Positions 1-64,000 of a stretch of DNA of 64,000 nucleotides are shown here, one piece after another (positions within the stretch are counted from its first letter, which is position 1; each line of letters begins with the position of its first letter). The notes below the pieces were generated by a model. The model worked only from the letters and a program-made list of their open reading frames with translations. It ran no database searches and was not told the origin of the DNA. The stretch is from Pseudobdellovibrionaceae bacterium (GTDB lineage Bacteria; Bdellovibrionota; Bdellovibrionia; Bdellovibrionales; UBA1609). The position numbers were made by a program, and so were the translations under genes. The stretch is from the NCBI GenBank assembly GCA_023954155.1, contig JAMLIO010000006.1, positions 1 to 64,000 of the forward strand, written 5' to 3'.

Positions 1-752
1 AGGCCTAGCACCTTGGGGGCTTGATCCTGCCAAGTGCCGAGGTTGATAAGGAGTTTTTGTGGTGACAGCTCAAAAGAATTTCTTTGGTGAGTGTGACCAC
101 AGATAAAAACATCTATGCCTGCTGCATGTTTACTTGCAGCATAGTTTTTAAGTTTATGCTCTGTTTGGTCTTCACGATCTTGAGAAGCCGTAGGCTTATA
201 CTTTGTGTTTTTAGAACTTTGTTTTGAAAAGTACGTTCCCACTCTGTTGATCACAAAATCTGGGATGATGTTTAATAATAAAAACCTCACCCACGCTTTT
301 CTTAAAAATTTTCTTAAGAATAAATAACCCGTATCTTCGGGGTCAAATAGATCCCCGTGTTCTAAACACACCTTAAAACCTGCTAACTCTCCTTGCCAGC
401 TGTCTTTGACGACTTGAAATCTCCAGCGTTTTGCAAAGTAAATATCCAAATGCAGGTCATGGTTGCCTTCAAAGAAAAACACCTCGCCCCCACGATCTTG
501 CAAAGATTTTAACTTTTGTAATAAAGGTTGCACTAGGGTTTTCACTGGAGAGGCTGTCCCCACCCAAAGATCAAAAACATCGCCTAAAAAAAATATCTTT
601 ACAGGCTGAGGCAAATGCAAGACTTCGTCCACAAAACCCTCCAGCCTTTGAATATGGTCTGGGTTCTGAGGTGAAAGATGCATATCTGATAAAAAAAAGG
701 CAACAAAGCTTTGGCTTTGTTGCTCTTTTAGGGTGGTTGATAAAATGTCCAT
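1..752 (-). CDS. lpxH: UDP-2,3-diacylglucosamine hydrolase-like metallophosphoesterase, 3' end cut by window edge
   Basis: The reading frame is open from the ATG at 752 to the window edge (250 codons), so the C-terminus is missing. It has the calcineurin-like phosphoesterase motifs in the expected order: SDMHLS (residues 22-27), GDVFDLW (57-63), GNHD (96-99), HGD (132-134) and GHTH (219-222), which bind two metals. The spacing and length fit LpxH, which removes UMP from UDP-diacylglucosamine in lipid A synthesis at the inner membrane face. Its ATG overlaps the ftsZ stop codon by one base (TAATG), so it is probably translationally coupled to ftsZ. The family is clear. The exact substrate is inferred, and a related diacylglucosamine or nucleotide phosphatase is possible. 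Confidence 0.8.
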   Translation of the reverse strand, partial: MDILSTTLKEQQSQSFVAFFLSDMHLSPQNPDHIQRLEGFVDEVLHLPQPVKIFFLGDVFDLWVGTASPVKTLVQPLLQKLKSLQDRGGEVFFFEGNHDLHLDIYFAKRWRFQVVKDSWQGELAGFKVCLEHGDLFDPEDTGYLFLRKFLRKAWVRFLLLNIIPDFVINRVGTYFSKQSSKNTKYKPTASQDREDQTEHKLKNYAASKHAAGIDVFICGHTHQRNSFELSPQKLLINLGTWQDQAPKVLG

Positions 753-2440
753 TAGTCTTTGTTGTTTTGTCTTTCTCTTAAGTAAGCAGGCACTTCGATA
801 GAGTTGCCAAAGTGTTTATTGTCTAAACCCTTTTCACCCATCTCTCTGGCTGTCTTCATGGCCATGTCTTCACTCATTCCGCTTTCACGAAGTCTTTTTA
901 TACGCTCTTGCTCTTCACGGAAAGCGCGGGCTTTCTCAAGTAAAGCTTCTCTGGGAAGAAGATCCATATTGGTGATTGGCTCTAAGCGTTCTGCCTTTTC
1001 AGAAGTCTGTGGAGGCATTGCACCAGCTGCTTCTGTGCGAGGCATGATCGGTTGCGCTTGCTGAGGAGCAGAGTGATACGCATCCTGTGCCATTTCTTTT
1101 TTAATCAAAGACTGCTGCTCATACCCACCTGTATTTTCTTCTTTCATAGATGGCGCAAAGTGAGGTTGAGGCATAGAGGGCTGTTGTGGCTCTTGGGGAC
1201 GCATTTCAGTTCTAGGAGCACTGACGGGCTCTTGATGATAAGAGCGTCCATAGCTGTTACTTTCCAAATTTTGTCTTAACATGTCCTGTGCACGATTCAG
1301 CATCTCTTGCGCCTGGGCATTCATATCATGATTTTGCATGGGCTGTTGCTGCTGTTGGGGTTGGTGGTGCATAGGTTGTTGTGGCTCTTGACGAGAAGAG
1401 TACTGTGACATCCCCACTGTGTAAGCAGGTTGCGAGTAACTGCGATTTACACTTCTTGTTGTAGGATAAATCGCATCTTGTGCTTCTTGATCAAAACCCG
1501 TGGCGATGACTGTCACACGAACTTCATCCCCCATTCTTTCATCAATCACAGCACCAAAAATGATCTCTGCATCTTCATGAGCGGCTTCAGTGATCAGTGT
1601 TGAGGCTTCGTTGACTTCCCATAGAGTCAGGGCAGGTCCACCCGTCACATTGATGATGATTCCTGTCGCACCTTCAATAGAAATATTCTCAAGAAGTGGC
1701 GAGCTGATTGCCGCTTTGGCTGCTTCTGTCGCTCTATTCTCGCCTGAAGCAAGACCAGAACCCATGATCGCCATACCTTTAGCAGACATGACTGTTCTGA
1801 TGTCTGCAAAGTCTAAGTTGATCAGACCACGGATATTGATCAAATCAGATATGCCTTTGACAGCTTGGTATAAAACCTCGTCGGCTTTTTTAAAAGTGTC
1901 CACTAATGGAGTGTTTTCGTTTGAAACCGCTAAAAGTTTTTGGTTAGGGATCACTATTAAAGTGTCCACATTTTCTTGCAATTCAGAGATCCCAAGATCA
2001 GCATGCTTGCGACGTTTTTTACCTTCAAATAGGAAAGGTTTAGTCACCACACCGATAGTCAGTGCACCTAGTTCTTTTGCAATTTTAGCCACTACTGGAG
2101 CACCACCAGTTCCTGTTCCACCGCCCATTCCAGCAGTGACAAAAACCATGTCCGCACCTTCGATCTGTTCTACGATTTGGTTGTAAGATTCAATAGCAGC
2201 ACGCTTTCCAATTTCTGGATTGGCACCTGCCCCTAAGCCCTTTGTCAATTCAGCACCCAATCTGATTTTTCCATCGGCTTTGTTGGCTGTTAAGGCCTGA
2301 ATATCAGTATTGGCCACGATGAATTCTACACCGTTTAAGCCATTTTCGATCATGGTTTGGACTGCGTTACTTCCGCCGCCGCCAACACCACACACTTTTA
2401 TTGAAGCGCCTATATTTGGACTTTCTTCGATTTCAAACAT
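752..2440 (-). CDS. ftsZ: cell division protein FtsZ
   Basis: Tubulin-like GTPase that polymerises into the Z ring at midcell. The GTP-binding signature GGGTGTGG lies at residues 106-113, and the globular N-terminal and GTPase-activating domains end near residue 318. At 562 residues it is far longer than typical FtsZ (about 380-400). The extra length is a Gln/Pro/Met-rich linker (about 320-545) that should be disordered. The C-terminal peptide IEVPAYLRE (about 547-555) matches the conserved tail that binds FtsA. It lies 18 bases after ftsA and overlaps the LpxH-like gene by one base, in the usual ftsQ-ftsA-ftsZ order at the end of the dcw cluster. The long linker is the only oddity. Confidence 0.98.
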
Positions 2441-2458
2441 AAAACCCCCGCTCTTTGT

Positions 2459-3715
2459 TTAACTAAAGAGATCTCTAATTTGTTTAGCAAAATTCATAAA
2501 TGATCCTCCAGAAGTTGCCGAAGCACTGCTGGAGTTTTTTCTTTGAGCAATTTCTTTTTTGTCCAATTGCTCGTACCCATACAGCAATAACCCTACTGCT
2601 GCTGACATTTCAGAGGTACAAATCGTCTCTTTGATACTAGAGTTGATATTTGGAATACCTCTGCGAATAGGCAAATCATAGTGATACTTACCTAGTTCCA
2701 CAAAACCTTTAAGCTGACTGCCTCCACCTGTGAGCACCACACCTGCGTTCATCTTACGAGTCAGTCCGCAGTGATCCAAATGGTCAAAAAGAATTTTAAA
2801 CGCCTCTTCGGCTCTAGGCTCAACAATTTCACATAAGTTACGACGAGAGATGGTTCTTAGAGAACCGTCGCCCACACCTGGAACTTCAAAAGTCTCTTCG
2901 AGCTCGGAAGATTGTGGCAAACAGTGACCGAATTCTTTTTTGATCTTTTCAGCCTCTACAGGAGAAGTTCTTAAACCAATAGAAATATCTTGTGTAAAAT
3001 GTTGACCACCGATCGGAAGAGACGCCGTGTGAATTACAGCCCCGTCTTTGTAGCAAATAAGATCTGTTGTCCCACCACCAATGTCAGCCAAACACACGCC
3101 TAATTCTTTTTCATCTTCAGAGAGAATCGCTATAGAAGAAGCCAATTGCTGTAGAACAAAGCCACTACACTTTAAACCAGCAGACTCGATACACTTAAGC
3201 GCATTAGGAAAATACGTACGCGCTCCAGAGATGATATGAACAAGAACTTCCATACGCAAACCTTGAATCCCAATGGGATTGCGAATTCCACCTTGTCCAT
3301 CAATGATAAATTCTTTGGGGACCACGTGAATGATCTGCTGATCGTCAGCAAGCACAATGGCTTTGGCCGTCTTGATCGCACGTTCGTAATCTTGTTTTGA
3401 AACTTCTTTGTTTTCAATCGCGACCATCCCATGGGAATCGCGAGAGCGCACATGCAATCCACCACAACTCACCCATGCTGAATTGATAAAATGTCCCGAG
3501 TTGAGTTCTGCTTCTTTGCGCGCCTTTTTGATGGCTTCAGTTGTTTTGGTGATGTCTACGATAGCACCTTGGCGAACACCTTGGTGCGCCACTTTACCAA
3601 AGCCCACAACCTTTAACCCATCATGTACAATTTCTGCGACGATGGCTGTGACATGCGTAGACCCGATATCTAATCCACACACAATTGTTTTATTATTTGA
3701 GATCAAACTTTCCAT
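2459..3715 (-). CDS. ftsA: cell division protein FtsA
   Basis: Actin-like ATPase that tethers FtsZ to the membrane. It starts with the phosphate-binding loop CGLDIGSTHVTA (about 13-24), followed by an SHS2-type insertion. The second phosphate loop LADIGGGTTDL is near residue 208, and the adenosine motif GVVLTGGGSQLKG is near 325. The C-terminus, MNFAKQIRDLFS, is an amphipathic helix, which matches the membrane-targeting helix of FtsA. The length (418) is normal. It sits between ftsQ and ftsZ. A 140-base gap upstream contains an A/T-rich inverted repeat (listed separately), so ftsA-ftsZ may have its own transcription signal. Confidence 0.97.
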   Translation of the reverse strand: MESLISNNKTIVCGLDIGSTHVTAIVAEIVHDGLKVVGFGKVAHQGVRQGAIVDITKTTEAIKKARKEAELNSGHFINSAWVSCGGLHVRSRDSHGMVAIENKEVSKQDYERAIKTAKAIVLADDQQIIHVVPKEFIIDGQGGIRNPIGIQGLRMEVLVHIISGARTYFPNALKCIESAGLKCSGFVLQQLASSIAILSEDEKELGVCLADIGGGTTDLICYKDGAVIHTASLPIGGQHFTQDISIGLRTSPVEAEKIKKEFGHCLPQSSELEETFEVPGVGDGSLRTISRRNLCEIVEPRAEEAFKILFDHLDHCGLTRKMNAGVVLTGGGSQLKGFVELGKYHYDLPIRRGIPNINSSIKETICTSEMSAAVGLLLYGYEQLDKKEIAQRKNSSSASATSGGSFMNFAKQIRDLFS

Positions 3716-3740
3716 AAATCACGCTGCCCTATCTTGATGT

Positions 3741-3783
3741 CACAAAAAAGCACTTGAGAGAAAAATATAAAAACTTTTTTGTG
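3741..3783 (-). other. A/T-rich inverted repeat between ftsQ and ftsA
   Basis: CACAAAAAAG at 3741-3750 is the exact reverse complement of CTTTTTTGTG at 3774-3783, with a 23-base A-rich loop. On the transcribed minus strand the hairpin lies 26 bases upstream of the ftsA start. It could be a weak attenuator or a protein site. The A/T bias makes chance likely enough that no function is claimed. Confidence 0.3.
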
Positions 3784-3855
3784 GGCCTAAATGCCCTCAA
3801 TCATTAGGTTAAAAAGTATTACGCGTACAGACAAGCTTTTATTTTTATTTTTCTA

Positions 3856-4596
3856 CTATAACGCAGATGTGCTTTTTTTCGTGGGGCGAACAAGAATTTT
3901 ATTTTTGAATTGCGAATCTACAAATTCAACTTCAATTTTTCTCATCTCAAGATACTTAAACACTTCACTCACTCTTTGAAATTGTGAAGAAAAATTATCA
4001 TCCGCAAGATAGACTTTGTAACCTGGAGAAAAAATAAAATACAAACCTCTTTTATCAACAGAAACCTCTGACACCTGTTTAAGCGTCAAAAAATTTTCAG
4101 AATTTTCCAGAGCAGCAAAAATTTTAAAGGCTTTTTGCTTAAGTTTTGTCTCTTCAAGTACTTTTTTTGAACTAATAATAGGCAAGTCTAAAGTCTGGTT
4201 TTGCGTGATGGTTTTTAAAACCTCACCTTCGGAATTGAGCAAAGACCATTTCCCGTTTTCAAATAACATTGCCTTCACTTCAGACACTGTGGATTCAATT
4301 CTTACAGGCTCCTGCAAACTCCATCTGATATTTACGTTTTGAATGAAGGGCAAGGACTTAAGTTGCTTAAGTTGTTGGCGATATCCGTTTAGAAACCAAA
4401 GAGCACTTGCTTGAGAATTAAGCTCTTCCACTAATTTTTCATACTCTTGCTTTTGTGACTCGCCTAAAGTCCAACTTGCATTTTCAAGCAAATGATACTG
4501 GGGCCTGTGCATGGACTGGTTTTTGGCTTCCACAAAAAGCAGTGCAAAAATAAAAAGCAAAACTAGACCTAAAAAATTATATTTAAGGATTTTCAT
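3856..4596 (-). CDS. ftsQ: FtsQ/DivIB-like division protein
   Basis: A 246-residue bitopic protein with a short cytoplasmic N-terminus, one membrane helix (about 8-23) and a periplasmic domain. The region 75-120 (PFIQNVNIRWSL...RIESTVSEVKA, then a WSLLNSEGEVL strand) resembles the FtsQ beta domain that follows POTRA. The protein links FtsA/FtsI with FtsL/FtsB in the divisome. Sequence conservation is low, so the call rests on topology, size and position between ddl and ftsA. The start codon lies within the end of ddl (14-base overlap), implying coupled translation. The POTRA region is short and poorly recognisable. Confidence 0.8.
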   Translation of the reverse strand: MKILKYNFLGLVLLFIFALLFVEAKNQSMHRPQYHLLENASWTLGESQKQEYEKLVEELNSQASALWFLNGYRQQLKQLKSLPFIQNVNIRWSLQEPVRIESTVSEVKAMLFENGKWSLLNSEGEVLKTITQNQTLDLPIISSKKVLEETKLKQKAFKIFAALENSENFLTLKQVSEVSVDKRGLYFIFSPGYKVYLADDNFSSQFQRVSEVFKYLEMRKIEVEFVDSQFKNKILVRPTKKSTSAL

Positions 4597-5488
4597 AGTC
4601 CAATGTCGCCCTTTCCACCAACAGCTTTATGATATCAGAAAATTCATAGCCTTCATATTTAGCTGCCTTTGGTAAAAGAGATGTGGGCGTTAGTCCAGGC
4701 AAAGTGTTCACTTCTAAGGCATAAGCTTCACCCTCAGCTGTGCACATAAAATCAACACGCGCGTACACCTTAAGGTCCATTTTCTTAAAAATCGTCTCAG
4801 ACCAAGCTTTGCACTTTTGCTTTAACTCTTCAGGCACAGGAGCAGGGATCAGATAATCCGTCTTTCCTGCCGTGTACTTATTTGTGTAATCATAAAAGCC
4901 TTCTTTAGGGCGAATCAAAATCGGCTCAAGAGCCTTGCCATCAAAAACACCCACCGTAAAGTCTTCGCCTTGAATGAAGTCCTCCACAATCACATCAGAG
5001 TTTTGCTTGAGGGCCTCTTGTAAATTTTTAGAATACTCTTCATGAGTACTGCACTTCATCACTCCGACACTTGAACCATCACGGTTAGGTTTAATGATCA
5101 CGGGATATCTCGATGGCTTTGGTGCGGTCGTCTGACCCGCGCGAGTCACAACGAAACTTTCCATCACAGGAATATCACACTGCCTAAAGATTTCTTTGGA
5201 CTTCTGTTTGTTAAAGGCCAAAGCCGAAGCCAATAAACCACTTCCTGTATAAGGAAGACCAATGTATTCACATAAACCTTGGATGACACCGTCCTCACCT
5301 TTTTGTCCGTGCAAAGCAATAAAGCAACAACGAAATTTTTCTGATCTTAAATTATTATAAAGATTTTCGTCAGCTTCAAAGACCTTAAACTCATAACCTA
5401 ATTTTTGCATGGCCTCTTGAACGGCTTTAGATGAACTGCGGCTGACTGCGGCTTCAGAATTTGATCCGCCTTGAACGATGGCAATCAT
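4583..5488 (-). CDS. ddl: D-alanine--D-alanine ligase
   Basis: ATP-grasp ligase that joins two D-alanines for the peptidoglycan stem peptide, in the cytoplasm. The N-terminus MIAIVQGGSNSEAAVS matches the GG(R/S)S(A/S)E signature. LHGQKGEDGVIQG (about 60-72), PVIIKPNRDGSSVGV (about 130-144) and the metal-binding EVNTLPGLTP near 265 are all present. I chose the ATG at 5488 rather than the in-frame start at 5512, because GAGGAG lies 6 bases before it and it begins at the family's conserved strand. This leaves 11 bases after murB. The 3' end overlaps ftsQ. Confidence 0.95.
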   Translation of the reverse strand: MIAIVQGGSNSEAAVSRSSSKAVQEAMQKLGYEFKVFEADENLYNNLRSEKFRCCFIALHGQKGEDGVIQGLCEYIGLPYTGSGLLASALAFNKQKSKEIFRQCDIPVMESFVVTRAGQTTAPKPSRYPVIIKPNRDGSSVGVMKCSTHEEYSKNLQEALKQNSDVIVEDFIQGEDFTVGVFDGKALEPILIRPKEGFYDYTNKYTAGKTDYLIPAPVPEELKQKCKAWSETIFKKMDLKVYARVDFMCTAEGEAYALEVNTLPGLTPTSLLPKAAKYEGYEFSDIIKLLVERATLDYENP

Positions 5489-5499
5489 GATGGACTCCT

Positions 5500-6417
5500 C
5501 TAATGGGACCACTCTCCCATGTAAACCACTTCAGTATGCAGCTTTACATTGTATTTTTCAAAGACTTTGCTTTGAACATGGCTAATGACTTGATGAATGT
5601 CACTGGCTGTGGCTTGTCCTGTATTCACAATAAAGTTGGCGTGTTTATTTGAAACTTGAGCACCCCCAACTGAAAATCCTTTAAGACCACAAGACTCAAT
5701 CAAAGCTCCTGACTTATGCCCCTCGGGATTTACAAACACTGATCCACAACTGGGTTTGTCCAGAGGTTGCTTGAGCCTTCTTAGATCAATGGCCTGCTTT
5801 ACGATAGCGGCAATATCGGGGTTGGGGTGCATAGGCCAAGAAACAATAGCCGAAAACACAAACCCTGGTTGCCAACCATGAGAGTGCCTATAACTCCATT
5901 GCAATTCGTCCTGCTTATAAGTGACCAGATCAAAGTTACAGGTCTCGCCCTCTGTCTTCCATTTTAAAACCTGAACACTTTCAATGATCTCGCAGAACTC
6001 TCGGGGTTGAATACTTTCCCCCACTCCTGCATTCATCACCACACCCCCACCGATGTCTCCAGGAATTCCTGAAAGAAACAGAGCGGGGTCGAGGTTGTAC
6101 TTTAAAAACAAACGCATCAATTTATATTTTAAAACCCCTGTCTGACATTGCACGCGTAAGGCTTGATCTTCAGATAAAATTTGTAGCTCCTGTAAACGTC
6201 GGGTCGAGAGCACTAAACCCCGCACCCCCTTGTCACTAACCAGAACATTGGAGCCTTGACCTAAAATAGTAATGGGGAGCTTCTGATTCTTAGCCCAAGC
6301 GATGGACTCTTTCACTTCATCTAAATTTGCTGGAGAAGCAAAATGATCGGCAACACCACCCACTTTCCATGTGGTGAAGCGTTTCAGTTCCACATCATTT
6401 TGGATCAAAGAAGTCAT
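5500..6417 (-). CDS. murB: UDP-N-acetylenolpyruvoylglucosamine reductase MurB
   Basis: FAD enzyme that reduces the enolpyruvyl group to make UDP-MurNAc. FAD-binding motifs are visible: TTWKVGGVADHF (15-26), LGQGSNVLVSD (about 53-63) and GIPGDIGGGVVMNAG (about 117-131). The catalytic serine region PSCGSVFVNP and the C-terminal GLKGFSVGGAQVSNKHANF follow. The length of 305 fits the shorter type IIb MurB rather than the long type I form. The start overlaps the murC stop by four bases (ATGA), so translation is coupled, and ddl follows. Confidence 0.96.
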   Translation of the reverse strand: MTSLIQNDVELKRFTTWKVGGVADHFASPANLDEVKESIAWAKNQKLPITILGQGSNVLVSDKGVRGLVLSTRRLQELQILSEDQALRVQCQTGVLKYKLMRLFLKYNLDPALFLSGIPGDIGGGVVMNAGVGESIQPREFCEIIESVQVLKWKTEGETCNFDLVTYKQDELQWSYRHSHGWQPGFVFSAIVSWPMHPNPDIAAIVKQAIDLRRLKQPLDKPSCGSVFVNPEGHKSGALIESCGLKGFSVGGAQVSNKHANFIVNTGQATASDIHQVISHVQSKVFEKYNVKLHTEVVYMGEWSH

Positions 6418-7772
6418 TTGAGGGGCTCGTTAAGCATTGCCGTCAGATGATTGATATTGCCCGCTCCCATTATTAACACGACATCATTTTTTTGAATCTG
6501 GTCTTTTAAAGATTCTGCCACTTGCGCTAAATCTCCCACCAAATGTTTGGCGTTAGGGTGATAAAGTTCTGTGGCCAAAGTTTCAGAGCTGATCCCTTCA
6601 ATGGGGGCTTCCCCCGCAGGATACAGGTCCGTAAAATACACAACATCTGAAAGATCAAAACAATTTAAAAACTGATCCCAACATGACTGCACTCTAGAGT
6701 ATCTGTGGGGTTGGAAGACCGACACAATTCGACGGCTAGAATATCTTTCCTTAGCTGCCTTAAGAACTTGGGCCACAGCTGTCGGGTGATGAGCGTAATC
6801 GTCGATAAAAATAATATTGTCTTTGTTCTCTGCTCCCAGTTGAAATCGACGGCCTACACCTGAGAACTGTTCAAGACCTTTTACGGCTTGATCAAAGGTA
6901 AGACCTACACCTTCTATGACGGCAATGAGTGCGGCTAAAGAATTTAAAGCATTGTGACTGCCTGGAACGGGACACACAAACTGTCCTAACTTTTCTTTGC
7001 CTTTGTAAACTTCGTACTGCTCATCACCAAGTGAGGTCAACCAATAGTCCATCTCTTCATAAAAACCGTAGGTGATCGTGGGTTTAGAAAAACCTTTTAA
7101 CAGATCCACAAGATCATAATCATCACCACAGTAAATCAACAGTCCATAAAAAGGCACCTTCTCTGCAAAGTTACGATAGGCCTCTTTAAGAGCGTTGTAA
7201 CTGCCAAAGTGATCCAAATGATCGTTGTCGATATTGGTGATGATAGCAATTTCTGGTGAAAGCTTATCAAAAGATCCATCGCTTTCATCGGCCTCAGCGA
7301 TCAACCACTGTCCTGCCCCAAGCTTAGCGTTGCTATTGAGCTGCTTGAGCACCCCACCCACAATCACTGTAGGGTCCACATCGGTGGCCATCATGGAGGC
7401 CGCAATCAAACTGGTTGTCGTTGTCTTGCCATGAGTGCCCGCAACAGCAATGCCCCTTTTAAGGCGCATCAGTTCAGCTAAAGCTTCTGCCCTACGGATC
7501 AAAGGAATTTTATTTTCTAGAGCATAAATGTACTCAGGATTGTCTTTAGGAATGGCACTGGAGTACACCACTACATCAGCGTCTGCGACATTTTTGGCAG
7601 AATGGCCAATATAGATTTTGACTCCTGCACTTTGTAGATATTCGGTGCGGGCACTCTCTTTGACATCACTGCCTGAAACCGTTGCACCTAGGCTAGCTAA
7701 AATTTCTGCCAGCCCACTCATGCCGATCCCGCCGACACCTATAAAATGAAATCTATTTGTGCTTATATCCAA
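6414..7772 (-). CDS. murC: UDP-N-acetylmuramate--L-alanine ligase MurC
   Basis: Adds L-Ala to UDP-MurNAc, the first stem peptide residue. The Rossmann-type N-domain motif HFIGVGGIGMSGLAE (9-23) identifies MurC among Mur ligases. The P-loop GTHGKTTTTSL lies at about 112-122, the metal/substrate part DESDGSF is near 160, and DYAHHPTA is near 326. The start is TTG, with GGGAG 8 bases upstream. The length of 452 is normal. It follows murG by 12 bases and overlaps murB by four. Confidence 0.97.
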   Translation of the reverse strand: MDISTNRFHFIGVGGIGMSGLAEILASLGATVSGSDVKESARTEYLQSAGVKIYIGHSAKNVADADVVVYSSAIPKDNPEYIYALENKIPLIRRAEALAELMRLKRGIAVAGTHGKTTTTSLIAASMMATDVDPTVIVGGVLKQLNSNAKLGAGQWLIAEADESDGSFDKLSPEIAIITNIDNDHLDHFGSYNALKEAYRNFAEKVPFYGLLIYCGDDYDLVDLLKGFSKPTITYGFYEEMDYWLTSLGDEQYEVYKGKEKLGQFVCPVPGSHNALNSLAALIAVIEGVGLTFDQAVKGLEQFSGVGRRFQLGAENKDNIIFIDDYAHHPTAVAQVLKAAKERYSSRRIVSVFQPHRYSRVQSCWDQFLNCFDLSDVVYFTDLYPAGEAPIEGISSETLATELYHPNAKHLVGDLAQVAESLKDQIQKNDVVLIMGAGNINHLTAMLNEPLK

Positions 7773-7784
7773 ATCAGCTCTCCC

Positions 7785-8873
7785 TTAGGCTTTCACCATA
7801 GTATCCACAATAGCTTGCGTAGCTCCAGACTTAAAGAAATCTAGCATGTTTTTTTGCATTTCGGCATTTTGTGACACACTTCGGTTGAGATATTGGCGCA
7901 AAAACTCAGAAAGGCGTTCTTCGTTAAAATCACTCTCAAGGATCATATCTGCGGCCTTCTTCTCCCAAAGAGTCTCGGCGTTCTTACGCTGATGATCATC
8001 TGAAGCTCTAGGGAAGGGCACAAACAAGCAATGGGCTCCAAGAGCTGACAGCTCCGCAATCGCTCCTGCTCCAGAGCGACTTAAAATCAAATCGGCCTGA
8101 AGATAGTAGTCTACAATGGGATCTAAAAAAGGCAGAATCCTTAAATTCTGGGGCCAAGTTTTGCCTTCAAAATCAGCATAGTTTTTGGCTCCTGTCTGTA
8201 AGGTGAACTCTATCTCAGGGTACTGGCTGCTGACTTCAGGAATCACTTTATTAAAAACCGCAGCTCCTTGGCTCCCCCCAAAGACTAAAACTTTAAGAGG
8301 CCGAGAAGACGCGGCAGGTGGGCTGACAGAGTTTTTTTTGTTTTGGTGCAGCTCTTCAAACTCTTTTCGGACGGGATAGCCCAAACACTTGGTCTTATGA
8401 GGAGGAAAAAACTTTTGGCTCACCTCAAACACCACAAAACAATGCTTCACGAATTTTGCTAAAATCTTGTTGGTGATTCCTGGCTCCACATTGGCTTCCC
8501 AAATGGCCGTTTTGATTCTAAGCAGACTGGCCACAAGCACTAAGGGCCCTGAAGCATAACCTCCCACACCTAAGACAAAAGAGGGTCGAAACTTTAATAT
8601 GATCCATAGGGCCTGAGCAAAAACCACGGGCATCAACAATAGAGTTTTCAGCTGTTTGACTCGCCCCACACTGGAGTGGAGCTGACCCACAGCAAGCATG
8701 TGCAACTTGTAACCGTGCTTTGGAATGATGTTCTTTTCTAGCCCCCGACGGCTCCCGACAAATTCAATACGACTTTGTGGAAATTGGTCCTCGATACGTT
8801 TGGCAATGGCCAAGGCAGGGTAAATATGTCCCCCCGTGCCTCCGCCCGCCAATAAAACTTTTATGGCTTTCAC
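7785..8873 (-). CDS. murG: MurG, lipid II-forming N-acetylglucosaminyltransferase
   Basis: GT28 glycosyltransferase that adds GlcNAc to lipid I at the inner leaflet of the inner membrane. The N-terminal G-loop LLAGGGTGGHIYPALAIA (7-24) is diagnostic. The second G-loop VFGGSQGAAVFN is near 197, and the UDP-GlcNAc region LSRSGAGAIAELSALG is near 265. The start is GTG. A proline/serine-rich stretch near 170-180 (VSPPAASSRP) lies at the inter-domain junction and looks like a lineage-specific linker. It sits between ftsW and murC, as in most dcw clusters. Confidence 0.96.
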   Translation of the reverse strand: MKAIKVLLAGGGTGGHIYPALAIAKRIEDQFPQSRIEFVGSRRGLEKNIIPKHGYKLHMLAVGQLHSSVGRVKQLKTLLLMPVVFAQALWIILKFRPSFVLGVGGYASGPLVLVASLLRIKTAIWEANVEPGITNKILAKFVKHCFVVFEVSQKFFPPHKTKCLGYPVRKEFEELHQNKKNSVSPPAASSRPLKVLVFGGSQGAAVFNKVIPEVSSQYPEIEFTLQTGAKNYADFEGKTWPQNLRILPFLDPIVDYYLQADLILSRSGAGAIAELSALGAHCLFVPFPRASDDHQRKNAETLWEKKAADMILESDFNEERLSEFLRQYLNRSVSQNAEMQKNMLDFFKSGATQAIVDTMVKA

Positions 8874-8897
8874 TGGTGTTGTCCTATGTGTGAGCAG

Positions 8898-10013
8898 TTA
8901 CTCTTTCTTACAACTTAAATTAAGTACTATTCCAAAAAGAATGCAAGTCCCTAAGAGCGAACTGCCTCCATAACTCATAAATGGCATCGTCAGTCCTTTT
9001 GTGGGAATCAGTCCTAAAACGACTGCGGCATTAAAAAAAACAGAGTACGCAAATAAACTCATAAGACCAAAACCAAGAATCTTGCGCTGCAAATCCGTCT
9101 GGCTGAGCACCACTTGCAGTCCCTTGAAAATCAAAGTTCCAATCAGAGCCATGATTGTCATAAAACCCACAAATCCCCACTCTTCCCCTAGTACAGCCAA
9201 AGTGAAATCCGTATGGGCTTCTGGCAAGAAGTAAAGCTTACCCTGCCCCTCACCCAAACCTCTTCCAAACCAGCCCCCCGATCTGAAACTTAAAAGACTT
9301 TGAATGATTTGAAACCCTGCTCCTTTAGGATCGCTCCATGGATCTAAAAAGGATTGCAGTCTTTTGAGTCGATAAGGTTCGGCATAGACTAAAGCCACAG
9401 CCGTAGCCCCTAACACCCCAGTTGCCGTAATGACAGGCCAAATGGGTTTAAAAAAACAAAAGAATAAAATCAAAAGCACCCAGCTTAAAAGCACAAAAGA
9501 ACCAAAATCAGGCTGTAATAAAAATAATCCAAATGGAGCAGCTAACATTCCCAGCCTCACCAGATTGGCTTCTGTCCATAACCTTTCATCTTGAATTTGT
9601 ACGAGCCATTTACTGACAGCAAAAAGAGCAAAGATCTTCACCATTTCTGAGGGTTCAAACCTAAACCCAAAGGGCAATTGCAACCACCTGTGTGCGCCTC
9701 CTGCCTGAACACCCACATGGGGCACAAGAGTTAAAGCCAGTGCCAGCAGACTGACAAAAAATCCCACATAGCCTAAACGCAAAAGTGTTTGGGTTTTAAG
9801 TGCGAGAATAGAAAACAGAGCCACCAAACCGACGACTGTAAATAACGCCTGCTTCTTGAGATAAAAAAGACCGTCGCTGTATTTATCAATCGCTAAGACA
9901 TAACTCGAAGTGTAGACCTGAATCAGTCCTAAACCTAACAAGCACATGACGATCCACAAGATCGTGCGATCGGCTTCCGAAATTCTTTCTGGTATCGACT
10001 TTAAAAATCCCAT
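8898..10013 (-). CDS. ftsW: FtsW, SEDS-family septal peptidoglycan polymerase
   Basis: Polytopic SEDS glycosyltransferase (about ten hydrophobic helices) that polymerises lipid II with FtsI at the septum. Family motifs include QPDFGS (about 171-176), HTDFTLAVLGEEWGF (about 265-279) and the C-terminal FMSYGGSSL (about 347-355). The Asp in HTDF and the preceding loops form the active cavity in this family. Its place in the dcw cluster beside murG favours FtsW over RodA. It is separated from murD by a plus-strand gene, so it probably has its own promoter in the 222-base gap upstream. Confidence 0.94.
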   Translation of the reverse strand: MGFLKSIPERISEADRTILWIVMCLLGLGLIQVYTSSYVLAIDKYSDGLFYLKKQALFTVVGLVALFSILALKTQTLLRLGYVGFFVSLLALALTLVPHVGVQAGGAHRWLQLPFGFRFEPSEMVKIFALFAVSKWLVQIQDERLWTEANLVRLGMLAAPFGLFLLQPDFGSFVLLSWVLLILFFCFFKPIWPVITATGVLGATAVALVYAEPYRLKRLQSFLDPWSDPKGAGFQIIQSLLSFRSGGWFGRGLGEGQGKLYFLPEAHTDFTLAVLGEEWGFVGFMTIMALIGTLIFKGLQVVLSQTDLQRKILGFGLMSLFAYSVFFNAAVVLGLIPTKGLTMPFMSYGGSSLLGTCILFGIVLNLSCKKE

Positions 10014-10235
10014 ATTTAAATTTTAAAGGATTTTACAAGCGGGGTTGAGTGAAAAAGCCTTAAGGGGCCTAAAACCCGCTCTTGGCATAGGTCTTTTCCA
10101 CCTTATATTCTTTACAAGATCACTTCATCTGACGACTTTCTCATGGTCGCAAATTGCAAAAAATGCTAATTGTGCCTCTGTATTTCTGGTTAAATCTTGC
10201 CTTAAGTTGGGTTCGTAAAAAAAGAGGAGTTTTTT

Positions 10236-10808
10236 GTGAAGTGGCTGAGTTTACACTTATGGGTTCTTAACACATTGCTTGTAGCAAGTGCTTGGGCTCA
10301 GCCAAGTGCTCTAGATGAGCTAAAGCGAACAAAAACCCTCTGTTACGGTCGTGAGTACCTAGACCATGAAATCACCGCCAATGCGGGCCAACTTGTAAAA
10401 CAGATTCGAGTCAGTCTGAACTATGAAGACCAAACCGACAGCATCAGTATGTCCGTCAAGATGACTCTCCTGCAAGAAGCGCTGGTCACTCCTATCTCAA
10501 AAAACAAAAACTCTTCTCTAGGTAACTATGAAACCGAATTGAATTGTCTTAACGATCCTAGGTATGATGGCTATTTGCTGTGCTCTTCACCATGCTTTGA
10601 AGGCGGAGCCGTTGTCTCTTGGGACAGTTACAGAAAAAACATAAATACTTTATTTTTTGTAAATCTAGGCGTTCCACTACGTCGGTGCACTTCTGAAGAC
10701 ATGTTACAATTTGCAGACTTTAAATCCGTACCTGTCATTCATCTGCCCAACTCCAGAGGCAATAAGCGTTTTACACTTTTTGCCCTACCCGATGCTTTTT
10801 GTCAGTGA
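10236..10808 (+). CDS. secreted protein of unknown function inside the dcw cluster, opposite strand
   Basis: 190 residues, not recognised. A standard signal peptide (MKWLSLHLWVLNTLLVASAWAQ, cleavage after AWA) is followed by a periplasmic or secreted domain with seven cysteines (mature part), several in a CLNDPRYDGYLLCSSPC cluster, which suggests disulfides. The GTG start at 10236 has GAGGAG 6 bases upstream. It is the only plus-strand gene between mraZ and ftsZ and interrupts transcription from murD to ftsW. A convergent terminator lies between its stop and the murD stop. The signal peptide, ribosome site and clean frame make it a real gene. Confidence 0.8.
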   Translation: MKWLSLHLWVLNTLLVASAWAQPSALDELKRTKTLCYGREYLDHEITANAGQLVKQIRVSLNYEDQTDSISMSVKMTLLQEALVTPISKNKNSSLGNYETELNCLNDPRYDGYLLCSSPCFEGGAVVSWDSYRKNINTLFFVNLGVPLRRCTSEDMLQFADFKSVPVIHLPNSRGNKRFTLFALPDAFCQ

Positions 10809-10816
10809 ACATTCAT

Positions 10817-10845
10817 GTTCCTCAAAGACTTTGCAGTTGAGGAAC
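10817..10845. terminator. hairpin between convergent genes (secreted protein and murD)
   Basis: GTTCCTCAA (10817-10825) and TTGAGGAAC (10837-10845) form a perfect 9-bp stem with an 11-base loop, exactly between the stop codons of two convergent genes. There is only a short U-rich tail on either side, so it may be a bidirectional, weak intrinsic terminator. Confidence 0.5.
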
Positions 10846-10847
10846 GT

Positions 10848-12236
10848 TTACTTTAAAGCGTGAACAATCTGTTTAAAGTAGTTTCCACGGTCACGGTAAT
10901 CATCAAAAAAGTCAAAACTTGAAGCTCCTGGCGACAACAAGACTTTATCTCCGATGCGAGATTTGGAATACGCCATGTGAACGGCCTCATCAAAAGTTCC
11001 AATCAAGAAGGTTTCGCTATGATCACCAATATCACGATTGATACGTTCTTTAGCTTCGCCCACAAGAATTAACGTTTTTACTTTTCTACGTACCTCTTCA
11101 CGTAAAGGCGCATAGTTAAGTCCCGTGTCTTTACCACCCATAATCAAAATCACGTTCTCATCAAAAGCCTTTAAAGCTCTTAATACTGCATGAACGTTTG
11201 TGGCTTTAGAGTCATTATAAAATTCAACACCACCCACTTTACGAACATACTCAAGACGATGCTCAATCCCTGTGTAAGTATCAATCACATCTTGAATAGC
11301 CTCATGAGTCGCCCCATGTTCACGAGAAGCAAGGATAGCCGCCATCGTGTTTTCTACGTTATGGAAGCCACGCATCTTCATGTTCTCTACAGAAAACACT
11401 TCAATGTCTGGGCCTGTGCGAATTTTGATCTCGTCACGAATCTGTACACCACCACCAATATTCATGATTTGTGGTTCTAAAGATTGTTTTCTTGAAAAGT
11501 AATAAATGATCCCTCTTTGTACAGCAGGGTCTCTGGCTAATTCTACTACGGCATTGTCATCCGCATTTAAAATGCTAGTAGTGTCTTGGTTAGTATTTAA
11601 AAAGATCTTTCTCTTGGCGTTGATATAATCTTCCATAGACTTGTGACGGTCTAAATGGTTTTCAGCCAAATTCATAAACACAATATTTTTGGGAGCAAAC
11701 TCAACCACGTGCTCAAGCATAAAACTTGAAACTTCAACTACAATCACTTGTGACTTTGCATCCGAAGTCAGATAGCTCACTAAAGGTTCGCCGTAATTTC
11801 CACCCACCCATACGTTCACTCCTGAACGCTTGAGCATCTCAGTGATTAAAGATACTGTCGTCGTTTTACCATTAGTGCCAGTCACAGCAATCACAGGTTC
11901 TTTAATAAAGCGAGAGGCAAATTCAAACTCTCCTGTGACTTGCACACCATTGTTTTTTGCATATTCAAAAATCTTTAAATGCGGAGAAATACCAGGGCTT
12001 AAAATGATCAGGTCTTGCTGTAAAAAGACTTTAGGAGTGTGGTTGCCCAAATCATAGTTCACCTGGATGTCATCCATTTGCTCTAAGAAGTTGGCAAGCT
12101 CAGCTTTTGATTTGTGATCGCTCACTGTGACTTCTGCGCCATGGTTTACTAAGAAACGCGCCAAAGCAACTCCAGTTTTTGCAAACCCAACTATCAAAAT
12201 CTTTTTTCCGTTTAAATCTGATAACTGCATTCCCAT
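10848..12236 (-). CDS. murD: UDP-N-acetylmuramoylalanine--D-glutamate ligase MurD
   Basis: Cytoplasmic ligase that adds D-Glu to UDP-MurNAc-L-Ala. It has the N-terminal motif KKILIVGFAKTGVALA (about 11-26), the P-loop VTGTNGKTTTVSL (about 117-129), the central N-A-E-N-H-L-D-R-H stretch near 190 and the C-terminal YNDSKATNVHAV near 318. The length of 462 is typical. Two starts are possible, at 12236 and two codons later. The first sits right behind AAGGAAGGAT, and the difference is trivial. A 106-base gap separates it from mraY. Confidence 0.96.
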   Translation of the reverse strand: MGMQLSDLNGKKILIVGFAKTGVALARFLVNHGAEVTVSDHKSKAELANFLEQMDDIQVNYDLGNHTPKVFLQQDLIILSPGISPHLKIFEYAKNNGVQVTGEFEFASRFIKEPVIAVTGTNGKTTTVSLITEMLKRSGVNVWVGGNYGEPLVSYLTSDAKSQVIVVEVSSFMLEHVVEFAPKNIVFMNLAENHLDRHKSMEDYINAKRKIFLNTNQDTTSILNADDNAVVELARDPAVQRGIIYYFSRKQSLEPQIMNIGGGVQIRDEIKIRTGPDIEVFSVENMKMRGFHNVENTMAAILASREHGATHEAIQDVIDTYTGIEHRLEYVRKVGGVEFYNDSKATNVHAVLRALKAFDENVILIMGGKDTGLNYAPLREEVRRKVKTLILVGEAKERINRDIGDHSETFLIGTFDEAVHMAYSKSRIGDKVLLSPGASSFDFFDDYRDRGNYFKQIVHALK

Positions 12237-12342
12237 ATCCTTCCTTTTAAATTTATCTTCAAATTCTTTCTAAACGCTGCGGGCCCTAAACTCAAGCCAT
12301 GACGTCAAAGCCACTACAACACATGTCCTGTCTTCTCGCACT

Positions 12343-13422
12343 CTAACGTAACTTTAAAGTGGCTAGCGACAGTACGGCCAATAAAATTGACACAATCCAA
12401 AATCTGACAATGATTTTGGTCTCTTCTAATCCCTTCAATTCAAAATGATGGTGAATCGGGGCCATTTTAAAAACCCTTTTGCCACGGAGTTTAAAAGACA
12501 GCACCTGAGTGATCACCGACAGAGCCTCCACCACAAAAACTCCACCTAGAAGCACTAATAAAATTTCATTCTTAGTCAAAACCGCCATGGCTCCAAGAAA
12601 TCCACCTAAACTTAAACTTCCCACATCTCCCATAAACACTTGAGCGGGATGGGCGTTATACCATAAAAAACCCATACCTGAAGCCATCAGAGCGGCACCC
12701 ACAATGGTCAGCTCTCCTGCTCCTGTCACGCTGGGGATTTGCAAATATTCAGCGATAGCGGCGTGTCCTGCCACATAACTAAAAATCATAAAGGTGCCTG
12801 TGGCCACCATCACGGGCACAATGGCCAAACCATCAAGCCCGTCAGTCAAATTCACCGCATTGGCACATCCCACAACCACAAACCCAGCAAAAATAATATA
12901 CAACCAACCTAAATCAAAAGATAAGTTCTTAAAGAACGGGAAAGTCAGCACGGTGGTCACACTCTGGTTATAAACCAAAAATCCCACGACCAAAAAGACG
13001 ATGGCAAATTCAAAAAACAATCTGACTTTTCCTGGTAAACCTTTTGAATTTTTTCTGGCGACCTTAGCATAATCATCCAAATAACCAATTAAACCAAATC
13101 CAAAGGTGATCGATAAAAGAGCCCATACTAAAGGGTTTAAAAGATCCACCCACAATAAACTAGGGATAGCTACACCTAATAAAATCAATCCCCCACCCAT
13201 TGTAGGTGTTCCTGATTTTTTTAAGTGGGATTGTGGTCCATCATCACGAATGGCTTGACGCATTTGACGACTTGCCAATCTATTGATGAATCGTGTGCCA
13301 AAGTACCAGCAGATAAAAAATGAAGTGAAAAAAGTGATAAACGTGCGGACCGTCACATAACGAAATAAGTTAGCCAGTCCTGTAGTCACATCAAAGTTCT
13401 GAGTTAATATTGTGTAAATCAA
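12343..13422 (-). CDS. mraY: phospho-N-acetylmuramoyl-pentapeptide transferase MraY
   Basis: Integral membrane enzyme with about ten helices that transfers phospho-MurNAc-pentapeptide to undecaprenyl phosphate, making lipid I. Diagnostic motifs are GTPTMGGG (about 71-78), the catalytic LDDYAK (about 115-120), [13 protein letters not shown] (about 188-200) and the histidine triad [11 protein letters not shown] (about 322-332). It begins with TTG, and the TTGA overlaps the murF stop codon, so translation is coupled. The length of 359 is normal. Confidence 0.97.
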
Positions 13423-14831
13423 CGAAGTCGTACTCCCTCAAATAATGATAAAAAGCTCTCAAGGTGCATGCCTCGCGAACCCTTTAACGCAATCCAATCC
13501 CCTGTCTTTAACATACTTTTATATCTTAAAGCAACGTCTTCTTTATAACTATCTGAAATTATTGGATTTTTTCCATTTTTTTGAGACCTATAACCTTGTA
13601 AAAACTCTTCTCCCGAAGGTCCCATAAACCACAGGTGGGCATGAGGAGTTTGGGCCGCTTGCACCCCTAACTCGTAGTGAAGCTCTTTAGTGCTCGCACC
13701 CAGCTCTAACATCTCTCCGAGCACGATGTACGGTGGAGTTTTAAGTTTTTGCAGCTGAGCAAAAAACGCCTTCATACTTTCAGGATTAGCATTGTACGCA
13801 TCAAAATAAAAACGCAGTCCCTCCGCAGAATTGAGCACTTCACTCCTACCCCAAAACGACTGCAAAAGCGAAAGACGCTGCCACAATGTCTCTGCACCAA
13901 GGCCTGACTGCGTGGCAATGGCTACGGCCATCAACACATTGGTCACGTGGTGCACACCCGAAATAGGAATCACTGCTTCTCCTGATAAACCTAAAATATG
14001 TCCCTTCACTTTAAAACGGCCAAAGGGGTCAGTGTCATCTTCGAGAGCTTGTAGATAAATATCAGCTTGTGGGTCCTGACTTGAAACCCATATCTGACGC
14101 TGTGCTGGTGAGGAGATGTACTCGGTGTAAAAACCTGAAATTTTAAGGTCATCTTTGTTAATCACATGGGTGCGGCCCTTAGAATAGATCGACATCTTTT
14201 CTTTTAAAACATCTTCAACGGTTCCCAAACCTTCTAAATGTCCTCGTCCTACCATCGTCACTAAAGTCAGATCAGGCTCAATGATAGAGACTAAATTTTT
14301 GATCTCACCATGGTGGTTCATGCCCACCTCTAACAGCGCGACTTGATCTGTGCTTTGCACGTCCAACAGACTTAAGGGTACACCAATATGATTGTTAAAA
14401 CTTTTAGGTGAAAAATAATGTGGCACTTGGCCTTCTAAAAGTTGATGCGCAAAATATTTGGTCGTGGTCTTCCCACTAGTGCCCGTAATGGCCACTTTCA
14501 TACATGAGTTGAACTTTTGACTCTGATAGTGAGCCAGCTGTTGCAGGGCCTTTAGTGTGTCTTGCACTTTAAAAATTTGAATGTTTTTTTGCTGCTCTTG
14601 AGTCATCTGTTCTGCAACGTCTTTTTGTACGATAAGCCCTTGGCAGCCTTGTTTGAGAGCCCCAGCAATAAAGTTGTGGCCATCAAAGTTTTCACCAACA
14701 AGTGCCAAAAAAAGAGCCCCAGCGGCGGCTTCACGTGAATCCGTACTCAAACCAGTCCAAAGCTTTGAGCTGTCTATATTTTGCCCTAGGGCTTGAGTCA
14801 CCTCTTGGATCTCTTGACTTGTTAGCTTCAT
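13419..14831 (-). CDS. murF: UDP-MurNAc-tripeptide--D-alanyl-D-alanine ligase MurF
   Basis: Adds the D-Ala-D-Ala dipeptide to the UDP-MurNAc-tripeptide, which ties its work to Ddl downstream in the same cluster. Visible are the N-domain [16 protein letters not shown] (about 30-45), the P-loop [11 protein letters not shown] (about 114-124) and [10 protein letters not shown] (about 168-177), which is typical of Mur[17 protein letters not shown] (about 336-351) is the MurF-specific C-domain motif. The length is 470. It overlaps murE (ATGA) upstream and mraY downstream by four bases each. Confidence 0.96.
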
Positions 14832-16486
14832 GCTTCTCCTTTTTGTAAAAGCTCATACGCTGTTTCGTAATCACTGAAGTGATTTTTTTGCTCACCCACG
14901 ATCTGATAATTTTCATGCCCTTTACCTGCGATCAACAAAACATCTTCGGCAGACTTTAGAAGTTCAAGCCCCTTTGCAATGGCCTGTTTGCGATCCATCA
15001 AGATCAATGGGAGGGTTTCTTTTTCAGGATCAAAACCCGAAAGGATGTCTTGCACAATGTCTTCTGGATTTTCAGTACGAGGGTTGTCATTGGTCACAAT
15101 GATCTGATCCGCACCCTGTTCCGCAACTTGAGCCATCAAAGGCCGCTTGGCTTTGTCTCTGTCACCACCGCAGCCAAAGACCACCACGATCTGTCCCTTT
15201 GTAATCTGACGTAAACTTTCCAAAGAACGCATGAGAGCGTCAGGGGTGTGAGCATAATCGACAAATACATTTTTAAAACTTTGATCTAAGATCACCTTTT
15301 GCAAACGGCCTGGAATTCCCGAAAAGGTTTGGGCCGCTCTTTGCAAAACCGCATCGTTACCAATGTGGTCACGCACACTTAATGCCACTTGCGCCCAATT
15401 GTACGCCTGGAATCGACCCACAATAGGTAAGTTCATCCCTATTTTTATTTTCTCTAGCTCGCCTTTATCATTTTTTTCTTCGACATGAAGACAGATTTGG
15501 CTCCCGTGTTGATCGCTTTTTACAATTTCGATCTCGCAGGTATAAACAGGATATTTTTTTCGTTGTTCTGCAATAAAGTCCATGCGGTGTTGATGTGAAA
15601 CTGTATCAGAATCTTTTTCATACAGATAAATGGTTTTATATTTTGTGCTTAGAATGATCTTCTTGGCCCAATCGTCCATCAGATTGATCACTGCAATTTT
15701 TTTCTTTTTTTGAGAGGGCGTTAAAAGCCGCGTAAAAAGCTTTTCCTTTGCTAAAAAATAATCTTCTAACCCTTTGTGATAATCCAAGTGATCATTAGTA
15801 AGGTTAGAAAATATAGCCGCATTTAAATTTAAATTTTCAGCACGGTTTTGATCAAGGCCATGACTTGAAATCTCTAGGGCGCAGGCCTTAGCACCTTCGG
15901 CTAAAAACTCTTTCAAACGTGGAAATAAAATATCTGCACCAGGGGTGGTCATAGCCGTGGGCCATACCTTATCCTGTAAATGATGATTGATGGTGCCCAT
16001 CACTGCACACGTGTCTCCTGCAATATTTAAAATGTGTTCTGCCATGTGAGCCATGGAGGTCTTGCCATTTGTTCCCGTAATACCCACCAAGAACAGTTTT
16101 TCATCGGGACATCCACTGCGGTGACGCCATACCTCAGCCCACGCCTTGCGTGAATTGGAAACATAGAAGACTTCACCCGTAAAATTTTTAAGAGCAGACT
16201 TGGCGGCAATAGATGAGGCGCGTGGCAACTTCTGTGCTGAAGCCGTAGGGCCTTCCTTTTTTAACCGTGATTTTCCTAATGATGCGGTGGAGGACAGTAA
16301 AGAAGAGGGTTCTTCTTGCAGCACAAGGGCGGCCACACCTTTTTTGATCACTTCTGGAATATAGGCATGGCCATCACTTTGGCTTCCTGCGATAGCGAAA
16401 AAAATACTGTGTTCATTCACCTGTCTGGAGTCGGCAACGGGAATCCATTCTGGATGCTGAGATACAAAAGATAACAAGGTTTCCAT
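14828..16486 (-). CDS. murE: UDP-MurNAc-tripeptide synthetase MurE, DAP type
   Basis: Adds the third stem residue. The P-loop GITGTNGKTSMAH is near 133-145, and DNPRTENPED near 467 carries the DNPR motif typical of enzymes that use meso-diaminopimelate, so the wall is probably DAP type. Also seen are the lysine-containing central domain and DYAHTPDAL near 413. At 552 residues it is about 60 longer than usual. Part of the excess is a Ser/Lys/Ala-rich insertion at about 58-100, between the N-domain strands, which looks like a flexible loop. It lies before murF with a four-base overlap. Confidence 0.95.
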   Translation of the reverse strand: METLLSFVSQHPEWIPVADSRQVNEHSIFFAIAGSQSDGHAYIPEVIKKGVAALVLQEEPSSLLSSTASLGKSRLKKEGPTASAQKLPRASSIAAKSALKNFTGEVFYVSNSRKAWAEVWRHRSGCPDEKLFLVGITGTNGKTSMAHMAEHILNIAGDTCAVMGTINHHLQDKVWPTAMTTPGADILFPRLKEFLAEGAKACALEISSHGLDQNRAENLNLNAAIFSNLTNDHLDYHKGLEDYFLAKEKLFTRLLTPSQKKKKIAVINLMDDWAKKIILSTKYKTIYLYEKDSDTVSHQHRMDFIAEQRKKYPVYTCEIEIVKSDQHGSQICLHVEEKNDKGELEKIKIGMNLPIVGRFQAYNWAQVALSVRDHIGNDAVLQRAAQTFSGIPGRLQKVILDQSFKNVFVDYAHTPDALMRSLESLRQITKGQIVVVFGCGGDRDKAKRPLMAQVAEQGADQIIVTNDNPRTENPEDIVQDILSGFDPEKETLPLILMDRKQAIAKGLELLKSAEDVLLIAGKGHENYQIVGEQKNHFSDYETAYELLQKGEA

Positions 16487-16556
16487 AATCGAACATTATT
16501 ATCCTAATGCTATAGGCACGCAACGTGCTTTTGAGTTTAGACGCCACTCAAAAAGA

Positions 16557-16588
16557 TTGAGGTGCTGCTTTGAAAGCCAGCACCTCAA
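16557..16588 (-). terminator. strong hairpin downstream of the 226-residue secreted protein
   Basis: TTGAGGTGCTG (16557-16567) pairs perfectly with CAGCACCTCAA (16578-16588). The ten-base loop can itself fold (CTTTGAAAG). On the minus strand it is followed by AATCTTTTTGAG, a short U-rich tail, 45 bases after the gene's stop codon. This is probably an intrinsic terminator separating this gene from murE. Confidence 0.55.
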
Positions 16589-16632
16589 AATATGTTACAA
16601 CAACAACGGGAGTGAGTTTTAAACCCTCACGC

Positions 16633-17313
16633 CTAGAATTGACTTAAAAAATCAGCATAGGGATACGCATCCATGTGTGTGTAGCCCAACTGAGAAGCAT
16701 CAAGTAAAGAACCCTGTGGAATCAAATACGCATTCATTTTGGTTGTGGGGATACCACATACGGCAGGCACAATAGCACCTGTTGTAGCTTTGTTCAGCTT
16801 ACGGAACTCAATTCCAGCAGCAGTTAGCTCTTGAGACATCTCGTAAGGCTCAACACCATCATAGCCACATGCAATAGAGCCATCATGCTTTAAAACCCAA
16901 ACATAGTTTGTCGCCTCATACACCTTCTCACCTTCTTCTAAAATTGCTTGTGAGCTATTAAGAAAGACCGTCAAAGTGTACTGCTTAGCCACCACATTAG
17001 GTTGAGGATTGGTAACATAAATTACAAATTGCTCATAAATGGCATTTTGATCTACAAGAATCAAACGAGCATCAAAGCTAAGCGGAGCCATCATGGTGCA
17101 AAGTCCATCTGCTGTGCACACATTGAGATCGACCAACAGTTCAATTCCACCTTGTGAGCGAATCACAGAAATAGGACCTCGATAGCCACCTTCACCTGTA
17201 GGTCTTAATCCTGTGTGAACCTCATGCACACTTAAGTGCGCTGGCAAAATTGTTAATGCCTGAGCGTGGAATGCACCGAAAAACACAATCATCATAGCTA
17301 GTACTTGTTTCAT
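16633..17313 (-). CDS. secreted protein of unknown function
   Basis: 226 residues with a clear Sec signal peptide (MKQVLAMMIVFFGAFHAQA, cleavage after AQA). AGGAGGG lies 3 bases before the ATG. The mature part is beta-rich by eye. It contains four cysteines: a pair in the VCTADGLCTM segment (about 73-80) and two more near 149 and 187, which could form disulfides. I do not recognise the family. It stands alone: about 270 bases separate it from the M48 gene, and a hairpin terminator follows it. The stretch 17314-17584 upstream holds only its promoter region and A/T-rich sequence. Confidence 0.75.
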   Translation of the reverse strand: MKQVLAMMIVFFGAFHAQALTILPAHLSVHEVHTGLRPTGEGGYRGPISVIRSQGGIELLVDLNVCTADGLCTMMAPLSFDARLILVDQNAIYEQFVIYVTNPQPNVVAKQYTLTVFLNSSQAILEEGEKVYEATNYVWVLKHDGSIACGYDGVEPYEMSQELTAAGIEFRKLNKATTGAIVPAVCGIPTTKMNAYLIPQGSLLDASQLGYTHMDAYPYADFLSQF

Positions 17314-17584
17314 AAACCCTCCTAATTTGGTTTTTTTGTTACAAGAAAAGATTTACGACCAAAGACTAGTCCGAGCAATTATTTAATAAACAATTTAATT
17401 AAAATATTTTATTTTTTATAAACTTTATTTGCCATGATTCAACGGCCCTAAAGGCCATCCCCACACAGCTTTCGGCATTCAATGCGACAGTCCTCATCGG
17501 CCCAAGCCAACCCAACCGCAAACTGTCACCCTCACATAGGCTTTAGCTTGATAATGTAATAGCCAATTAAACTGGTTATATTCT

Positions 17585-19633
17585 TTAGAAAGGGTTAGCA
17601 ACAAGAGGTGCGGGAATATCCAGAGCCAGAGAAATAGCCCTATAAGCTTCATATTCTCTTAGTGTAATTTTACCATCGCTAAATAAAGCGCTCCTTACGG
17701 CTAGGAGCACTTCCCTACGAGTTTGAAGCGATTTAGTTCGCAATTGTCTAAGAAGTAAGGTCGTATCTCCTAACTCAATGGATTTGGGTGGAGTCACTGA
17801 CTCTTGTTTCACGCCCATATATTTTTCCAGAGCTTGTTGATAAATTTGCAGTTCATGCTGCTCAGAAGTCTTATTGAGCTTCACGCACAGAAAGAGCAGA
17901 GACCGCAGATGCTCAAGTTGTATTCTTGAAACTTCTTTTTCTAATAAGTTATTCGCCATAAAACAGCAATAAATCAGATGTTCAAAAGGTTCGATGACTT
18001 CATCGGCCATCATCAGCTCTTGAAGGGAAGCTAAAAATACACCTTTGGCCTCTTTATCTAAACTTTGCGCACGTGCAAGTGCAATGAAAACCACAGAGTT
18101 GACTAACTCCACACACTCTTCATCGGGTAAAATGGAATCATTAAGTTTCTTTTCAGAAAAATCTTGTCCATAATGTTTTCTCAGTACCGCAATCTGTTTG
18201 GTTTTGATGACCTCATCATGGGAGATAAAAAGCCCCCACACAGGATATTTAAAATCTTCTAACGTATGTAACGCGTGTTCTACCTCTGGCTGTTTACGCA
18301 AGCTTCCCAAGAGTCTCTCTGCCTCTCGATACGAAAGGTAAGGATCAAACAACAAAGAACTGTCGGCAACCACTCGTTGAGCAGTCACCTGTGGGCCAAG
18401 ATGATCAAAGGGAATATGAATCGTATTTTTTTTCTTTTCTACTTTTGGAGTTTCTTTCTTGGTAAATAACTTTTCTGTTTCAGGATGCACACCCAAATAC
18501 TCTTTATCCAAAACTGCAATACGATCTTCTATGGGAGGATGAGTGGCAAAAACTCCAAACAGTCCCTGATGAGCCGAAGACACAAAACACATGTGGGAAA
18601 TATTAGCGGCTTGAAAGTGATTCATCTTAACAAAAATTTGGTCTCTGATCTTTGCTAAAGCACTAGCAAGAGCCGACGGGTTTCTGGTGAATTGCACAGC
18701 CAGACTGTCAGCTAAAAATTCTCGCTTACGAGAAAACATACTTTGCAAAGCACGACCACAGTAGGCTCCGAGTGCTCCTATACATACCAAAAGCACTGCA
18801 ATCAGAAGAATCTGACCTGCACCACCGCCACCACGTCTATTACTGCTACTGCTGCTACTACTTCGGCTTGATGATCTTAAAATTCTTATCCCTGTCGTCA
18901 TAATGATGGTCATCGAAAAGATGCAACTCAACAGCAATGTATTTACACTTACATCAGCACTGGTAATGTGACCGACTTCATGGGCAATCACGGCTTGCAT
19001 TTCATCTCGATTCAAATGATCCAAGGCCCCTTGTGTGACCACGATATGTGCGGTCCTTAAATCATACCCCGCTGTAAACGCATTGATTGAATGTTCATTA
19101 GTAAGCAAATAGGTTTTCACCACAGGAATGCCCGCAGAGATGCACATCTCTTCGACTATATTTAATAGACGTCTTTCGGCCTCAGAAACATTACTATGGT
19201 AAAAGACTTCTCGATACACCATAGACTGCACCACAGCCCGAGGGTAAGAGTAGTATTGGAAGATCTTAAATAAAAACCCACCCATAAAAAGCAACAAAAA
19301 CAGTCCAATGATCGCCCATTGCATGTGTGCCGTATGCGGGTGAATAAAAAAAATCTTTTGTAAAAACTCTGAAGCGGTTCGAGTCACAGGCTGTTCACGC
19401 AAGTCCAGAATAGACTTCGCCTCTGGCAAAGAAGACGGTGGAACAACATCCGTTTGGTATTTATAAGCCGTTGTAGAATAAGTAGGATAGGAGTTTTCTG
19501 TCATGCCGCCCACAATCCAGTACACAGCAATATTGAACACATACAGTAAGAACAGCATAAGCAAGAAAAAGACCACAAGCACTCGTTGTGATTTCTTTCT
19601 TGCCCGTCTTTGATGTTCAAAAAAATCAGTCAT
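17585..19633 (-). CDS. M48-family membrane metalloprotease, paired with LemA
   Basis: 682 residues. It has an N-terminal membrane helix (about 19-41), a second at about 107-123, then the zinc protease domain with HEVGH near 217-221 inside VIAHEVGHITSADVS. Two further helices near 236-255 and 278-295 are split by a Ser/Arg/Gly-rich run of about 20 residues. FSRKREFLADSLA near 308-320 supplies the third zinc ligand (Glu). This is the HtpX-like order. The C-terminal 250 residues are helical, with no known domain recognised; the last 80 resemble a TerB-like helical fold only loosely. LemA ends 29 bases upstream, a pairing common in bacteria, where the two act together at the inner membrane. Confidence 0.88.
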   Translation of the reverse strand: MTDFFEHQRRARKKSQRVLVVFFLLMLFLLYVFNIAVYWIVGGMTENSYPTYSTTAYKYQTDVVPPSSLPEAKSILDLREQPVTRTASEFLQKIFFIHPHTAHMQWAIIGLFLLLFMGGFLFKIFQYYSYPRAVVQSMVYREVFYHSNVSEAERRLLNIVEEMCISAGIPVVKTYLLTNEHSINAFTAGYDLRTAHIVVTQGALDHLNRDEMQAVIAHEVGHITSADVSVNTLLLSCIFSMTIIMTTGIRILRSSSRSSSSSSSNRRGGGGAGQILLIAVLLVCIGALGAYCGRALQSMFSRKREFLADSLAVQFTRNPSALASALAKIRDQIFVKMNHFQAANISHMCFVSSAHQGLFGVFATHPPIEDRIAVLDKEYLGVHPETEKLFTKKETPKVEKKKNTIHIPFDHLGPQVTAQRVVADSSLLFDPYLSYREAERLLGSLRKQPEVEHALHTLEDFKYPVWGLFISHDEVIKTKQIAVLRKHYGQDFSEKKLNDSILPDEECVELVNSVVFIALARAQSLDKEAKGVFLASLQELMMADEVIEPFEHLIYCCFMANNLLEKEVSRIQLEHLRSLLFLCVKLNKTSEQHELQIYQQALEKYMGVKQESVTPPKSIELGDTTLLLRQLRTKSLQTRREVLLAVRSALFSDGKITLREYEAYRAISLALDIPAPLVANPF

Positions 19634-19662
19634 GGATTGTTTTGGGTTTTGGGTTTTAACTT

Positions 19663-20244
19663 TTAATCAAAGCTGACTTTTACAGGTTCTTTTGCCTTAG
19701 GGTCTTCGACTTTTAAAAATTCAAATTCTTTAAACGAAAACATTCCTGCGAAAATATTATTAGGAAATACCTGGATAGATGTATTGTAGCTCATGACCGA
19801 ATCATTGTAGGCTTGTCTTGAGAAAGAGACTTTGTTTTCTGTAGAGGTCAGTTCTTCCATTAACCCCTTCATGGTCTCATTGGCTTTAAGCTCTGGATAG
19901 TTTTCCACGATCAACAGCATACGACTCATCTGGGACATCAGTTGATTTTCTGCTTGTTGCAACTCTTTCACCGCTTCTGTATTTGCTGGATCAGAGTTCA
20001 CTTTCTTTTGCGCCCCCACAGCCATATTTCTGGCTTGCACCACGGCCTCAAAAGTTTCTCTTTCGTGGGACATGAACTTTTTAGCGGTTTCCACTAAATT
20101 TGGAATCAATTCAAAACGACGCGTGAGCTGCACATCAATTTGCGACAGGGCATTTTTCACGGCATTCTTTAAACGCACCAACTTATTATAAATTGTCGCC
20201 GCCATGATGGCGACAGCAGCCACTACCAAACCAAAAACCAACAT
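19663..20244 (-). CDS. LemA family protein
   Basis: An N-terminal membrane helix (about 2-18) is followed by a long helical periplasmic or cytoplasmic domain with the LemA signatures NALSQIDVQLTRRFELIPNLV (about 36-56) and a late YNTSIQVFPNNIFA (about 152-165). Function in the family is poorly defined; it often partners an M48 protease, as here. I chose the ATG at 20244 because GAGGAG sits 5 bases before it. The in-frame GTG at 20250 would overlap that ribosome site. Together with the M48 gene it forms a two-gene insertion in the dcw cluster between ftsI and murE. Confidence 0.9.
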   Translation of the reverse strand: MLVFGLVVAAVAIMAATIYNKLVRLKNAVKNALSQIDVQLTRRFELIPNLVETAKKFMSHERETFEAVVQARNMAVGAQKKVNSDPANTEAVKELQQAENQLMSQMSRMLLIVENYPELKANETMKGLMEELTSTENKVSFSRQAYNDSVMSYNTSIQVFPNNIFAGMFSFKEFEFLKVEDPKAKEPVKVSFD

Positions 20245-20337
20245 AGTCACTCCTCGTTGCTAAAAATTTAATCCCAGTCTAACTGATCCTGATGGGGTTC
20301 GCATTAGATTATGTGGGGGCTCGACTTTTTGACGGGA

Positions 20338-20575
20338 CTCGCTCTTTCTAGGCTAAGATTCTAATTACTCTCTCGAAACGACCCAGACGATTGCGGGTGC
20401 GAAGCGTCTTCGGCTTTCGTCATAAGTTTTGAACTGAAATTAAAATTGAGAAACCCTTTGGGCTCCCTCAATTTTAATTTCAGTTCAAAACTTATGACGC
20501 AAGTCGGATACGCATCGCTCGCCTCGGAGGGTCGCTTCGAGAGAGTAATTAGAATTTTAGCCTAGAAAGAACGAG
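20338..20575 (-). repeat. giant two-stage hairpin element D, between ftsI and lemA
   Basis: The outer arms 20338-20384 and 20529-20575 pair over 47 bases with about three mismatches. The inner arms 20418-20450 and 20467-20499 pair perfectly over 33 bases around a 16-base loop. Between them are two GC-rich core strands, 20385-20417 and 20500-20528, which pair only imperfectly. Read on the minus strand, the second core contains AAGCCGAAGACGCTTCGCACC. This resembles the right core of elements A-C (AAGCCGAACTCGCATTTCGACC). It starts about 34 bases after the ftsI stop in the ftsI sense and fills most of the 365-base gap to lemA. Confidence 0.75.
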
Positions 20576-20609
20576 GCCCTAGAGTTGGAGCGAGAAAATA
20601 AAGTGTGTA

Positions 20610-22526
20610 TTAAAGGGCGGAGAGGGTGATTTTTACTTTGTTGCCTTTTTTGAATTCTTTGCCGTTTATAAAATCAACGTCGCGTACGACGCCTTGGCCG
20701 CGGATGTCGAAGTCGACTTCGCTTTGGCGTAAGATGTTGAGAGCTTCGCGCAGGGTTAGGCCTTTTAGACTATGGGGGGATGGCTCTTGTGGAGTCTTGC
20801 TGGCCAATTCTTGTTCGCAGCTTAAGTCTTTACATTCAAATAAGTTCTCTTCTTGAATGACTTCTGGAGATACACCTTCTTTGGATAAAGCAAATCGAGC
20901 CACTTTAGAAAATACGGGAGCCGCCACCTTAGAACCGTAGTGATCCTTGGTGGGTTCGTCCACTCCGATGTAGATGACAAACTTGGGTTTACCCGCAGGG
21001 ACCATGCCCACAAAACTGCTAAAATATTTATCTTTATGATAACCACCATTTACCAAATCCACTTTGTGTGCGGTTCCTGTTTTGCCTGCCACTAAATATC
21101 CATTCACAGAGGCGGCTTTACCTGAACCGTGGTCTTGCACTACAGATGTGAGCATCATTCTGACTTTCTTAGCTGTGCTTTCAGTCATCACTCGTTTTTC
21201 TTGGCGTTTGATCTTTACGTCCAATCCCGTAGGATCAATCATGCGATCCACAAGATGAGGCTGTTTCCAAATTCCATTATTTGCAACTGCCGCGTAAGCT
21301 GCTGCCACTTGTATAGGGCTTGCGGTAAAGCCATGACCAAAAGATGCTGAAATGTTCATGTGCTCAGGCCAAGTCTTGCTATAGAAGAGCCCCGTGCTTT
21401 CTCCAGGAAAATCAATTTCGGTCTTTTGACCAAAGCCCACTTTTTTATAAAAATCTCTCAGCGTATTTTTAGAAAGCCCTTGTGCTAACTGTGTGAAGAC
21501 CACATTGGAAGACACAGCTAGCCCTTGAGTCAATGTCATGGTTTCACAATCTTTTTTGGAACTGTCTTTGATTGTACGTTTGCCCACTTTGATTTTTCCA
21601 TCAAGGCAAGCAAATGCAGAGTTAGGAGAATAGGCTTGATTCTCTAAAGCCGCAGCCACCGCAAAAGGTTTGATCACACTTCCCTGCTCCATAGATTCTT
21701 GGAATAGACTGTTGATTCTCACTTGAGGTTTTACGTTACGCGCATTGTTCAGATCATAAGAGGGCCATACGCCTGCCGCCCTGATTCCTCCTGTTTCTAC
21801 ATCTAAAATCAAGCCGATGGCTTTTTTTGCACCCTGTTCTTCATAAACTTTTTTAAGTTCCATCTCTAAATAATGTTGAAATTCGCTGTCTGCCGTTAAG
21901 ATTAAATCCTTACCTTCTGGGGGTTGAGTGTATCTTTCTGGTTCCATAAATAAAGGACGACCTTTAGCATCTTTTGACACTTGCAAGACCACATCCTTAC
22001 CTTCTAAGTATTCATTATAGGCGTATTCAAGCCCTTCAAGACCTTTTCCTTCAGCACCCACAAATCCTATGGTTTGTGACAGACCGTTTTGCTCAGGATA
22101 TCTACGGTGACTTTCTCCGACAAAGTACAATCCTTTAATGCCATAAGATTCAATTTCTTTTTTTAGCTCCATAGGGAGTCGTCTTTTTAACCACACAAAT
22201 CGGGTCTTTTTGCGCATACGTTTTTCTAAAACCGTAGCGTTCACACCCAAATGCTTTGCAATTTTACGAGCTGCATATCTAGGACTGTTTACAAACTGGG
22301 GGTCAGCAAACAACGAGTAGGTCGGAGTGATCATTGCCAGTTCTTTTTCTTTGCGGTCGTAAATACTACCTCTACGAGCCTGCACAGTGACGGTTTTAAA
22401 GAATTGAGTTTCTTTGTAAGCATCGAGTCTTTTGTTGGGCATCAACTGCACTCGTCCACCTTGTCCAAGAATCAGACAAAACAGAGTGAGTTTAAGAAGA
22501 CAAAAAAGACTCAAAAAATACTTCAT
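20610..22526 (-). CDS. ftsI: FtsI/PBP3-type septal transpeptidase with PASTA domain
   Basis: Class B penicillin-binding protein that cross-links septal peptidoglycan. It has an N-terminal membrane helix (about 5-21), the pedestal motif RRGSIYDRKEKELA (about 51-64), the catalytic SVIK tetrad near residue 280 (MEQGSVIKPF), SSN near 342 and KTGT near 481. A single C-terminal PASTA domain (about 570-638, LKGLTLREALNILRQ) is present, unlike in E. coli FtsI. The SxxK context EQGSVIKP differs from the usual EPGSTFKP but keeps both catalytic residues. It follows ftsL by 20 bases. Confidence 0.95.
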   Translation of the reverse strand: MKYFLSLFCLLKLTLFCLILGQGGRVQLMPNKRLDAYKETQFFKTVTVQARRGSIYDRKEKELAMITPTYSLFADPQFVNSPRYAARKIAKHLGVNATVLEKRMRKKTRFVWLKRRLPMELKKEIESYGIKGLYFVGESHRRYPEQNGLSQTIGFVGAEGKGLEGLEYAYNEYLEGKDVVLQVSKDAKGRPLFMEPERYTQPPEGKDLILTADSEFQHYLEMELKKVYEEQGAKKAIGLILDVETGGIRAAGVWPSYDLNNARNVKPQVRINSLFQESMEQGSVIKPFAVAAALENQAYSPNSAFACLDGKIKVGKRTIKDSSKKDCETMTLTQGLAVSSNVVFTQLAQGLSKNTLRDFYKKVGFGQKTEIDFPGESTGLFYSKTWPEHMNISASFGHGFTASPIQVAAAYAAVANNGIWKQPHLVDRMIDPTGLDVKIKRQEKRVMTESTAKKVRMMLTSVVQDHGSGKAASVNGYLVAGKTGTAHKVDLVNGGYHKDKYFSSFVGMVPAGKPKFVIYIGVDEPTKDHYGSKVAAPVFSKVARFALSKEGVSPEVIQEENLFECKDLSCEQELASKTPQEPSPHSLKGLTLREALNILRQSEVDFDIRGQGVVRDVDFINGKEFKKGNKVKITLSAL

Positions 22527-22546
22527 AAGGCTTTAACCTGTAACTC

Positions 22547-22852
22547 CTATTTACTGCTGATCAAAAATGACTTTGAACCCAAGCTCACAATTTGATTCAT
22601 GTGTGGAGCTTTGACAGACAAAGTCTTTTCCGCTAGCTGAGTGATATGACGGTCTGAAACTTTAGAAGAGTAATCCGTATATAAACTGCGGTATTCATCC
22701 TCTAAAATTTTAAACTCTGAAGATAATTTATAAATTTCGTAAGACTTTCTTTTCATTTCCATTCTGGCGAACAGAATCACCATCAATGTGGCCAGAAAAA
22801 TAAACAGAGAGATGAAAAAATTAAAATTTAATTTTTTATTTGTTTTTTTCAT
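22547..22852 (-). CDS. ftsL: FtsL-like cell division protein
   Basis: A 101-residue bitopic protein with a basic N-terminus, one membrane helix (about 10-27) and a periplasmic coiled-coil segment (about 30-75, e.g. EIYKLSSEFKILEDEYRSLY). The size, topology and position between rsmH and ftsI are those of FtsL, which with FtsQ and FtsB activates FtsWI. Sequence similarity in this family is weak, so the assignment rests on context. The start overlaps the rsmH stop by four bases (ATGA). Confidence 0.82.
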   Translation of the reverse strand: MKKTNKKLNFNFFISLFIFLATLMVILFARMEMKRKSYEIYKLSSEFKILEDEYRSLYTDYSSKVSDRHITQLAEKTLSVKAPHMNQIVSLGSKSFLISSK

Positions 22853-23748
22853 AACACTTCTCCTTTTTGGAAAACACGCAGTTGCGCGCTTCTTGATCTT
22901 TTATTTTGTAACTCTTCGTCTCTGGTGGGTTTGATTACTTTTTTGTTCACAGGTTTACCTAACTCAGAGGTTTTAAAAATGGTCTTTACAATTCTATCTT
23001 CTAAAGAGTGGAAGCTGATCACCAGCATTCTGCCCTTGGGGTTGAGCATCGCCATCAGTTGCGGCAGAACATCTCTTAAGCCCCCCAGCTCATTATTTAA
23101 GTACAAACGCAGAGCCATAAAATATTGGGTTGCAGGATGTACCCCTTTTTTTCTCCAACCGTCTGTCTTTTCAATCAAAGAGGAAAGTTGTAGCGTGCTA
23201 GTAAATTTTTGCTGTTTTCTAAATTCTAAAATTTCTCTGGTGACACGATAAGGACTTCTGACTTCACCATACACTTTAAAGATCTGGTTTAAGTCCTCTT
23301 CATCAAACTCATTCACCACATGGGCTGCCGTTTGAGTCTGGCGTTGGTCCATTCGCATATCCAAAGGACCATCATGGTAAAAGCTAAATCCACGCTCTGG
23401 GGTATCTAGCTGCGGAGAACTTACGCCTAAGTCCATCATGATATAGTCATAACTTAAAGGAAGAGAGTGCTCACGAGCATACTCGGGCCAGTGATGAAAG
23501 TTGCAATGATGAAACTCGATTCTTTGTTTTTCTGACTCTGTCGCAAAACTTAGCTTACCTTCTTGTATGGCCTGAGCGTCTTGGTCTACTGCTAAGATTT
23601 TTAAACCTTCGGCGATTTGCAAAAACGCACGCGCATGACCACCACGTCCAAAAGTCAAATCCAAACCTAACTGTGGTGGGACATCCATGCCTTGGATCGC
23701 GGCTTTGCACTCTTCTAAAAGGACAGGAATATGCACGAACTCACTCAT
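22849..23748 (-). CDS. rsmH: 16S rRNA m4C1402 methyltransferase RsmH (MraW)
   Basis: SAM-dependent methyltransferase acting on C1402 of 16S rRNA. The N-terminal HIPVLLEE (6-13), LDLTFGRGGHARAFL (about 29-43, SAM loop, with F for the usual G/D), MDLGVSSPQLD (about 105-115) and the late SFHSLEDRIVK (about 246-256) are all RsmH signatures. The length of 299 is normal. It is second in the dcw cluster, and its start overlaps the mraZ stop by eight bases. Confidence 0.96.
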   Translation of the reverse strand: MSEFVHIPVLLEECKAAIQGMDVPPQLGLDLTFGRGGHARAFLQIAEGLKILAVDQDAQAIQEGKLSFATESEKQRIEFHHCNFHHWPEYAREHSLPLSYDYIMMDLGVSSPQLDTPERGFSFYHDGPLDMRMDQRQTQTAAHVVNEFDEEDLNQIFKVYGEVRSPYRVTREILEFRKQQKFTSTLQLSSLIEKTDGWRKKGVHPATQYFMALRLYLNNELGGLRDVLPQLMAMLNPKGRMLVISFHSLEDRIVKTIFKTSELGKPVNKKVIKPTRDEELQNKRSRSAQLRVFQKGEVL

Positions 23749-24223
23749 GATCCTTCTCCTGACTCAGACGGCTGACAGCTTGTAAAATTTCGTCGTAATT
23801 TTGTGAAATGTCGCCGTACACTTTATTCCACGCAGCCTCGTCCCAAATCTCAAACTTTGATCCCATTCCAATCACCACAACATTGGCACTTAGGGCCGCA
23901 AACTCACGAAGCACTGTAGGTGTGAGCATTCTTCCTTGGGCATCTAGCACCACCTTGTGGGCACTGGCTAAATAAAATCTTTGAAAGGCTTGAACGTGAG
24001 TATCAAAGGCTGGCAGCTTGGACATTCTTTGAGTGAGAAGTTCCCACTCTGACTCGGTGTACACATCTAAGCACTTCTCGCCCTTATATATGGAGTTGGT
24101 GATCACAAGATGGATTTGTCCTTCCCTTTGATCTTTCTCAGATACTCCAGAGGCAAAAGTCGATGGCAGGCGAAAGCGCCCTTTGGGATCCATCTTAAGA
24201 TTTAGTCGGCCTGAAAAGCTCAA
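23741..24223 (-). CDS. mraZ: transcriptional regulator MraZ
   Basis: First gene of the dcw cluster. It is a DNA-binding protein with two AbrB-like SpoVT folds that forms rings and represses its own promoter. The first repeat has LKMDPKGRFRLPSTF (9-23) and the second KVVLDAQGRMLTPTVLRE (about 92-109), matching the DxKGR core. The start is TTG at 24223, with AGGAGAAGG about 5 bases upstream. The length of 160 is slightly long. Three GTGG repeats upstream are probably its binding site. Confidence 0.95.
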   Translation of the reverse strand: MSFSGRLNLKMDPKGRFRLPSTFASGVSEKDQREGQIHLVITNSIYKGEKCLDVYTESEWELLTQRMSKLPAFDTHVQAFQRFYLASAHKVVLDAQGRMLTPTVLREFAALSANVVVIGMGSKFEIWDEAAWNKVYGDISQNYDEILQAVSRLSQEKDHE

Positions 24224-24286
24224 AACCTTCTCCTTTGCATCTGGTGAATTTAAGCTCCACTTTTTTGCCTTTTATTTAGGCTTGTG

Positions 24287-24311
24287 ACCACTTATTTCCA
24301 CTATTTTCCAC
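24287..24311 (-). promoter_or_regulatory. predicted MraZ operator: three 10-bp-spaced TGG repeats
   Basis: On the minus strand the sequence reads GTGGAAAATA, GTGGAAATAA, GTGGTCACAA: three GTGG units exactly ten bases apart (CCAC on the plus strand at 24288, 24298 and 24308). Known MraZ boxes are direct TGGGN repeats separated by five bases, the same period. The site lies about 65-90 bases upstream of the mraZ start, where the promoter should be. The third base after TGG differs from the known box. Binding is inferred. Confidence 0.6.
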
Positions 24312-24432
24312 TTCGGAGGTTTTTTGACGCTGGTTAAGCCCTAAACGCTGGTTTGGGCCTAAAACGCTTAAAATTCAGAAAAACTAGACTTAAGTATTCC
24401 ATTCTAGGTACCTGCTTGCTACTCTTGATCTC

Positions 24433-25065
24433 ATGTCACTAAGTTGGGAATTACAAAATATTGAGGGCGGACTTGTGGAAGTGGTCACAGGATGTATGTT
24501 CAGCGGGAAAACCGAAGAACTGATCCGACAACTTAAACGCGCTCATCTGGCCAAAAAATCATACCAACTTTTTAAACCCACGATTGATAATCGTTATGAC
24601 TCTGCCGAACTGGTAGTTTCACACAGTCAGCAAAAACTCCCCTCTACAGCTGTGGATGAAGCTCAAGATATTTTATCTTTGGTTAAACCAGAAACCCATG
24701 TCGTGGGTATTGATGAAGCACAATTTTTTTCTCCCGACCTCGTGAATGTAGTTGAGACTCTAGCTTTGGCAGGTAAACGCGTGATCCTTGCGGGGCTAGA
24801 TACAGACTGGCAGGGCTTACCCTTTCCACCAATGCCCCAACTCTTAGCGATTGCGGATGTGATTCACAAAAAATATGCGGTCTGTACACATTGCGGTAAT
24901 TTAGCCACCCGCACTCAAAGACTGGTCTCATCAAATAAGAATATTTTAGTCGGAGCAGGCGAAGTGTATCAGGCTCGCTGCCGTACCCACTTTAATCCTC
25001 CCGCGCGGCCTCAACCCCTAAAGGACGCCCCTCTCACTAATCCCTCACCTACTTTAGACGTTTAG
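24433..25065 (+). CDS. tdk: thymidine kinase
   Basis: Type II thymidine kinase of the salvage pathway. It has the P-loop GCMFSGKTEELI (20-31), the Walker B-like VVGIDEAQFF (about 93-102), the lasso region with the zinc pair CTHC (about 151-154) and a later C-x2-H (CRTH), and the substrate strand VLVGAGEVYQARC. The length of 210 includes a proline-rich tail of about 20 residues that is not part of the enzyme core. It is divergent from mraZ across a shared 209-base regulatory region and is followed by hpt in the same direction, another salvage enzyme. Confidence 0.95.
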   Translation: MSLSWELQNIEGGLVEVVTGCMFSGKTEELIRQLKRAHLAKKSYQLFKPTIDNRYDSAELVVSHSQQKLPSTAVDEAQDILSLVKPETHVVGIDEAQFFSPDLVNVVETLALAGKRVILAGLDTDWQGLPFPPMPQLLAIADVIHKKYAVCTHCGNLATRTQRLVSSNKNILVGAGEVYQARCRTHFNPPARPQPLKDAPLTNPSPTLDV

Positions 25066-25142
25066 GCGCCGAGAAAAGCCTAGCCACTCTGGCTTTCATT
25101 CGCTATATTACAAAACGAAACTTGAAGCCCTAGGAGTCAGAA

Positions 25143-25691
25143 ATGGATTTAGATCGCGTCGAAGTTACACCCTATATCACAGAAGCCGACTTACAAAAAA
25201 AGATCACTGAGATCGCGACTCAAATCAATAAAAAATTAAAAAACTGGAAAGAGCCCGCTCTGGCCATCTGTGTTCTTAAGGGCTCCTTTATGTTTTTTTC
25301 TGACCTTGTTAGACAGATCGATTCAGACATCAAGTGTGACTTCTTAAGCTGTTCAAGCTATGGAAGTGCAAACAAATCTTCTGGTGAAGTGAAGCTGACC
25401 TTAGACCTTGCCTCCCCTATTGCTGGACAAAATGTCATCATCATTGAAGACATTGTCGACACAGGTTTAACTATGAGCTTCTTAGTCGAAAGCATCAGGG
25501 CTCGTAAACCCGAATCCATCACCACTGTGACTCTTTTGGATAAAAAAGCAGCTCGCCAAAATGACTTTCAACCTGACATTGCTGGATTTGAAATCCCTGA
25601 TGAGTTTGTCGTAGGTTTTGGCTTAGACTACGCCGAGCAGTTCAGACAGCTTCCTTACATTGGAAGACTCATCAATAAGTCTTTAAACTAA
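25143..25691 (+). CDS. hpt: hypoxanthine phosphoribosyltransferase
   Basis: Purine salvage enzyme that makes IMP (and usually GMP) from base and PRPP. The PRPP-binding loop IIIEDIVDTGLTM lies at about 99-111. VLKGSFMFFSDLVR (about 44-57) and a C-terminal FVVGFGLDYAEQFRQLPYIG (about 157-176) are typical of HGPRT. The length of 182 is normal. AGGAG precedes the ATG at a good distance. It lies 77 bases after tdk and is convergent with dacB, with six bases between the stop codons. Confidence 0.95.
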   Translation: MDLDRVEVTPYITEADLQKKITEIATQINKKLKNWKEPALAICVLKGSFMFFSDLVRQIDSDIKCDFLSCSSYGSANKSSGEVKLTLDLASPIAGQNVIIIEDIVDTGLTMSFLVESIRARKPESITTVTLLDKKAARQNDFQPDIAGFEIPDEFVVGFGLDYAEQFRQLPYIGRLINKSLN

Positions 25692-25696
25692 GAATA

Positions 25697-27112
25697 CTAA
25701 TATTGGGTTACAAACATCTCTGTTAAAAGATCAAACATGTCTGTAGCGCGACCGCGTTGTTTGTTGGGGCCATTATAAATCAAACTAAAAGCGTATTCAT
25801 GGCCGTTGTTGGATTCTATATACCCCGCAAGTCCCACGACACCGTTAAGCAGGCCTGTTTTAGCTCGCACTTTTCCTGGAATCTTCACAAACCTTTTCTT
25901 TAAAGTTCCATCAATTCCCGAACGTGGGAAAGTCGCTAAAAACTCGGCGTTGTATTCAGATTTAGAAGTGGCCTTTGTCAAAATGTCTGTAAAAAAAGCC
26001 GAGCTCATTTTATTTTCTGTCGTAAGACCCGAGGGGTTTTTCAAAACAAAACTTTTACCCGTAAAGTCTTTCGCTACCTTTTCCACAATCTTAAGACCAC
26101 CCAACAATGTGCCTTGCTTTTGGTTTGCAAGTTCATCCATTTTTTTAGTCAGCATTTCAGCAATAAAGTTATTAGAGAACTTCATCATCATCTTGTTGAT
26201 TTCATCCACACTCACACTTTCAATCTTAGCTAAAGTTTGAGCCGCAGCAGGGGCTTGTCCCTGTTTGATCGTGCCTTCGACTTGCACACCATAGAGATTC
26301 AAAAGGCTCATGGTTTGATTTGCTGCTCGACGTGAGGGCTGGGTGTGACTGCGATAAACCCCATACTCTTCGCCTGGTTTGATGGAACCTGTTACAACCA
26401 CAGAATCGTGTTCGGGGGTAGACACCCTATCCACAAGTAAATTTGTACGCACACCCGTGATGGCATTATTTTTTAAACGGATACTGGCATCAGGAGGGTC
26501 AATATACACCCTTGCTTTTTGACCTGGTTCTGTTCCAAAAACACGAATGAACAAAGCATTCCAATTTAAAGATAAACCCGAAACGGGCGCACTGTAAGCA
26601 CGCTGATCATTGGTAGTTCGAGTAGGACTGAATTTCACCTCGTCAAAAACCGTATTATCAAAAATCAGATTTCCTGTAATTTTTTGTATATTTAGTCTTT
26701 TTAACTCATGTACTAAAAGCCATAAACGTTCCGTCACCAAGGTCGGATCACCTGCACCAACCAAGTAAAGGTCGCCATCAAGAACTCCTGTCTTTACTTT
26801 AGCAGAAGACTTTAACTCCGTCACAAACTGATAATTCTTAGGATAGATTTCACACACAGCCAGTGCTGTCACAATTTTAGTCAGAGAAGCAGGAATCATC
26901 TGTTTATCTGCATTGAATTCAAAAAAAGGCTCCCATGTTTTCAAACCCGTGCGTTTGTGAAAAGAAATAGACACTTGATCTTGCGTTAAACCATGACGTT
27001 TCAAGAGACTGTCTAACTTGATACTCACAGCGTTTGCAAACACCAGTTGAGGACAAAGTAGGAGACTTAAACTGAGAGTAAAAAACAAGGTAAAAATCTG
27101 ACGGCGTTTCAT
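25697..27112 (-). CDS. dacB: D-alanyl-D-alanine carboxypeptidase/endopeptidase (PBP4, peptidase S13)
   Basis: Periplasmic low-molecular-mass PBP that trims or cleaves peptide cross-links. It has a signal peptide (cleavage after VFA, about residue 26). The serine tetrad is S76-L-T-K in MIPASLTKI, the SxN motif is SNN in KFSNNFIAE (about 313-321), and KTG is in RAKTGLLNGV (about 416-425). The insertion between the first two motifs is the S13 hallmark. The length of 471 is normal for PBP4. It is a single gene, convergent with hpt. In a predatory lineage DacB-type enzymes may also act on prey wall; that is inference. Confidence 0.94.
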   Translation of the reverse strand: MKRRQIFTLFFTLSLSLLLCPQLVFANAVSIKLDSLLKRHGLTQDQVSISFHKRTGLKTWEPFFEFNADKQMIPASLTKIVTALAVCEIYPKNYQFVTELKSSAKVKTGVLDGDLYLVGAGDPTLVTERLWLLVHELKRLNIQKITGNLIFDNTVFDEVKFSPTRTTNDQRAYSAPVSGLSLNWNALFIRVFGTEPGQKARVYIDPPDASIRLKNNAITGVRTNLLVDRVSTPEHDSVVVTGSIKPGEEYGVYRSHTQPSRRAANQTMSLLNLYGVQVEGTIKQGQAPAAAQTLAKIESVSVDEINKMMMKFSNNFIAEMLTKKMDELANQKQGTLLGGLKIVEKVAKDFTGKSFVLKNPSGLTTENKMSSAFFTDILTKATSKSEYNAEFLATFPRSGIDGTLKKRFVKIPGKVRAKTGLLNGVVGLAGYIESNNGHEYAFSLIYNGPNKQRGRATDMFDLLTEMFVTQY

Positions 27113-27327
27113 GCAAATAGTCTAACCAAGCCAGACTCAAATGCAAGGAATGGAAGAGTTTTCTTTGTGAAATCCAAGCTATCGTATTTTTATAAGTCCC
27201 ATTAGGACATAATGCCATATCTAGTCTTTATAGTTCCCTTCACACCACAGACACCCGATCCACTTTTATCTCTATATCCCAAGAAAGAATCATTGGCTTG
27301 ATATACAGAAGCCTTTATAATCTTGGT

Positions 27328-28917
27328 ATGCAAAACTTGATTCATACACTTCTTTTATTTTTTATCTTAAGCAGTTTAGGCTGTAGTTTTAAAAACAAAA
27401 AAGATCCAGAAACTCTCACCGTAGGGCTCAGTGCGATTCCTGCAACCATGGACCCTCGTTTTGCACTTGATGCTGAGGGGATGAAAATTGGAAGCCTGAT
27501 CTTTCAATCTCTAGTGACGATTGGGCCCGACATGAATGTCGTCGGTGATGCTGTAGAGTCTTGGAAGGTGGAACAGAAAGGTCCAGAATTTATTCTTAGC
27601 TTTCCTTTAAAATCACATCTTAAGTTTAGCGATTCTACCCCTATCACTTGCGATGACGTTTTATTTTCTATTCAAGAGTACAAATCTGATAGCTCTCCTT
27701 TTAAGTCTGCTTATGACAATATTAAACGCGCACGCTGTGAGCAGCATATCCTTACGCTGTATCTGGACTCTTACTCAGAAAAAATGTTGAACTCGGATTT
27801 ACCTGTTCTAAAGATTTTACCAAGAAAAGTTTTTCTGACGGAAGCGGCCAGTTCATCCATGATCAGCTTTAACGACTTTTCCTATAAAAACTCCCCATCT
27901 TATAAGACAGCCAGTGATCGCTTTAAAGAACTCTTAATCGGCTCTGGTCCATTTGCTGTCTTATCGCAAGGGGAAACTACCATAACTTTAAGTCCCAATG
28001 CTCACTTCACTAAACCTCCTCAACTTAAAAAGGTGGAATTCAAAGTCATTAAAGATGACTTCACCCGCTTCTTGCAAATGTACCGCGGAGACTTAGATTT
28101 AGCCGTATCTACAATGCCAAAAAATAAAGTGGCTTCTTTAGAACGCATGGACTTTTTAGATGTAATCCGACGTCCTGGTTTAAAAATGGCTTATATTCTT
28201 GTGAATTTTAAAAATTCCACCTTAAGTTCACTTAAAAACCGTCAACTTTTATTTCAAAGCCTTAACGTGGAAGAAGTGATCAAATATAAACTAGAAGGGC
28301 TTGGTGAACCCGCCACATCTATTCTGACCAAGGCCAACCCGTATTTTAATCACGAACTTTTATCACTCCTCCCTGAGCGTCCTTCTGAGCCTGAAGAGCT
28401 GCGAAAACAAATTTTAGAGGGCGATGCAGGCAAAGAGGTTTTGCTTTTAAAAACCTCTAACACTAGAGAAGCTGTTGAAAATGCTAAACTGCTCACCAAC
28501 CAAATGCGACAGTATGGATTTCGAGTCCGACATGAAAGTTATGAATGGGGCACCTACTTTAAAGACATCAAAGAAGGTAATTATGATCTGGCCACCATGA
28601 CTTGGGTCGGAGCTTATGATCCAGATATTTATCGCATTGCTCTTTCAGGAAAAGAATTACCACCGCAAGGTCGCAATCGTGGATATTATCAAAACCCAGA
28701 CTTTGATCGCCTTGTAGAAGCTGGCGCACAAGAGACCAACACAGACAAACGACGAGACATTTACAAAAAAGCCCAAGAGATTGCGATCAAAGACCTAGCC
28801 ATCTTACCCCTATGGTATGAAGACACCATCACAGTGATCCACAAGAGAGTGAAGAATTACACACCTTCATTAAATGGAGACTACAGTGGCCTAGTAGAGG
28901 CCACACTTACACCTTAA
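27328..28917 (+). CDS. oligopeptide ABC transporter substrate-binding lipoprotein
   Basis: Family 5 solute-binding protein (OppA/DppA-like). A lipoprotein signal (MQNLIHTLLLFFILSSLGC, Cys 19) puts it at a membrane surface in the periplasm. The start of the mature domain, ETLTVGLSAIPATMDPRFA, is typical. The conserved C-terminal stretch NPDFDRLVEAGAQETNTDKR, then IYKKAQEIAIKDLAILPLWY, is also typical. I placed the start at the ATG at 27328, because the upstream TTG at 27298 would put extra residues before the signal peptide. No permease genes are adjacent, so it is an orphan binding protein here. Confidence 0.88.
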   Translation: MQNLIHTLLLFFILSSLGCSFKNKKDPETLTVGLSAIPATMDPRFALDAEGMKIGSLIFQSLVTIGPDMNVVGDAVESWKVEQKGPEFILSFPLKSHLKFSDSTPITCDDVLFSIQEYKSDSSPFKSAYDNIKRARCEQHILTLYLDSYSEKMLNSDLPVLKILPRKVFLTEAASSSMISFNDFSYKNSPSYKTASDRFKELLIGSGPFAVLSQGETTITLSPNAHFTKPPQLKKVEFKVIKDDFTRFLQMYRGDLDLAVSTMPKNKVASLERMDFLDVIRRPGLKMAYILVNFKNSTLSSLKNRQLLFQSLNVEEVIKYKLEGLGEPATSILTKANPYFNHELLSLLPERPSEPEELRKQILEGDAGKEVLLLKTSNTREAVENAKLLTNQMRQYGFRVRHESYEWGTYFKDIKEGNYDLATMTWVGAYDPDIYRIALSGKELPPQGRNRGYYQNPDFDRLVEAGAQETNTDKRRDIYKKAQEIAIKDLAILPLWYEDTITVIHKRVKNYTPSLNGDYSGLVEATLTP

Positions 28918-29073
28918 GAAAACTCTTTCTTGTGCTTTGATGTTTTCCCTTAGAGTTTCAAGACTCGTTATCTAGTGTATTGCCATATCTAAACCACCAA
29001 ATTCCTATCTCTCCTGTAGGATTTATGAATTCCTAGCCTTATCATTTGGCGACAAAAAGCCGTTGATTCACAC

Positions 29074-30075
29074 ATGACAACGATGATGAGCAAAAAAGAC
29101 TGGGTGATTGTACTTGCAACTGTCCCAGCTATTTTTCTTTTAGACCAACTCACTAAAGTATGGGCCGTAAATATCTTGGGCAACGGTGGGTATTGGAATA
29201 CGAATATGTCGTTTTTAGGATTTTTCCTGCATAAAAACTATGGAGCCATGCTAGGAACATTCTCTCACCTTCCACCCATTCTTCGTATCGTGTCTTTGTC
29301 TACTGGCGGTGCCTTCTTAATTTTTATTTACGCGATCATCATGAAGCTGCTTCAACACCGTCTGCTTGTACTTCGAATTGGACTTTCGATTCTGTTAGGC
29401 GGAATCTTGGGCAATGTGTTTGATCGCATCGTCTCTGGCGGGATCACTGATTTTATTGTTTTGCGCGCCTTTGGTGCTCTAAGCCCCGCCTTTAACCTAG
29501 CCGATGCCTTTCAGTGGATCGGCTACTTTTGTGTAGCATGGTCTTTGATCAAACATGGGCATTTGATTTGGCACGATGATGAAAAAAGAAACTCCTTGTG
29601 GGTGGATAAAACTTATCAACTGAAATACTGTTTTATGCTTTTAAGTTTTAGTTTTTTATTCTCAGTCATCCTTGGTGTTTTTAGTTTTACATTTTTAAAA
29701 GTGGTCTTATCTGAAGCCACACATAAGGGTGTTGAGTTACAAGGGGATTACCTAGGGCCTTTTGTTTTTATTTTTAGTATTATCACTGTGGCATTTATGA
29801 TCACACTTTTTTTAGTAGGACTCAGACTTTCCCACCGCTCTGTGGGCCCTGTTCACGCATTTAGGATTTACTTAAAAGATCTCCGTAAAGGCCAATTCAG
29901 AGAGTTGCAATTAAGATCCTTAGACGAATTTAAATACTTACAAAACGATGCCAAAGCCCTAAGAGAAGACTATCAGGCTCTTCACCAAGCTAAAATTCAC
30001 CTCAAAGACATTGTCCCCGAAGTCCCTGAAGATGAGGACTTAAGCCTCAGTGCCATTTTGAAACTACTTAAATGA
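29074..30075 (+). CDS. lspA: lipoprotein signal peptidase II fused to a HAMP-like membrane module
   Basis: Residues 1-165 are LspA. LLDQLTKVWA (about 22-31), the catalytic Asp motif GGILGNVFDRI (about 110-120) and FNLADAFQWIG (about 139-149) supply both active-site aspartates of this four-helix aspartyl protease. It cleaves prolipoprotein signal peptides in the inner membrane. The remaining 165 residues are unusual: two more membrane helices (about 188-212 and 228-249) and then a HAMP-like region (GLRLSHRSVGPVHAFRIYL...) leading to a coiled coil. Normal LspA is about 160-170 residues. No frameshift or stop separates the halves, so it is a true fusion. The exact start among three close ATGs is uncertain. 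Confidence 0.88.
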   Translation: MTTMMSKKDWVIVLATVPAIFLLDQLTKVWAVNILGNGGYWNTNMSFLGFFLHKNYGAMLGTFSHLPPILRIVSLSTGGAFLIFIYAIIMKLLQHRLLVLRIGLSILLGGILGNVFDRIVSGGITDFIVLRAFGALSPAFNLADAFQWIGYFCVAWSLIKHGHLIWHDDEKRNSLWVDKTYQLKYCFMLLSFSFLFSVILGVFSFTFLKVVLSEATHKGVELQGDYLGPFVFIFSIITVAFMITLFLVGLRLSHRSVGPVHAFRIYLKDLRKGQFRELQLRSLDEFKYLQNDAKALREDYQALHQAKIHLKDIVPEVPEDEDLSLSAILKLLK

Positions 30076-30149
30076 TCGGTGACTTTAAAGCCCCGCTCGC
30101 CTAAACTACAGAGAGAAAAGACCGAAAAGTTTAGATGAAAGAAGGACGC

Positions 30150-31757
30150 ATGCCATCTATTTGGACGATGCTTTTTGAGAGTAGAAATAGTGTGTATAAA
30201 TCTGTCGGAGCCGTCTGCTATTTGATCACTCAGCTGGCTCTGGTCAGTGCTTATGCTGAACAGCCCGAAATTTTACAAAACCCTGTCAATGTCACTTCCG
30301 TCTCTTCTCAACGTCTTGATAACGGTCAACAGGAATTCAGGCTAAGAATCAGTGTAGCCCCAGATCACTTCGTTTACGCAGACAGCCTCTCCATCAAATC
30401 CACACTGGGCGATAAAATCAATGCCACTTTTGAAGTGGAAGCCTTTCCCGTGATTGAGTTTTTAGATAAATTTTCTAATAACGAAATCAAACAAGGAGTG
30501 AAAGACAGTGCAGAGATGACTTTTAAAGTGCCCTACAACTTTGACTTCAATTCCACATTTGCTCTGACTTATCGGGCCTGCACTTCTGAATTTTGCTATT
30601 TACCCAAAACTCGAGATTTCGAGCACGGAATAGAACCTGTTGCAAATAAAAGTTCTATTCTGAATATGTCTATTGATTTTCATAATTCCTCATTATTTTT
30701 GATTTTCCTTTTTGTATTTTTGGCTGGAGTTCTGACCTCTTTCACACCATGTATCTTTCCCATGATTCCCATCACACTGGCTTTGATCGGACAAGATATT
30801 ATAAATAATAGATTTTTAGCTTTCAGAAAAACCTGCATTTATGTTCTGGGAATTGCCACCACCTACTCTATTCTGGGTCTTATTGCGGCCTCTACGGGAT
30901 CACTCTTCGGACAGTTGCTTTCCAACCCTTGGGTTTTGATCGGCATTGGAATATTTTATTTTGTTATGGCTGCAAGTTTAGCAGGGCTATTTGAAATTCA
31001 ATTTTTAAGTAGTTTACAAAACAAAATGCAGCAGCCGTCTTTGAAGTCAGTAGGTGGAATTTATCTATTCGGTGCCTTTACTGGTTTATTTGCCAGCCCT
31101 TGTGTTGGGCCTGTGCTTATTGGAATTCTCACCTACGCCGCCCAATCTAAAAACTTAATTTTTGCGTTCTTTTTACTCTTTATCTATGCCCTAGGTTTGG
31201 GGCAAATCTTTATTGCCATGAGTTTATCAGGTTCACTGATTAACAAGCTTCCCAAAGCTGGGGGCTGGATGAATTACGTCAAGTACCTACTTGCTGTCTT
31301 ACTTGTAGGTGCGGGGCTGTTTTTTATGGTCCCAGGTGTGAAGTCCTTGTGGCATTCCTTTACTAGCACTGGGGGCAGCGCTCAGGCGATGCTGGATGAG
31401 GCTCTGGCCAAAGGGCGTCCCGTCGTTGTAGATCTGAAAGCCGATTGGTGTGCCGCCTGCATAGAAATGGAAAAGGTGACCTTCCCCCACCCTGATGTCC
31501 AAACGGCCTTAGAGGGTTTTGAATTCCTAGCTATTGATGTCACTCATTTAGATACTGAAAAGAGTGCAATTCTTAAGAAATATAAGGTTTTAGGCTTACC
31601 AACAATCCTAATCTTTGATAGTAAAGGCCATTGGTTAGAGCAGCTGACTGTCACTCAATTTATGGGTCCCAAAGAAATGTTACAGCTGTTAGGAAAGGTA
31701 GAAAGTGAATCCACGTCCATCAAAATTCCACAAAAGTCCGAAGAAGAACGACAATAG
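30150..31757 (+). CDS. dsbD: thiol:disulfide interchange protein DsbD
   Basis: Membrane electron conduit from cytoplasmic thioredoxin to periplasmic thiols. All three parts are present. There is an N-terminal periplasmic alpha domain with the cysteine pair CTSEFCYLP. The eight-helix beta domain has FTPCIFPMIP and FASPCVGPVLIG. The C-terminal thioredoxin-like gamma domain has WCAAC at about 433-437. A signal peptide ends near AYA. I chose the ATG at 30150, which has AAGGA just upstream; an in-frame ATG at 30135 adds five residues. The 3' end overlaps the next gene by 53 bases. Confidence 0.93.
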   Translation: MPSIWTMLFESRNSVYKSVGAVCYLITQLALVSAYAEQPEILQNPVNVTSVSSQRLDNGQQEFRLRISVAPDHFVYADSLSIKSTLGDKINATFEVEAFPVIEFLDKFSNNEIKQGVKDSAEMTFKVPYNFDFNSTFALTYRACTSEFCYLPKTRDFEHGIEPVANKSSILNMSIDFHNSSLFLIFLFVFLAGVLTSFTPCIFPMIPITLALIGQDIINNRFLAFRKTCIYVLGIATTYSILGLIAASTGSLFGQLLSNPWVLIGIGIFYFVMAASLAGLFEIQFLSSLQNKMQQPSLKSVGGIYLFGAFTGLFASPCVGPVLIGILTYAAQSKNLIFAFFLLFIYALGLGQIFIAMSLSGSLINKLPKAGGWMNYVKYLLAVLLVGAGLFFMVPGVKSLWHSFTSTGGSAQAMLDEALAKGRPVVVDLKADWCAACIEMEKVTFPHPDVQTALEGFEFLAIDVTHLDTEKSAILKKYKVLGLPTILIFDSKGHWLEQLTVTQFMGPKEMLQLLGKVESESTSIKIPQKSEEERQ

Positions 31758-32595
31758 ACGACCACAGAATAGTAATGATAGACGACCTCGTCCCGCAAAG
31801 ATAAGAACGACGGCCGCAGTTTCTGATTCTGTTCGTTTGAATAAATACATTGCTGACAGTGGTCTTTGCAGCCGAAGAGCTGCGGACCAGTGGATTGATG
31901 AAGGACGCGTGACCGTCAACGGTCGAAAAGTTTTTGAACTTGGAGTCAAAATCAATCCTAAAACCGACATTGTAGCTGTGGACAAAAAACCTATCCATCA
32001 GAAACACAAAAGTTTTATCTATTTTGTTATGAATAAACCTACACAGGTTTTGACCTCCATGTCTGATCCGTCTGGGCGGCAGACTGTTGCTGACTTTTTT
32101 CCTAAACAAAAAAATAAACGACTTTTTCCCGTAGGACGCTTGGACTGGGACAGTGAGGGTTTACTGATCATGACCAATGATGGGGACTACGCTCAACGCG
32201 TGACTCACCCCAAAGAAGAGATCCCAAAAACTTATCATGTCAAAATTGATAAAGAACTGACAGAACCCAAGAAACAAAAACTGCTCTCTGGTGTCACCAT
32301 TGTCGGCGGCAAAGTGAAGGCCACAGAAGTTTTTCGTATGAAAAAGAATATGCGAGGTCAAAAGACCTTTTGGGTTTCCATCACGATCACTGAAGGTAAA
32401 AACCGTCAGGTTCGTCGCATGTTTGAAAAGCTAGAAATTGATGTGGTCAAACTTCGTCGTGTAGCCATTGGTGGCTTAAAGCTAAGGTCTCTTAAAAAAG
32501 GGCAGATCTTACAATTGACCCCAGAACAAGCCATGCGGGTGTTTGAAAAACCCGCCCCAAAAATGAGGCCACTTCCCTTCGCTACTCGCTCTTAA
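31705..32595 (+). CDS. rluB: 23S rRNA pseudouridine synthase, RluB/RsuA family
   Basis: Ribosome-modifying enzyme. A basic, disordered N-terminus (about 1-40) precedes an S4 RNA-binding domain (VRLNKYIADSGLCSRRAAD, about 43-61). The catalytic domain has VGRLDWDSEGLLIMTNDG (catalytic Asp, near 142-159) and a late NRQVRRMFEKL. It starts with GTG at 31705, behind AGGAAAGG and inside the end of dsbD in another frame, so translation may be coupled. RluB (position 2605) is the likeliest member, but RluE or RsuA-type specificity cannot be excluded. Confidence 0.88.
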   Translation: MNPRPSKFHKSPKKNDNRRPQNSNDRRPRPAKIRTTAAVSDSVRLNKYIADSGLCSRRAADQWIDEGRVTVNGRKVFELGVKINPKTDIVAVDKKPIHQKHKSFIYFVMNKPTQVLTSMSDPSGRQTVADFFPKQKNKRLFPVGRLDWDSEGLLIMTNDGDYAQRVTHPKEEIPKTYHVKIDKELTEPKKQKLLSGVTIVGGKVKATEVFRMKKNMRGQKTFWVSITITEGKNRQVRRMFEKLEIDVVKLRRVAIGGLKLRSLKKGQILQLTPEQAMRVFEKPAPKMRPLPFATRS

Positions 32596-33022
32596 AAATA
32601 AAAATATCACGACTCTGCCATTTCGTAGATTCAAGAATTTGAGCATGGTCTTCGGTTTCTGGTGTGATCTGTGCATGATGAACTTTATCCAAAACTGCCT
32701 GATACAAATTAGGCACTTGCGAAAGACCAATACGTACTCCCAAGCGATTGTTGTGTCGATCCATCTGGTCATATGCTGAATGTGGATTTCTTTCTGACAT
32801 TGCAGTGACAAGTTTTACCACTCGTGGTGAGACATAACGAGCCGTAAACGCAGAGGCATAGATGTGGCGAAAGGCATCTTGCGGCCCTCCTCTTCGACCC
32901 TCAAGTCCTGTACGTTGTGCTAGAATGTAAAAGTAACTGACAAACAAAAAAGGCACCGTAACCAAAGCCAATATTAAAATATAAAAATATTTATTTTTAA
33001 TCATTTGTTTAAGTGCGTTCAT
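32582..33022 (-). CDS. membrane-anchored protein with a GGPQDAFRH motif
   Basis: About 146 residues. One N-terminal membrane helix (about 12-34) is followed by a soluble domain with GGPQDAFRHIYASAF. This resembles the GPxDAFRHxxWSA motif of a family of unknown function (DUF6973-like by memory). Conserved-looking charged residues follow (DQMDRHNNRLGVRIG). The ATG at 33022 is preferred over 33031, since GTAAGA precedes it. The end overlaps the rluB end by 14 bases, tail to tail. No function is proposed. Confidence 0.65.
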   Translation of the reverse strand: MNALKQMIKNKYFYILILALVTVPFLFVSYFYILAQRTGLEGRRGGPQDAFRHIYASAFTARYVSPRVVKLVTAMSERNPHSAYDQMDRHNNRLGVRIGLSQVPNLYQAVLDKVHHAQITPETEDHAQILESTKWQSRDIFIFKSE

Positions 33023-33113
33023 TCTTACCATATACTTCTATTTTACTTAGTGCCCTTATGTTTGACTTTTAAAATGGGTGTCCATGATTTTAACACAGCA
33101 CTAAGGAAATATT

Positions 33114-33239
33114 ATGTTAAAATCTCTTGTAAAATCTTTGTTGCTCTCTTTTTACTCAGCGTAACACTCTGCCCCCTATAAACAAGAAGATTTCGAGACC
33201 CAAAAAGGTGGGATTATCTATACCAATCCTAAACGTTGA
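33114..33239 (+). pseudogene. possible remnant of a small secreted protein gene
   Basis: An ATG at 33114 with AAGGA 7 bases upstream begins a signal-peptide-like stretch (MLKSLVKSLLLSFYSA). It stops at TAA (33162) and, read through, continues in frame for 24 plausible residues (PYKQEDFETQKGGIIYTNP) to TGA at 33237. The good ribosome site and the sensible residues on both sides of the stop suggest a recently broken small gene. Its length makes this uncertain. The rest of 33023-33303 holds only the presumed promoter of the methyltransferase gene. Confidence 0.35.
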
Positions 33240-33303
33240 GACGCGTCATATCTGTATATAAAGCCGAAGTTTCAGCATAAACTGTTACAGCATTAGGGGT
33301 GGC

Positions 33304-34242
33304 ATGAAGAGTTCAAACTTTACTTTTATTGATTTGTTTGCAGGAATTGGCGGCTTCCATCTTGGGTTACACCAAGCGGGAGCCCAATGTGTTTTTGCCT
33401 GTGAAGTTGATAAATATGCACGCCTCACTTATGAACAAAATTATAAAACCATTTCCCCTAAGCTTTTTACCAAAAAAGCTTTTGCCGAAGACATCCAAGA
33501 CGTAAACCCTTCTGACATTCCAGACTTTGATATTTTGTGCGCGGGTTTTCCATGTCAGCCTTTTTCTCAAGCGGGCCAAAAAAAAGGCTTTGAGGACATT
33601 GGCAGAGGCAACATGTTTTTTGAAATCATGAGAATCGTCAAAGAAAAAAAACCTAAAGTGCTCTTTCTGGAAAATGTAAGAAATCTTGTTAATCACGACA
33701 ATGGAAAAACTTTTAAAGTCATTCAAGAGCAAATCCAAAAACATGGATACTCCTTCCATTGGAAATTGATCAAGGCCAGCGATCATGGTCTTCCTCAACA
33801 TCGCCCACGTGTCTATATGGTTTGCTTTAGAAACGATTTAAATATTCAAAGCTTTGTATTTCCCAGCTCAAGACCTCTTGAGCTAACCATGAGCGATATA
33901 TTTCAGGGCCAATGCAATAAGAAGATCGGATTTACACTGAGAGTGGGAGGAAAATCCTCTGGTCTACATGACAGACGAAACTGGGACACGTATTTGGTTG
34001 ATGGCCAAATCGTAAAGCTTCAAACTCAACATGGTTTAAAGATGCTGGGGTTTCCTGAAGACTTTGATTTTCCTGTCAGCAACACACAGGCTATGAAACA
34101 ACTGGGCAACAGCATTGCGGTCAACGTGGTCTATGATATTGGCAAAGAGATTTTAAAAGCTCTTCACATCTCACAACACTCCTTAAAACCTAAGGCCACA
34201 GCTAAAGCAACACGTACAACTCGGCCCGATCTGGAACTGTAA
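33304..34242 (+). CDS. DNA cytosine-5 methyltransferase, HpaII-like modification enzyme
   Basis: C5 methyltransferase of a type II system. Motif I is DLFAGIGGFHLGLHQAG (10-26) and motif IV is GFPCQPFSQAG with catalytic Cys84. Motif VI is ENV (123-125), motif VIII QHRPRVYMVCFR (about 175-186) and motif X QLGNSIAVNVV near 270. The target-recognition region lies between motifs VIII and IX. At 312 residues it is compact, without regulatory extensions. The stop codon TAA is followed directly by the ATG of a HpaII-like endonuclease, so the two form an operon. CCGG specificity is inferred from that partner and from the absence of CCGG in the window. Confidence 0.93.
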   Translation: MKSSNFTFIDLFAGIGGFHLGLHQAGAQCVFACEVDKYARLTYEQNYKTISPKLFTKKAFAEDIQDVNPSDIPDFDILCAGFPCQPFSQAGQKKGFEDIGRGNMFFEIMRIVKEKKPKVLFLENVRNLVNHDNGKTFKVIQEQIQKHGYSFHWKLIKASDHGLPQHRPRVYMVCFRNDLNIQSFVFPSSRPLELTMSDIFQGQCNKKIGFTLRVGGKSSGLHDRRNWDTYLVDGQIVKLQTQHGLKMLGFPEDFDFPVSNTQAMKQLGNSIAVNVVYDIGKEILKALHISQHSLKPKATAKATRTTRPDLEL

Positions 34243-35163
34243 ATGAAGCTTAATAAAGGGGAATGGAACGAACTTTTAGTAGGCCTGCTCTGCTTAAAAG
34301 AAAACGATGTTCCTCTTTATAATTCACAAAAAAAATTATCCATCACTGGGATTTCTTATGGAGAAGACGATTTTACTACTCAAGGTCCGCATCTTTTAAC
34401 TGATGTTCAAAAATTATCCACACTGATTCACAGTCATAGAGCCACTTTTACAGTGCATCCCGAAATATTAGAACGGTATAAATTTAAAAAAGGATCCTCT
34501 AAACAGAAGCAAGATATCTGGCTCAAGTATATGTTTGAGTCCCAAGATCATATTGATGGTTTTGGAATCAAATCCTTAACTTTAAGACCGTCTTTGTTGA
34601 ATGCTTCTAGAGCTACTAACTTTAAATTTAAAGTGCATAACCCTTTACCCGAGCTTTTTAGTTTTAAGGCTAAAAAGCTTTTACAAAAAATTGAAGACCA
34701 AAACTTACTTTTTGTAAATTGTGAGAGTCACACCTTTTCAAAAAACTTAAGCATGATTGATACCTGCTTAGAGACTTTTCTTGCAGAACTTCTGGTTTCA
34801 TATTTTAAAGGAACCACAACACGAGTTTCTGATTTGGTTGATCTGACGTTTGCCAAAAAAGATAACTACAAAGCCGTACAAAAAAGAATCAAGGACTTTT
34901 TATATTACATGTGTGTAGGCATGTTCCCGTCTGTGGATTGGAATGGGGAAGAACAGATCATTGGCACTTTGATCTACAATCAAAACCAGGATCTCATCTG
35001 TCTGCACAGATTTGATATCAATAATTTTAAAAACTATCTTTACGAGCATAGCTTTTTAGATACAGCTTCTACCAGTCGACATAAGTTTGGGTCTCTCTAT
35101 AAAGAGGGCGAAGACGTTTTTGTAAAACTAAATCTTCTGATCAGACTCAAAGACTACGCTTAA
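34243..35163 (+). CDS. type II restriction endonuclease, HpaII family (predicted to cut CCGG)
   Basis: 306 residues. The start MKLNKGEWNELL matches the NKGEWSEL opening of R.HpaII. The region 106-127 (GFGIKSLTLRPSLLNAS, then RATNF) matches the family's GFSIKS...PTLLNAS..TNF block, which holds the lysine expected for metal-dependent cleavage. The frame is intact from start to stop, so it looks functional. It begins immediately after the methyltransferase stop. The sequence diverges from what I remember of HpaII in the middle and C-terminal parts, so the family call is strong and the exact recognition site is inferred. Confidence 0.85.
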   Translation: MKLNKGEWNELLVGLLCLKENDVPLYNSQKKLSITGISYGEDDFTTQGPHLLTDVQKLSTLIHSHRATFTVHPEILERYKFKKGSSKQKQDIWLKYMFESQDHIDGFGIKSLTLRPSLLNASRATNFKFKVHNPLPELFSFKAKKLLQKIEDQNLLFVNCESHTFSKNLSMIDTCLETFLAELLVSYFKGTTTRVSDLVDLTFAKKDNYKAVQKRIKDFLYYMCVGMFPSVDWNGEEQIIGTLIYNQNQDLICLHRFDINNFKNYLYEHSFLDTASTSRHKFGSLYKEGEDVFVKLNLLIRLKDYA

Positions 35164-35369
35164 ACATTCATGCCCTCTCGTAGCTTTTTGCATTTAACAA
35201 GACCATAAATACTCCTATTTTTGTAGCTTAAGGATTCTGCCTTTCCATTACCGATAGCCAATACGGACTCAGTTTAGTAAATTCAAGGATTCAAACCTTA
35301 TCTATATAGGTGTCGTTTCTGGACTTTGATCTGTGTCTAAATCTTCCTATTTTTCCGATAACTTTATTG

Positions 35370-35975
35370 ATGAAGCCATCAGATCGCCGAGATTTATTTT
35401 CGACTCCAGTGTCCTATAGACCTGCTCAAAGAGCTGCGCTCTTGGTCTTTACTGTATGCTATCTGGTCACCATTGCCCCCCCATTGTATTTCTTATTTAA
35501 AAACTACAAGATGCTTGATGACATTGGGTATAAGTTCTTCCCTTCGTTATTAGACATCAACAATCAAGATCGGCTGTTCATTCTGCTTTTTGCTTTAGGG
35601 TCTTATGCTATTGGTGCCTTTATCATTTTAGCTTGGCAAAAAGAATTTATTCGTAAATTCACAAAGCCCATCAACCATCTGCAAAGTCACATGTCTAAAA
35701 CCATTCAAGGGCACTTTGGACAACCTAGCTTGGTGTCCACCCACGAAAACCACGCTGCTGAGTTGATCAAAACCTATAACTATCTTTATAGCTCCATTCA
35801 ATCGAACCTGAAGCGCGACGTGATCTTTTTAGAAGAGCTAGAAAAAGTCCATGCCCCAGAACTGGCACGTGTTCTTATCAACGAAAAATTAGGACAGTTG
35901 ACTGAACGTTCAGAGATCAAGCCTCTGACTCAGAAAAAGAAAGTCAGTAAACCTGAATATAAAGTAGCAAACTGA
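35370..35975 (+). CDS. two-helix membrane protein with a HAMP-like region
   Basis: About 201 residues. Two membrane helices (about 23-45 and 70-92) flank a short periplasmic loop. A HAMP-like segment follows (FTKPINHLQSHMSKTIQGHF, then a second helix through ELIKTYNYLYSSI). The architecture is the same as the C-terminal half of the LspA fusion at 29074-30075. The ATG at 35370 is the likely start; a GTG at 35310 would add 20 hydrophobic residues. Neither has a strong ribosome site. No output domain follows the HAMP-like part, so its role is unknown. Confidence 0.65.
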   Translation: MKPSDRRDLFSTPVSYRPAQRAALLVFTVCYLVTIAPPLYFLFKNYKMLDDIGYKFFPSLLDINNQDRLFILLFALGSYAIGAFIILAWQKEFIRKFTKPINHLQSHMSKTIQGHFGQPSLVSTHENHAAELIKTYNYLYSSIQSNLKRDVIFLEELEKVHAPELARVLINEKLGQLTERSEIKPLTQKKKVSKPEYKVAN

Positions 35976-35991
35976 ACTCAAGCTTCTGAAA

Positions 35992-37008
35992 TTATTTAAA
36001 TTTTTCTTTTTTAAGAAGCTCTTCAGGGTAATATGGTGAAATTTTGACCTTCTTGCCTGTTTTCTTTTCGTGTTGGGCAATCACATCATCGCACTTTTTT
36101 CCTAGCTCTTTGGCTCTTTCCATAAAGACCTTATAATTTTTCTTGGACAGCTCAGATTCCATATCATCAATCGTAGCTTTACCAAAAATTTGATCAAATT
36201 CAAATTCTTGAATCATTGACCCTACACAATCAATCACCGCATTAGGTTGATCTGAGCACAATCTATGGCCTATATACTTTGATTGTGCCCTCCAAAATCC
36301 AGGAGAAACAATATCTGGAGTTAAAACCTTATTCTTATATAAATATACGCTTTTTTCTAGATCCAAAGGATCTCTTATCTCTATACAAGTCTTCATGTGA
36401 GCTTCTTGACGTTTCTTTGCAACTTCAAAGTCTTCAAGCATTTTTTCTTTCTCTTCGTAAGACTCACCTTTCCATGGCCCGCCATAATCCCCTGCACCAA
36501 ATTCACCCCATTCTATATTTTCATTTAAGAAGACAGGGTTCACAATACTCCCTTTCTTTAACTTCACTCCTAAAAAATCTTGCTCTATTGGTGAATAAAA
36601 CCCGATGGGTCGTAACTTTGTGCAGTCATCTATCAATTCAAAATATATGGGAACTTTCGAGTTAGCCACAATATGGTAACCATTCACCTGCATCTCTATT
36701 TGTTGCCCTTCACCTCTAACGTATAAAGATTTTATATAATCAACGGCTTTATTAAGCTTTTGAGTAGGAGCATAGATTATTCTTTCTTTTTTACGGGGGC
36801 CAATATTTTTTGGTTCAAGGGGCAAACAGTATGTTTTTTGATATTGAACATCCTTCACTGTATCTGGATCAGTCAAAAATTTAACTTGATTAACTTTCTG
36901 AAGATTTGCAGGAAACAATTCTATATCTTTAAGGGAATTCGCCTTATACTGGGCATAAGAATAGAGTGGAGTTAATAAAACAAGCAGTACTATTGTTTTA
37001 AGTATCAT
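35992..37008 (-). CDS. secreted Cys-rich protein, tandem paralogue 3
   Basis: 338 residues with a signal peptide (MILKTIVLLVLLTPLYSYAQ). It is the third of three tandem paralogues on the minus strand. Shared features are KVNQVKFL..P near 37, a DDCTKL motif near 127, FLGVKLKKGS near 146, SPGFWRAQSKYIGHRLCSDQ near 237, an isolated DC pair and a highly conserved C-terminus (LGKKCDDVIAQHEKKTGKK, VKISPYYPEELL). Six cysteines recur in all three, which suggests disulfides in the periplasm or outside the cell. Not recognised. It starts five bases after the upstream paralogue ends, so the two are probably co-transcribed. Confidence 0.75.
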   Translation of the reverse strand: MILKTIVLLVLLTPLYSYAQYKANSLKDIELFPANLQKVNQVKFLTDPDTVKDVQYQKTYCLPLEPKNIGPRKKERIIYAPTQKLNKAVDYIKSLYVRGEGQQIEMQVNGYHIVANSKVPIYFELIDDCTKLRPIGFYSPIEQDFLGVKLKKGSIVNPVFLNENIEWGEFGAGDYGGPWKGESYEEKEKMLEDFEVAKKRQEAHMKTCIEIRDPLDLEKSVYLYKNKVLTPDIVSPGFWRAQSKYIGHRLCSDQPNAVIDCVGSMIQEFEFDQIFGKATIDDMESELSKKNYKVFMERAKELGKKCDDVIAQHEKKTGKKVKISPYYPEELLKKEKFK

Positions 37009-37013
37009 ATTAA

Positions 37014-38042
37014 TTACTCTTTATTTATATTCTTCATATGTCTCTCAGGATAGTATGGAGAGATTTTGACTTTCTTTCCTGTTTCTTTTTCGTACTTTGC
37101 AATGGCTTCGTCGCACTTTTTTCCTATAATTTTGGCCTGTTTGACTTCCTCGGCCGCTTCTTGTCTCATACTCTCTTCTTCTTCTTTGCTAGTAGCATAA
37201 TCAAGATAGTCATCAGTGATACCAAATATACTGTCATCAGCAAAACTGCTCCAACTCGGTGTTCCTTCGCAGTCAATTTTAGCTTGAGATTGATCCGAAC
37301 AAATTTTGTGTCCTAAATACTTTGAGTGGGCTTTCCAAAAGTTAGGCCGTGATTCGCTAAAATCATACCGCTTACCATCTAACAAATAAAAACCCTTAAT
37401 ACTGTTCTTGGTCATTTTAATCTGTGCACATTGCAACAATTTTTTATAATAGCCATCCTCATATACAGCCTCTGAGTCTGTGCTTTCGGGATGAAGACCT
37501 ACCGAGTTATTTGGCCGCAAATAACCGTCATTATCTATATTTCCCCACATTAAACGACCCATATTATTTTTAAATCGACTAAATTCATTTCCTTTTTTAA
37601 GATTTACGCCTAAATAATCCTGATCAGAACCTGAGATAAAGTGCACTGGAAATAACTTTGTACAGTTATCAGTTAATACAAACCGTGCCTTTGAGCCTGG
37701 TTCGATCACTATATGTATATCGTTAATTTTAAACTCGACTGGAATAGATGTTCCCTCACCCACCTCCATCTCGCTAATATACTTTAAGCTTTTATTAGAA
37801 CCTACGATATCTCGGTAAACTTTTTTACCATTCTCTGTAACTAACTCGTTGGGTTCACAAGAGCCTTGAGTATAAACCACACGTTTATATTTTGACTCAT
37901 CACTGAGATACTCAATTTTATTTAACTTCTTAATGCTTTCTGGAACTAAATCTTTAGATTCCTTTAGCTTTTCAGTCTGTGCGAATGAACAGACTGAATA
38001 AACTAGTAGTAATAAAATTATAGAATATCTTGAAATTATCAT
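37014..38042 (-). CDS. secreted Cys-rich protein, tandem paralogue 2
   Basis: 342 residues with a signal peptide (MIISRYSIILLLLVYSVCSFAQ). It shares with its neighbours the KLNKIEYLSD start, DNCTKLFPVHFISG near 125, YLGVNLKKGNEF near 145, RPNFWKAHSKYLGHKICSDQ near 233, DCEGT, and a C-terminus GKKCDEAIAKYEKETGKK. The C-terminal 40 residues are the most conserved part across the three, so that block probably has a common job such as binding or sorting. A 132-base gap separates it from paralogue 1. No function can be stated. Confidence 0.75.
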   Translation of the reverse strand: MIISRYSIILLLLVYSVCSFAQTEKLKESKDLVPESIKKLNKIEYLSDESKYKRVVYTQGSCEPNELVTENGKKVYRDIVGSNKSLKYISEMEVGEGTSIPVEFKINDIHIVIEPGSKARFVLTDNCTKLFPVHFISGSDQDYLGVNLKKGNEFSRFKNNMGRLMWGNIDNDGYLRPNNSVGLHPESTDSEAVYEDGYYKKLLQCAQIKMTKNSIKGFYLLDGKRYDFSESRPNFWKAHSKYLGHKICSDQSQAKIDCEGTPSWSSFADDSIFGITDDYLDYATSKEEEESMRQEAAEEVKQAKIIGKKCDEAIAKYEKETGKKVKISPYYPERHMKNINKE

Positions 38043-38174
38043 ATCCGTTTAAAATTCCAAATTAGTGGAAAACAAAAAATCCATCTGTTCTCTTTATATC
38101 ATTTTTGCAGATGAGATCTGATTTGTCCAAGATTCAATAGTTTTTTCTCTAATTAAGGCCGCTTTAATTAAAGC

Positions 38175-39185
38175 TTACTTTTTAAGAAGCTCTTCTGGAT
38201 AATACGGTGAAATTTTGACTTTTTTGCCCGTTTTCTTTTCATATTTTGCGATAGCTTCGTCACATTTTTTTCCTAGAATTTTTGCTTTATTCCAATCTCG
38301 TTCATACTCTGCTTGAAGAGCAGCTTTTTCACCCAAAGAGACGCCATGAGTAAGGTCAGCACCACCTATGCCAAAAACTTCTCTTTCATAGTCATATCCA
38401 CCTATAATTGTTCCTTCACAATCAAATATAGCGTTCGGCTGATCTGAGCACACCCTATGTCCAACATATTTAGAGTTGGCTAGCCAAAAATTTGGACGAC
38501 CCATATTAAATTCTATTTTTTCTCCATTATAAATATAAAATCCATCTTTACTTTTTTGCGAATCTTTAACTTCAAGACAACCAATATTGTAATCGAAGAC
38601 CTTTACTGCGTTCTGATAATCTTTAAATCTGTCGTGAAAGTCTTTATAGCCACTGAACTTAATAGGGTTAACATATCCATCTTCATTAATACGACCCCAC
38701 AATACTCTTTCCGTATTATTTTGAGTTACATTGGACCTCACAACACTTCCTTGCTTTAACGGAAACCCCAAATAGTTTTGAGATTTCATAGAAGTAAAAT
38801 GAGTTGGCACAAGTTCTTTACAGTCATTTCTCATTGTAAAGTGCAGTGATTGTCCACTTATGTGAAGACCATTAACATTTAAAGCTATGTTCATCTTTTT
38901 TCTATAAATTGGTGATATTGACGCAATATAGTTTACTCCACCGTTTGTATCTGGATAATAAAACTCATAACCCTCTTTCTCTGTCAGTTTTAGAGGAAAG
39001 CATTTTTTTATTTCATAAACGAAGATATAATCTTTTTGAAGTTGATCTGGATCAATAAGCTCAACCGTATTATTCTTCTTTAAAGTTTCTGGAACAAACT
39101 TCAATTCGTGAAATTGCCCTTTGCCTTGCTCCGCAAATGTTTGCAGAGGTATCATTAAAACTAGTAATAAAAATTTAAAACTCAT
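38175..39185 (-). CDS. secreted Cys-rich protein, tandem paralogue 1
   Basis: 336 residues with a signal peptide (MSFKFLLLVLMIPLQTFAE). It has NDCKELVPTHFTS near 120, YLGFPLKQGSVV near 142, RPNFWLANSKYVGHRVCSDQ near 231, FDCEGT near 256 and the C-terminal LGKKCDEAIAKYEKKTGKK block. It starts three bases after the large MepA-like gene ends, so it is likely in one transcript with it. The arrangement suggests that the paralogues serve the same process as the large protein. The coding sequence looks richer in A+T than the surrounding housekeeping genes. Confidence 0.75.
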   Translation of the reverse strand: MSFKFLLLVLMIPLQTFAEQGKGQFHELKFVPETLKKNNTVELIDPDQLQKDYIFVYEIKKCFPLKLTEKEGYEFYYPDTNGGVNYIASISPIYRKKMNIALNVNGLHISGQSLHFTMRNDCKELVPTHFTSMKSQNYLGFPLKQGSVVRSNVTQNNTERVLWGRINEDGYVNPIKFSGYKDFHDRFKDYQNAVKVFDYNIGCLEVKDSQKSKDGFYIYNGEKIEFNMGRPNFWLANSKYVGHRVCSDQPNAIFDCEGTIIGGYDYEREVFGIGGADLTHGVSLGEKAALQAEYERDWNKAKILGKKCDEAIAKYEKKTGKKVKISPYYPEELLKK

Positions 39186-39188
39186 ACT

Positions 39189-42100
39189 TTACTCCACCCT
39201 AATATGTAAATGACTTAAGTGTTCAAAATCATTTTTTTGGAATATAACCGAGTCTGGCTTACTAATACCCCAAGCTCCAATCCCTGCACTAGCTCCATCA
39301 GGAAGCAACCCATCATTATAAATTTTTTTATGCCAATCGTTTGAATAAGAAAAACTATACAATGAGCTTTCCTTAGGAAAACAACTGCTAATTCCTGCAC
39401 CATCTGATATTAGGATTTGACTTATATCACTCTTCTCCCCATCAGAAATACTCACAATCTCTTCAATGTTATCACGTGTTTCACTTACGTAAGATATAAA
39501 ATCGTCGATTTCTTCTAAATTTGTACTGTTATACACTTGGCTCAAATCATTACACAAGCCAGTTAGTATAGGGTCACTCATAAATGATTCAGCATCACAA
39601 ATTGTTAATGCAACATAGGCAATCAAATCACCATTATGTGTCTCATTTTGAGGAGTATGGCTTCGCATCTCAACGTCTGGGTAGGTGTCCTTATAGTCTT
39701 CATGTATCTGTGCCACCAACCTTTTGATCCATAAGTAATTCTTTATAGCTAAATATTTTTTATACCCATGATGAAGCCTTTTAGATTGCTCAGAGTAAAC
39801 TCCATATCCTGAAGAGCAAAGTTTTCTGTCAAAACTCGAATTCGGAGCTGGTACAGGCTGCAATATCATAGGGTTAACAGCTTGATCCCACGTATTATTC
39901 AATGCGTGTGGATATCTAATATCAATATGTCTTCCGTCCATATGTGACTTGCTATGCGCGCTCATCCTTCCACCGTATGGCAGACTCCCATCATTATATT
40001 TAAACAATGAGCTAGAGGTTGTTGTATTAAAATCAGAATTAACTAAATAATTCACAAAGTTAGCCATCTCTTTTCTACCAAAAGTAGCATTGGGCTGGCT
40101 ATAAAATGGAACTGGTATTTTATGTATTGGATAGTTCATAGTTAGAGAATCCGCAAAGCTATATGATGGAGCAGAAAAAATAACTCTATTAACTGGGCCT
40201 TTCAAATTTTCAGTTTCTGGGGTAGGCAAGTAATCTACAATAAACTTAAACTGTAAAGCAATAAGCTCATCCTTATTTACGTCAAAAAGTAAATTATCAC
40301 TAAATATATCCAGAGGATTAAATTTTAACTTTAACTTCCGACTATCTCCATTATATGGCCAAACAATATTACTACCAGTATACTGGATATCTGCAATTGG
40401 ATTACCCAAACCGTCGTTAGGGAAATGAACGTCCCCATGCATTGCATTCACAGCTACCCCAACAATTGAAAAGTTAGTGAATTTAGTTGCATGAAGAATC
40501 AATTCCATTTCATAGTCACCATGTAGTTTATAAAAAACGGGACTGCCACCCGAACCATCTAATGATATTGGCAACAATGAGTTTTGTAAAAATAACTTTC
40601 CATTTGCGTTTGAAGAATACTTTATTTTATTTTGAGTAAATGGAATAATTATTGGAGGTTCATTTGGAAATACATCAATGGCAGAAGCATCAGCCGTTAT
40701 GTTTGTTACCGACGGCAACTCCCTCTCATCTTCAACCAAACCGCCTGCAATATAAGCTTTTAGATTGAAAATATCTAAATCATCAAAAATGTCGTCTGGG
40801 ATTGTGGTGAACATTTCTAATCGGACTTTAGGGCTTGTTAAGTAGTCTGGGACATAAATGTAAGATTGCTTACCCAATAACCATCCATCGTTAATGTCTG
40901 TCCCCTCTGGAGAATAAATGTACTTGGAAGCGGCCATATAAAGATCGCCGTTTTCTTTAACAAAAGTCCCATAATCATAAGTGTGATCGTGAACAATTTT
41001 ATGCTCTTGGGAGGCATACATACCAGTGATGGTGTATCTGACTCTTACTGTAGCTTCTAATGAAAGATAATCCAGCAAAACTTTCCAAGCTTCTTCGGCC
41101 ATGTTTTTTTCAAATTTACATAAACTTATTCCGACTGGGTCTGATGCGGCATCAATGATACATCTTTCATACATGATCGCTAGAACTTCTTTACTCTTAG
41201 AGATATGTAAAATAGGCAAATCCCCAAACATAAACGGAGCATAGTTTTTTCCCGCTTGTACCGCTACCCCACCTGATGAAGTTCCAAAGTCCTCATTTTT
41301 ATTTGTGAGTGTCACATAGCCATTAGGCACAGTGCCTTGAACTTTCATGTTGTAAACTGAAACCAAGGGATCAGGAAAGGCTGGGTACTCAGAGACAAAA
41401 GTTTTACTTTGACCACCCTTTGTCGCCACTTTTATAGGCTTTGACATCAAAGGCGATGGAGGTAGAGGGTCTAAGAACTGGCTTTTAAGCATTTCATAGT
41501 TATTGATAAACATGCTTTCAGTGTACTGAGTAAAATAATCAACACTGCTATGGGTATAGCTATTCCAGTACACCATATCTGCCAGAGGTGAAATAGGGTC
41601 GTCCTTTTGATTCTTATTTAGTTTTTTATATTCGTCTGTGTATTTTTGCTTCAAGTCGGCTAAACGTTTTTTTAATCTTTCTTTTTTAGTCAGTGAGTTC
41701 ATTTTAATTTTAGATTTTAAAAATGAACCACGAGTCACTGCATAACTGTCTGAAAGAGGCTGCCTGCCTGTGGCTGATAAATCTTTAGGCTGCATACTAA
41801 AAGACACTGTGACTAACTCTTCGGGGTTCACATACACTTGAGCATAACCTTCCTTAGTGGCGTTTTCGACATGGATGATATACTCGCCCGCAGGTAAGTA
41901 AGATAAATTCACAGTGCTTGTGCCCACTCCACTTGTTAAGACTTGTCCATAGGGGGTGCTTGTGCTGTACACACTTAACTGATTTGCTGCTTCGCCAAAA
42001 GCTAAATTTAAACCTGACATTCCTAACTTAAAGCTTTTTGATCTGGCATTAGTGTTTTCATAATCAAAGGTAGCCGACACAGTTCCGTAGTCGCCATAAA

Positions 42101-42632
42101 GCGCAATATAGAATTTGTCCGCAGGATCATCCAAACTGAGTGTGGAACCCAGAGTGATCATATTGATCACCAGATTTGCACCAGACAAACTTGTAGCGGA
42201 AGTGATATCAATGGCTTCCCCTGTGCTTTCAGCCACCAGATATACTTTACGGTTAGATAAATTGCCATTTAGTGTTTCAGTGTGGGAAAGGTAAAAATTT
42301 AAAAATGGGAGATTGAGTGGAATATAATCCCCATTACTAGAGAAATTATTGCTCTTTAAGCAAAAACCAAATTCATTATCACGGGTTTGAGTTTCACAAA
42401 AATCACTGTACACAATTTCTAAATCTTGGGTCACAAACTCATCATCATCGTTAGTGACTTTTACAGTAATGGTATCGCCTTTGCTTTCAGACAAATAAGG
42501 AAAGAAGGTCCACCCTTCCCATGTCACTCCATCATAAGTCCATTCTACTTTTTTAATAGGTAGATCCGAAGTGGTTTGTGCCGCTGAATACATCATAATT
42601 GTATTGTCACGTCCCAAAAAAATATTCATCAC
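39189..42632 (-). CDS. large secreted protein with C-terminal MepA-like (LAS) murein endopeptidase domain; frame-disrupted from its signal peptide
   Basis: 1147 residues from the first in-frame ATG, but the true gene probably starts at 42813 in another frame (separate entry). The N-terminal half is beta-rich, with Ig-like or carboxypeptidase-like repeats, followed by a basic helical stretch (about 305-345). Near residues 887-903, GGRMSAHSKSHMDGRHIDI matches the MepA zinc motif H-x6-D. The C-terminus, HLSHLHIRVE, supplies the H-x-H of the same LAS metallopeptidase family, which cleaves peptidoglycan cross-links. The zinc ligands are all present. It should act in the periplasm or outside the cell, perhaps on prey wall. 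Three paralogous secreted proteins follow downstream. Confidence 0.72.
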   Translation of the reverse strand: MMNIFLGRDNTIMMYSAAQTTSDLPIKKVEWTYDGVTWEGWTFFPYLSESKGDTITVKVTNDDDEFVTQDLEIVYSDFCETQTRDNEFGFCLKSNNFSSNGDYIPLNLPFLNFYLSHTETLNGNLSNRKVYLVAESTGEAIDITSATSLSGANLVINMITLGSTLSLDDPADKFYIALYGDYGTVSATFDYENTNARSKSFKLGMSGLNLAFGEAANQLSVYSTSTPYGQVLTSGVGTSTVNLSYLPAGEYIIHVENATKEGYAQVYVNPEELVTVSFSMQPKDLSATGRQPLSDSYAVTRGSFLKSKIKMNSLTKKERLKKRLADLKQKYTDEYKKLNKNQKDDPISPLADMVYWNSYTHSSVDYFTQYTESMFINNYEMLKSQFLDPLPPSPLMSKPIKVATKGGQSKTFVSEYPAFPDPLVSVYNMKVQGTVPNGYVTLTNKNEDFGTSSGGVAVQAGKNYAPFMFGDLPILHISKSKEVLAIMYERCIIDAASDPVGISLCKFEKNMAEEAWKVLLDYLSLEATVRVRYTITGMYASQEHKIVHDHTYDYGTFVKENGDLYMAASKYIYSPEGTDINDGWLLGKQSYIYVPDYLTSPKVRLEMFTTIPDDIFDDLDIFNLKAYIAGGLVEDERELPSVTNITADASAIDVFPNEPPIIIPFTQNKIKYSSNANGKLFLQNSLLPISLDGSGGSPVFYKLHGDYEMELILHATKFTNFSIVGVAVNAMHGDVHFPNDGLGNPIADIQYTGSNIVWPYNGDSRKLKLKFNPLDIFSDNLLFDVNKDELIALQFKFIVDYLPTPETENLKGPVNRVIFSAPSYSFADSLTMNYPIHKIPVPFYSQPNATFGRKEMANFVNYLVNSDFNTTTSSSLFKYNDGSLPYGGRMSAHSKSHMDGRHIDIRYPHALNNTWDQAVNPMILQPVPAPNSSFDRKLCSSGYGVYSEQSKRLHHGYKKYLAIKNYLWIKRLVAQIHEDYKDTYPDVEMRSHTPQNETHNGDLIAYVALTICDAESFMSDPILTGLCNDLSQVYNSTNLEEIDDFISYVSETRDNIEEIVSISDGEKSDISQILISDGAGISSCFPKESSLYSFSYSNDWHKKIYNDGLLPDGASAGIGAWGISKPDSVIFQKNDFEHLSHLHIRVE

Positions 42633-42813
42633 CCTTCACATCACTTCTTTGCACAAGATCATGGCCCATAATATCAATGTTGATATCTGGTGTGGTCTTG
42701 GGCTTTGACGTCTTTTCATTTGCCGATGCCAAAACTGGAATCGTTAATGAAACCCATAAGAGTAGTCTAAATAATTTTTGATGCACGCTGGCCCCCTCTT
42801 CAATCTTTATCAC
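42607..42813 (-). pseudogene. 5' fragment with signal peptide of the MepA-like gene, ending at a T7 tract
   Basis: A 68-residue frame with a signal peptide (KLFRLLLWVSLTIPVLASA, about 13-31) and a mature start TSKPKTTPDINIDIMGH runs into a T7 homopolymer at 42619-42625 and stops eight bases later. Dropping one T joins it in frame to the 1147-residue frame, reading DEYFLGRDNTIMMYSAAQT. Without the fusion the large protein has no export signal. The break may be a sequencing error, a real mutation, or a switch by slippage. Confidence 0.75.
42619..42625 (-). other. T7 homopolymer at the frame junction
   Basis: Seven A on the plus strand (T7 on the coding strand) lie exactly where the signal-peptide frame and the main frame meet. 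A change to six T would restore one continuous gene of about 1200 codons (42813 to 39189). Homopolymers of this length are prone to replication or transcription slippage and also to sequencing error. Confidence 0.7.
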
Positions 42814-43044
42814 CTTTACGTAACAAAATTTTTTTATGTTTACGAAGAGGCTAAAGCAATTTTCTGGACGCCTAAAGTTTAGACCCTATGCTTCAGGCAA
42901 ATTCTAGACCATCAGACAGTGTCTTTATCAAAATGTGTTCAATACTTAACAAAAATCGCACGTAAATATAACAGTGTGATGTTAAAAAAACAGGCAATAT
43001 ACTTGTGTCCCTTTGGAAAATTCAAATTACCAAGAATTATTTTA

Positions 43045-43059
43045 ACAACCATGGGTTGT
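43045..43059. terminator. small hairpin downstream of smpB
   Basis: ACAACC (43045-43050) and GGTTGT (43054-43059) form a 6-bp stem with a three-base loop, 14-28 bases beyond the smpB stop. The plus strand is followed by GAGTTTTTT; the minus strand, which smpB needs, has only TAAAATAATT. It is a weak terminator candidate. The rest of 42814-43072 shows no gene, and I looked for a tmRNA here without success. Confidence 0.3.
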
Positions 43060-43072
43060 GAGTTTTTTACGG

Positions 43073-43510
43073 TTAATATTTCCGTAGTTGTTTTTTAATG
43101 TCGCGCTCTTTAATGCTTTGGCGTTTATCATGTGTCTTTTTACCACGGCCTAATCCAATTTCTAATTTGATGCGACCATTTTTAAAATACATTTTTGTAG
43201 GGACTGCCGTTAAACCTTTTTCTACAACTCGTCCTCTGATCTTATCTAGCTCTTCTCGATGTAAAAGTAGTTTTCTAAGTCTTTCAGGCTCATGGTTATT
43301 ATAACTGCTGGCTTGATACACCTGAATATGGGCCTTTTGCAAAAAGGCCTCATGACCCTTAAAGGAGATAAAAGATTCTTTTAAAGACACCTGTCCCGCT
43401 CTGATCGATTTGACTTCACTCCCCGTGAGCACCAAACCCGCCTCATAGGTCTCAATGATTTGATAATCAAATCTGGCTTTTTTATTATCAGAAATAATCT
43501 TTATACTCAT
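43073..43510 (-). CDS. smpB: SsrA-binding protein SmpB
   Basis: Partner of tmRNA in ribosome rescue. The core is typical: ISDNKKARFDYQI (about 5-17), GLVLTGSEVKSIRAGQVSL (about 25-43), SYNNHEPERLRKLLLH (about 70-85) and the C-terminal tail GRGKKTHDKRQSIKERD, which enters the mRNA channel. The length of 145 is normal. It is the last gene of a tsaD-rsmA-smpB run, 14 bases after rsmA. The tmRNA gene itself was not seen in this window. Confidence 0.97.
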   Translation of the reverse strand: MSIKIISDNKKARFDYQIIETYEAGLVLTGSEVKSIRAGQVSLKESFISFKGHEAFLQKAHIQVYQASSYNNHEPERLRKLLLHREELDKIRGRVVEKGLTAVPTKMYFKNGRIKLEIGLGRGKKTHDKRQSIKERDIKKQLRKY

Positions 43511-43524
43511 CCTGCTACCTTAAG

Positions 43525-44328
43525 CTATTTCAGAGAACTTTCAAATAAACTTTGAAAGTCCTGCACGGAAAGTTCTTCTGCCCGCACATTTTCATTATGC
43601 CCTAGTGCCTCTAAAAGCTGTGACCAATTCACTGCGTGCTTATATCTTTTTAATTTATTGATGAGCTTTTTTCGTCGTTCCATAAAAGCAAGTTTTACAA
43701 ATTCAGAAAATAAAGCCGCATGCGTGCGATCCTTCGCCTTATCCACAAAGGTCAGCACCGCACTTTCCACGTTAGGCCGTGGATGAAAGCAAGACGCCGA
43801 AACTAGGCACAGTCTTTTGATCTCCCAAAAACTTTGAGCCATCACAGTCAGATACCCGTAGTCCTTACTACTCGGCGCACTGAGAATGCGGTCTGTGACT
43901 TCTTTTTGAAACATCAAAACCATGGCACTGGGACCACCTGAGACTGACATTTCAACCACAAGTCGAGCAGAAATTTGATAAGGAAGATTAGAAACCAAGA
44001 CATAGTCCTTAAGCCCTAACTGCTTCCAATCCAATTTTAAAGCATCGGCTTCGATCACTTTATAACCCTGTGCGCTCCAGTACTGTGCAAACTTGGTGTC
44101 TAATTCGATGAGCAAAAGTTGGTCTTTGTTTAAATACTCTGTCAAAGATCCCAAGCCAGGTCCAATCTCCACTAAAGATGAAGCATTAAAACTATGGGCC
44201 TTTTCTACAATCTTCTCGATGATCTGGGATTCAATCAAAAAATTTTGTCCCAAAGACCGTTTCGCTGTAGCTCCTAGTTCTTCTAAGCGAGCCCATATTT
44301 TTTCTTTTTGTGTGGGCCCCTTTACCAT
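43525..44328 (-). CDS. rsmA: 16S rRNA dimethyladenosine transferase RsmA (KsgA)
   Basis: Dimethylates A1518 and A1519 of 16S rRNA. The motifs are AKRSLGQNFLIESQII (about 22-37), the SAM loop VEIGPGLGSLTEYL (about 52-65), the catalytic NLPYQISARLV (about 114-124) and a C-terminal PRPNVESAVL (about 190-199). The length of 267 is normal. The start overlaps the tsaD stop by seven bases. Also known as KsgA, it serves as a late 30S assembly checkpoint. Confidence 0.96.
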   Translation of the reverse strand: MVKGPTQKEKIWARLEELGATAKRSLGQNFLIESQIIEKIVEKAHSFNASSLVEIGPGLGSLTEYLNKDQLLLIELDTKFAQYWSAQGYKVIEADALKLDWKQLGLKDYVLVSNLPYQISARLVVEMSVSGGPSAMVLMFQKEVTDRILSAPSSKDYGYLTVMAQSFWEIKRLCLVSASCFHPRPNVESAVLTFVDKAKDRTHAALFSEFVKLAFMERRKKLINKLKRYKHAVNWSQLLEALGHNENVRAEELSVQDFQSLFESSLK

Positions 44329-45377
44329 ATAAAGTCCTCAGGCATAGATTGAGCCATAGGGGCTAAGTCTTGGGTGTCTGATTTTTGATCTGCAAGTTTT
44401 TTTGCCCCTGTGTATCCAATCATAGCCGCATTGTCAGTGCAGTATCTTAATGGCGGAATCAAAATCTTTTTTCCTAAACTCAAACCTAATTCTGTGGCTC
44501 TTTGACGTAAATAGGTGTTCGCACTCACTCCACCCGTGATCGCGATGGTTTTTACTTGTGGATAAGACTCTAAAGCTCTTTTTAATTTAGTGATCAAAAC
44601 ATCAACGACTGATTTTTCATAACTAGCACAAAGATCTTTGATCGAAGCTTCGACCTGCTCGGGGCCTAAACTGTGCAACAGTCGCATAGCTGAAGCCTTG
44701 GTTCCTGAAAAACTAAAATCCAATCCTTTATGCAAAAGCCCCTGTGAAAATTGATACTTTAGGGGATCTCCTTGTCTGGCCCATTTGTCTAACTGAGCTC
44801 CACCTGGAAACCCTAAACCTAACTCTTTGGCGAATTTATCTAGAGCCTCTCCTGCAGCATCATCAATACTATGACCTAACACTTTGTACTTTCCGTATTC
44901 TTCAAAATAGTACAGTTGAGTGTGACCACCGCTCACTGCTAAAACCAAGGCGGGCACACTGTCCTGCAAACTAGGCGCGGAGTGTTTTTCATCCCTGAGC
45001 CAAGGGGCTAAGATGTGTCCTTCTAAATGGTTCACCCCGACAAAGGGAAGTTTCCAAGATAAAGACAAAGTCTTTATAGTCACAAGTCCCACCAAAAGCG
45101 ACCCCACTAAACCTGGGCGATTTGTCACGGCTAGGCCCGCAAGGTCCTGAGGTTTTAAGTTCAGGTCTCCCAACACTTGGTCAATCAGGGGTAAAACATT
45201 TTTGGTATGATTTCTAGAGGCCACTTCAGGAACCACACCACCAAAGGGCTCATGAACGGCATTTTGATCTGCACCGAGCTGCCGATACACAAAGCCTGTC
45301 GAGTCCACAACAGCCACAGAGCTGTCATCACAACTCGTTTCGACTGCTAAACATAGTATGGGGGATGGTAATGCCAT
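44322..45377 (-). CDS. tsaD: tRNA threonylcarbamoyladenosine transferase TsaD
   Basis: Catalytic subunit of t6A37 tRNA modification, an ASKHA-fold iron or zinc enzyme. It has CLAVETSCDDSSVAVVDS (about 9-26), the metal-binding histidines in VNHLEGHI (about 119-126), LAVSGGHTQLYYFE (about 149-162), and late CTDNAAMIGYTGA. The length of 351 is normal. It starts seven bases after the CpoB-like gene ends, so it may be in the pal operon. Partner genes tsaB and tsaE are not in the window. Confidence 0.96.
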   Translation of the reverse strand: MALPSPILCLAVETSCDDSSVAVVDSTGFVYRQLGADQNAVHEPFGGVVPEVASRNHTKNVLPLIDQVLGDLNLKPQDLAGLAVTNRPGLVGSLLVGLVTIKTLSLSWKLPFVGVNHLEGHILAPWLRDEKHSAPSLQDSVPALVLAVSGGHTQLYYFEEYGKYKVLGHSIDDAAGEALDKFAKELGLGFPGGAQLDKWARQGDPLKYQFSQGLLHKGLDFSFSGTKASAMRLLHSLGPEQVEASIKDLCASYEKSVVDVLITKLKRALESYPQVKTIAITGGVSANTYLRQRATELGLSLGKKILIPPLRYCTDNAAMIGYTGAKKLADQKSDTQDLAPMAQSMPEDFIW

Positions 45378-45384
45378 CCCTATC

Positions 45385-46044
45385 CTATAAACTATCTAGG
45401 CGGAATTTGGCAAACTTAGCGGCGCGATCGTTAGGAAATCTTTTGATGACCGAGTTATAAAAGGTCTTCGCCTCGCTCTTCATCCCTAATTCTTGAAAAC
45501 ACACGCCAATTTTATAAGTGACCAGCGGAATTTCCGTAGATTTAGGGTTTAATTCTCTGTATTTCTGGAACTCTTCAATGGCCGCAGACCAATTCCCTGT
45601 AGAAAAGTGCTTATCTGCCACCGCAAGATCCCCTGTTGCTGCAGCCTTCTTGGACTCTGCTGTAGAAGCTTTAGCCCCAGAAGCTCTCAATTCTGCAATC
45701 TCTTTTTTCAACGCCTCTTGCTGCCCCACCATTTCACTTAAGGCGGCTTCGAGGTCTTTCACTTTATCTTGAGAGGCTGCGTCCCCTTGGGTGCTTGCTT
45801 TGGCTTCCATCTCTTCGATACGTCCCAAGAGTTCACGAAACTGTTCATCATAATTTTTAAGTTTCAGTTCCAGTTCTGCCTTTTCTTTTTGCAACTTGGA
45901 CTCTTGAGGAGATTGTCGATGCTTTTGTGGATTCACAGGAGCATTGGGAGACATTTCTGAACGTAAAACCAAACATCCTGACATAAAAAATAAACTTCCC
46001 AAAAGAAGTGCGTATAAAGATGCAGTTTGAGTTAAGTGTTTCAT
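45385..46044 (-). CDS. CpoB/YbgF-like lipoprotein with coiled coil and TPR repeats
   Basis: Envelope protein that in other bacteria links Tol-Pal with septal wall synthesis. It has a lipobox LFFMSGC with Cys24, then a coiled coil (about 50-125, many Glu/Lys/Leu heptads), then tetratricopeptide-like repeats (ADKHFSTGNWSAAIEEFQKY, about 145-164, and YKIGVCFQELGMKSEAKTFY, about 178-197). Domain order and place in a pal cluster match YbgF/CpoB. Unlike E. coli CpoB it is predicted to be lipidated. The start overlaps the preceding gene by four bases. Confidence 0.8.
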   Translation of the reverse strand: MKHLTQTASLYALLLGSLFFMSGCLVLRSEMSPNAPVNPQKHRQSPQESKLQKEKAELELKLKNYDEQFRELLGRIEEMEAKASTQGDAASQDKVKDLEAALSEMVGQQEALKKEIAELRASGAKASTAESKKAAATGDLAVADKHFSTGNWSAAIEEFQKYRELNPKSTEIPLVTYKIGVCFQELGMKSEAKTFYNSVIKRFPNDRAAKFAKFRLDSL

Positions 46045-46355
46045 AATAAGGCCTCTCCTTTTCGACGTTGAATCACACGCGCTCTGAGTTCTGCTTGTTC
46101 AGCATAACGGCGACTTTGATTGAAAAATTCTTTGGCTTTTTTATAATCTCGTTCATTGTAATGACGAAGTGCCTGCTCATATAAAGTTTGTGAAATATGA
46201 AGCTGCTTCTTGGCGTACTCTTTGGCTCGCGCTTCTTGCGCAGATTCAATGGCCACATAGGAAAGCATGTACTCTTGGAGAGGGGGTTTACCCACACAGG
46301 CTGAAAGTCCTAGTCCAAGAAAAAGATAAAAAAATAGGGCCAATGTTAATCGCAT
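46041..46355 (-). CDS. small lipoprotein, DUF4398-like, between pal and the CpoB-like gene
   Basis: 104 residues from the ATG at 46355, with a lipoprotein signal peptide (MRLTLALFFYLFLGLGLSAC, Cys20). The mature part is helical: EYMLSYVAIESAQEARAKEY, then ISQTLYEQALRHYNERDYKKA, a pattern like the DUF4398 family of small envelope lipoproteins (from memory). An upstream TTG at 46373 would add six residues without improving the signal peptide. It ends in a four-base overlap with the CpoB-like gene and starts 21 bases after pal, so the three form an operon. Confidence 0.7.
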   Translation of the reverse strand: MRLTLALFFYLFLGLGLSACVGKPPLQEYMLSYVAIESAQEARAKEYAKKQLHISQTLYEQALRHYNERDYKKAKEFFNQSRRYAEQAELRARVIQRRKGEALL

Positions 46356-46376
46356 TGACCCAATTCTCAACAATTT

Positions 46377-46913
46377 TTACTGAAGTGGCAAGAAGTTCGC
46401 ACGTCTATTTTTAGAGTGATCACCTTCTGTGTCGCCATAAGACAATAGACGCTCTTCACCATAGCTGATTGTGACAAGCTGTTTTGAGCTTACACCTAAG
46501 CTGACAAGGTAATTCTTAACGGCCTTTGCACGTCTTTCACCTAAAGCCAAGTTGTACTCAATAGAACCTCTTTCGTCACAGTGACCTTCTACTTGCACTT
46601 TAACGTTAGGGTTCGCGTTCATCCACTCTGCATTAGAAGCTAATTTTTGCTTAGCATCGTCAGTCAGGTTGGAACCGTCATAAGGAAAGTTCACAGTATA
46701 GAGACCAGGAATCGCACCCGCATCACTACCTGCTGCACTTGGGTTAAGAGCTTGATCGTTCATTCCTGACGCATCAAGAACTCCACCTTGAGATAGTGGA
46801 TCACCACCATCTGGCTCAAGAACAGAAGTGTCGCCTGATTTCTTCTTACTTGCACAATTTGTTACGGAAAAGGCTAGAGTCAATACTGCAAAAGCCATGA
46901 TGATAGTTTTCAT
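46377..46913 (-). CDS. pal: peptidoglycan-associated lipoprotein Pal
   Basis: Outer-membrane lipoprotein that binds peptidoglycan and works with Tol proteins in outer membrane constriction. It has a lipobox with Cys20 (FSVTNC) and a flexible Gly/Asp/Ser-rich linker (about 22-68). The OmpA-like domain has VNFPYDGSNLTDDAKQKLA (about 74-92), VEGHCDERGSIEYNLALGE (about 107-125) and RRAKAVKNYL. The Asp and Arg that bind diaminopimelate are in the DERGS and RRA segments. It is first in its operon and divergent from the 949-residue gene. TolABQR are not in the window. Confidence 0.94.
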   Translation of the reverse strand: MKTIIMAFAVLTLAFSVTNCASKKKSGDTSVLEPDGGDPLSQGGVLDASGMNDQALNPSAAGSDAGAIPGLYTVNFPYDGSNLTDDAKQKLASNAEWMNANPNVKVQVEGHCDERGSIEYNLALGERRAKAVKNYLVSLGVSSKQLVTISYGEERLLSYGDTEGDHSKNRRANFLPLQ

Positions 46914-47008
46914 TGAAATACCCCCATTAAGTATAATGATTCAATATCATTTTAAGGTGGCTTTCAGAGATGTCAATGCCCATAATAAATAGTGGACCAA
47001 GGTGGAAC

Positions 47009-49858
47009 ATGTTTTTTTCTACAAAATTTTTATTTTTTTTATTTTGCATAAATATAAGTCAGATTGCATTTGCATCGTGGAACCGACTTGAAACAGAACA
47101 CTTCCGTTTATTAGTGCATGCGGAACACATTGAAACGGGTAAATATATTGCTGAAGAGTCTGAACGTGCCTACCATCAGCTTAAAAAAATCTATTCCGAG
47201 TTCCCAACGTCCAAAATACTTATTGTTGTTGAGCACCGTACTGATCTAGCCAATGGTTCTGCCTCTAATTTCCCTTATCCACATATTGTGCTCTATCCCA
47301 CGCTCCCCAACACCTATTCCTCTATTGGGGAGTACAAAGAATGGGTTTACGAGTTGGTCCTCCACGAGCTTGTGCATTTTTTAAGTTTTTTTCCTGTGCA
47401 CGGCGTCTATAAACCCCTAAATTGGCTTTTTGGGAACTATATCTCCCCTAACTTTATTATGTTACCCGCCTGGTGGCATGAAGGGCTTGCTGTTCACCTT
47501 GAGACCCACCTCACCCATGGTGGGCGTATGCGCTCCGCCCATTATAGTGAAATGGCCAAGGCCCTTTCAAGTTCATTAGCTTCAGGAGATGAGGACCTCA
47601 ACCGTATCAATGAAAGATACATTCCGTCCTTTCCTTACGGTCAAAGACCTTACTTCTATGGTAGCCTTGTTTTTAATCAGGCCTTAAAAGAGGCCGAGCC
47701 TCAAGATATAGATCGACTCGTACAGTCCTATTCACGTATGCTTCCCCCTTACAACCTTTACTCTTCTACAAAAAAACACCTTAAGACCCACTTTCGAGCC
47801 GCACGCAAAAGTGTAGAAAGATACACATACCCCACAGACGAAGGGTTTACATTTTTAGGAGAACAACCCCGCCTACTAGACCCTCAAACTCTGATCACCA
47901 ACTATTTGGATAAAAACCTTTTTAATAATTTGATCAAATACGACTTGTCCCAAAAAAAGCCGACTCCTGAAGTTTGGGTTCAGCATCAGAGCCTCGGGCG
48001 GTTTGAAATTTCCCAAGACAAGAGTCTCATTCTTTTTGATGCCATCGCCCCTTACCAACGACGATATCAAACCAGTGATCTTTTTTTATATGACATCAAA
48101 AATAAAACTAAAAAACGCCTCACCACGGGGCTTAGAGTGCGTGAGGCCACTCTTGCTGCCGATAACTCTACTGCGATAGCTATCAAGTTAAACCTTGCGC
48201 AAAGTGAGTTGTGTCGCATCCTTCTAAAGGCGGAAAAACCCACCTGTGAAGTTCTGTATACTCCTCCCCTAGGTACTCGACTGAGTTTTCCCGAATACCT
48301 GAGTGCGGACGAAGTGGTTTTTATTGAAAAGCCGAATAATGAAAAGAGTCTTTTAAAGATTTTAAATTTAAACACACGCCACATGTCCACCATAAACACT
48401 CAAGAGTTTCAAGATATCTACTGGGCTAAGCCTCGTGGAAAACAACTTACACTTCAGGCTTTGGCACAAGATTCAGACACTCGACAAGTGTACATTCAAA
48501 ATGGAGCGCGTTGGACTCCACTCAGTCATGACCCTGTGGGAATTGCGGGTTTTGACTTTGACCATGGTCACTTAAGTCTTTCGCGCGTGACTCCCACTGG
48601 ATACAAAGTCAAAGTTCTACAAAATATCGAAACCACAGGCACTGCACCCAGCACTCCTTCCCCAAGTGTTCAAGAAGAAAGCCCCTCACCGCCTTACACC
48701 TTAAACTCGAACTTTTTAGCTTCAAGTGAGAGTATCACTAAACCTGAAGTCCAAGTGAAAGACGACTCTCTGTGGCCTTATATGCTACCACACTATTGGA
48801 TCCCTTTTATTTATCCTAACTATGGCGGATTTTCTGATCACTTTATTATGACCTTTTCAACAGGGTCTACTGATCCTCTACGAAGACATTCTTATAATAT
48901 CACTCTGGCCCATGATACGATCTCAAAGCGACTAGGCGGGAGTATGGTTTACACCAACTACTCCTACCAACACCCTTGGGGTCTTTATGTCAGTCAGATG
49001 GAATCCCCCTTAACCGACACACTTTCTAGAACCTATCAAAGAGCGGGAGTGTTCACAGATTTAGAACTTGTGGAACTGGATTCTAATCTGGGGGGGCTGT
49101 CTTTACGCCTGAGTGCCGACTACAACAATGCCCAACTGCGAGGAGTAGTGGATGACCTTAAAACTTTTGGCGTCACCGCACGTTTAAGTTATGACGACAT
49201 TGCAGGTTTTCCCGCAGATGTAGCTCCGATCTCTGGGCAATTTGTCTCTTTAGCTCACTCTTATTTTTTTGAAAGCTCAGATATGTTTGGCTACAACTAT
49301 AGTGAACTGTATTTTGAAAAGTTCTTCTCAAAATATGTGGCTCCTCCCAAAACATCTTGGAAGTTATTTGGAAAAGGCATCATGTCTGATCAGTTCCTGC
49401 CCCCACTCTTAGCTCCGATCAACTACAGTGGTTATTTTGCGTCGTCACGTTATCAGCGTGATTTTGTCATTCGTGGTTATCCTTCAGGGGTATTCCGAGC
49501 GTATGAGGGGGCCTTCAACTTAGGTTTAGAATTTAATTTCCCCATTCTCAATTCTTTCCGATCGTTTCCTTTTGAAGCTTTGCCTTTACTTTTTAAACGC
49601 ATCTATGGAACGGCGTTTGTGGACTATGGCCAAGTCAAAGGGGACTACTATGATGGTGCAAGTAGTGCTTGGATCGGCACTGACTTTGACAAAGCCTTTG
49701 CGGGTTATGGAATTGAGATTCACACAGAGTGGACTCTTCTTCACCATGTGCCACTGAAACTCAGCTTGGGGATCTTTAACCCCATCCATAAAATTCCTGG
49801 GGTGGCCACTGGGAGCCAAATCTTTTTGAACTTTGCTACACCCAGCATCCCGAACTGA
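47009..49858 (+). CDS. large envelope protein: gluzincin-like protease domain, TolB-like propeller, outer-membrane barrel
   Basis: 949 residues. A signal peptide (MFFSTKFLFFLFCINISQIAFA) is followed by a domain with LHELVHFLSF near 119-128 and PAWWHEGLAVHLE near 151-163, the HExxH plus downstream Glu arrangement of gluzincin metalloproteases. Residues about 300-560 look like TolB/PD40 propeller blades (e.g. LFLYDIKNKTKKRLTTG). After a Pro/Ser-rich linker, the C-terminal 330 residues resemble an outer-membrane barrel, with FVIRGYPSGVFRA and a final beta strand. The ATG at 47009 is chosen for its signal peptide and the AAGG site 6 bases upstream; 46970 is the alternative. The function is unknown. 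Confidence 0.75.
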   Translation: MFFSTKFLFFLFCINISQIAFASWNRLETEHFRLLVHAEHIETGKYIAEESERAYHQLKKIYSEFPTSKILIVVEHRTDLANGSASNFPYPHIVLYPTLPNTYSSIGEYKEWVYELVLHELVHFLSFFPVHGVYKPLNWLFGNYISPNFIMLPAWWHEGLAVHLETHLTHGGRMRSAHYSEMAKALSSSLASGDEDLNRINERYIPSFPYGQRPYFYGSLVFNQALKEAEPQDIDRLVQSYSRMLPPYNLYSSTKKHLKTHFRAARKSVERYTYPTDEGFTFLGEQPRLLDPQTLITNYLDKNLFNNLIKYDLSQKKPTPEVWVQHQSLGRFEISQDKSLILFDAIAPYQRRYQTSDLFLYDIKNKTKKRLTTGLRVREATLAADNSTAIAIKLNLAQSELCRILLKAEKPTCEVLYTPPLGTRLSFPEYLSADEVVFIEKPNNEKSLLKILNLNTRHMSTINTQEFQDIYWAKPRGKQLTLQALAQDSDTRQVYIQNGARWTPLSHDPVGIAGFDFDHGHLSLSRVTPTGYKVKVLQNIETTGTAPSTPSPSVQEESPSPPYTLNSNFLASSESITKPEVQVKDDSLWPYMLPHYWIPFIYPNYGGFSDHFIMTFSTGSTDPLRRHSYNITLAHDTISKRLGGSMVYTNYSYQHPWGLYVSQMESPLTDTLSRTYQRAGVFTDLELVELDSNLGGLSLRLSADYNNAQLRGVVDDLKTFGVTARLSYDDIAGFPADVAPISGQFVSLAHSYFFESSDMFGYNYSELYFEKFFSKYVAPPKTSWKLFGKGIMSDQFLPPLLAPINYSGYFASSRYQRDFVIRGYPSGVFRAYEGAFNLGLEFNFPILNSFRSFPFEALPLLFKRIYGTAFVDYGQVKGDYYDGASSAWIGTDFDKAFAGYGIEIHTEWTLLHHVPLKLSLGIFNPIHKIPGVATGSQIFLNFATPSIPN

Positions 49859-49877
49859 GCCCTACCACCACCCTTGG

Positions 49878-50096
49878 GGCTGACTCCTCTTTGACTTGAG
49901 GTTAGATTTTAGATTTTTGAATAGATCTAGTTTTTTAATATATATACTCAAAATGCTCAGACAGTGACGTTTGGCATGATTTTGCCCGACAAAATCATGC
50001 CAAGCCGAACTCGCATTTCGACCATATATATTAAAAAAAAAACTAGGATCTATTCAAAAATTCAAATCTAACCTCAAGCCAAAGAGAGTTGCGCCA
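49878..50096 (+). repeat. long hairpin element, copy A
   Basis: It starts 19 bases after the stop codon at 49858. The outer arms (about 49878-49944 and 50025-50096) pair almost throughout, e.g. TTGAGGTTAGATTT with AAATCTAACCTCAA. Inside are a left core at 49945-49972 (TACTCAAAATGCTCAGACAG onward), an inner stem GGCATGATTTTG/CAAAATCATGCC (49973-49984 and 49990-50001) and a right core at 50002-50024 (AAGCCGAACTCGCATTTCG onward). The cores pair only imperfectly and are identical to those of copy C, whereas the arms are unrelated to those of the other copies. Confidence 0.85.
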
Positions 50097-50207
50097 GAGG
50101 CGCTGTATTGCGTTATTTGTTTGGTCATGGATAGATGGAGACTCACAAATCAGCTAATTTACGCTCTCTTCTTGACTTAGTGTAACAGACCAAAAATTAA
50201 GGAGAGT

Positions 50208-50723
50208 GTGCAGGAGGGAGCCTTGGATCAAAGCAATATTGATTGATCAAAGATCTAGTTCGTGGCGAACAGCAAATGGAAGAAGCGGGTGTGATTGATT
50301 TTTCACCTGCATTTGACCCTGCAAACATTCTGCTTAAAGGAACGGTTGAGTTCTTACAAAGCCTAAAGGCCCAATTCATTCGCAATGCCACGATTTTTAA
50401 TCAACTTAAGAACACCAATCTTGGACAAATCAAGATTTATGGAATTTCAAAAACTCACTCTTGATTTCATGCTCTTTAGAAATGGATATAAACTTATTTT
50501 TCTATGAGCAGGCAGGTAAAATCGTCATTCAATTCCATCACCTTGCTACCCACTTTTATGGCGAACAGTCAAAGAGGGCGGACCAATGACACACAGCGTG
50601 ATCGAAGCCCAATGGGGAGCCTTCGGCGGTAATTGATCTGGACCAACAAATCCAAACCCATAAATTCTCCAATACCTAGTGCGCTACTACCTAAAACACT
50701 TCGTCCACAACAGCACAAAGTAA
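50208..50723 (+). pseudogene. decayed gene with several frameshifts and stops, between hairpin copies A and B
   Basis: Coherent protein segments continue across frame changes: VQEGALDQSNID (GTG at 50208), then LIKDLVRGEQQMEEAG to GISKTHS (50243-50464), then DFMLFRNGYKLIFL, then FYEQAGKIVIQFHHLATHFYG, then SVIEAQWGAFGGN and, after stops, LQYLVRYYLKHFVHNSTK ending at TAA 50721. AGGAG stands before the GTG. At least four frame or stop lesions are needed to explain this. The intact family is not named. It faces the same way as the upstream gene and is enclosed by two inverted hairpin elements. The rest of 49859-50939 holds those elements and no other gene. Confidence 0.65.
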
Positions 50724-50765
50724 AGAATAACAGTCTCAAACAAGATTGGCACTTCGCTCTAGCGC

Positions 50766-50937
50766 AATTCAATTGGTGGGATTGGTTTTATTTTAGGTTT
50801 TTTGGATATGTATGGTCGAAATGCGAGTTCGACGGCATTATTTGCGAACGCAAAATCATGCCAAACTCACTGTCTGAGCATTTTGAGTATACATATCCAA
50901 AAACTTAAATATAAAACCCAATCCCACCCCAATGAGG
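50766..50937 (-). repeat. long hairpin element, copy B (inverted relative to A)
   Basis: It lies just after the stop codon at 50940 of the minus-strand gene and is oriented with it. The outer arms (about 50766-50812 and 50890-50937) pair, e.g. GGATATGTAT with ATACATATCC and GGTGGGATTGG with CCAATCCCACC. Right core: 50813-50833; inner hairpin: 50834-50862; left core: 50863-50889, each matching copies A and C with a few changes. With copy A it brackets the decayed gene as an inverted pair. Confidence 0.85.
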
Positions 50938-50939
50938 AA

Positions 50940-51731
50940 TTAGCCGCGGTTTTTGGTTTGTTCTTGTTCTAGAGCTTTGGAGAGGTTGATGACGTCTTGG
51001 AAGGACTCGATGGGTTTTGTTCTTGGGACTATGACTTGGGTTTGTTTTTGGAAGATTTTGTCTTCTTTTAAAGCTTGTTCAAGTTGTTCGTCGCCTTCGT
51101 ACAGACTTTCTTGAGCTTGCTGATGTTCGGCGCGCAAAGGTTCAACATGAAGAGGTGGTGTTGCCACCGCAGGTTTTGGTGACAGCGATGGGGATGGAGA
51201 GGCTTGCTTCTGAGGTTGTGGCTCGGGCCTAGATTCCGCTTCAGATTCGGAAATGTCTTCGGTTTTAAGGGCACCGTAGTGTCTGAGCATATTTTCGATT
51301 TTTTGTTCAAATATATTTGCCGAGTCCTTCACTTTGGACAAAACTTTTTCTTTGGTCAAAAAAGGTTTGGTAGGCTCTTCGTCTTTTTTTTCTATTTTTG
51401 ATGGTTTTGGAATTTGAAACCCTTGGGTCCAACGAGATGGCAACTCACCAGCTTGTGGAAGGGGCGGTTGCGATACCGAAGCGGAACCAGCATCTGTCTC
51501 TATGAGAGGAGAAACTGTGGGTTGAACTTGTGACTCTGTCAGTGGAGTAGAAAATTGAGGTGGTTGTACCGTTTGTGGGTACTTACTTGCTAAATCTTCT
51601 AAGATCGAAATTTTAGATTGGATGGAGGCTTCAATTTTTTTAAGTTTTGCTAGAGTTCCTTTTTTATGAAAGAACACCACCCAAAACATTAAACACGAAA
51701 ATAAAACGAATGCTTCTAATAATAGTTCCAC
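50940..51731 (-). CDS. membrane-anchored Pro/Glu/Gln-rich protein of unknown function
   Basis: 263 residues. An N-terminal membrane helix (about 4-21) is followed by a short coiled coil (KLKKIEASIQSKISILEDLA) and then a long low-complexity region rich in Pro, Ser, Gln and Glu. No enzymatic motif is visible. The ATG at 51731 follows the aminotransferase stop by nine bases, so it is the last gene of the response regulator-rsmD-coaD-aminotransferase run. Composition suggests a disordered envelope or scaffold protein, possibly with the long segment in the cytoplasm. Family not recognised. Confidence 0.65.
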   Translation of the reverse strand: MELLLEAFVLFSCLMFWVVFFHKKGTLAKLKKIEASIQSKISILEDLASKYPQTVQPPQFSTPLTESQVQPTVSPLIETDAGSASVSQPPLPQAGELPSRWTQGFQIPKPSKIEKKDEEPTKPFLTKEKVLSKVKDSANIFEQKIENMLRHYGALKTEDISESEAESRPEPQPQKQASPSPSLSPKPAVATPPLHVEPLRAEHQQAQESLYEGDEQLEQALKEDKIFQKQTQVIVPRTKPIESFQDVINLSKALEQEQTKNRG

Positions 51732-51740
51732 ACCCTAATT

Positions 51741-52928
51741 TTATAACGATTGCAGAAACTTATGTAACCTCTCTACAGACCTAAGGATGGTTTTTTCATC
51801 CACAGCGAAGCTCAATCGCACATAATCGTCCTGCCCAAAGGACCCACCTGGCACAATGACCAGTTGCTGGTCCTCTAATAAAGCCTTGCAAAACTGATCG
51901 CTGTTCCAAGATTTCTTTTGTAAATAATAAGACACGTCTAACCAAAGATAAAAAGCTCCTTGGGGCTTCACAAAAGAGATATGTGGGACCTTTTCAAGTT
52001 CGCGGATGAACAGTTCACTTCTTGCTTTTAATAAAGATTTGGCCGTCTCTACATCGGGAGCAGATTTTTTAAGGGCCGCCTCGACTGCGGATTGGGCAAT
52101 AGAGTTGGGACAACCTGTGGACTGGCTTTGAAAGCTCGACATAGCTTTAATGATAAATAAAGGGCCCACTCCCCATCCCATTCTCCATCCTGTCATCGCA
52201 TAAGATTTAGAAGCCCCGTTGATACTTAAAATACGATCCTTAAGCTCAGGAGCTATATCTAGCAAATGTGGTGCGCGCTCAGAGCCATCCAACATAAGCA
52301 AGTTATAAATATCATCGCAAATAATAAATACAGACGGATGCTCTTGCACCACTGACGCCATAAACTTTAAATCTTCAACACTTAAAACCAAGCCTGAAGG
52401 ATTATTGGGACTGTTAAGTAATAAAATTTTTGTCTTTTTGCTAAAGCTCTTCTTAAAAGCCTCTTGCTTTTCTGGGCTCATAGAAATGTCTTGCACATCT
52501 GCGGTCACGGCCTTTCCACCACACAGCTCGATCATATCTGGATAACTCACCCAAAAAGGATTCGGGAGAATCACTTCATCACCCTCATCCAATAAAGATT
52601 GGAAGGCAGAAAATAGACTATATTTAGCTCCTGTAGCGACACTCACGTTGTTTGCATTATAATCTGTTTTAAACTGTTGATTGAACTGTTCGGCAATGAC
52701 TGTTCTTAAACTCACATTTCCTGCTGCGGGTGTATAACGTGTCTTCCCTTCCTCAATGGCAAGTACGGCCTCCTGTGCGGCTGCACTAACTGTGGGCCAA
52801 TCAGGCTCCCCCACAGTTAAAGATAAGATGTCTATCCCCTGAGATTGAAGCTCTTTGGCTTTGGCCGCTAGGGCTAATGTTGCAGACTCTTTTAATTGTT
52901 GGGCTCTTTTAGAAAGCTGAATAGACAT
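51741..52928 (-). CDS. class I aminotransferase, aspartate aminotransferase-like
   Basis: PLP enzyme of the AAT-I gamma-type family. It has LTVGEPDWPT (about 36-45), the SPNNPSG substrate motif near 173-179, and the PLP lysine in GASKSYAMTGWRMGW (about 235-249). A late LSFAVDEKTI follows the conserved Arg in the YVRLSFA region that binds the carboxylate. The length of 395 is normal. Aspartate is the likeliest substrate, but aromatic or prephenate activity is possible within this family. It lies four bases after coaD. Confidence 0.9.
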   Translation of the reverse strand: MSIQLSKRAQQLKESATLALAAKAKELQSQGIDILSLTVGEPDWPTVSAAAQEAVLAIEEGKTRYTPAAGNVSLRTVIAEQFNQQFKTDYNANNVSVATGAKYSLFSAFQSLLDEGDEVILPNPFWVSYPDMIELCGGKAVTADVQDISMSPEKQEAFKKSFSKKTKILLLNSPNNPSGLVLSVEDLKFMASVVQEHPSVFIICDDIYNLLMLDGSERAPHLLDIAPELKDRILSINGASKSYAMTGWRMGWGVGPLFIIKAMSSFQSQSTGCPNSIAQSAVEAALKKSAPDVETAKSLLKARSELFIRELEKVPHISFVKPQGAFYLWLDVSYYLQKKSWNSDQFCKALLEDQQLVIVPGGSFGQDDYVRLSFAVDEKTILRSVERLHKFLQSL

Positions 52929-52932
52929 TTGC

Positions 52933-53418
52933 TTATTCCTTTACACTGTTAAGTTTTTTATCAAAGAACGCACTCACAACAGGTGTTACAAATTTTTGAT
53001 ATGGACCTTTAAAATGCGCAAGCTCTTTGATGGATCGCGAAGAGACATCTCGATATTCAGGTCGACAGCAAAAAAGCACAGTATCTATATTATCATTAAC
53101 TTGGCGATTTATATTAGACAAAGTCTGTTCTTGAATGAAATCTGAAGAAGACCTGACTCCACGAACCATAAGTTTCAAATCCTTCTGTTCCAGATAATGA
53201 ATAGTTAAGCCCGTCCAAATGTCCACATCCACATTGTCCAGATGTTGAATCGAAGCACGGATCATCTCCACCCGCTCTTTGGGAGTAAAAAAAGCCTCTT
53301 TTTCATAAGAGGTAGACACCAACACTGTCAGACGCGAAAAGGTGCGCGCAGCTCTTTCGATGATGTCCAAATGCCCTAAAGTCATGGGATCAAAACTTCC
53401 TGGATATACGGCCTTCAT
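52933..53418 (-). CDS. coaD: phosphopantetheine adenylyltransferase CoaD
   Basis: Penultimate step of coenzyme A synthesis, transferring AMP to 4'-phosphopantetheine. The nucleotidyltransferase motif YPGSFDPMTLGHLDII (5-20) includes the T/H-x-G-H box. VRGVRSSSDF (about 89-98) and the late DVSSRSIKEL (about 128-137, the ISSxxxR-like motif) are present. The length of 161 is standard. It overlaps the rsmD stop by four bases (ATGA), the usual rsmD-coaD pairing. Confidence 0.96.
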   Translation of the reverse strand: MKAVYPGSFDPMTLGHLDIIERAARTFSRLTVLVSTSYEKEAFFTPKERVEMIRASIQHLDNVDVDIWTGLTIHYLEQKDLKLMVRGVRSSSDFIQEQTLSNINRQVNDNIDTVLFCCRPEYRDVSSRSIKELAHFKGPYQKFVTPVVSAFFDKKLNSVKE

Positions 53419-53969
53419 AAGTCCTCTTTATGTTTGTATACAGAGAGATGTTTGTCTCCGTATGACTTTCTTTTATAGAGCCTTATAACATCACCATATT
53501 GATCTTCAATCTTTTCATGCTTAGTAGACTCGATACATATAAACTTAAACGGGCCAAGGTCCGCTTGCCCTAACGCCGTCATCACCTCATCTGCCATGGT
53601 TTTAGTAAAAGGAGGATCTATCAAAATAAGATCGTAATCTATAGGATTTTTTTGAATAAATTTTAAAGCATCAGACTTTATAATTTTATAGCTCTCAGCA
53701 GGCACTTTAAGCTTATGGATATTTTCCTTAAGAATCTGGATGGACTTGATATGTGAATCTACAAAGTCCACATGCTCACAGCCCCTTGAGAGAGCCTCCA
53801 GCCCCAAAGAACCTGTCCCCGAAAAAAGATCCAACACCTTAGCGCCATCCACATACATCGCCATAAGGTTAAAAATGTCCTCTTTCACCCTATCTGTTGT
53901 GGGACGAATATTTGCAGCATCAAAAGCAACTAGCTTGTGCCCTCTATATTTTCCAGAAATGATCCTCAC
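53415..53969 (-). CDS. rsmD: 16S rRNA m2G966 methyltransferase RsmD
   Basis: Methylates G966 of 16S rRNA. It has the N-terminal RIISGKYRGHKL, RPTTDRVKEDIFN (about 23-35), the SAM loop LDLFSGTGSLGLEALSRG (about 46-63) and the catalytic DPPF in LILIDPPFT (about 115-123). I use the GTG at 53969 as the start. AAGGAG is 6 bases upstream, the protein then begins exactly at the family's first strand, and the GTGA overlaps the response regulator stop by four bases. A longer frame to 53996 has no support. Confidence 0.94.
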   Translation of the reverse strand: MRIISGKYRGHKLVAFDAANIRPTTDRVKEDIFNLMAMYVDGAKVLDLFSGTGSLGLEALSRGCEHVDFVDSHIKSIQILKENIHKLKVPAESYKIIKSDALKFIQKNPIDYDLILIDPPFTKTMADEVMTALGQADLGPFKFICIESTKHEKIEDQYGDVIRLYKRKSYGDKHLSVYKHKEDL

Positions 53970-54343
53970 GATGGCTCCTTCACCAAGTCTAGGCAATGCT
54001 TAGCAAAATCATACACATCGTCAAAGGGTTTGCGCACAAAGTCTGTGGCCCCCTTAAGGATAAAGTCTTCTTTAGTGCCCCCAGCAGAATACGCTGAAAT
54101 CATAACTACAGCCAAATTTTTAGAATCTAAAAAGCCCAACTCCTTGATCTTTTCCAAAACCTCAACGCCTCCGACATTAGGCATAAGTACGTCTAATATC
54201 ACGAGTTGTGGTTGGAAATCTGGCCACAGTTGCAAAGCCTCATCTCCATCGGCCACCGACTGCACTTCATGTCCTTGGCGTTCAAAAACTTTATGCAAAG
54301 TTTTACGGATCAAAAGTTCATCGTCAGCAATTAAAATCTTCAA
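53966..54343 (-). CDS. single-domain response regulator
   Basis: CheY-like receiver domain, 125 residues, with no output domain. The acidic pair is at ADDE (6-9), the phospho-acceptor is Asp51 in VILDVLMPN, and the Thr/Ser position is in MISAYSA (82-88). The conserved Lys is 106 in VRKPFDD. It ends in the rsmD start (GTGA), so it is co-translated with a housekeeping gene. The histidine kinase upstream is 38 bases away and is the likely partner. Confidence 0.93.
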   Translation of the reverse strand: MKILIADDELLIRKTLHKVFERQGHEVQSVADGDEALQLWPDFQPQLVILDVLMPNVGGVEVLEKIKELGFLDSKNLAVVMISAYSAGGTKEDFILKGATDFVRKPFDDVYDFAKHCLDLVKEPS

Positions 54344-54381
54344 AACTTGGTCTTCCTTTGAAATTTATAACTCTTTTTACT

Positions 54382-56247
54382 TTAAAACTTTTTTCTAGAA
54401 AAAGACATTCTAAATCTGGCCCCAGTGAACTTCTGCCCTTCAACCTCTACATCTACAGAAGGCAAAAGTTGTAAATCTCCACCAGACTGTTCCATGATCA
54501 ATTTAGAAAGGAACAAACCAATTCCTGTTCCCATATTTGTGGTTTTTGTAGAGAAAAAAGGGCTAAAGATTTGAGCTTCTAAACCCACAGCAATCCCATG
54601 GCCTGTGTCGATCACCTCAAGATAGGTGACCCCCTCTTCTTCTCCTGAACGAAGAAGAATCCCCCCCTTATAATCCATCGCCTGACACGAATTATGAATC
54701 AGATTAAAGAGCACCTGTTGCGTTAAGCCCTTAGAGCAGAACACCATGCGTTCCATGCCCTCATCTAAAACAAATCGAATATTACGGGTGACTGACTTCA
54801 TCAAAATCAAAGTGCTTTCTACAAGAGACGTTACAGAGACTTCGTTCACCTCAATCTTAGATTCCGAGAACTCTTTAAGATTTCTGATGATGGAAAAGCA
54901 GCGATTTAGACCAGAATAGATCTCCTCAAGGTCGTCTCTAAAGTCATCCGCCTTGGGATCATTTAATAAAGTCTGCGTGCTCATTTTCATTCCCGTTAAG
55001 GGATTAGAAATACGATGAATGACAATGTCCACAAGATTCCCCAAATACGCAAATTTTTCTGACTTAATGAATTGACCCTTTAAGAGATTGATAGATTCTT
55101 TGTCTTCGTAATGGTGCACCCATAAACGCTGCTTGATTTCTGTCATCAGTTCAAAAGAAAACGAGTTCAAATCATATTTGGAATTAAGATTTATAGCACC
55201 TTCGGCAAAGGCTTTTTTGCCTTTATGAAAGTCTGTAATAGGACACTTCTCACATGGACTATCCCGATCAAACAACACTTTATAGCAGTGTTTTTGATCA
55301 TTCACGCTTCCGAAATTGGAGCGCATAATTTTATAGAATTCATCAATAATAAAGATGGGTTCTTTGAAACTTTTAAATGAATCCGACCATAATAAAGAAT
55401 CTCGTTTGATCTCCTCTTCATCAATCAAAGCTTCTGCAATCATCACAAAGATGTTTTTTAAAAAGTTAAGTTTGTCCAAAAAAACTGGGGACTGATCTGC
55501 TGTTGAATTTTTAAATTCAAACCCCAAATAAAACCTGTGATCCGCATTAAGTTCAAAATTTTTAAAATGGATCACGGGATGGCTTACAATGTCTGCCCAT
55601 CTTTTTTTATCAAGGCGTTTTATTTCATCTTCATTGATCTGATACTTTAATTTTACGTCGGAAGAATAGATTTGATAATATCCCGCACGCTTTACAAAGA
55701 GAAAGACCTCATGCACACCTTCATCTTCAAATTTCTTTTTAAAGTTCTCAATAAAATCAATTAAAGTGGATGCTTCAACAAAAGACTTCACCACTTGCAA
55801 GGCTGACTTTAAAAAATGCACCTTGTCTTCGAGTTCGTCTTGAGATTCTTTGAGTTTTTTTGTCTGCTCTTCGATCTGCTCGGTTAAGCGCAAAGCCAGT
55901 GTCTCGTATTTTAAATTTTGTGACTTTGCCTTCTGAATCACTTCCGTCTGTTTGAGGTTACGGATGAATCGTGTCTGTGTGCTTTTTAAGATGTCTTCAA
56001 GTTCTTTTTCGCTGAGGTCTGGTCCTAGCACTCCTAAAAAGTTAGTTTTTTTTCTAAGGTCATTGTACTGCTGAGCATTTAAGTCTTTGCTCCATACAAA
56101 AAAAGAATCTTTGTCTTCAAAACTTAAATCATCGGAATCAATAATGAAAATCTCGGCATCAAAACTGAATTTAACCAGTGCACCCGCAATGGCATCATGC
56201 AGACGCTCGGGGCACGGTTTAGTTTTAGATTTCCATATTATGTTCAT
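54382..56247 (-). CDS. cytoplasmic sensor histidine kinase
   Basis: 621 residues, no membrane helix. A possible receiver-like N-domain lies at about 30-100, followed by a coiled coil (about 110-155) and a GAF-like region (about 155-285). A PAS-like region has a CEKC pair (RDSPCEKCPITDF, near 343), a motif common in PAS domains that may bind metal or sense redox. The H-box is HRISNPLTGMKM near 412. The ATPase domain has NLIHNSCQAM, DTGHGIA and GTGIGLFLSKL. All catalytic boxes are intact. The receiver at 53966-54343 follows and is the probable target. Confidence 0.9.
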   Translation of the reverse strand: MNIIWKSKTKPCPERLHDAIAGALVKFSFDAEIFIIDSDDLSFEDKDSFFVWSKDLNAQQYNDLRKKTNFLGVLGPDLSEKELEDILKSTQTRFIRNLKQTEVIQKAKSQNLKYETLALRLTEQIEEQTKKLKESQDELEDKVHFLKSALQVVKSFVEASTLIDFIENFKKKFEDEGVHEVFLFVKRAGYYQIYSSDVKLKYQINEDEIKRLDKKRWADIVSHPVIHFKNFELNADHRFYLGFEFKNSTADQSPVFLDKLNFLKNIFVMIAEALIDEEEIKRDSLLWSDSFKSFKEPIFIIDEFYKIMRSNFGSVNDQKHCYKVLFDRDSPCEKCPITDFHKGKKAFAEGAINLNSKYDLNSFSFELMTEIKQRLWVHHYEDKESINLLKGQFIKSEKFAYLGNLVDIVIHRISNPLTGMKMSTQTLLNDPKADDFRDDLEEIYSGLNRCFSIIRNLKEFSESKIEVNEVSVTSLVESTLILMKSVTRNIRFVLDEGMERMVFCSKGLTQQVLFNLIHNSCQAMDYKGGILLRSGEEEGVTYLEVIDTGHGIAVGLEAQIFSPFFSTKTTNMGTGIGLFLSKLIMEQSGGDLQLLPSVDVEVEGQKFTGARFRMSFSRKKF

Positions 56248-56267
56248 GAATCAAATTATATATGATC

Positions 56268-56621
56268 TTACTTCGCTACACGAGTCTTTCTTTCTGCATA
56301 CATGCTCATAATCACTAGGTCCTGATCAATGATCCTAGTGACCAGTTGCCTCTTTTTCTTTTGGCGGTGAATGACGTGCTCTCTTGTTTCTTCGATGTCC
56401 ACAAATTCATAGCCATGGATACCGCATATTTTTTCTATCATAGCATCAATCTTGTTGATCTTTGCTAGGATGTGTTCACGTGCTGTGTAAAAGTTTTGAA
56501 AATCGAAAAGCGAAGTGGTGTTGTCTTGTGCTCTTTGCATGAAGCGTTCATTTTCTAAAATAAACTCTTCTAGCGCACTGTTCTTCATGTCCAATAAGTC
56601 CAACACCTCTCTCAAGACCAT
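56268..56621 (-). CDS. small helical protein upstream of the histidine kinase
   Basis: 117 residues, almost all predicted helix (EVLDLLDMKNSALEEFILEN, then DFQNFYTAREHILAKINKID), with no membrane segment or signal peptide. AAGGAG precedes the ATG. The pattern loosely recalls flagellar export chaperones of the FlgN/FliT kind, but I see no signature that settles it. It ends 20 bases before the histidine kinase starts, so the two are probably co-transcribed. Annotated as unknown. Confidence 0.65.
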   Translation of the reverse strand: MVLREVLDLLDMKNSALEEFILENERFMQRAQDNTTSLFDFQNFYTAREHILAKINKIDAMIEKICGIHGYEFVDIEETREHVIHRQKKKRQLVTRIIDQDLVIMSMYAERKTRVAK

Positions 56622-56799
56622 AGATTCGCTTCTCCTTTACGATCATTATGCCACCATATTGGAAATTTCATGCTGTCAATAATCTGGCTTGGACCATTTT
56701 TGGACTCTTTATCAGCGACCTTGGGCCAAAATGAACTGATTTATTCTTGGTGGTGTTTCATATCAAGACGCCTCTGCCAAGCCCATCTGGACTTATGGG

Positions 56800-56970
56800 C
56801 CACCCACAAGAGTTAGGTTAGGTTGGAATATTTTTGAATATGCGTACTCAAAATGCTCAGACAGTGACGTTTGGCATAGCTTTGCATGCGCAAAGCTATG
56901 CCAAGCCGAACTCGCATTTCGACCACGCATATTCAAAAATATTCCAACCTAACCTAACTCTTGTGGGTGG
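56800..56970 (+). repeat. long hairpin element, copy C
   Basis: The outer arms 56800-56845 and 56925-56970 are a perfect 46-bp inverted repeat. The left core is at 56845-56872, and the inner stem GGCATAGCTTTGC/GCAAAGCTATGCC lies at 56873-56885 and 56890-56902. The right core is at 56903-56925. The cores are identical to copy A. The inner stem differs from A but stays complementary on both sides, and the outer arms are unrelated to A. It sits in the 555-base divergent gap 56622-57176, which otherwise holds only the A/T hairpin, terminator-like and sigma-54 sites listed here. Confidence 0.88.
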
Positions 56971-56973
56971 GTT

Positions 56974-57013
56974 CTTACTCAATAAATTTGAACTGAACTT
57001 TTTTTTGAGTAAG
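56974..57013 (+). other. short inverted repeat next to element C
   Basis: CTTACTCAA (56974-56982) and TTGAGTAAG (57005-57013) are exact reverse complements, 22 bases apart, directly after element C. With its T-rich loop it may be a stem that stops transcription, or part of the same insertion. Confidence 0.35.
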
Positions 57014-57085
57014 GCCCTTGTGGGTGTCTAAGTTTAGGACACTTGTTGTGAAAACATCGTAAACCCTTGTCTCTATAGGGGTTTT

Positions 57086-57109
57086 AGAGGATTTAGACCT
57101 CTTTTTTTT
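57086..57109 (+). terminator. terminator-like hairpin upstream of the sigma-54 site
   Basis: AGAGG (57086-57090) and CCTCT (57098-57102) flank a seven-base loop and are followed by seven T (57103-57109), the form of an intrinsic terminator on the plus strand. It would insulate the following promoter from read-through. Confidence 0.45.
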
Positions 57110-57124
57110 GGCATGACCTCTGCA
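57109..57124 (+). promoter_or_regulatory. predicted sigma-54 promoter
   Basis: TGGCATGACCTCTGCA has GG and GC separated by exactly ten bases, and matches the -24/-12 consensus TGGCAYG-N4-TTGCW with one change. It lies 52 bases before the GTG start at 57177. An enhancer-binding activator would be needed for use. The long A/C hairpin just upstream could hold or block such a site. Confidence 0.5.
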
Positions 57125-57176
57125 ATAAATATAAAGACAAGCTGAATGGCTGGAACATAAAAGCTAGGGGGATTCA

Positions 57177-58310
57177 GTGAGCTTTGTTAAGGGGTTTTTT
57201 ATTTTTTGTATGGGCCTTGCTCTTGGCCTTGCTGTCTTTTCTGGGAAAAGCAAAACTTCAAATCAACACATGACTAGCAAACTAGAAAATCATCTTGATA
57301 AAGAACTTTCTAAAAGTGCCAGACTGACTCATCACGCTCAAAAGTCAGAAAATCAAAAAGCCTTTGCACCTGCTTTGCATGAAGCCAAAAACAAACCGCA
57401 CACGCAGTCTAAACCTCAGTACTATAATCCTAATGGCATTTATGCTGATGCGGACACACTCAGGGACCAAACTCCTACTGCGCCACCCACTTCATATAAA
57501 ACAGCCACAAATGTTCCTACCATCTCTGAAAACGAAGAAAACCCAGAGGAAGAAGAAGCCAAACTTGTTCCTACTGAACGCTTATCTGACGATCGAGCTC
57601 AAAAGTTAGAAGAAGAACTGCAAGCGAAGATGGATGAACTTAAAGAATTAAAAAATAGTGGATCGACAAAACCTGACACCGCTTCCTTCTCTTCATTTGG
57701 TCTTTATCAACCCTTTCCACCAGAAGAGAAAGATGAAACCTCTGGGAACACTGTTACCTATGGCGGAAGTTTTAACAACGGGGGGAACGATGGTGATGTG
57801 AATGGCTCTGATGTACTTCCTAAAATTTTTACGGTCGCAGGAGTCAATACAGCTAACTCTTTATTTTCTAAAAACTCCATCAGCATTCAAGAGTACGTGG
57901 ACTATATGTCTATGGGGTTTGCCTCTCAGAGCGAAAGCATGCAACGTCTTGCCATTACCAATCTGAGCAACAAACTTCACACCGACGCCTTTGCCACTTT
58001 AGCGCAATACTCGTCTTCGGCCTCAGATGGGATGAACCAATTTCTGGATTCTGAACTGACTAAGCGCCTTAAAAACGCTGGTGGTCTTAAGTTTTTAAGC
58101 CAACAGATTGTAAATACTGAGTCTATCATCTCTTCACAGCTTGCCGTACACACTGTGGGTCTCATCCTTGAATCAGATGTTCCGTCTAACCTGTTTGACG
58201 TGCTCGTCAATGATGTCCTTCACAGCCTCAATCAGCTGTCACCAGGCCATCCCAGCTATAGCCGCAGTCGTCAACTCACTGCTCTAATTCCTGAGATTGT
58301 AAATTCTTAG
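57177..58310 (+). CDS. membrane-anchored protein of unknown function
   Basis: 377 residues. An N-terminal hydrophobic segment (FVKGFFIFCMGLALGLAVF, about 3-21) acts as an anchor or uncleaved signal. It is followed by a disordered region with an acidic and coiled-coil part (about 120-165, EEEEAKLVPTERLSDDRAQK). A helical C-terminal domain (about 235-377) has repeated amphipathic helices like a HEAT-type array. The GTG start has AGGGGG 5 bases upstream. It is the first gene behind the sigma-54 site, with a barrel protein and a lipoprotein downstream. Family not recognised. Confidence 0.7.
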   Translation: MSFVKGFFIFCMGLALGLAVFSGKSKTSNQHMTSKLENHLDKELSKSARLTHHAQKSENQKAFAPALHEAKNKPHTQSKPQYYNPNGIYADADTLRDQTPTAPPTSYKTATNVPTISENEENPEEEEAKLVPTERLSDDRAQKLEEELQAKMDELKELKNSGSTKPDTASFSSFGLYQPFPPEEKDETSGNTVTYGGSFNNGGNDGDVNGSDVLPKIFTVAGVNTANSLFSKNSISIQEYVDYMSMGFASQSESMQRLAITNLSNKLHTDAFATLAQYSSSASDGMNQFLDSELTKRLKNAGGLKFLSQQIVNTESIISSQLAVHTVGLILESDVPSNLFDVLVNDVLHSLNQLSPGHPSYSRSRQLTALIPEIVNS

Positions 58311-58324
58311 ATGCTAAGGCTGCC

Positions 58325-58357
58325 GTCATAGTGTAGGATCAAACTTCACACTATGAC
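58325..58357 (+). promoter_or_regulatory. hairpin that buries the start codon of the barrel protein gene
   Basis: GTCATAGTGT (58325-58334) pairs perfectly with ACACTATGAC (58348-58357), and the ATG at 58353 lies in the right arm. The AGGA of the presumed ribosome site lies in the loop. Folding would occlude initiation, so translation may be controlled, or the stem may terminate the upstream gene. Confidence 0.45.
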
Positions 58358-59093
58358 AAAGGCACTTAGTTTTTTTTGCATTTTATTGCTTCCTGTGATG
58401 AGTTGGGCTTACTTTATCCCCTCAAATCTCACTTCGTCTGAGCAAAAGTTTGTAGCTGGCTTTTTAAGCCAAACCTATTCTGCACAGTATATGTCCCGCC
58501 CCTTTTACACTGGAAACGACCTAGGAATAGAATTTGGCACAAGCTTTCAGTATCGCCCTTTGGATCAAGTGAAAGAACGCTTTACCGCTGACGATATTAA
58601 CTCCTCTCTTTTTCTTTCCAGCCTGTATATCAATAAGAGTCTGATCTATGGCTTAGAGTTAGGGCTTTCTATGCTCTTAAGCTCTTTCACCTCAGACACG
58701 GTGTCTGGATTTGGGGGGCATTTAAGATGGTATCCTGATATTTTTGCCAACAGAAAATTCCAAGCCGTTTTGCAACTTTACACTCAGTATACCAATTTTC
58801 GTGATGCCTTTTATAATCAAGATCTCGGATTTCACATGGGGCTTGGCTATAACCGCAGGGACTTTTCCGTGTATTTAGGGGGTGACTTTGCCTTTGCCTT
58901 TTCAAGCTTTAGTGCCATATCTGATGCCCGTCCTATTACCAGCAGTGGTCGACGCGAAGAAGTAGACCACGCAAATTTTAGTCCCTTCTTAAGCCTTCAG
59001 TACCACTTTGACTCCTTCCACATTAACGTCATTCAAAGCTACAATTTCAATGCCAGCTGGTCGAGCCGTCTCAATTTGAGCTATTCTCTCTAA
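58353..59093 (+). CDS. outer-membrane beta-barrel protein
   Basis: 246 residues with a signal peptide (MTKALSFFCILLLPVMSWA). The mature part consists of alternating amphipathic strands with many aromatic ends (e.g. GLELGLSMLLSSF, FSVYLGGDFAFAFSSF) and finishes with a strand ending in LSYSL. This suits a small outer-membrane barrel of 8-10 strands. No specific family is recognised. It starts 42 bases after the previous gene and may share its promoter; the hairpin above covers its start. Confidence 0.75.
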   Translation: MTKALSFFCILLLPVMSWAYFIPSNLTSSEQKFVAGFLSQTYSAQYMSRPFYTGNDLGIEFGTSFQYRPLDQVKERFTADDINSSLFLSSLYINKSLIYGLELGLSMLLSSFTSDTVSGFGGHLRWYPDIFANRKFQAVLQLYTQYTNFRDAFYNQDLGFHMGLGYNRRDFSVYLGGDFAFAFSSFSAISDARPITSSGRREEVDHANFSPFLSLQYHFDSFHINVIQSYNFNASWSSRLNLSYSL

Positions 59094-59179
59094 CACCACT
59101 AAATATTTTTATTTCTCCCTCTAAACTTCTCTTAGAACTAGCCGAAGACTTTATTAGACCTTAGTTCAGGGGAAATCAC

Positions 59180-59722
59180 TTGAAAAAAAACACGCGTTTG
59201 GGATTTATCACTTTCTTTATCCCTTTCGTTTTTTTATTCCAAAACTGTGACCATCACGAAGAGACTCCTCTTCAAGCCTCAGAGACCACTCTTGAAAGCC
59301 TTGGGGTGCACACTCTGCATATCCCCGCAAAGGTTTTAAACGCACCACGAACACCGACAAGTACCCGAAAACAGGCGGCCCCACAAGAAGAGTTGATGGT
59401 GATCGACCTTTACAATAGTGTTATCAAAAACTCTCAGGGCGTGCATTATTGCCCTGGTTACGATTTCTTTTACTCCTTAAGACACATTTTAGATCAGGCA
59501 CGTCTATGCATAACCGCTGCCAGCGAAGACGTGGTGTGCAGTACAGAATACACACCTCCCAAAGCAGTTTTGATCACTCAGGGCGGAGAACAGATTGCGC
59601 TGGGACGTCGAGACGACCAGTGCAAACAGATGGACCTGTGTGCCCCAAGCCAAGATGACTTTAATGTCTTGATTGAAATGTTCCTAGAAATTAAAGATTC
59701 ATTTAAATGCACTTCGATCTGA
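59180..59722 (+). CDS. lipoprotein of unknown function with LFQNC lipobox
   Basis: 180 residues. The signal peptide ends in VFLFQNC with Cys23. The Gln-Asn before the cysteine is unusual for most bacteria but common in Bdellovibrio-type lipoproteins. The start is TTG, preceded by GGGGAAATCAC. The mature domain has seven further cysteines (e.g. near 93, 111, 121, 148 and 153), suggesting disulfides, plus a DLYNSVIKNSQGVHYCPGYD stretch. Not recognised. It is the third plus-strand envelope gene in a row. Confidence 0.75.
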   Translation: MKKNTRLGFITFFIPFVFLFQNCDHHEETPLQASETTLESLGVHTLHIPAKVLNAPRTPTSTRKQAAPQEELMVIDLYNSVIKNSQGVHYCPGYDFFYSLRHILDQARLCITAASEDVVCSTEYTPPKAVLITQGGEQIALGRRDDQCKQMDLCAPSQDDFNVLIEMFLEIKDSFKCTSI

Positions 59723-59756
59723 TCCATGCTTTTACGCTTTGGTTCCATCTGCCTGA

Positions 59757-60206
59757 TTAAGGCTTTTGCATTTCTATCTTATCCACAATATTTGTAGTTG
59801 ATTTGCCTTGTGAAAAAGGCAAAGACATCACCTTCCCACCTATAGATTTCACAAACTCCGAACCTACAATTTGGTCCTCAGACCAATCGCCACCTTTAAC
59901 TAAAAAGTGCGGTTTAATCTTTTTGATCAGCTCTAAGGGGGTGTCTTCAGAAAAGATCACCACCATATCTACGGCCTTTAAGGCCAAAAGCAGTTCTTTT
60001 CTATCCTCTTCTGTTTGAATCGGACGCGTAGGTCCCTTTAGGCGTTTTACACTTTCATCAGAGTTTAAACCCACAACCAAAATGTCACCCAAGGCTTTTG
60101 CCTGTTCTAAATAACGAACGTGTCCTACGTGCAAAATATCAAAACACCCATTAGTAAATACAATTTTTTTAGATTGACGAAGCTGTTCTAAGTCTTGAAT
60201 GTTCAT
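59757..60206 (-). CDS. rfaE2: D-glycero-beta-D-manno-heptose 1-phosphate adenylyltransferase (RfaE2-like)
   Basis: Nucleotidyltransferase of the cytidylyltransferase-like fold that activates heptose phosphate for lipopolysaccharide core synthesis. [20 protein letters not shown] (about 16-35) carries the HxGH motif, with [20 protein letters not shown] (about 44-63) and [14 protein letters not shown] (about 107-120). It matches the C-terminal half of E. coli HldE, so here the kinase part must be encoded elsewhere. The length of 149 suits a stand-alone enzyme. The gene ends the csrA-fliW-prmA-rsmE-RDD run, 81 bases after RDD. Confidence 0.9.
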
Positions 60207-60287
60207 TTATGATCCTGCTTTTCTGTATGTCTTCGGTGTACGCGATCTGCCTAAATATCCTTAAGGTCTCTTAGCGTATACAGCGAT

Positions 60288-61277
60288 TTAGTTATTTTTA
60301 GCTGCTTTAGAATAATCTTGATCCATCGTTCTGTACTGCGCCTCTGTCTTTTCACCGTGCATCTCAACGCCAGAAAAATAAACCAATACATCTTTATTCA
60401 CGAAGTAGGACAATAATGGGAAGACGATAAATCCTGATAAAAACACCACTGCGGTTCGTACGAAAACTTTAACAGGATAAGCGGCTTTACTTTGATCTTC
60501 ATTGGAACCTAATTGGGCGTAAACCATCCACTCGCCAATGGTGCGTCCAAAAAAACATCGCGCTAAGATCATATACATAAAACTGACGGTCAGAACGATT
60601 CCCAAAAAGTAGGACCTTCCTGCGGCATCGTAAGGCAAATTGCTCAGCACTGCCGATAAACTCTCGCCCATAGCTGTAAGCACAATGGCAAAAAAGATCA
60701 TACAGATCGACACTAAAGTCAGAACATCCATCATGATCGCTGTGAATGAAGGCAGAACGGGTTTGCTCTTTTTCTTTCTCAGCCCATCGTAACCAGAAAA
60801 TCTAAGTGTAACGACCTCTACTGGAGAACCCATTCTTTGCGGAATAAAAAAAGGATTATCAATAACTGTGGAAGGATTTATGTCCTTTTCTACCACCCCA
60901 TCAACGGAAGGCTCTCTGCCAATGTCTACGTCTCCAGCCCAGGGATTGTACTTCTCTTCTACAGGACGCATCCACACAGGAGTCAGCGAGGTCATATCCA
61001 CTTCATCGGCCGTCTCAGCTTTAAAGTTTTGCGTCTTCTTTGTCTCACCCAAAGAAAGAGTTTGAGGAGGAGAAGCTTGTACGTTTTTTGGTTTTGCCTC
61101 TGGCGAAGACACCTTGGCTTGCGGAGTAGCAGTGAACATCGTGTCTAAATCCACAGAAGGCACCACGAAATCTTCATCTGCCGCCTCTTGATCTGCATAA
61201 GCATTAGACTTTTTTTGATGAAAGCCCAAACCCTCTGAAAGTGGTCGAAAATCTATATTTTCATTAAGATCAGACAT
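60288..61277 (-). CDS. RDD family membrane protein
   Basis: 329 residues. The first 180 are soluble, low-complexity and acidic, rich in Pro, Lys and Glu. A three-helix RDD-like membrane domain follows (helices near 191-211, 222-250 and 268-290), including MYMILARCFFGRTIGEWMVY, the family's typical third part. Members are often of unknown function, some linked to transport or stress. The long soluble N-terminus is unusual for this family. It starts 19 bases after rsmE ends. Confidence 0.75.
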   Translation of the reverse strand: MSDLNENIDFRPLSEGLGFHQKKSNAYADQEAADEDFVVPSVDLDTMFTATPQAKVSSPEAKPKNVQASPPQTLSLGETKKTQNFKAETADEVDMTSLTPVWMRPVEEKYNPWAGDVDIGREPSVDGVVEKDINPSTVIDNPFFIPQRMGSPVEVVTLRFSGYDGLRKKKSKPVLPSFTAIMMDVLTLVSICMIFFAIVLTAMGESLSAVLSNLPYDAAGRSYFLGIVLTVSFMYMILARCFFGRTIGEWMVYAQLGSNEDQSKAAYPVKVFVRTAVVFLSGFIVFPLLSYFVNKDVLVYFSGVEMHGEKTEAQYRTMDQDYSKAAKNN

Positions 61278-61296
61278 ACTTTAAAGCTCCAGAGTG

Positions 61297-62055
61297 TTAA
61301 AAGGCTCCACCCATATACCTTAGAACGGAGACAATCGACACGCAAGCAGTTTCGACCCTTAAGACCTGATCTCCTAGGGATAAAGAGGGAATCCCATAGC
61401 TTTTAAAGCGGGCCACCTCTTGTTCAGAAAAGCCCCCTTCAGAACCTACAAAAACCCAAATGTTTTCAATAGACTTATCCAAAGGTTGAGACTGAAAAAA
61501 GGCACTGAGTAACGGTGCACTCCCCTCATAAAAGGCCAGGGCCAAAGAGTTCTTGTCCAAAAGTTTTGACTTCTGTTGCTCTAAGAACCGCTCTAGAGGC
61601 TGTATAGGCTGAATTTTAAGGGGCTCATATCTGCCCGTTTGCTGCATGGCTGATCTCACGATCTTCTCCCAACGCTCTTCTTTGCCCTTAAGCTTATCTC
61701 CTGTTCTAAAAAAACTATAATCCGAAAGCATGGGCCATATCTGAGCCACGCCTAACTCCACAGCCTTTTCCAAAACAGCGTCAAACACCTTGGGCTTTGG
61801 GTAATTTAAAACAAGGTGAACGTAAGGCGGTTTCAGTGTGGGTAAGTCTCTGGCTTCAAGCACCTCTACAGTCATTTGCACTTTATCTACTTGTTTCACT
61901 TTCACCAAAAAGGCCTGATCTTGATCTTCGTTAAGAAGTTCAAAAAAACTGCCCATTCCCAAACGACAGACGATATGAATATGATGGAAGCTCTCACCAC
62001 TTAGAGTGATGTCTTTACCCAGCTGCAATGTTTGGTCTGTCAAATAACGTCTCAT
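61297..62055 (-). CDS. rsmE: 16S rRNA m3U1498 methyltransferase RsmE
   Basis: SPOUT methyltransferase for U1498 of 16S rRNA. It has an N-terminal PUA-like domain (MRRYLTDQTLQLGKDITLSG), then VEKAVELGVAQIWP-type substrate loops, and the knot motif VGSEGGFSEQEVARFKSYG near 213-231 with a late LGDQVLRVETAC. The start is the ATG at 62055, whose ATGA overlaps the prmA stop by four bases; an upstream in-frame start would add nine residues. The length is about 252. Confidence 0.93.
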   Translation of the reverse strand: MRRYLTDQTLQLGKDITLSGESFHHIHIVCRLGMGSFFELLNEDQDQAFLVKVKQVDKVQMTVEVLEARDLPTLKPPYVHLVLNYPKPKVFDAVLEKAVELGVAQIWPMLSDYSFFRTGDKLKGKEERWEKIVRSAMQQTGRYEPLKIQPIQPLERFLEQQKSKLLDKNSLALAFYEGSAPLLSAFFQSQPLDKSIENIWVFVGSEGGFSEQEVARFKSYGIPSLSLGDQVLRVETACVSIVSVLRYMGGAF

Positions 62056-62939
62056 GATTTTTTTAATACGTAGGCCCACCACTCCTGCGAGCGCAAACTC
62101 TTCACCACTGTCAAAGATCCACCTTCGATAAACTCTTTTACAAATCGAGGATTTCTTTCATCCAAAATTCCTGAAACAATCAACGTATCACTGAATGAAG
62201 GAAGGATGGCATCACGAAGTTTTAATAGGACTCCATCAATAATATTGGCCACAACAATAGGATAAGGTTCTGTCACTTTAAAAATATAATTTTCATCATC
62301 CACGACAAAGCGTTCTGCCAACTGGTTGAGTTCTAGGTTTTCTACACACTTCTCTCTGGCCATAGGATCAATTTCTGTGGCCACGCCTCTCTGCACCCCA
62401 AGGCGGGCCATAAGTATGCTTAAAATCCCCGTGCCCGCACCCAAGTCTAAGGAGTGAGTAAAAGTTTTTCCATTTATAGCCATCTCATCATAGATCAATT
62501 GCGCAACCAGCTGAGTCGTGGGATGGGTTCCCGTTCCAAATGCCAAACCTGGGTTGATACGAATCGTATGAGTGTCTGCCACAGGTGATTCTAACCATGA
62601 AGGCACCACCCAATAGCCCTCCACAATTGCAAAGGCTTTATAATGTTTTTTCCACTCTTCTAACCAGTCCTTTTGTTCCTCTTCCTTCAGATCAATCTGT
62701 TTACAGTGATCTTTTAAAGAAGAAAGGTCTTCTGTGCTGATCGCTTTTGAAAAGTAGGCCACGAGATTGACCTCTTCTTCATCAATGATTTCAGGATTAA
62801 AATCTTCGGCAATTTGAATGAACTTTAAATTTTGAGTGATACCCTCAGCACCCAATTCAAAAAGAACTGAGCTGATGTACTCTTCATCTGTGGCTTTTAC
62901 TCCGTTTAGGAGAACTTCAAAGTAAGTCTGCATCCTCAC
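62052..62939 (-). CDS. prmA: ribosomal protein L11 methyltransferase PrmA
   Basis: Trimethylates lysines of ribosomal protein L11. The SAM loop LDLGAGTGILSILMARLG is near 165-182, the catalytic motif NIIDGVLLKL near 234, and the N-terminal FEVLLNGVKATDEEYI matches the small substrate-recognition domain. The start is GTG at 62939, with AAGGA upstream inside the fliW end; an ATG two codons later lacks a suitable ribosome site. The 3' end overlaps rsmE by four bases. Confidence 0.92.
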   Translation of the reverse strand: MRMQTYFEVLLNGVKATDEEYISSVLFELGAEGITQNLKFIQIAEDFNPEIIDEEEVNLVAYFSKAISTEDLSSLKDHCKQIDLKEEEQKDWLEEWKKHYKAFAIVEGYWVVPSWLESPVADTHTIRINPGLAFGTGTHPTTQLVAQLIYDEMAINGKTFTHSLDLGAGTGILSILMARLGVQRGVATEIDPMAREKCVENLELNQLAERFVVDDENYIFKVTEPYPIVVANIIDGVLLKLRDAILPSFSDTLIVSGILDERNPRFVKEFIEGGSLTVVKSLRSQEWWAYVLKKS

Positions 62940-63378
62940 GCACTTTGTTCCTTAGCAAATCAAAAACTGGATACTGCACTTGCAGATTTTGATTGGCAAG
63001 AACAAACTGGTAGCCCATGTGTTCCCTTTTATTTATTACAATGGGAGCCTTTAAATTTGCTGTCATGCCCGTGGCTTCTGAAGCCACTCGAACCATACAG
63101 TAAAAATTGGCCTCTTGCGCGTTTGTAATGTTGAGCTTCTCACACTCATATTGTGTCAACTGCATTTGAGACATGTCTGCCACAAACCCCGCTTCAATCA
63201 CAGGAAAGGCAATGTCTTTTTGATCGCAGCTTTGCAGCCACATAAAAACGTCATCTTGTGGATCAGTGATAAATACAAATTTTTTAAAATCAGAAAAACC
63301 CAAAAGACCTTCTGGAAAAGTCACAACATCGTCTTCTGATATTTTTAATGTACCCACTAGGCTTTGAATCTCAATCAT
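62917..63378 (-). CDS. fliW: flagellar assembly factor FliW
   Basis: Binds flagellin and CsrA, so that free flagellin titrates FliW and frees CsrA to repress translation. The start MIEIQSLVGTLKI, then FPEGLLGFSDFKKFVFI (about 20-36) and SCDQKDIAFPVIEA (about 50-63) are typical. Later, a MGYQFVLANQNLQVQYPVF tail is present. The ATG at 63378 has GAGGGGG upstream. It sits 168 bases after csrA, the classic csrA-fliW pair, and overlaps prmA by 23 bases. Confidence 0.93.
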   Translation of the reverse strand: MIEIQSLVGTLKISEDDVVTFPEGLLGFSDFKKFVFITDPQDDVFMWLQSCDQKDIAFPVIEAGFVADMSQMQLTQYECEKLNITNAQEANFYCMVRVASEATGMTANLKAPIVINKREHMGYQFVLANQNLQVQYPVFDLLRNKVREDADLL

Positions 63379-63546
63379 GCACTCATCCCCCTCTTTGTGA
63401 GTTAGCACTCCCGTAGCAATCGCCTCAATAATATGTGGTTATGAGAGCACAGGTCTTTTCAAACAACAAGTTTTTGATCGCATCCCGACGGTCTTGCGAC
63501 ATGCTCAAATGCAAAATATGGGGGTCTCAGGGTAAAATCAGGACCT

Positions 63547-63777
63547 TTAGGTGTTTTTAATTTGACGCGAGGCGCTTCTAAGAGCTTCGATGTCTGTTTT
63601 GGCAGCACTTTCGTTTTCGTCTTGAATGGATTGGTAGATCTCTTCTCTGTGGATTTTAGTTTCGCGGGGAGCTTCGATGCCTAAACGCACCTGTTTGCCT
63701 TTAAGCTGAACCACACGAATTTTGATGTGGTCATCAATGGCTATAGATTCTCCAACTTTCCTTGTCAGAACTAACAT
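63547..63777 (-). CDS. csrA: carbon storage regulator CsrA
   Basis: Homodimeric RNA-binding regulator that binds GGA in leader hairpins. The start [20 protein letters not shown] and the strand [19 protein letters not shown] are canonical, giving the RNA-binding Arg and Leu positions. The length of 76 is slightly longer than the usual 61. GGAGGAG lies directly before the ATG, and GGA elements near the leader (63779-63814) could allow autoregulation. FliW downstream is its antagonist. Confidence 0.97.
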
Positions 63778-63835
63778 GACTCCTCCAGAACTAAGGAAAT
63801 GAATTATTCCTAGGCGTTTAAGAAGTCAACAACAG

Positions 63836-64000
63836 TCATGGCTCCTCTGTAGTTTTCGAATTTTTTTCAATCACCAGATGTGGTGAGGATGGTCTCTCTT
63901 CTGACTCAGACTCTTCTTGTATCTCATCAAAATTTTCTTTGGATAGCCACGAGTCGGCAATCTCTTGAGCGGAAACTTTGTACTCACCAGCATCAATCAT
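63836..64000 (-). CDS. C-terminal end of a protein with an FlgM-like motif (cut by window edge)
   Basis: The frame is open through the window edge. The last 55 residues include MIDAGEYKVSAQEIADSWL, which resembles the FlgM (anti-sigma-28) C-terminal pattern IxxGxYxxxxxxIAxxLL, then an acidic Ser/Glu-rich tail. Placement 58 bases before csrA in a flagellar-linked run (csrA-fliW) supports the idea. The gene is too partial to be sure, and other small regulators are possible. Confidence 0.45.
   Translation of the reverse strand: MIDAGEYKVSAQEIADSWLSKENFDEIQEESESEERPSSPHLVIEKNSKTTEEP

Follow-up and report, generated by a model that had tools for sequence, protein, structure and literature searches.

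The window analysed here, 64,000 nucleotides of a contig from a Pseudobdellovibrionaceae bacterium (JAMLIO010000006.1, positions 1 to 64,000), contains a long foldback, called D below, between a gene for an ftsI-type penicillin-binding protein and a LemA-family gene. Its parts and its neighbours are the following:

20334-20579, minus strand: hairpin element D, whole, delimited by inverted-repeat search and folding; the core is on the minus strand, in the same direction as ftsI, and the element is one of the D-type copies
20536-20579, minus strand: outer arm of D next to ftsI, 44 nt under the extension rule applied to all copies; 3 of the columns aligned with its partner do not match
20334-20377, minus strand: outer arm of D towards the LemA gene, an inverted copy of 20536-20579
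20503-20527, minus strand: conserved 5' half of the D core, CGAGGCGAGCGATGCGTATCCGAC on the minus strand, kept in all D copies and in genomes G022, G025 and G055
20393-20414, minus strand: conserved 3' half of the D core, GCCGAAGACGCTTCGCACCCGC on the minus strand
20418-20450, no strand assigned: one strand of the perfect 33-bp inner stem, evolving in mirror with its partner between copies
20467-20499, no strand assigned: the other strand of that stem, pairing with 20418-20450
20610-22526, minus strand: ftsI-type penicillin-binding protein (Transpeptidase, PBP_dimer, PASTA), context; its stop codon precedes D
19663-20250, minus strand: LemA-family gene, context, located after D

A sequence-only reading of the window had pointed to a foldback downstream of ftsI with a perfect 33-bp inner stem, and both lie there. 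Folded as RNA, D reaches -175.9 kcal/mol, against a mean of -83.4 (sd 4.3) for 100 dinucleotide shuffles, none of which was as good (z = -21.8). The outer inverted repeat pairs 20334-20384 with 20529-20579 (51 nt, 92% complementary) and a second, inner one pairs 20399-20450 with 20467-20518 (52 nt, 90%), the 33-bp perfect stem being found within the latter by direct reading. Only 30 nt separate the ftsI stop codon from D, which has the orientation of the gene. No Rfam family was found in the window at gathering score; a TwoAYGGAY hit (E 0.05) and miRNA precursors below threshold were judged to be chance or generic hairpin matches.

D is not a solitary structure. The genome to which the window belongs (2.44 Mb in 15 contigs) holds at least 70 dispersed copies of such elements, each about 90-350 nt in size with copy-specific arms, which fall into three core families: A, comprising three hairpins that the earlier reading had labelled A, B and C, as well as D and E. 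The reading had suggested looking for D-type copies elsewhere, and BLAST with D retrieved about two dozen in the genome, some 20 of them in addition to D itself, while the core of hairpin C retrieved about 40 A-type copies. Our catalogue lists 36 A and 24 D copies, including one pattern-matched D entry (C2:55157) that has no arms and is probably spurious. Copies of family A have about 81 bp in common, delimited by an AC/CC mismatch that is itself conserved; the A-core motifs AAAATRCTCARACA and GAACTCG can be followed as far as genome G005, of the window's own family. The three A-type copies in the window are:

49887-50086, plus strand: A-type copy (hairpin A), with its own arms
50784-50918, minus strand: A-type copy (hairpin B)
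56800-56970, plus strand: A-type copy (hairpin C), between divergent genes and thus an exception in placement

Long palindromes in this genome depend on a core: in 459 kb that were sampled, all palindromes with at least 40 paired bases contain a core of A, D or E. The third family was in fact recognised because a single palindrome in this sample appeared to have no core, i.e. neither that of A nor that of D; the E core occurs at 13 places in the genome, with perfect arms of up to 92 bp. That D and the A-type hairpins follow one two-stage plan was borne out, whereas the proposed kinship of their cores was not. A covariance model of the D core matched none of 21 A-type loci and no E core, the A-core model gave a best E of 0.24 on D loci, and the GCCGAA..CGC motif present in both is too short to establish homology. 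The three families therefore have a common architecture, and homology of their cores has no statistical support in the tests made.

Several details of distribution may be mentioned here. Contigs 2, 7, 9, 10 and 13 each have an A-type copy in or near their first 320 bases, which implies that the assembly breaks at hairpins and that the true copy number is probably higher. Two E copies lie 0.9 kb apart on contig 9 (L119 and L121, at 55662 and 56558), and in one of them the core is separated from the outer arm by a C-rich insertion, so that the arm is interrupted. Pairs of oppositely oriented copies a few hundred bases apart are frequent (L245, L247 and L248 in G007, L186 in G025, and contigs 2 and 5), and resemble BIMEs or the two ends of something. 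At L106:3217-3284 (contig 4, about 33,220) there is a small palindrome rich in repeats, TCATGAGTAGTTTAAAGTTGACTTTAAACTACTCATGA, that falls outside families A, D and E.

The two arms of a copy resemble each other far more than they resemble the arms of any other copy. Across 65 armed copies of the three families there are 3269 Watson-Crick pairs, 45 mismatches and 20 gap columns. Outside the A-type core the arms are mostly 30-100 bp long, each copy having its own, and at successive distances from the core the two arms of one copy are 95-99% identical, falling to 90% at the far end of the longest A arms, four in number. Between copies, identity over the first 16 nt is 0.63 in family A (0.56 when shuffled) and 0.55 in E (0.46), and beyond 16 nt it is 0.48 in A (0.47), 0.53 in D (0.50) and 0.50 in E (0.47). 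Overall, arms agree with their own partner at 0.95-0.99 and with those of other copies at 0.45-0.63, as homogenisation by template switching predicts. The stronger statement that arms are wholly unrelated between copies had to be given up, in view of the weak similarity near the core and of homologous arms in genome G134. Arm composition close to the core is family-specific, so that part of the inner arm is inherited, which counts against the explanation that we favour below. Three A-type copies (L043, L045 and L046) have in common a core variant with two internal mismatches, while their arms are unrelated and perfect or nearly so; that the core mismatches survive while the arms were remade favours arm-making at insertion in this family.

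In some copies the arms contain the ends of host genes. The left arm of the E copy by which the third family was recognised (contig 4, 92339-92566) includes the last codons of an OppC/DppC permease: homology to OppC (8z21) continues through GDGLRDAFDPK, and the arm starts at AFDPKMKK-stop. The right arm of this copy is the inverse of the left one and abuts the stop codon of a convergent gene. Similarly, homology of SerA to 3k5p continues through RFL and the arm encodes RFLASEELGSKFI-stop, and in an M23 peptidase, located on the opposite side of its core, VDPKNY is still covered by the homology to 3slu, the arm encoding PKNYILD-stop. The genes of an ABC exporter and of a ferredoxin-like protein (both named by eye from sequence) end in arms in the same manner. 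Since a palindrome cannot create conserved protein ends, one arm in the OppC, SerA and M23 copies must be native and the other its inverted copy, and the native arm can be on either side of the core.

This bears on the observation that A, B and D all stand just after a gene's stop codon and in that gene's orientation. Clustering at gene ends is general: among the 73 arm ends that face a stop codon, 17 reach 1-41 nt into the coding sequence and about 30 are found 0-17 nt past the stop. A fixed orientation, on the other hand, does not hold, because arms take up the gene end on either side. In terms of gene context, 17 copies are convergent, 32 co-directional and 5 divergent, with 11 more outside this classification; divergent placement thus accounts for 5 of 54 classified copies, compared with about a third of intergenic bases in a control contig. 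One E-copy arm (L124, contig 5, about 8,600-8,900) starts a few nucleotides after a tRNA-like sequence ending in CCA, as judged by eye. Family A arms are often T-rich close to the core, and in G055 three copies stand against an intrinsic terminator, with the T-tract within the arm and the terminator hairpin outside (again by eye). Another locus of G055 (L256:2989-3087) has a perfect 48-bp palindrome that has grown outward from an ordinary terminator hairpin, GGAGGCTCTCAGCCTCC, and is free of A, D and E cores, so that growth of an arm may not require a core.

When arms became alike can be approached through the D family, where about ten copies carry an AT-rich stem inside the core, between the conserved asymmetric halves. 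The two strands of this stem are identical within nearly every copy, while its sequence and length vary between copies (TTTTGGATTGAAATTAGATTTGAG, TTTTGGATTAAGATTAAG, AAGTTTTGAACTGAAATTAAAATTGAG), and the asymmetric positions that flank it remain asymmetric. Such mirrored divergence favours copying at a later time, after insertion. Two genomes of another genus, G133 and G134, have arms that are recognisably homologous between copies (57-61% identity, 50% when shuffled), and yet the two arms of each copy agree at 97-98%. The types of mismatch differ as well. In the window's genome there are 16 G.T and 16 A.C mismatches, and wobble amounts to about 0.5% of pairs, so wobble is not favoured and no RNA-type preference for it can be seen. 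In contrast, mismatches on the core strand in G133 and G134 (L204-L231) number 16 G.T and 1 A.C, regardless of the direction of the neighbouring gene, which suggests either that a core-strand RNA is selected there or that copying or mutation is strand-biased; this bias also overturned our provisional view that there is no RNA-level signal at all. The sequence-only reading had held that so exact a foldback should be lost unless it is recent or selected. This pair of options omits the one that fits best, namely that arms are recopied from each other, as the mirrored divergence and length changes of the inner stem and the equal numbers of G.T and A.C mismatches in this genome indicate.

Of the 141 genomes of the order, 11, from 10 genera, were matched by the D-core covariance model; G134 had 22 matches and G133 had 8, while their congeners G018 and G031 had none. 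Comparison of G133 and G134 flanks with part of G031 in search of empty sites found them too divergent. The copies inspected in G025, G055, G022, G007, G037, G004 and G017 have long arms that are mostly perfect and copy-unique, and the E core was also found in G011, with arms that are shorter and aged, some of them common to several copies. Elements resembling the A type lie beside D-type ones in G134 and G133 (L206:989-1093, L213:1676-1796 and L226:886-1006); their presence side by side in another genus implies that the families travel or persist together. The exact core string had no match among GTDB genomes, and a gapped A-core pattern searched in 84,980 GTDB species matched four places in one Bdellovibrionaceae UBA1609 relative; four further matches, in unrelated organisms, were judged to be chance.

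As for the host background, SbcCD cleaves hairpins and restricts palindromes in E. coli. With the single model used (TIGR00619), SbcD was not found in the window's genome or in G005, and it was above cut-off in 3 of 59 relatives, compared with 13 of 14 control genomes. With no SbcD-type palindrome nuclease detected in the host, loss of palindromes should be less likely than in E. coli; as the absence is order-wide, it would be a permissive condition rather than the specific cause. The Y1/RAYT transposase (PF01797) is absent from the genome, where 10 of 14 control genomes were positive, and the only RVT_1 protein is the reverse transcriptase of a type VI retron with its HTH partner (L112:1020-2307; contig 2, about 213,500-214,800), for which we found no link to the hairpin elements. 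Searches of the genome for Y1 transposases and reverse transcriptases thus identified no mobilising enzyme for the cores.

Taken together, the sequence patterns make it probable that these elements are hairpin cores, presumably mobile, with arms that are produced, and later renewed, by self-templated synthesis (by foldback or template switching) that enters host DNA. What passes from copy to copy would be a core, about 70-160 nt long, in which asymmetric, non-pairing positions are conserved, and arms beyond about 16 nt from the core would not be inherited. When the core becomes single-stranded during replication or repair, the strand could fold back at it, a paired base would serve as primer, and DNA polymerase would use one flank as the template for the other. 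A perfect inverted arm would be made or repaired in this way, and synthesis could continue outward into host DNA and take in the final codons of a gene. Such copying probably recurs after insertion as well as occurring at insertion, and arm-making at insertion and later recopying may both take place. A more specific version can be put forward only tentatively: that this is a class of elements inheriting the core alone, with the second arm regenerated from the target by foldback-primed synthesis at each insertion, and with at least three unrelated cores across Bdellovibrionales. If so, each insertion leaves an inverted, rather than a direct, target duplication.

One may also consider that the arms were made once and never rewritten, i.e. 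that the core transposes as a single strand whose 3' end folds back and primes on the flank, yielding flank, core and inverted flank. Closely similar cores with arms that are unrelated past 16 nt, the L043/L045/L046 variant with its unrelated near-perfect arms, and gene-end copies that abut neighbouring stop codons would all be expected under such a scheme. Nevertheless we regard it as unlikely, since the inner stem of D, which is within the core, diverges in mirror where the surrounding asymmetric parts do not, since arms in G133 and G134 are homologous between copies and still mirrored, and since the coreless 48-bp palindrome of G055 sits on an ordinary terminator hairpin. Less likely still is selection at the RNA level for a functional 3' hairpin (a terminator, a protector of mRNA ends or an RNA motif) with pairing kept by compensatory mutation. 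Placement just past stop codons, conserved internal-loop sequences in the cores and the 16:1 ratio in G133 and G134 agree with it; it is difficult to reconcile with equal G.T and A.C counts and scarce wobble in the window's genome, with length changes that are mirrored, with inverted copies of coding sequence in arms, with conserved cores joined to nearly unrelated arms, and with the result that nothing in the window reaches the gathering score of an Rfam family.

Two alternatives remain. Ordinary miniature transposons could have entered the loops of pre-existing palindromes such as terminators, leaving the flanks uncopied, as the three G055 copies against an intrinsic terminator and the many arms starting 0-17 nt past a stop codon might suggest. 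This is very improbable, for perfect palindromes of 60-200 bp are otherwise absent from the sampled DNA, and the coding ends found in arms have no reason to be palindromic. The elements could also be foldback chimeras produced by amplification or assembly: some amplification methods are known to generate inverted chimeras, and several contigs do start at or near A-type copies. An artefact should hardly keep to conserved cores and gene ends, recur in 11 separately assembled genomes or include aged, mismatched examples, and we give this explanation the least credence of all.

Recopying of arms therefore remains our preferred reading, and it has several consequences. Bacterial genomes are believed to lose long perfect palindromes quickly, whereas here there are many, nucleated by cores, in an order that apparently has no SbcD-type nuclease. 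As copies are of different ages, foldback or template-switch copying becomes measurable with respect to strand, reach, stop point and the rate of arm relative to core, and the genome can be viewed as a natural record of self-templated DNA copying. It would also provide a route by which gene ends get duplicated or overwritten. Perfect covarying stems can arise with no RNA-level selection, a caution against taking covariation alone as proof of RNA function.

We found no description of these elements in the open-licence literature. The copying mechanism itself is already known; its coupling to scattered families of hairpins that take in the ends of genes seems to be new. Template switching has been documented as both maker and repairer of perfect stems (PMC8794818, PMC8604942), and quasipalindrome homogenisation of this kind resembles our case in that one arm templates the other, stems are perfect, multi-base changes are mirrored and a stem can be extended in one event. 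The known cases, however, are isolated short repeats, whereas here there are long arms, dispersed conserved cores, tens of copies and host gene ends. In yeast that lacks the Mre11 nuclease, a homologue of SbcD, the predominant rearrangement is the inverted duplication; in sae2 mutants the central repeat of such duplications, originally imperfect, had become a perfect palindrome by correction (PMC10622511). Both situations have in common that a small inverted repeat primes synthesis by folding back, that the palindrome is made perfect by correction, and that SbcD/Mre11 is missing in the background, but the yeast events are chromosome-scale and follow breaks, while those described here involve 30-100 bp, are fixed in a bacterial genome and occur at conserved cores.

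Mitochondrial genes of Nematomorpha likewise contain many long perfect inverted repeats with imperfect ones almost absent, for which template switching or repeat conversion was proposed and a parasitic character discussed (PMC6649704); those repeats sit inside genes, and no conserved mobile core appears to be described for them. REP/REPIN sequences with their RAYTs (PMC3116915, PMC3733652) are also dispersed intergenic hairpins in many copies close to gene ends, but REPs are palindromes of 20-40 bp with sequence in common, whereas the elements reported here measure about 90-350 nt, have copy-specific arms and are not accompanied by a Y1 (RAYT-type) transposase. MITEs, finally, are similarly small, non-coding, dispersed and equipped with inverted repeats, yet their terminal repeats are common to all copies, whereas the outer arms of our elements are near shuffled identity in the window's genome and partly shared in G133/G134 and G011.
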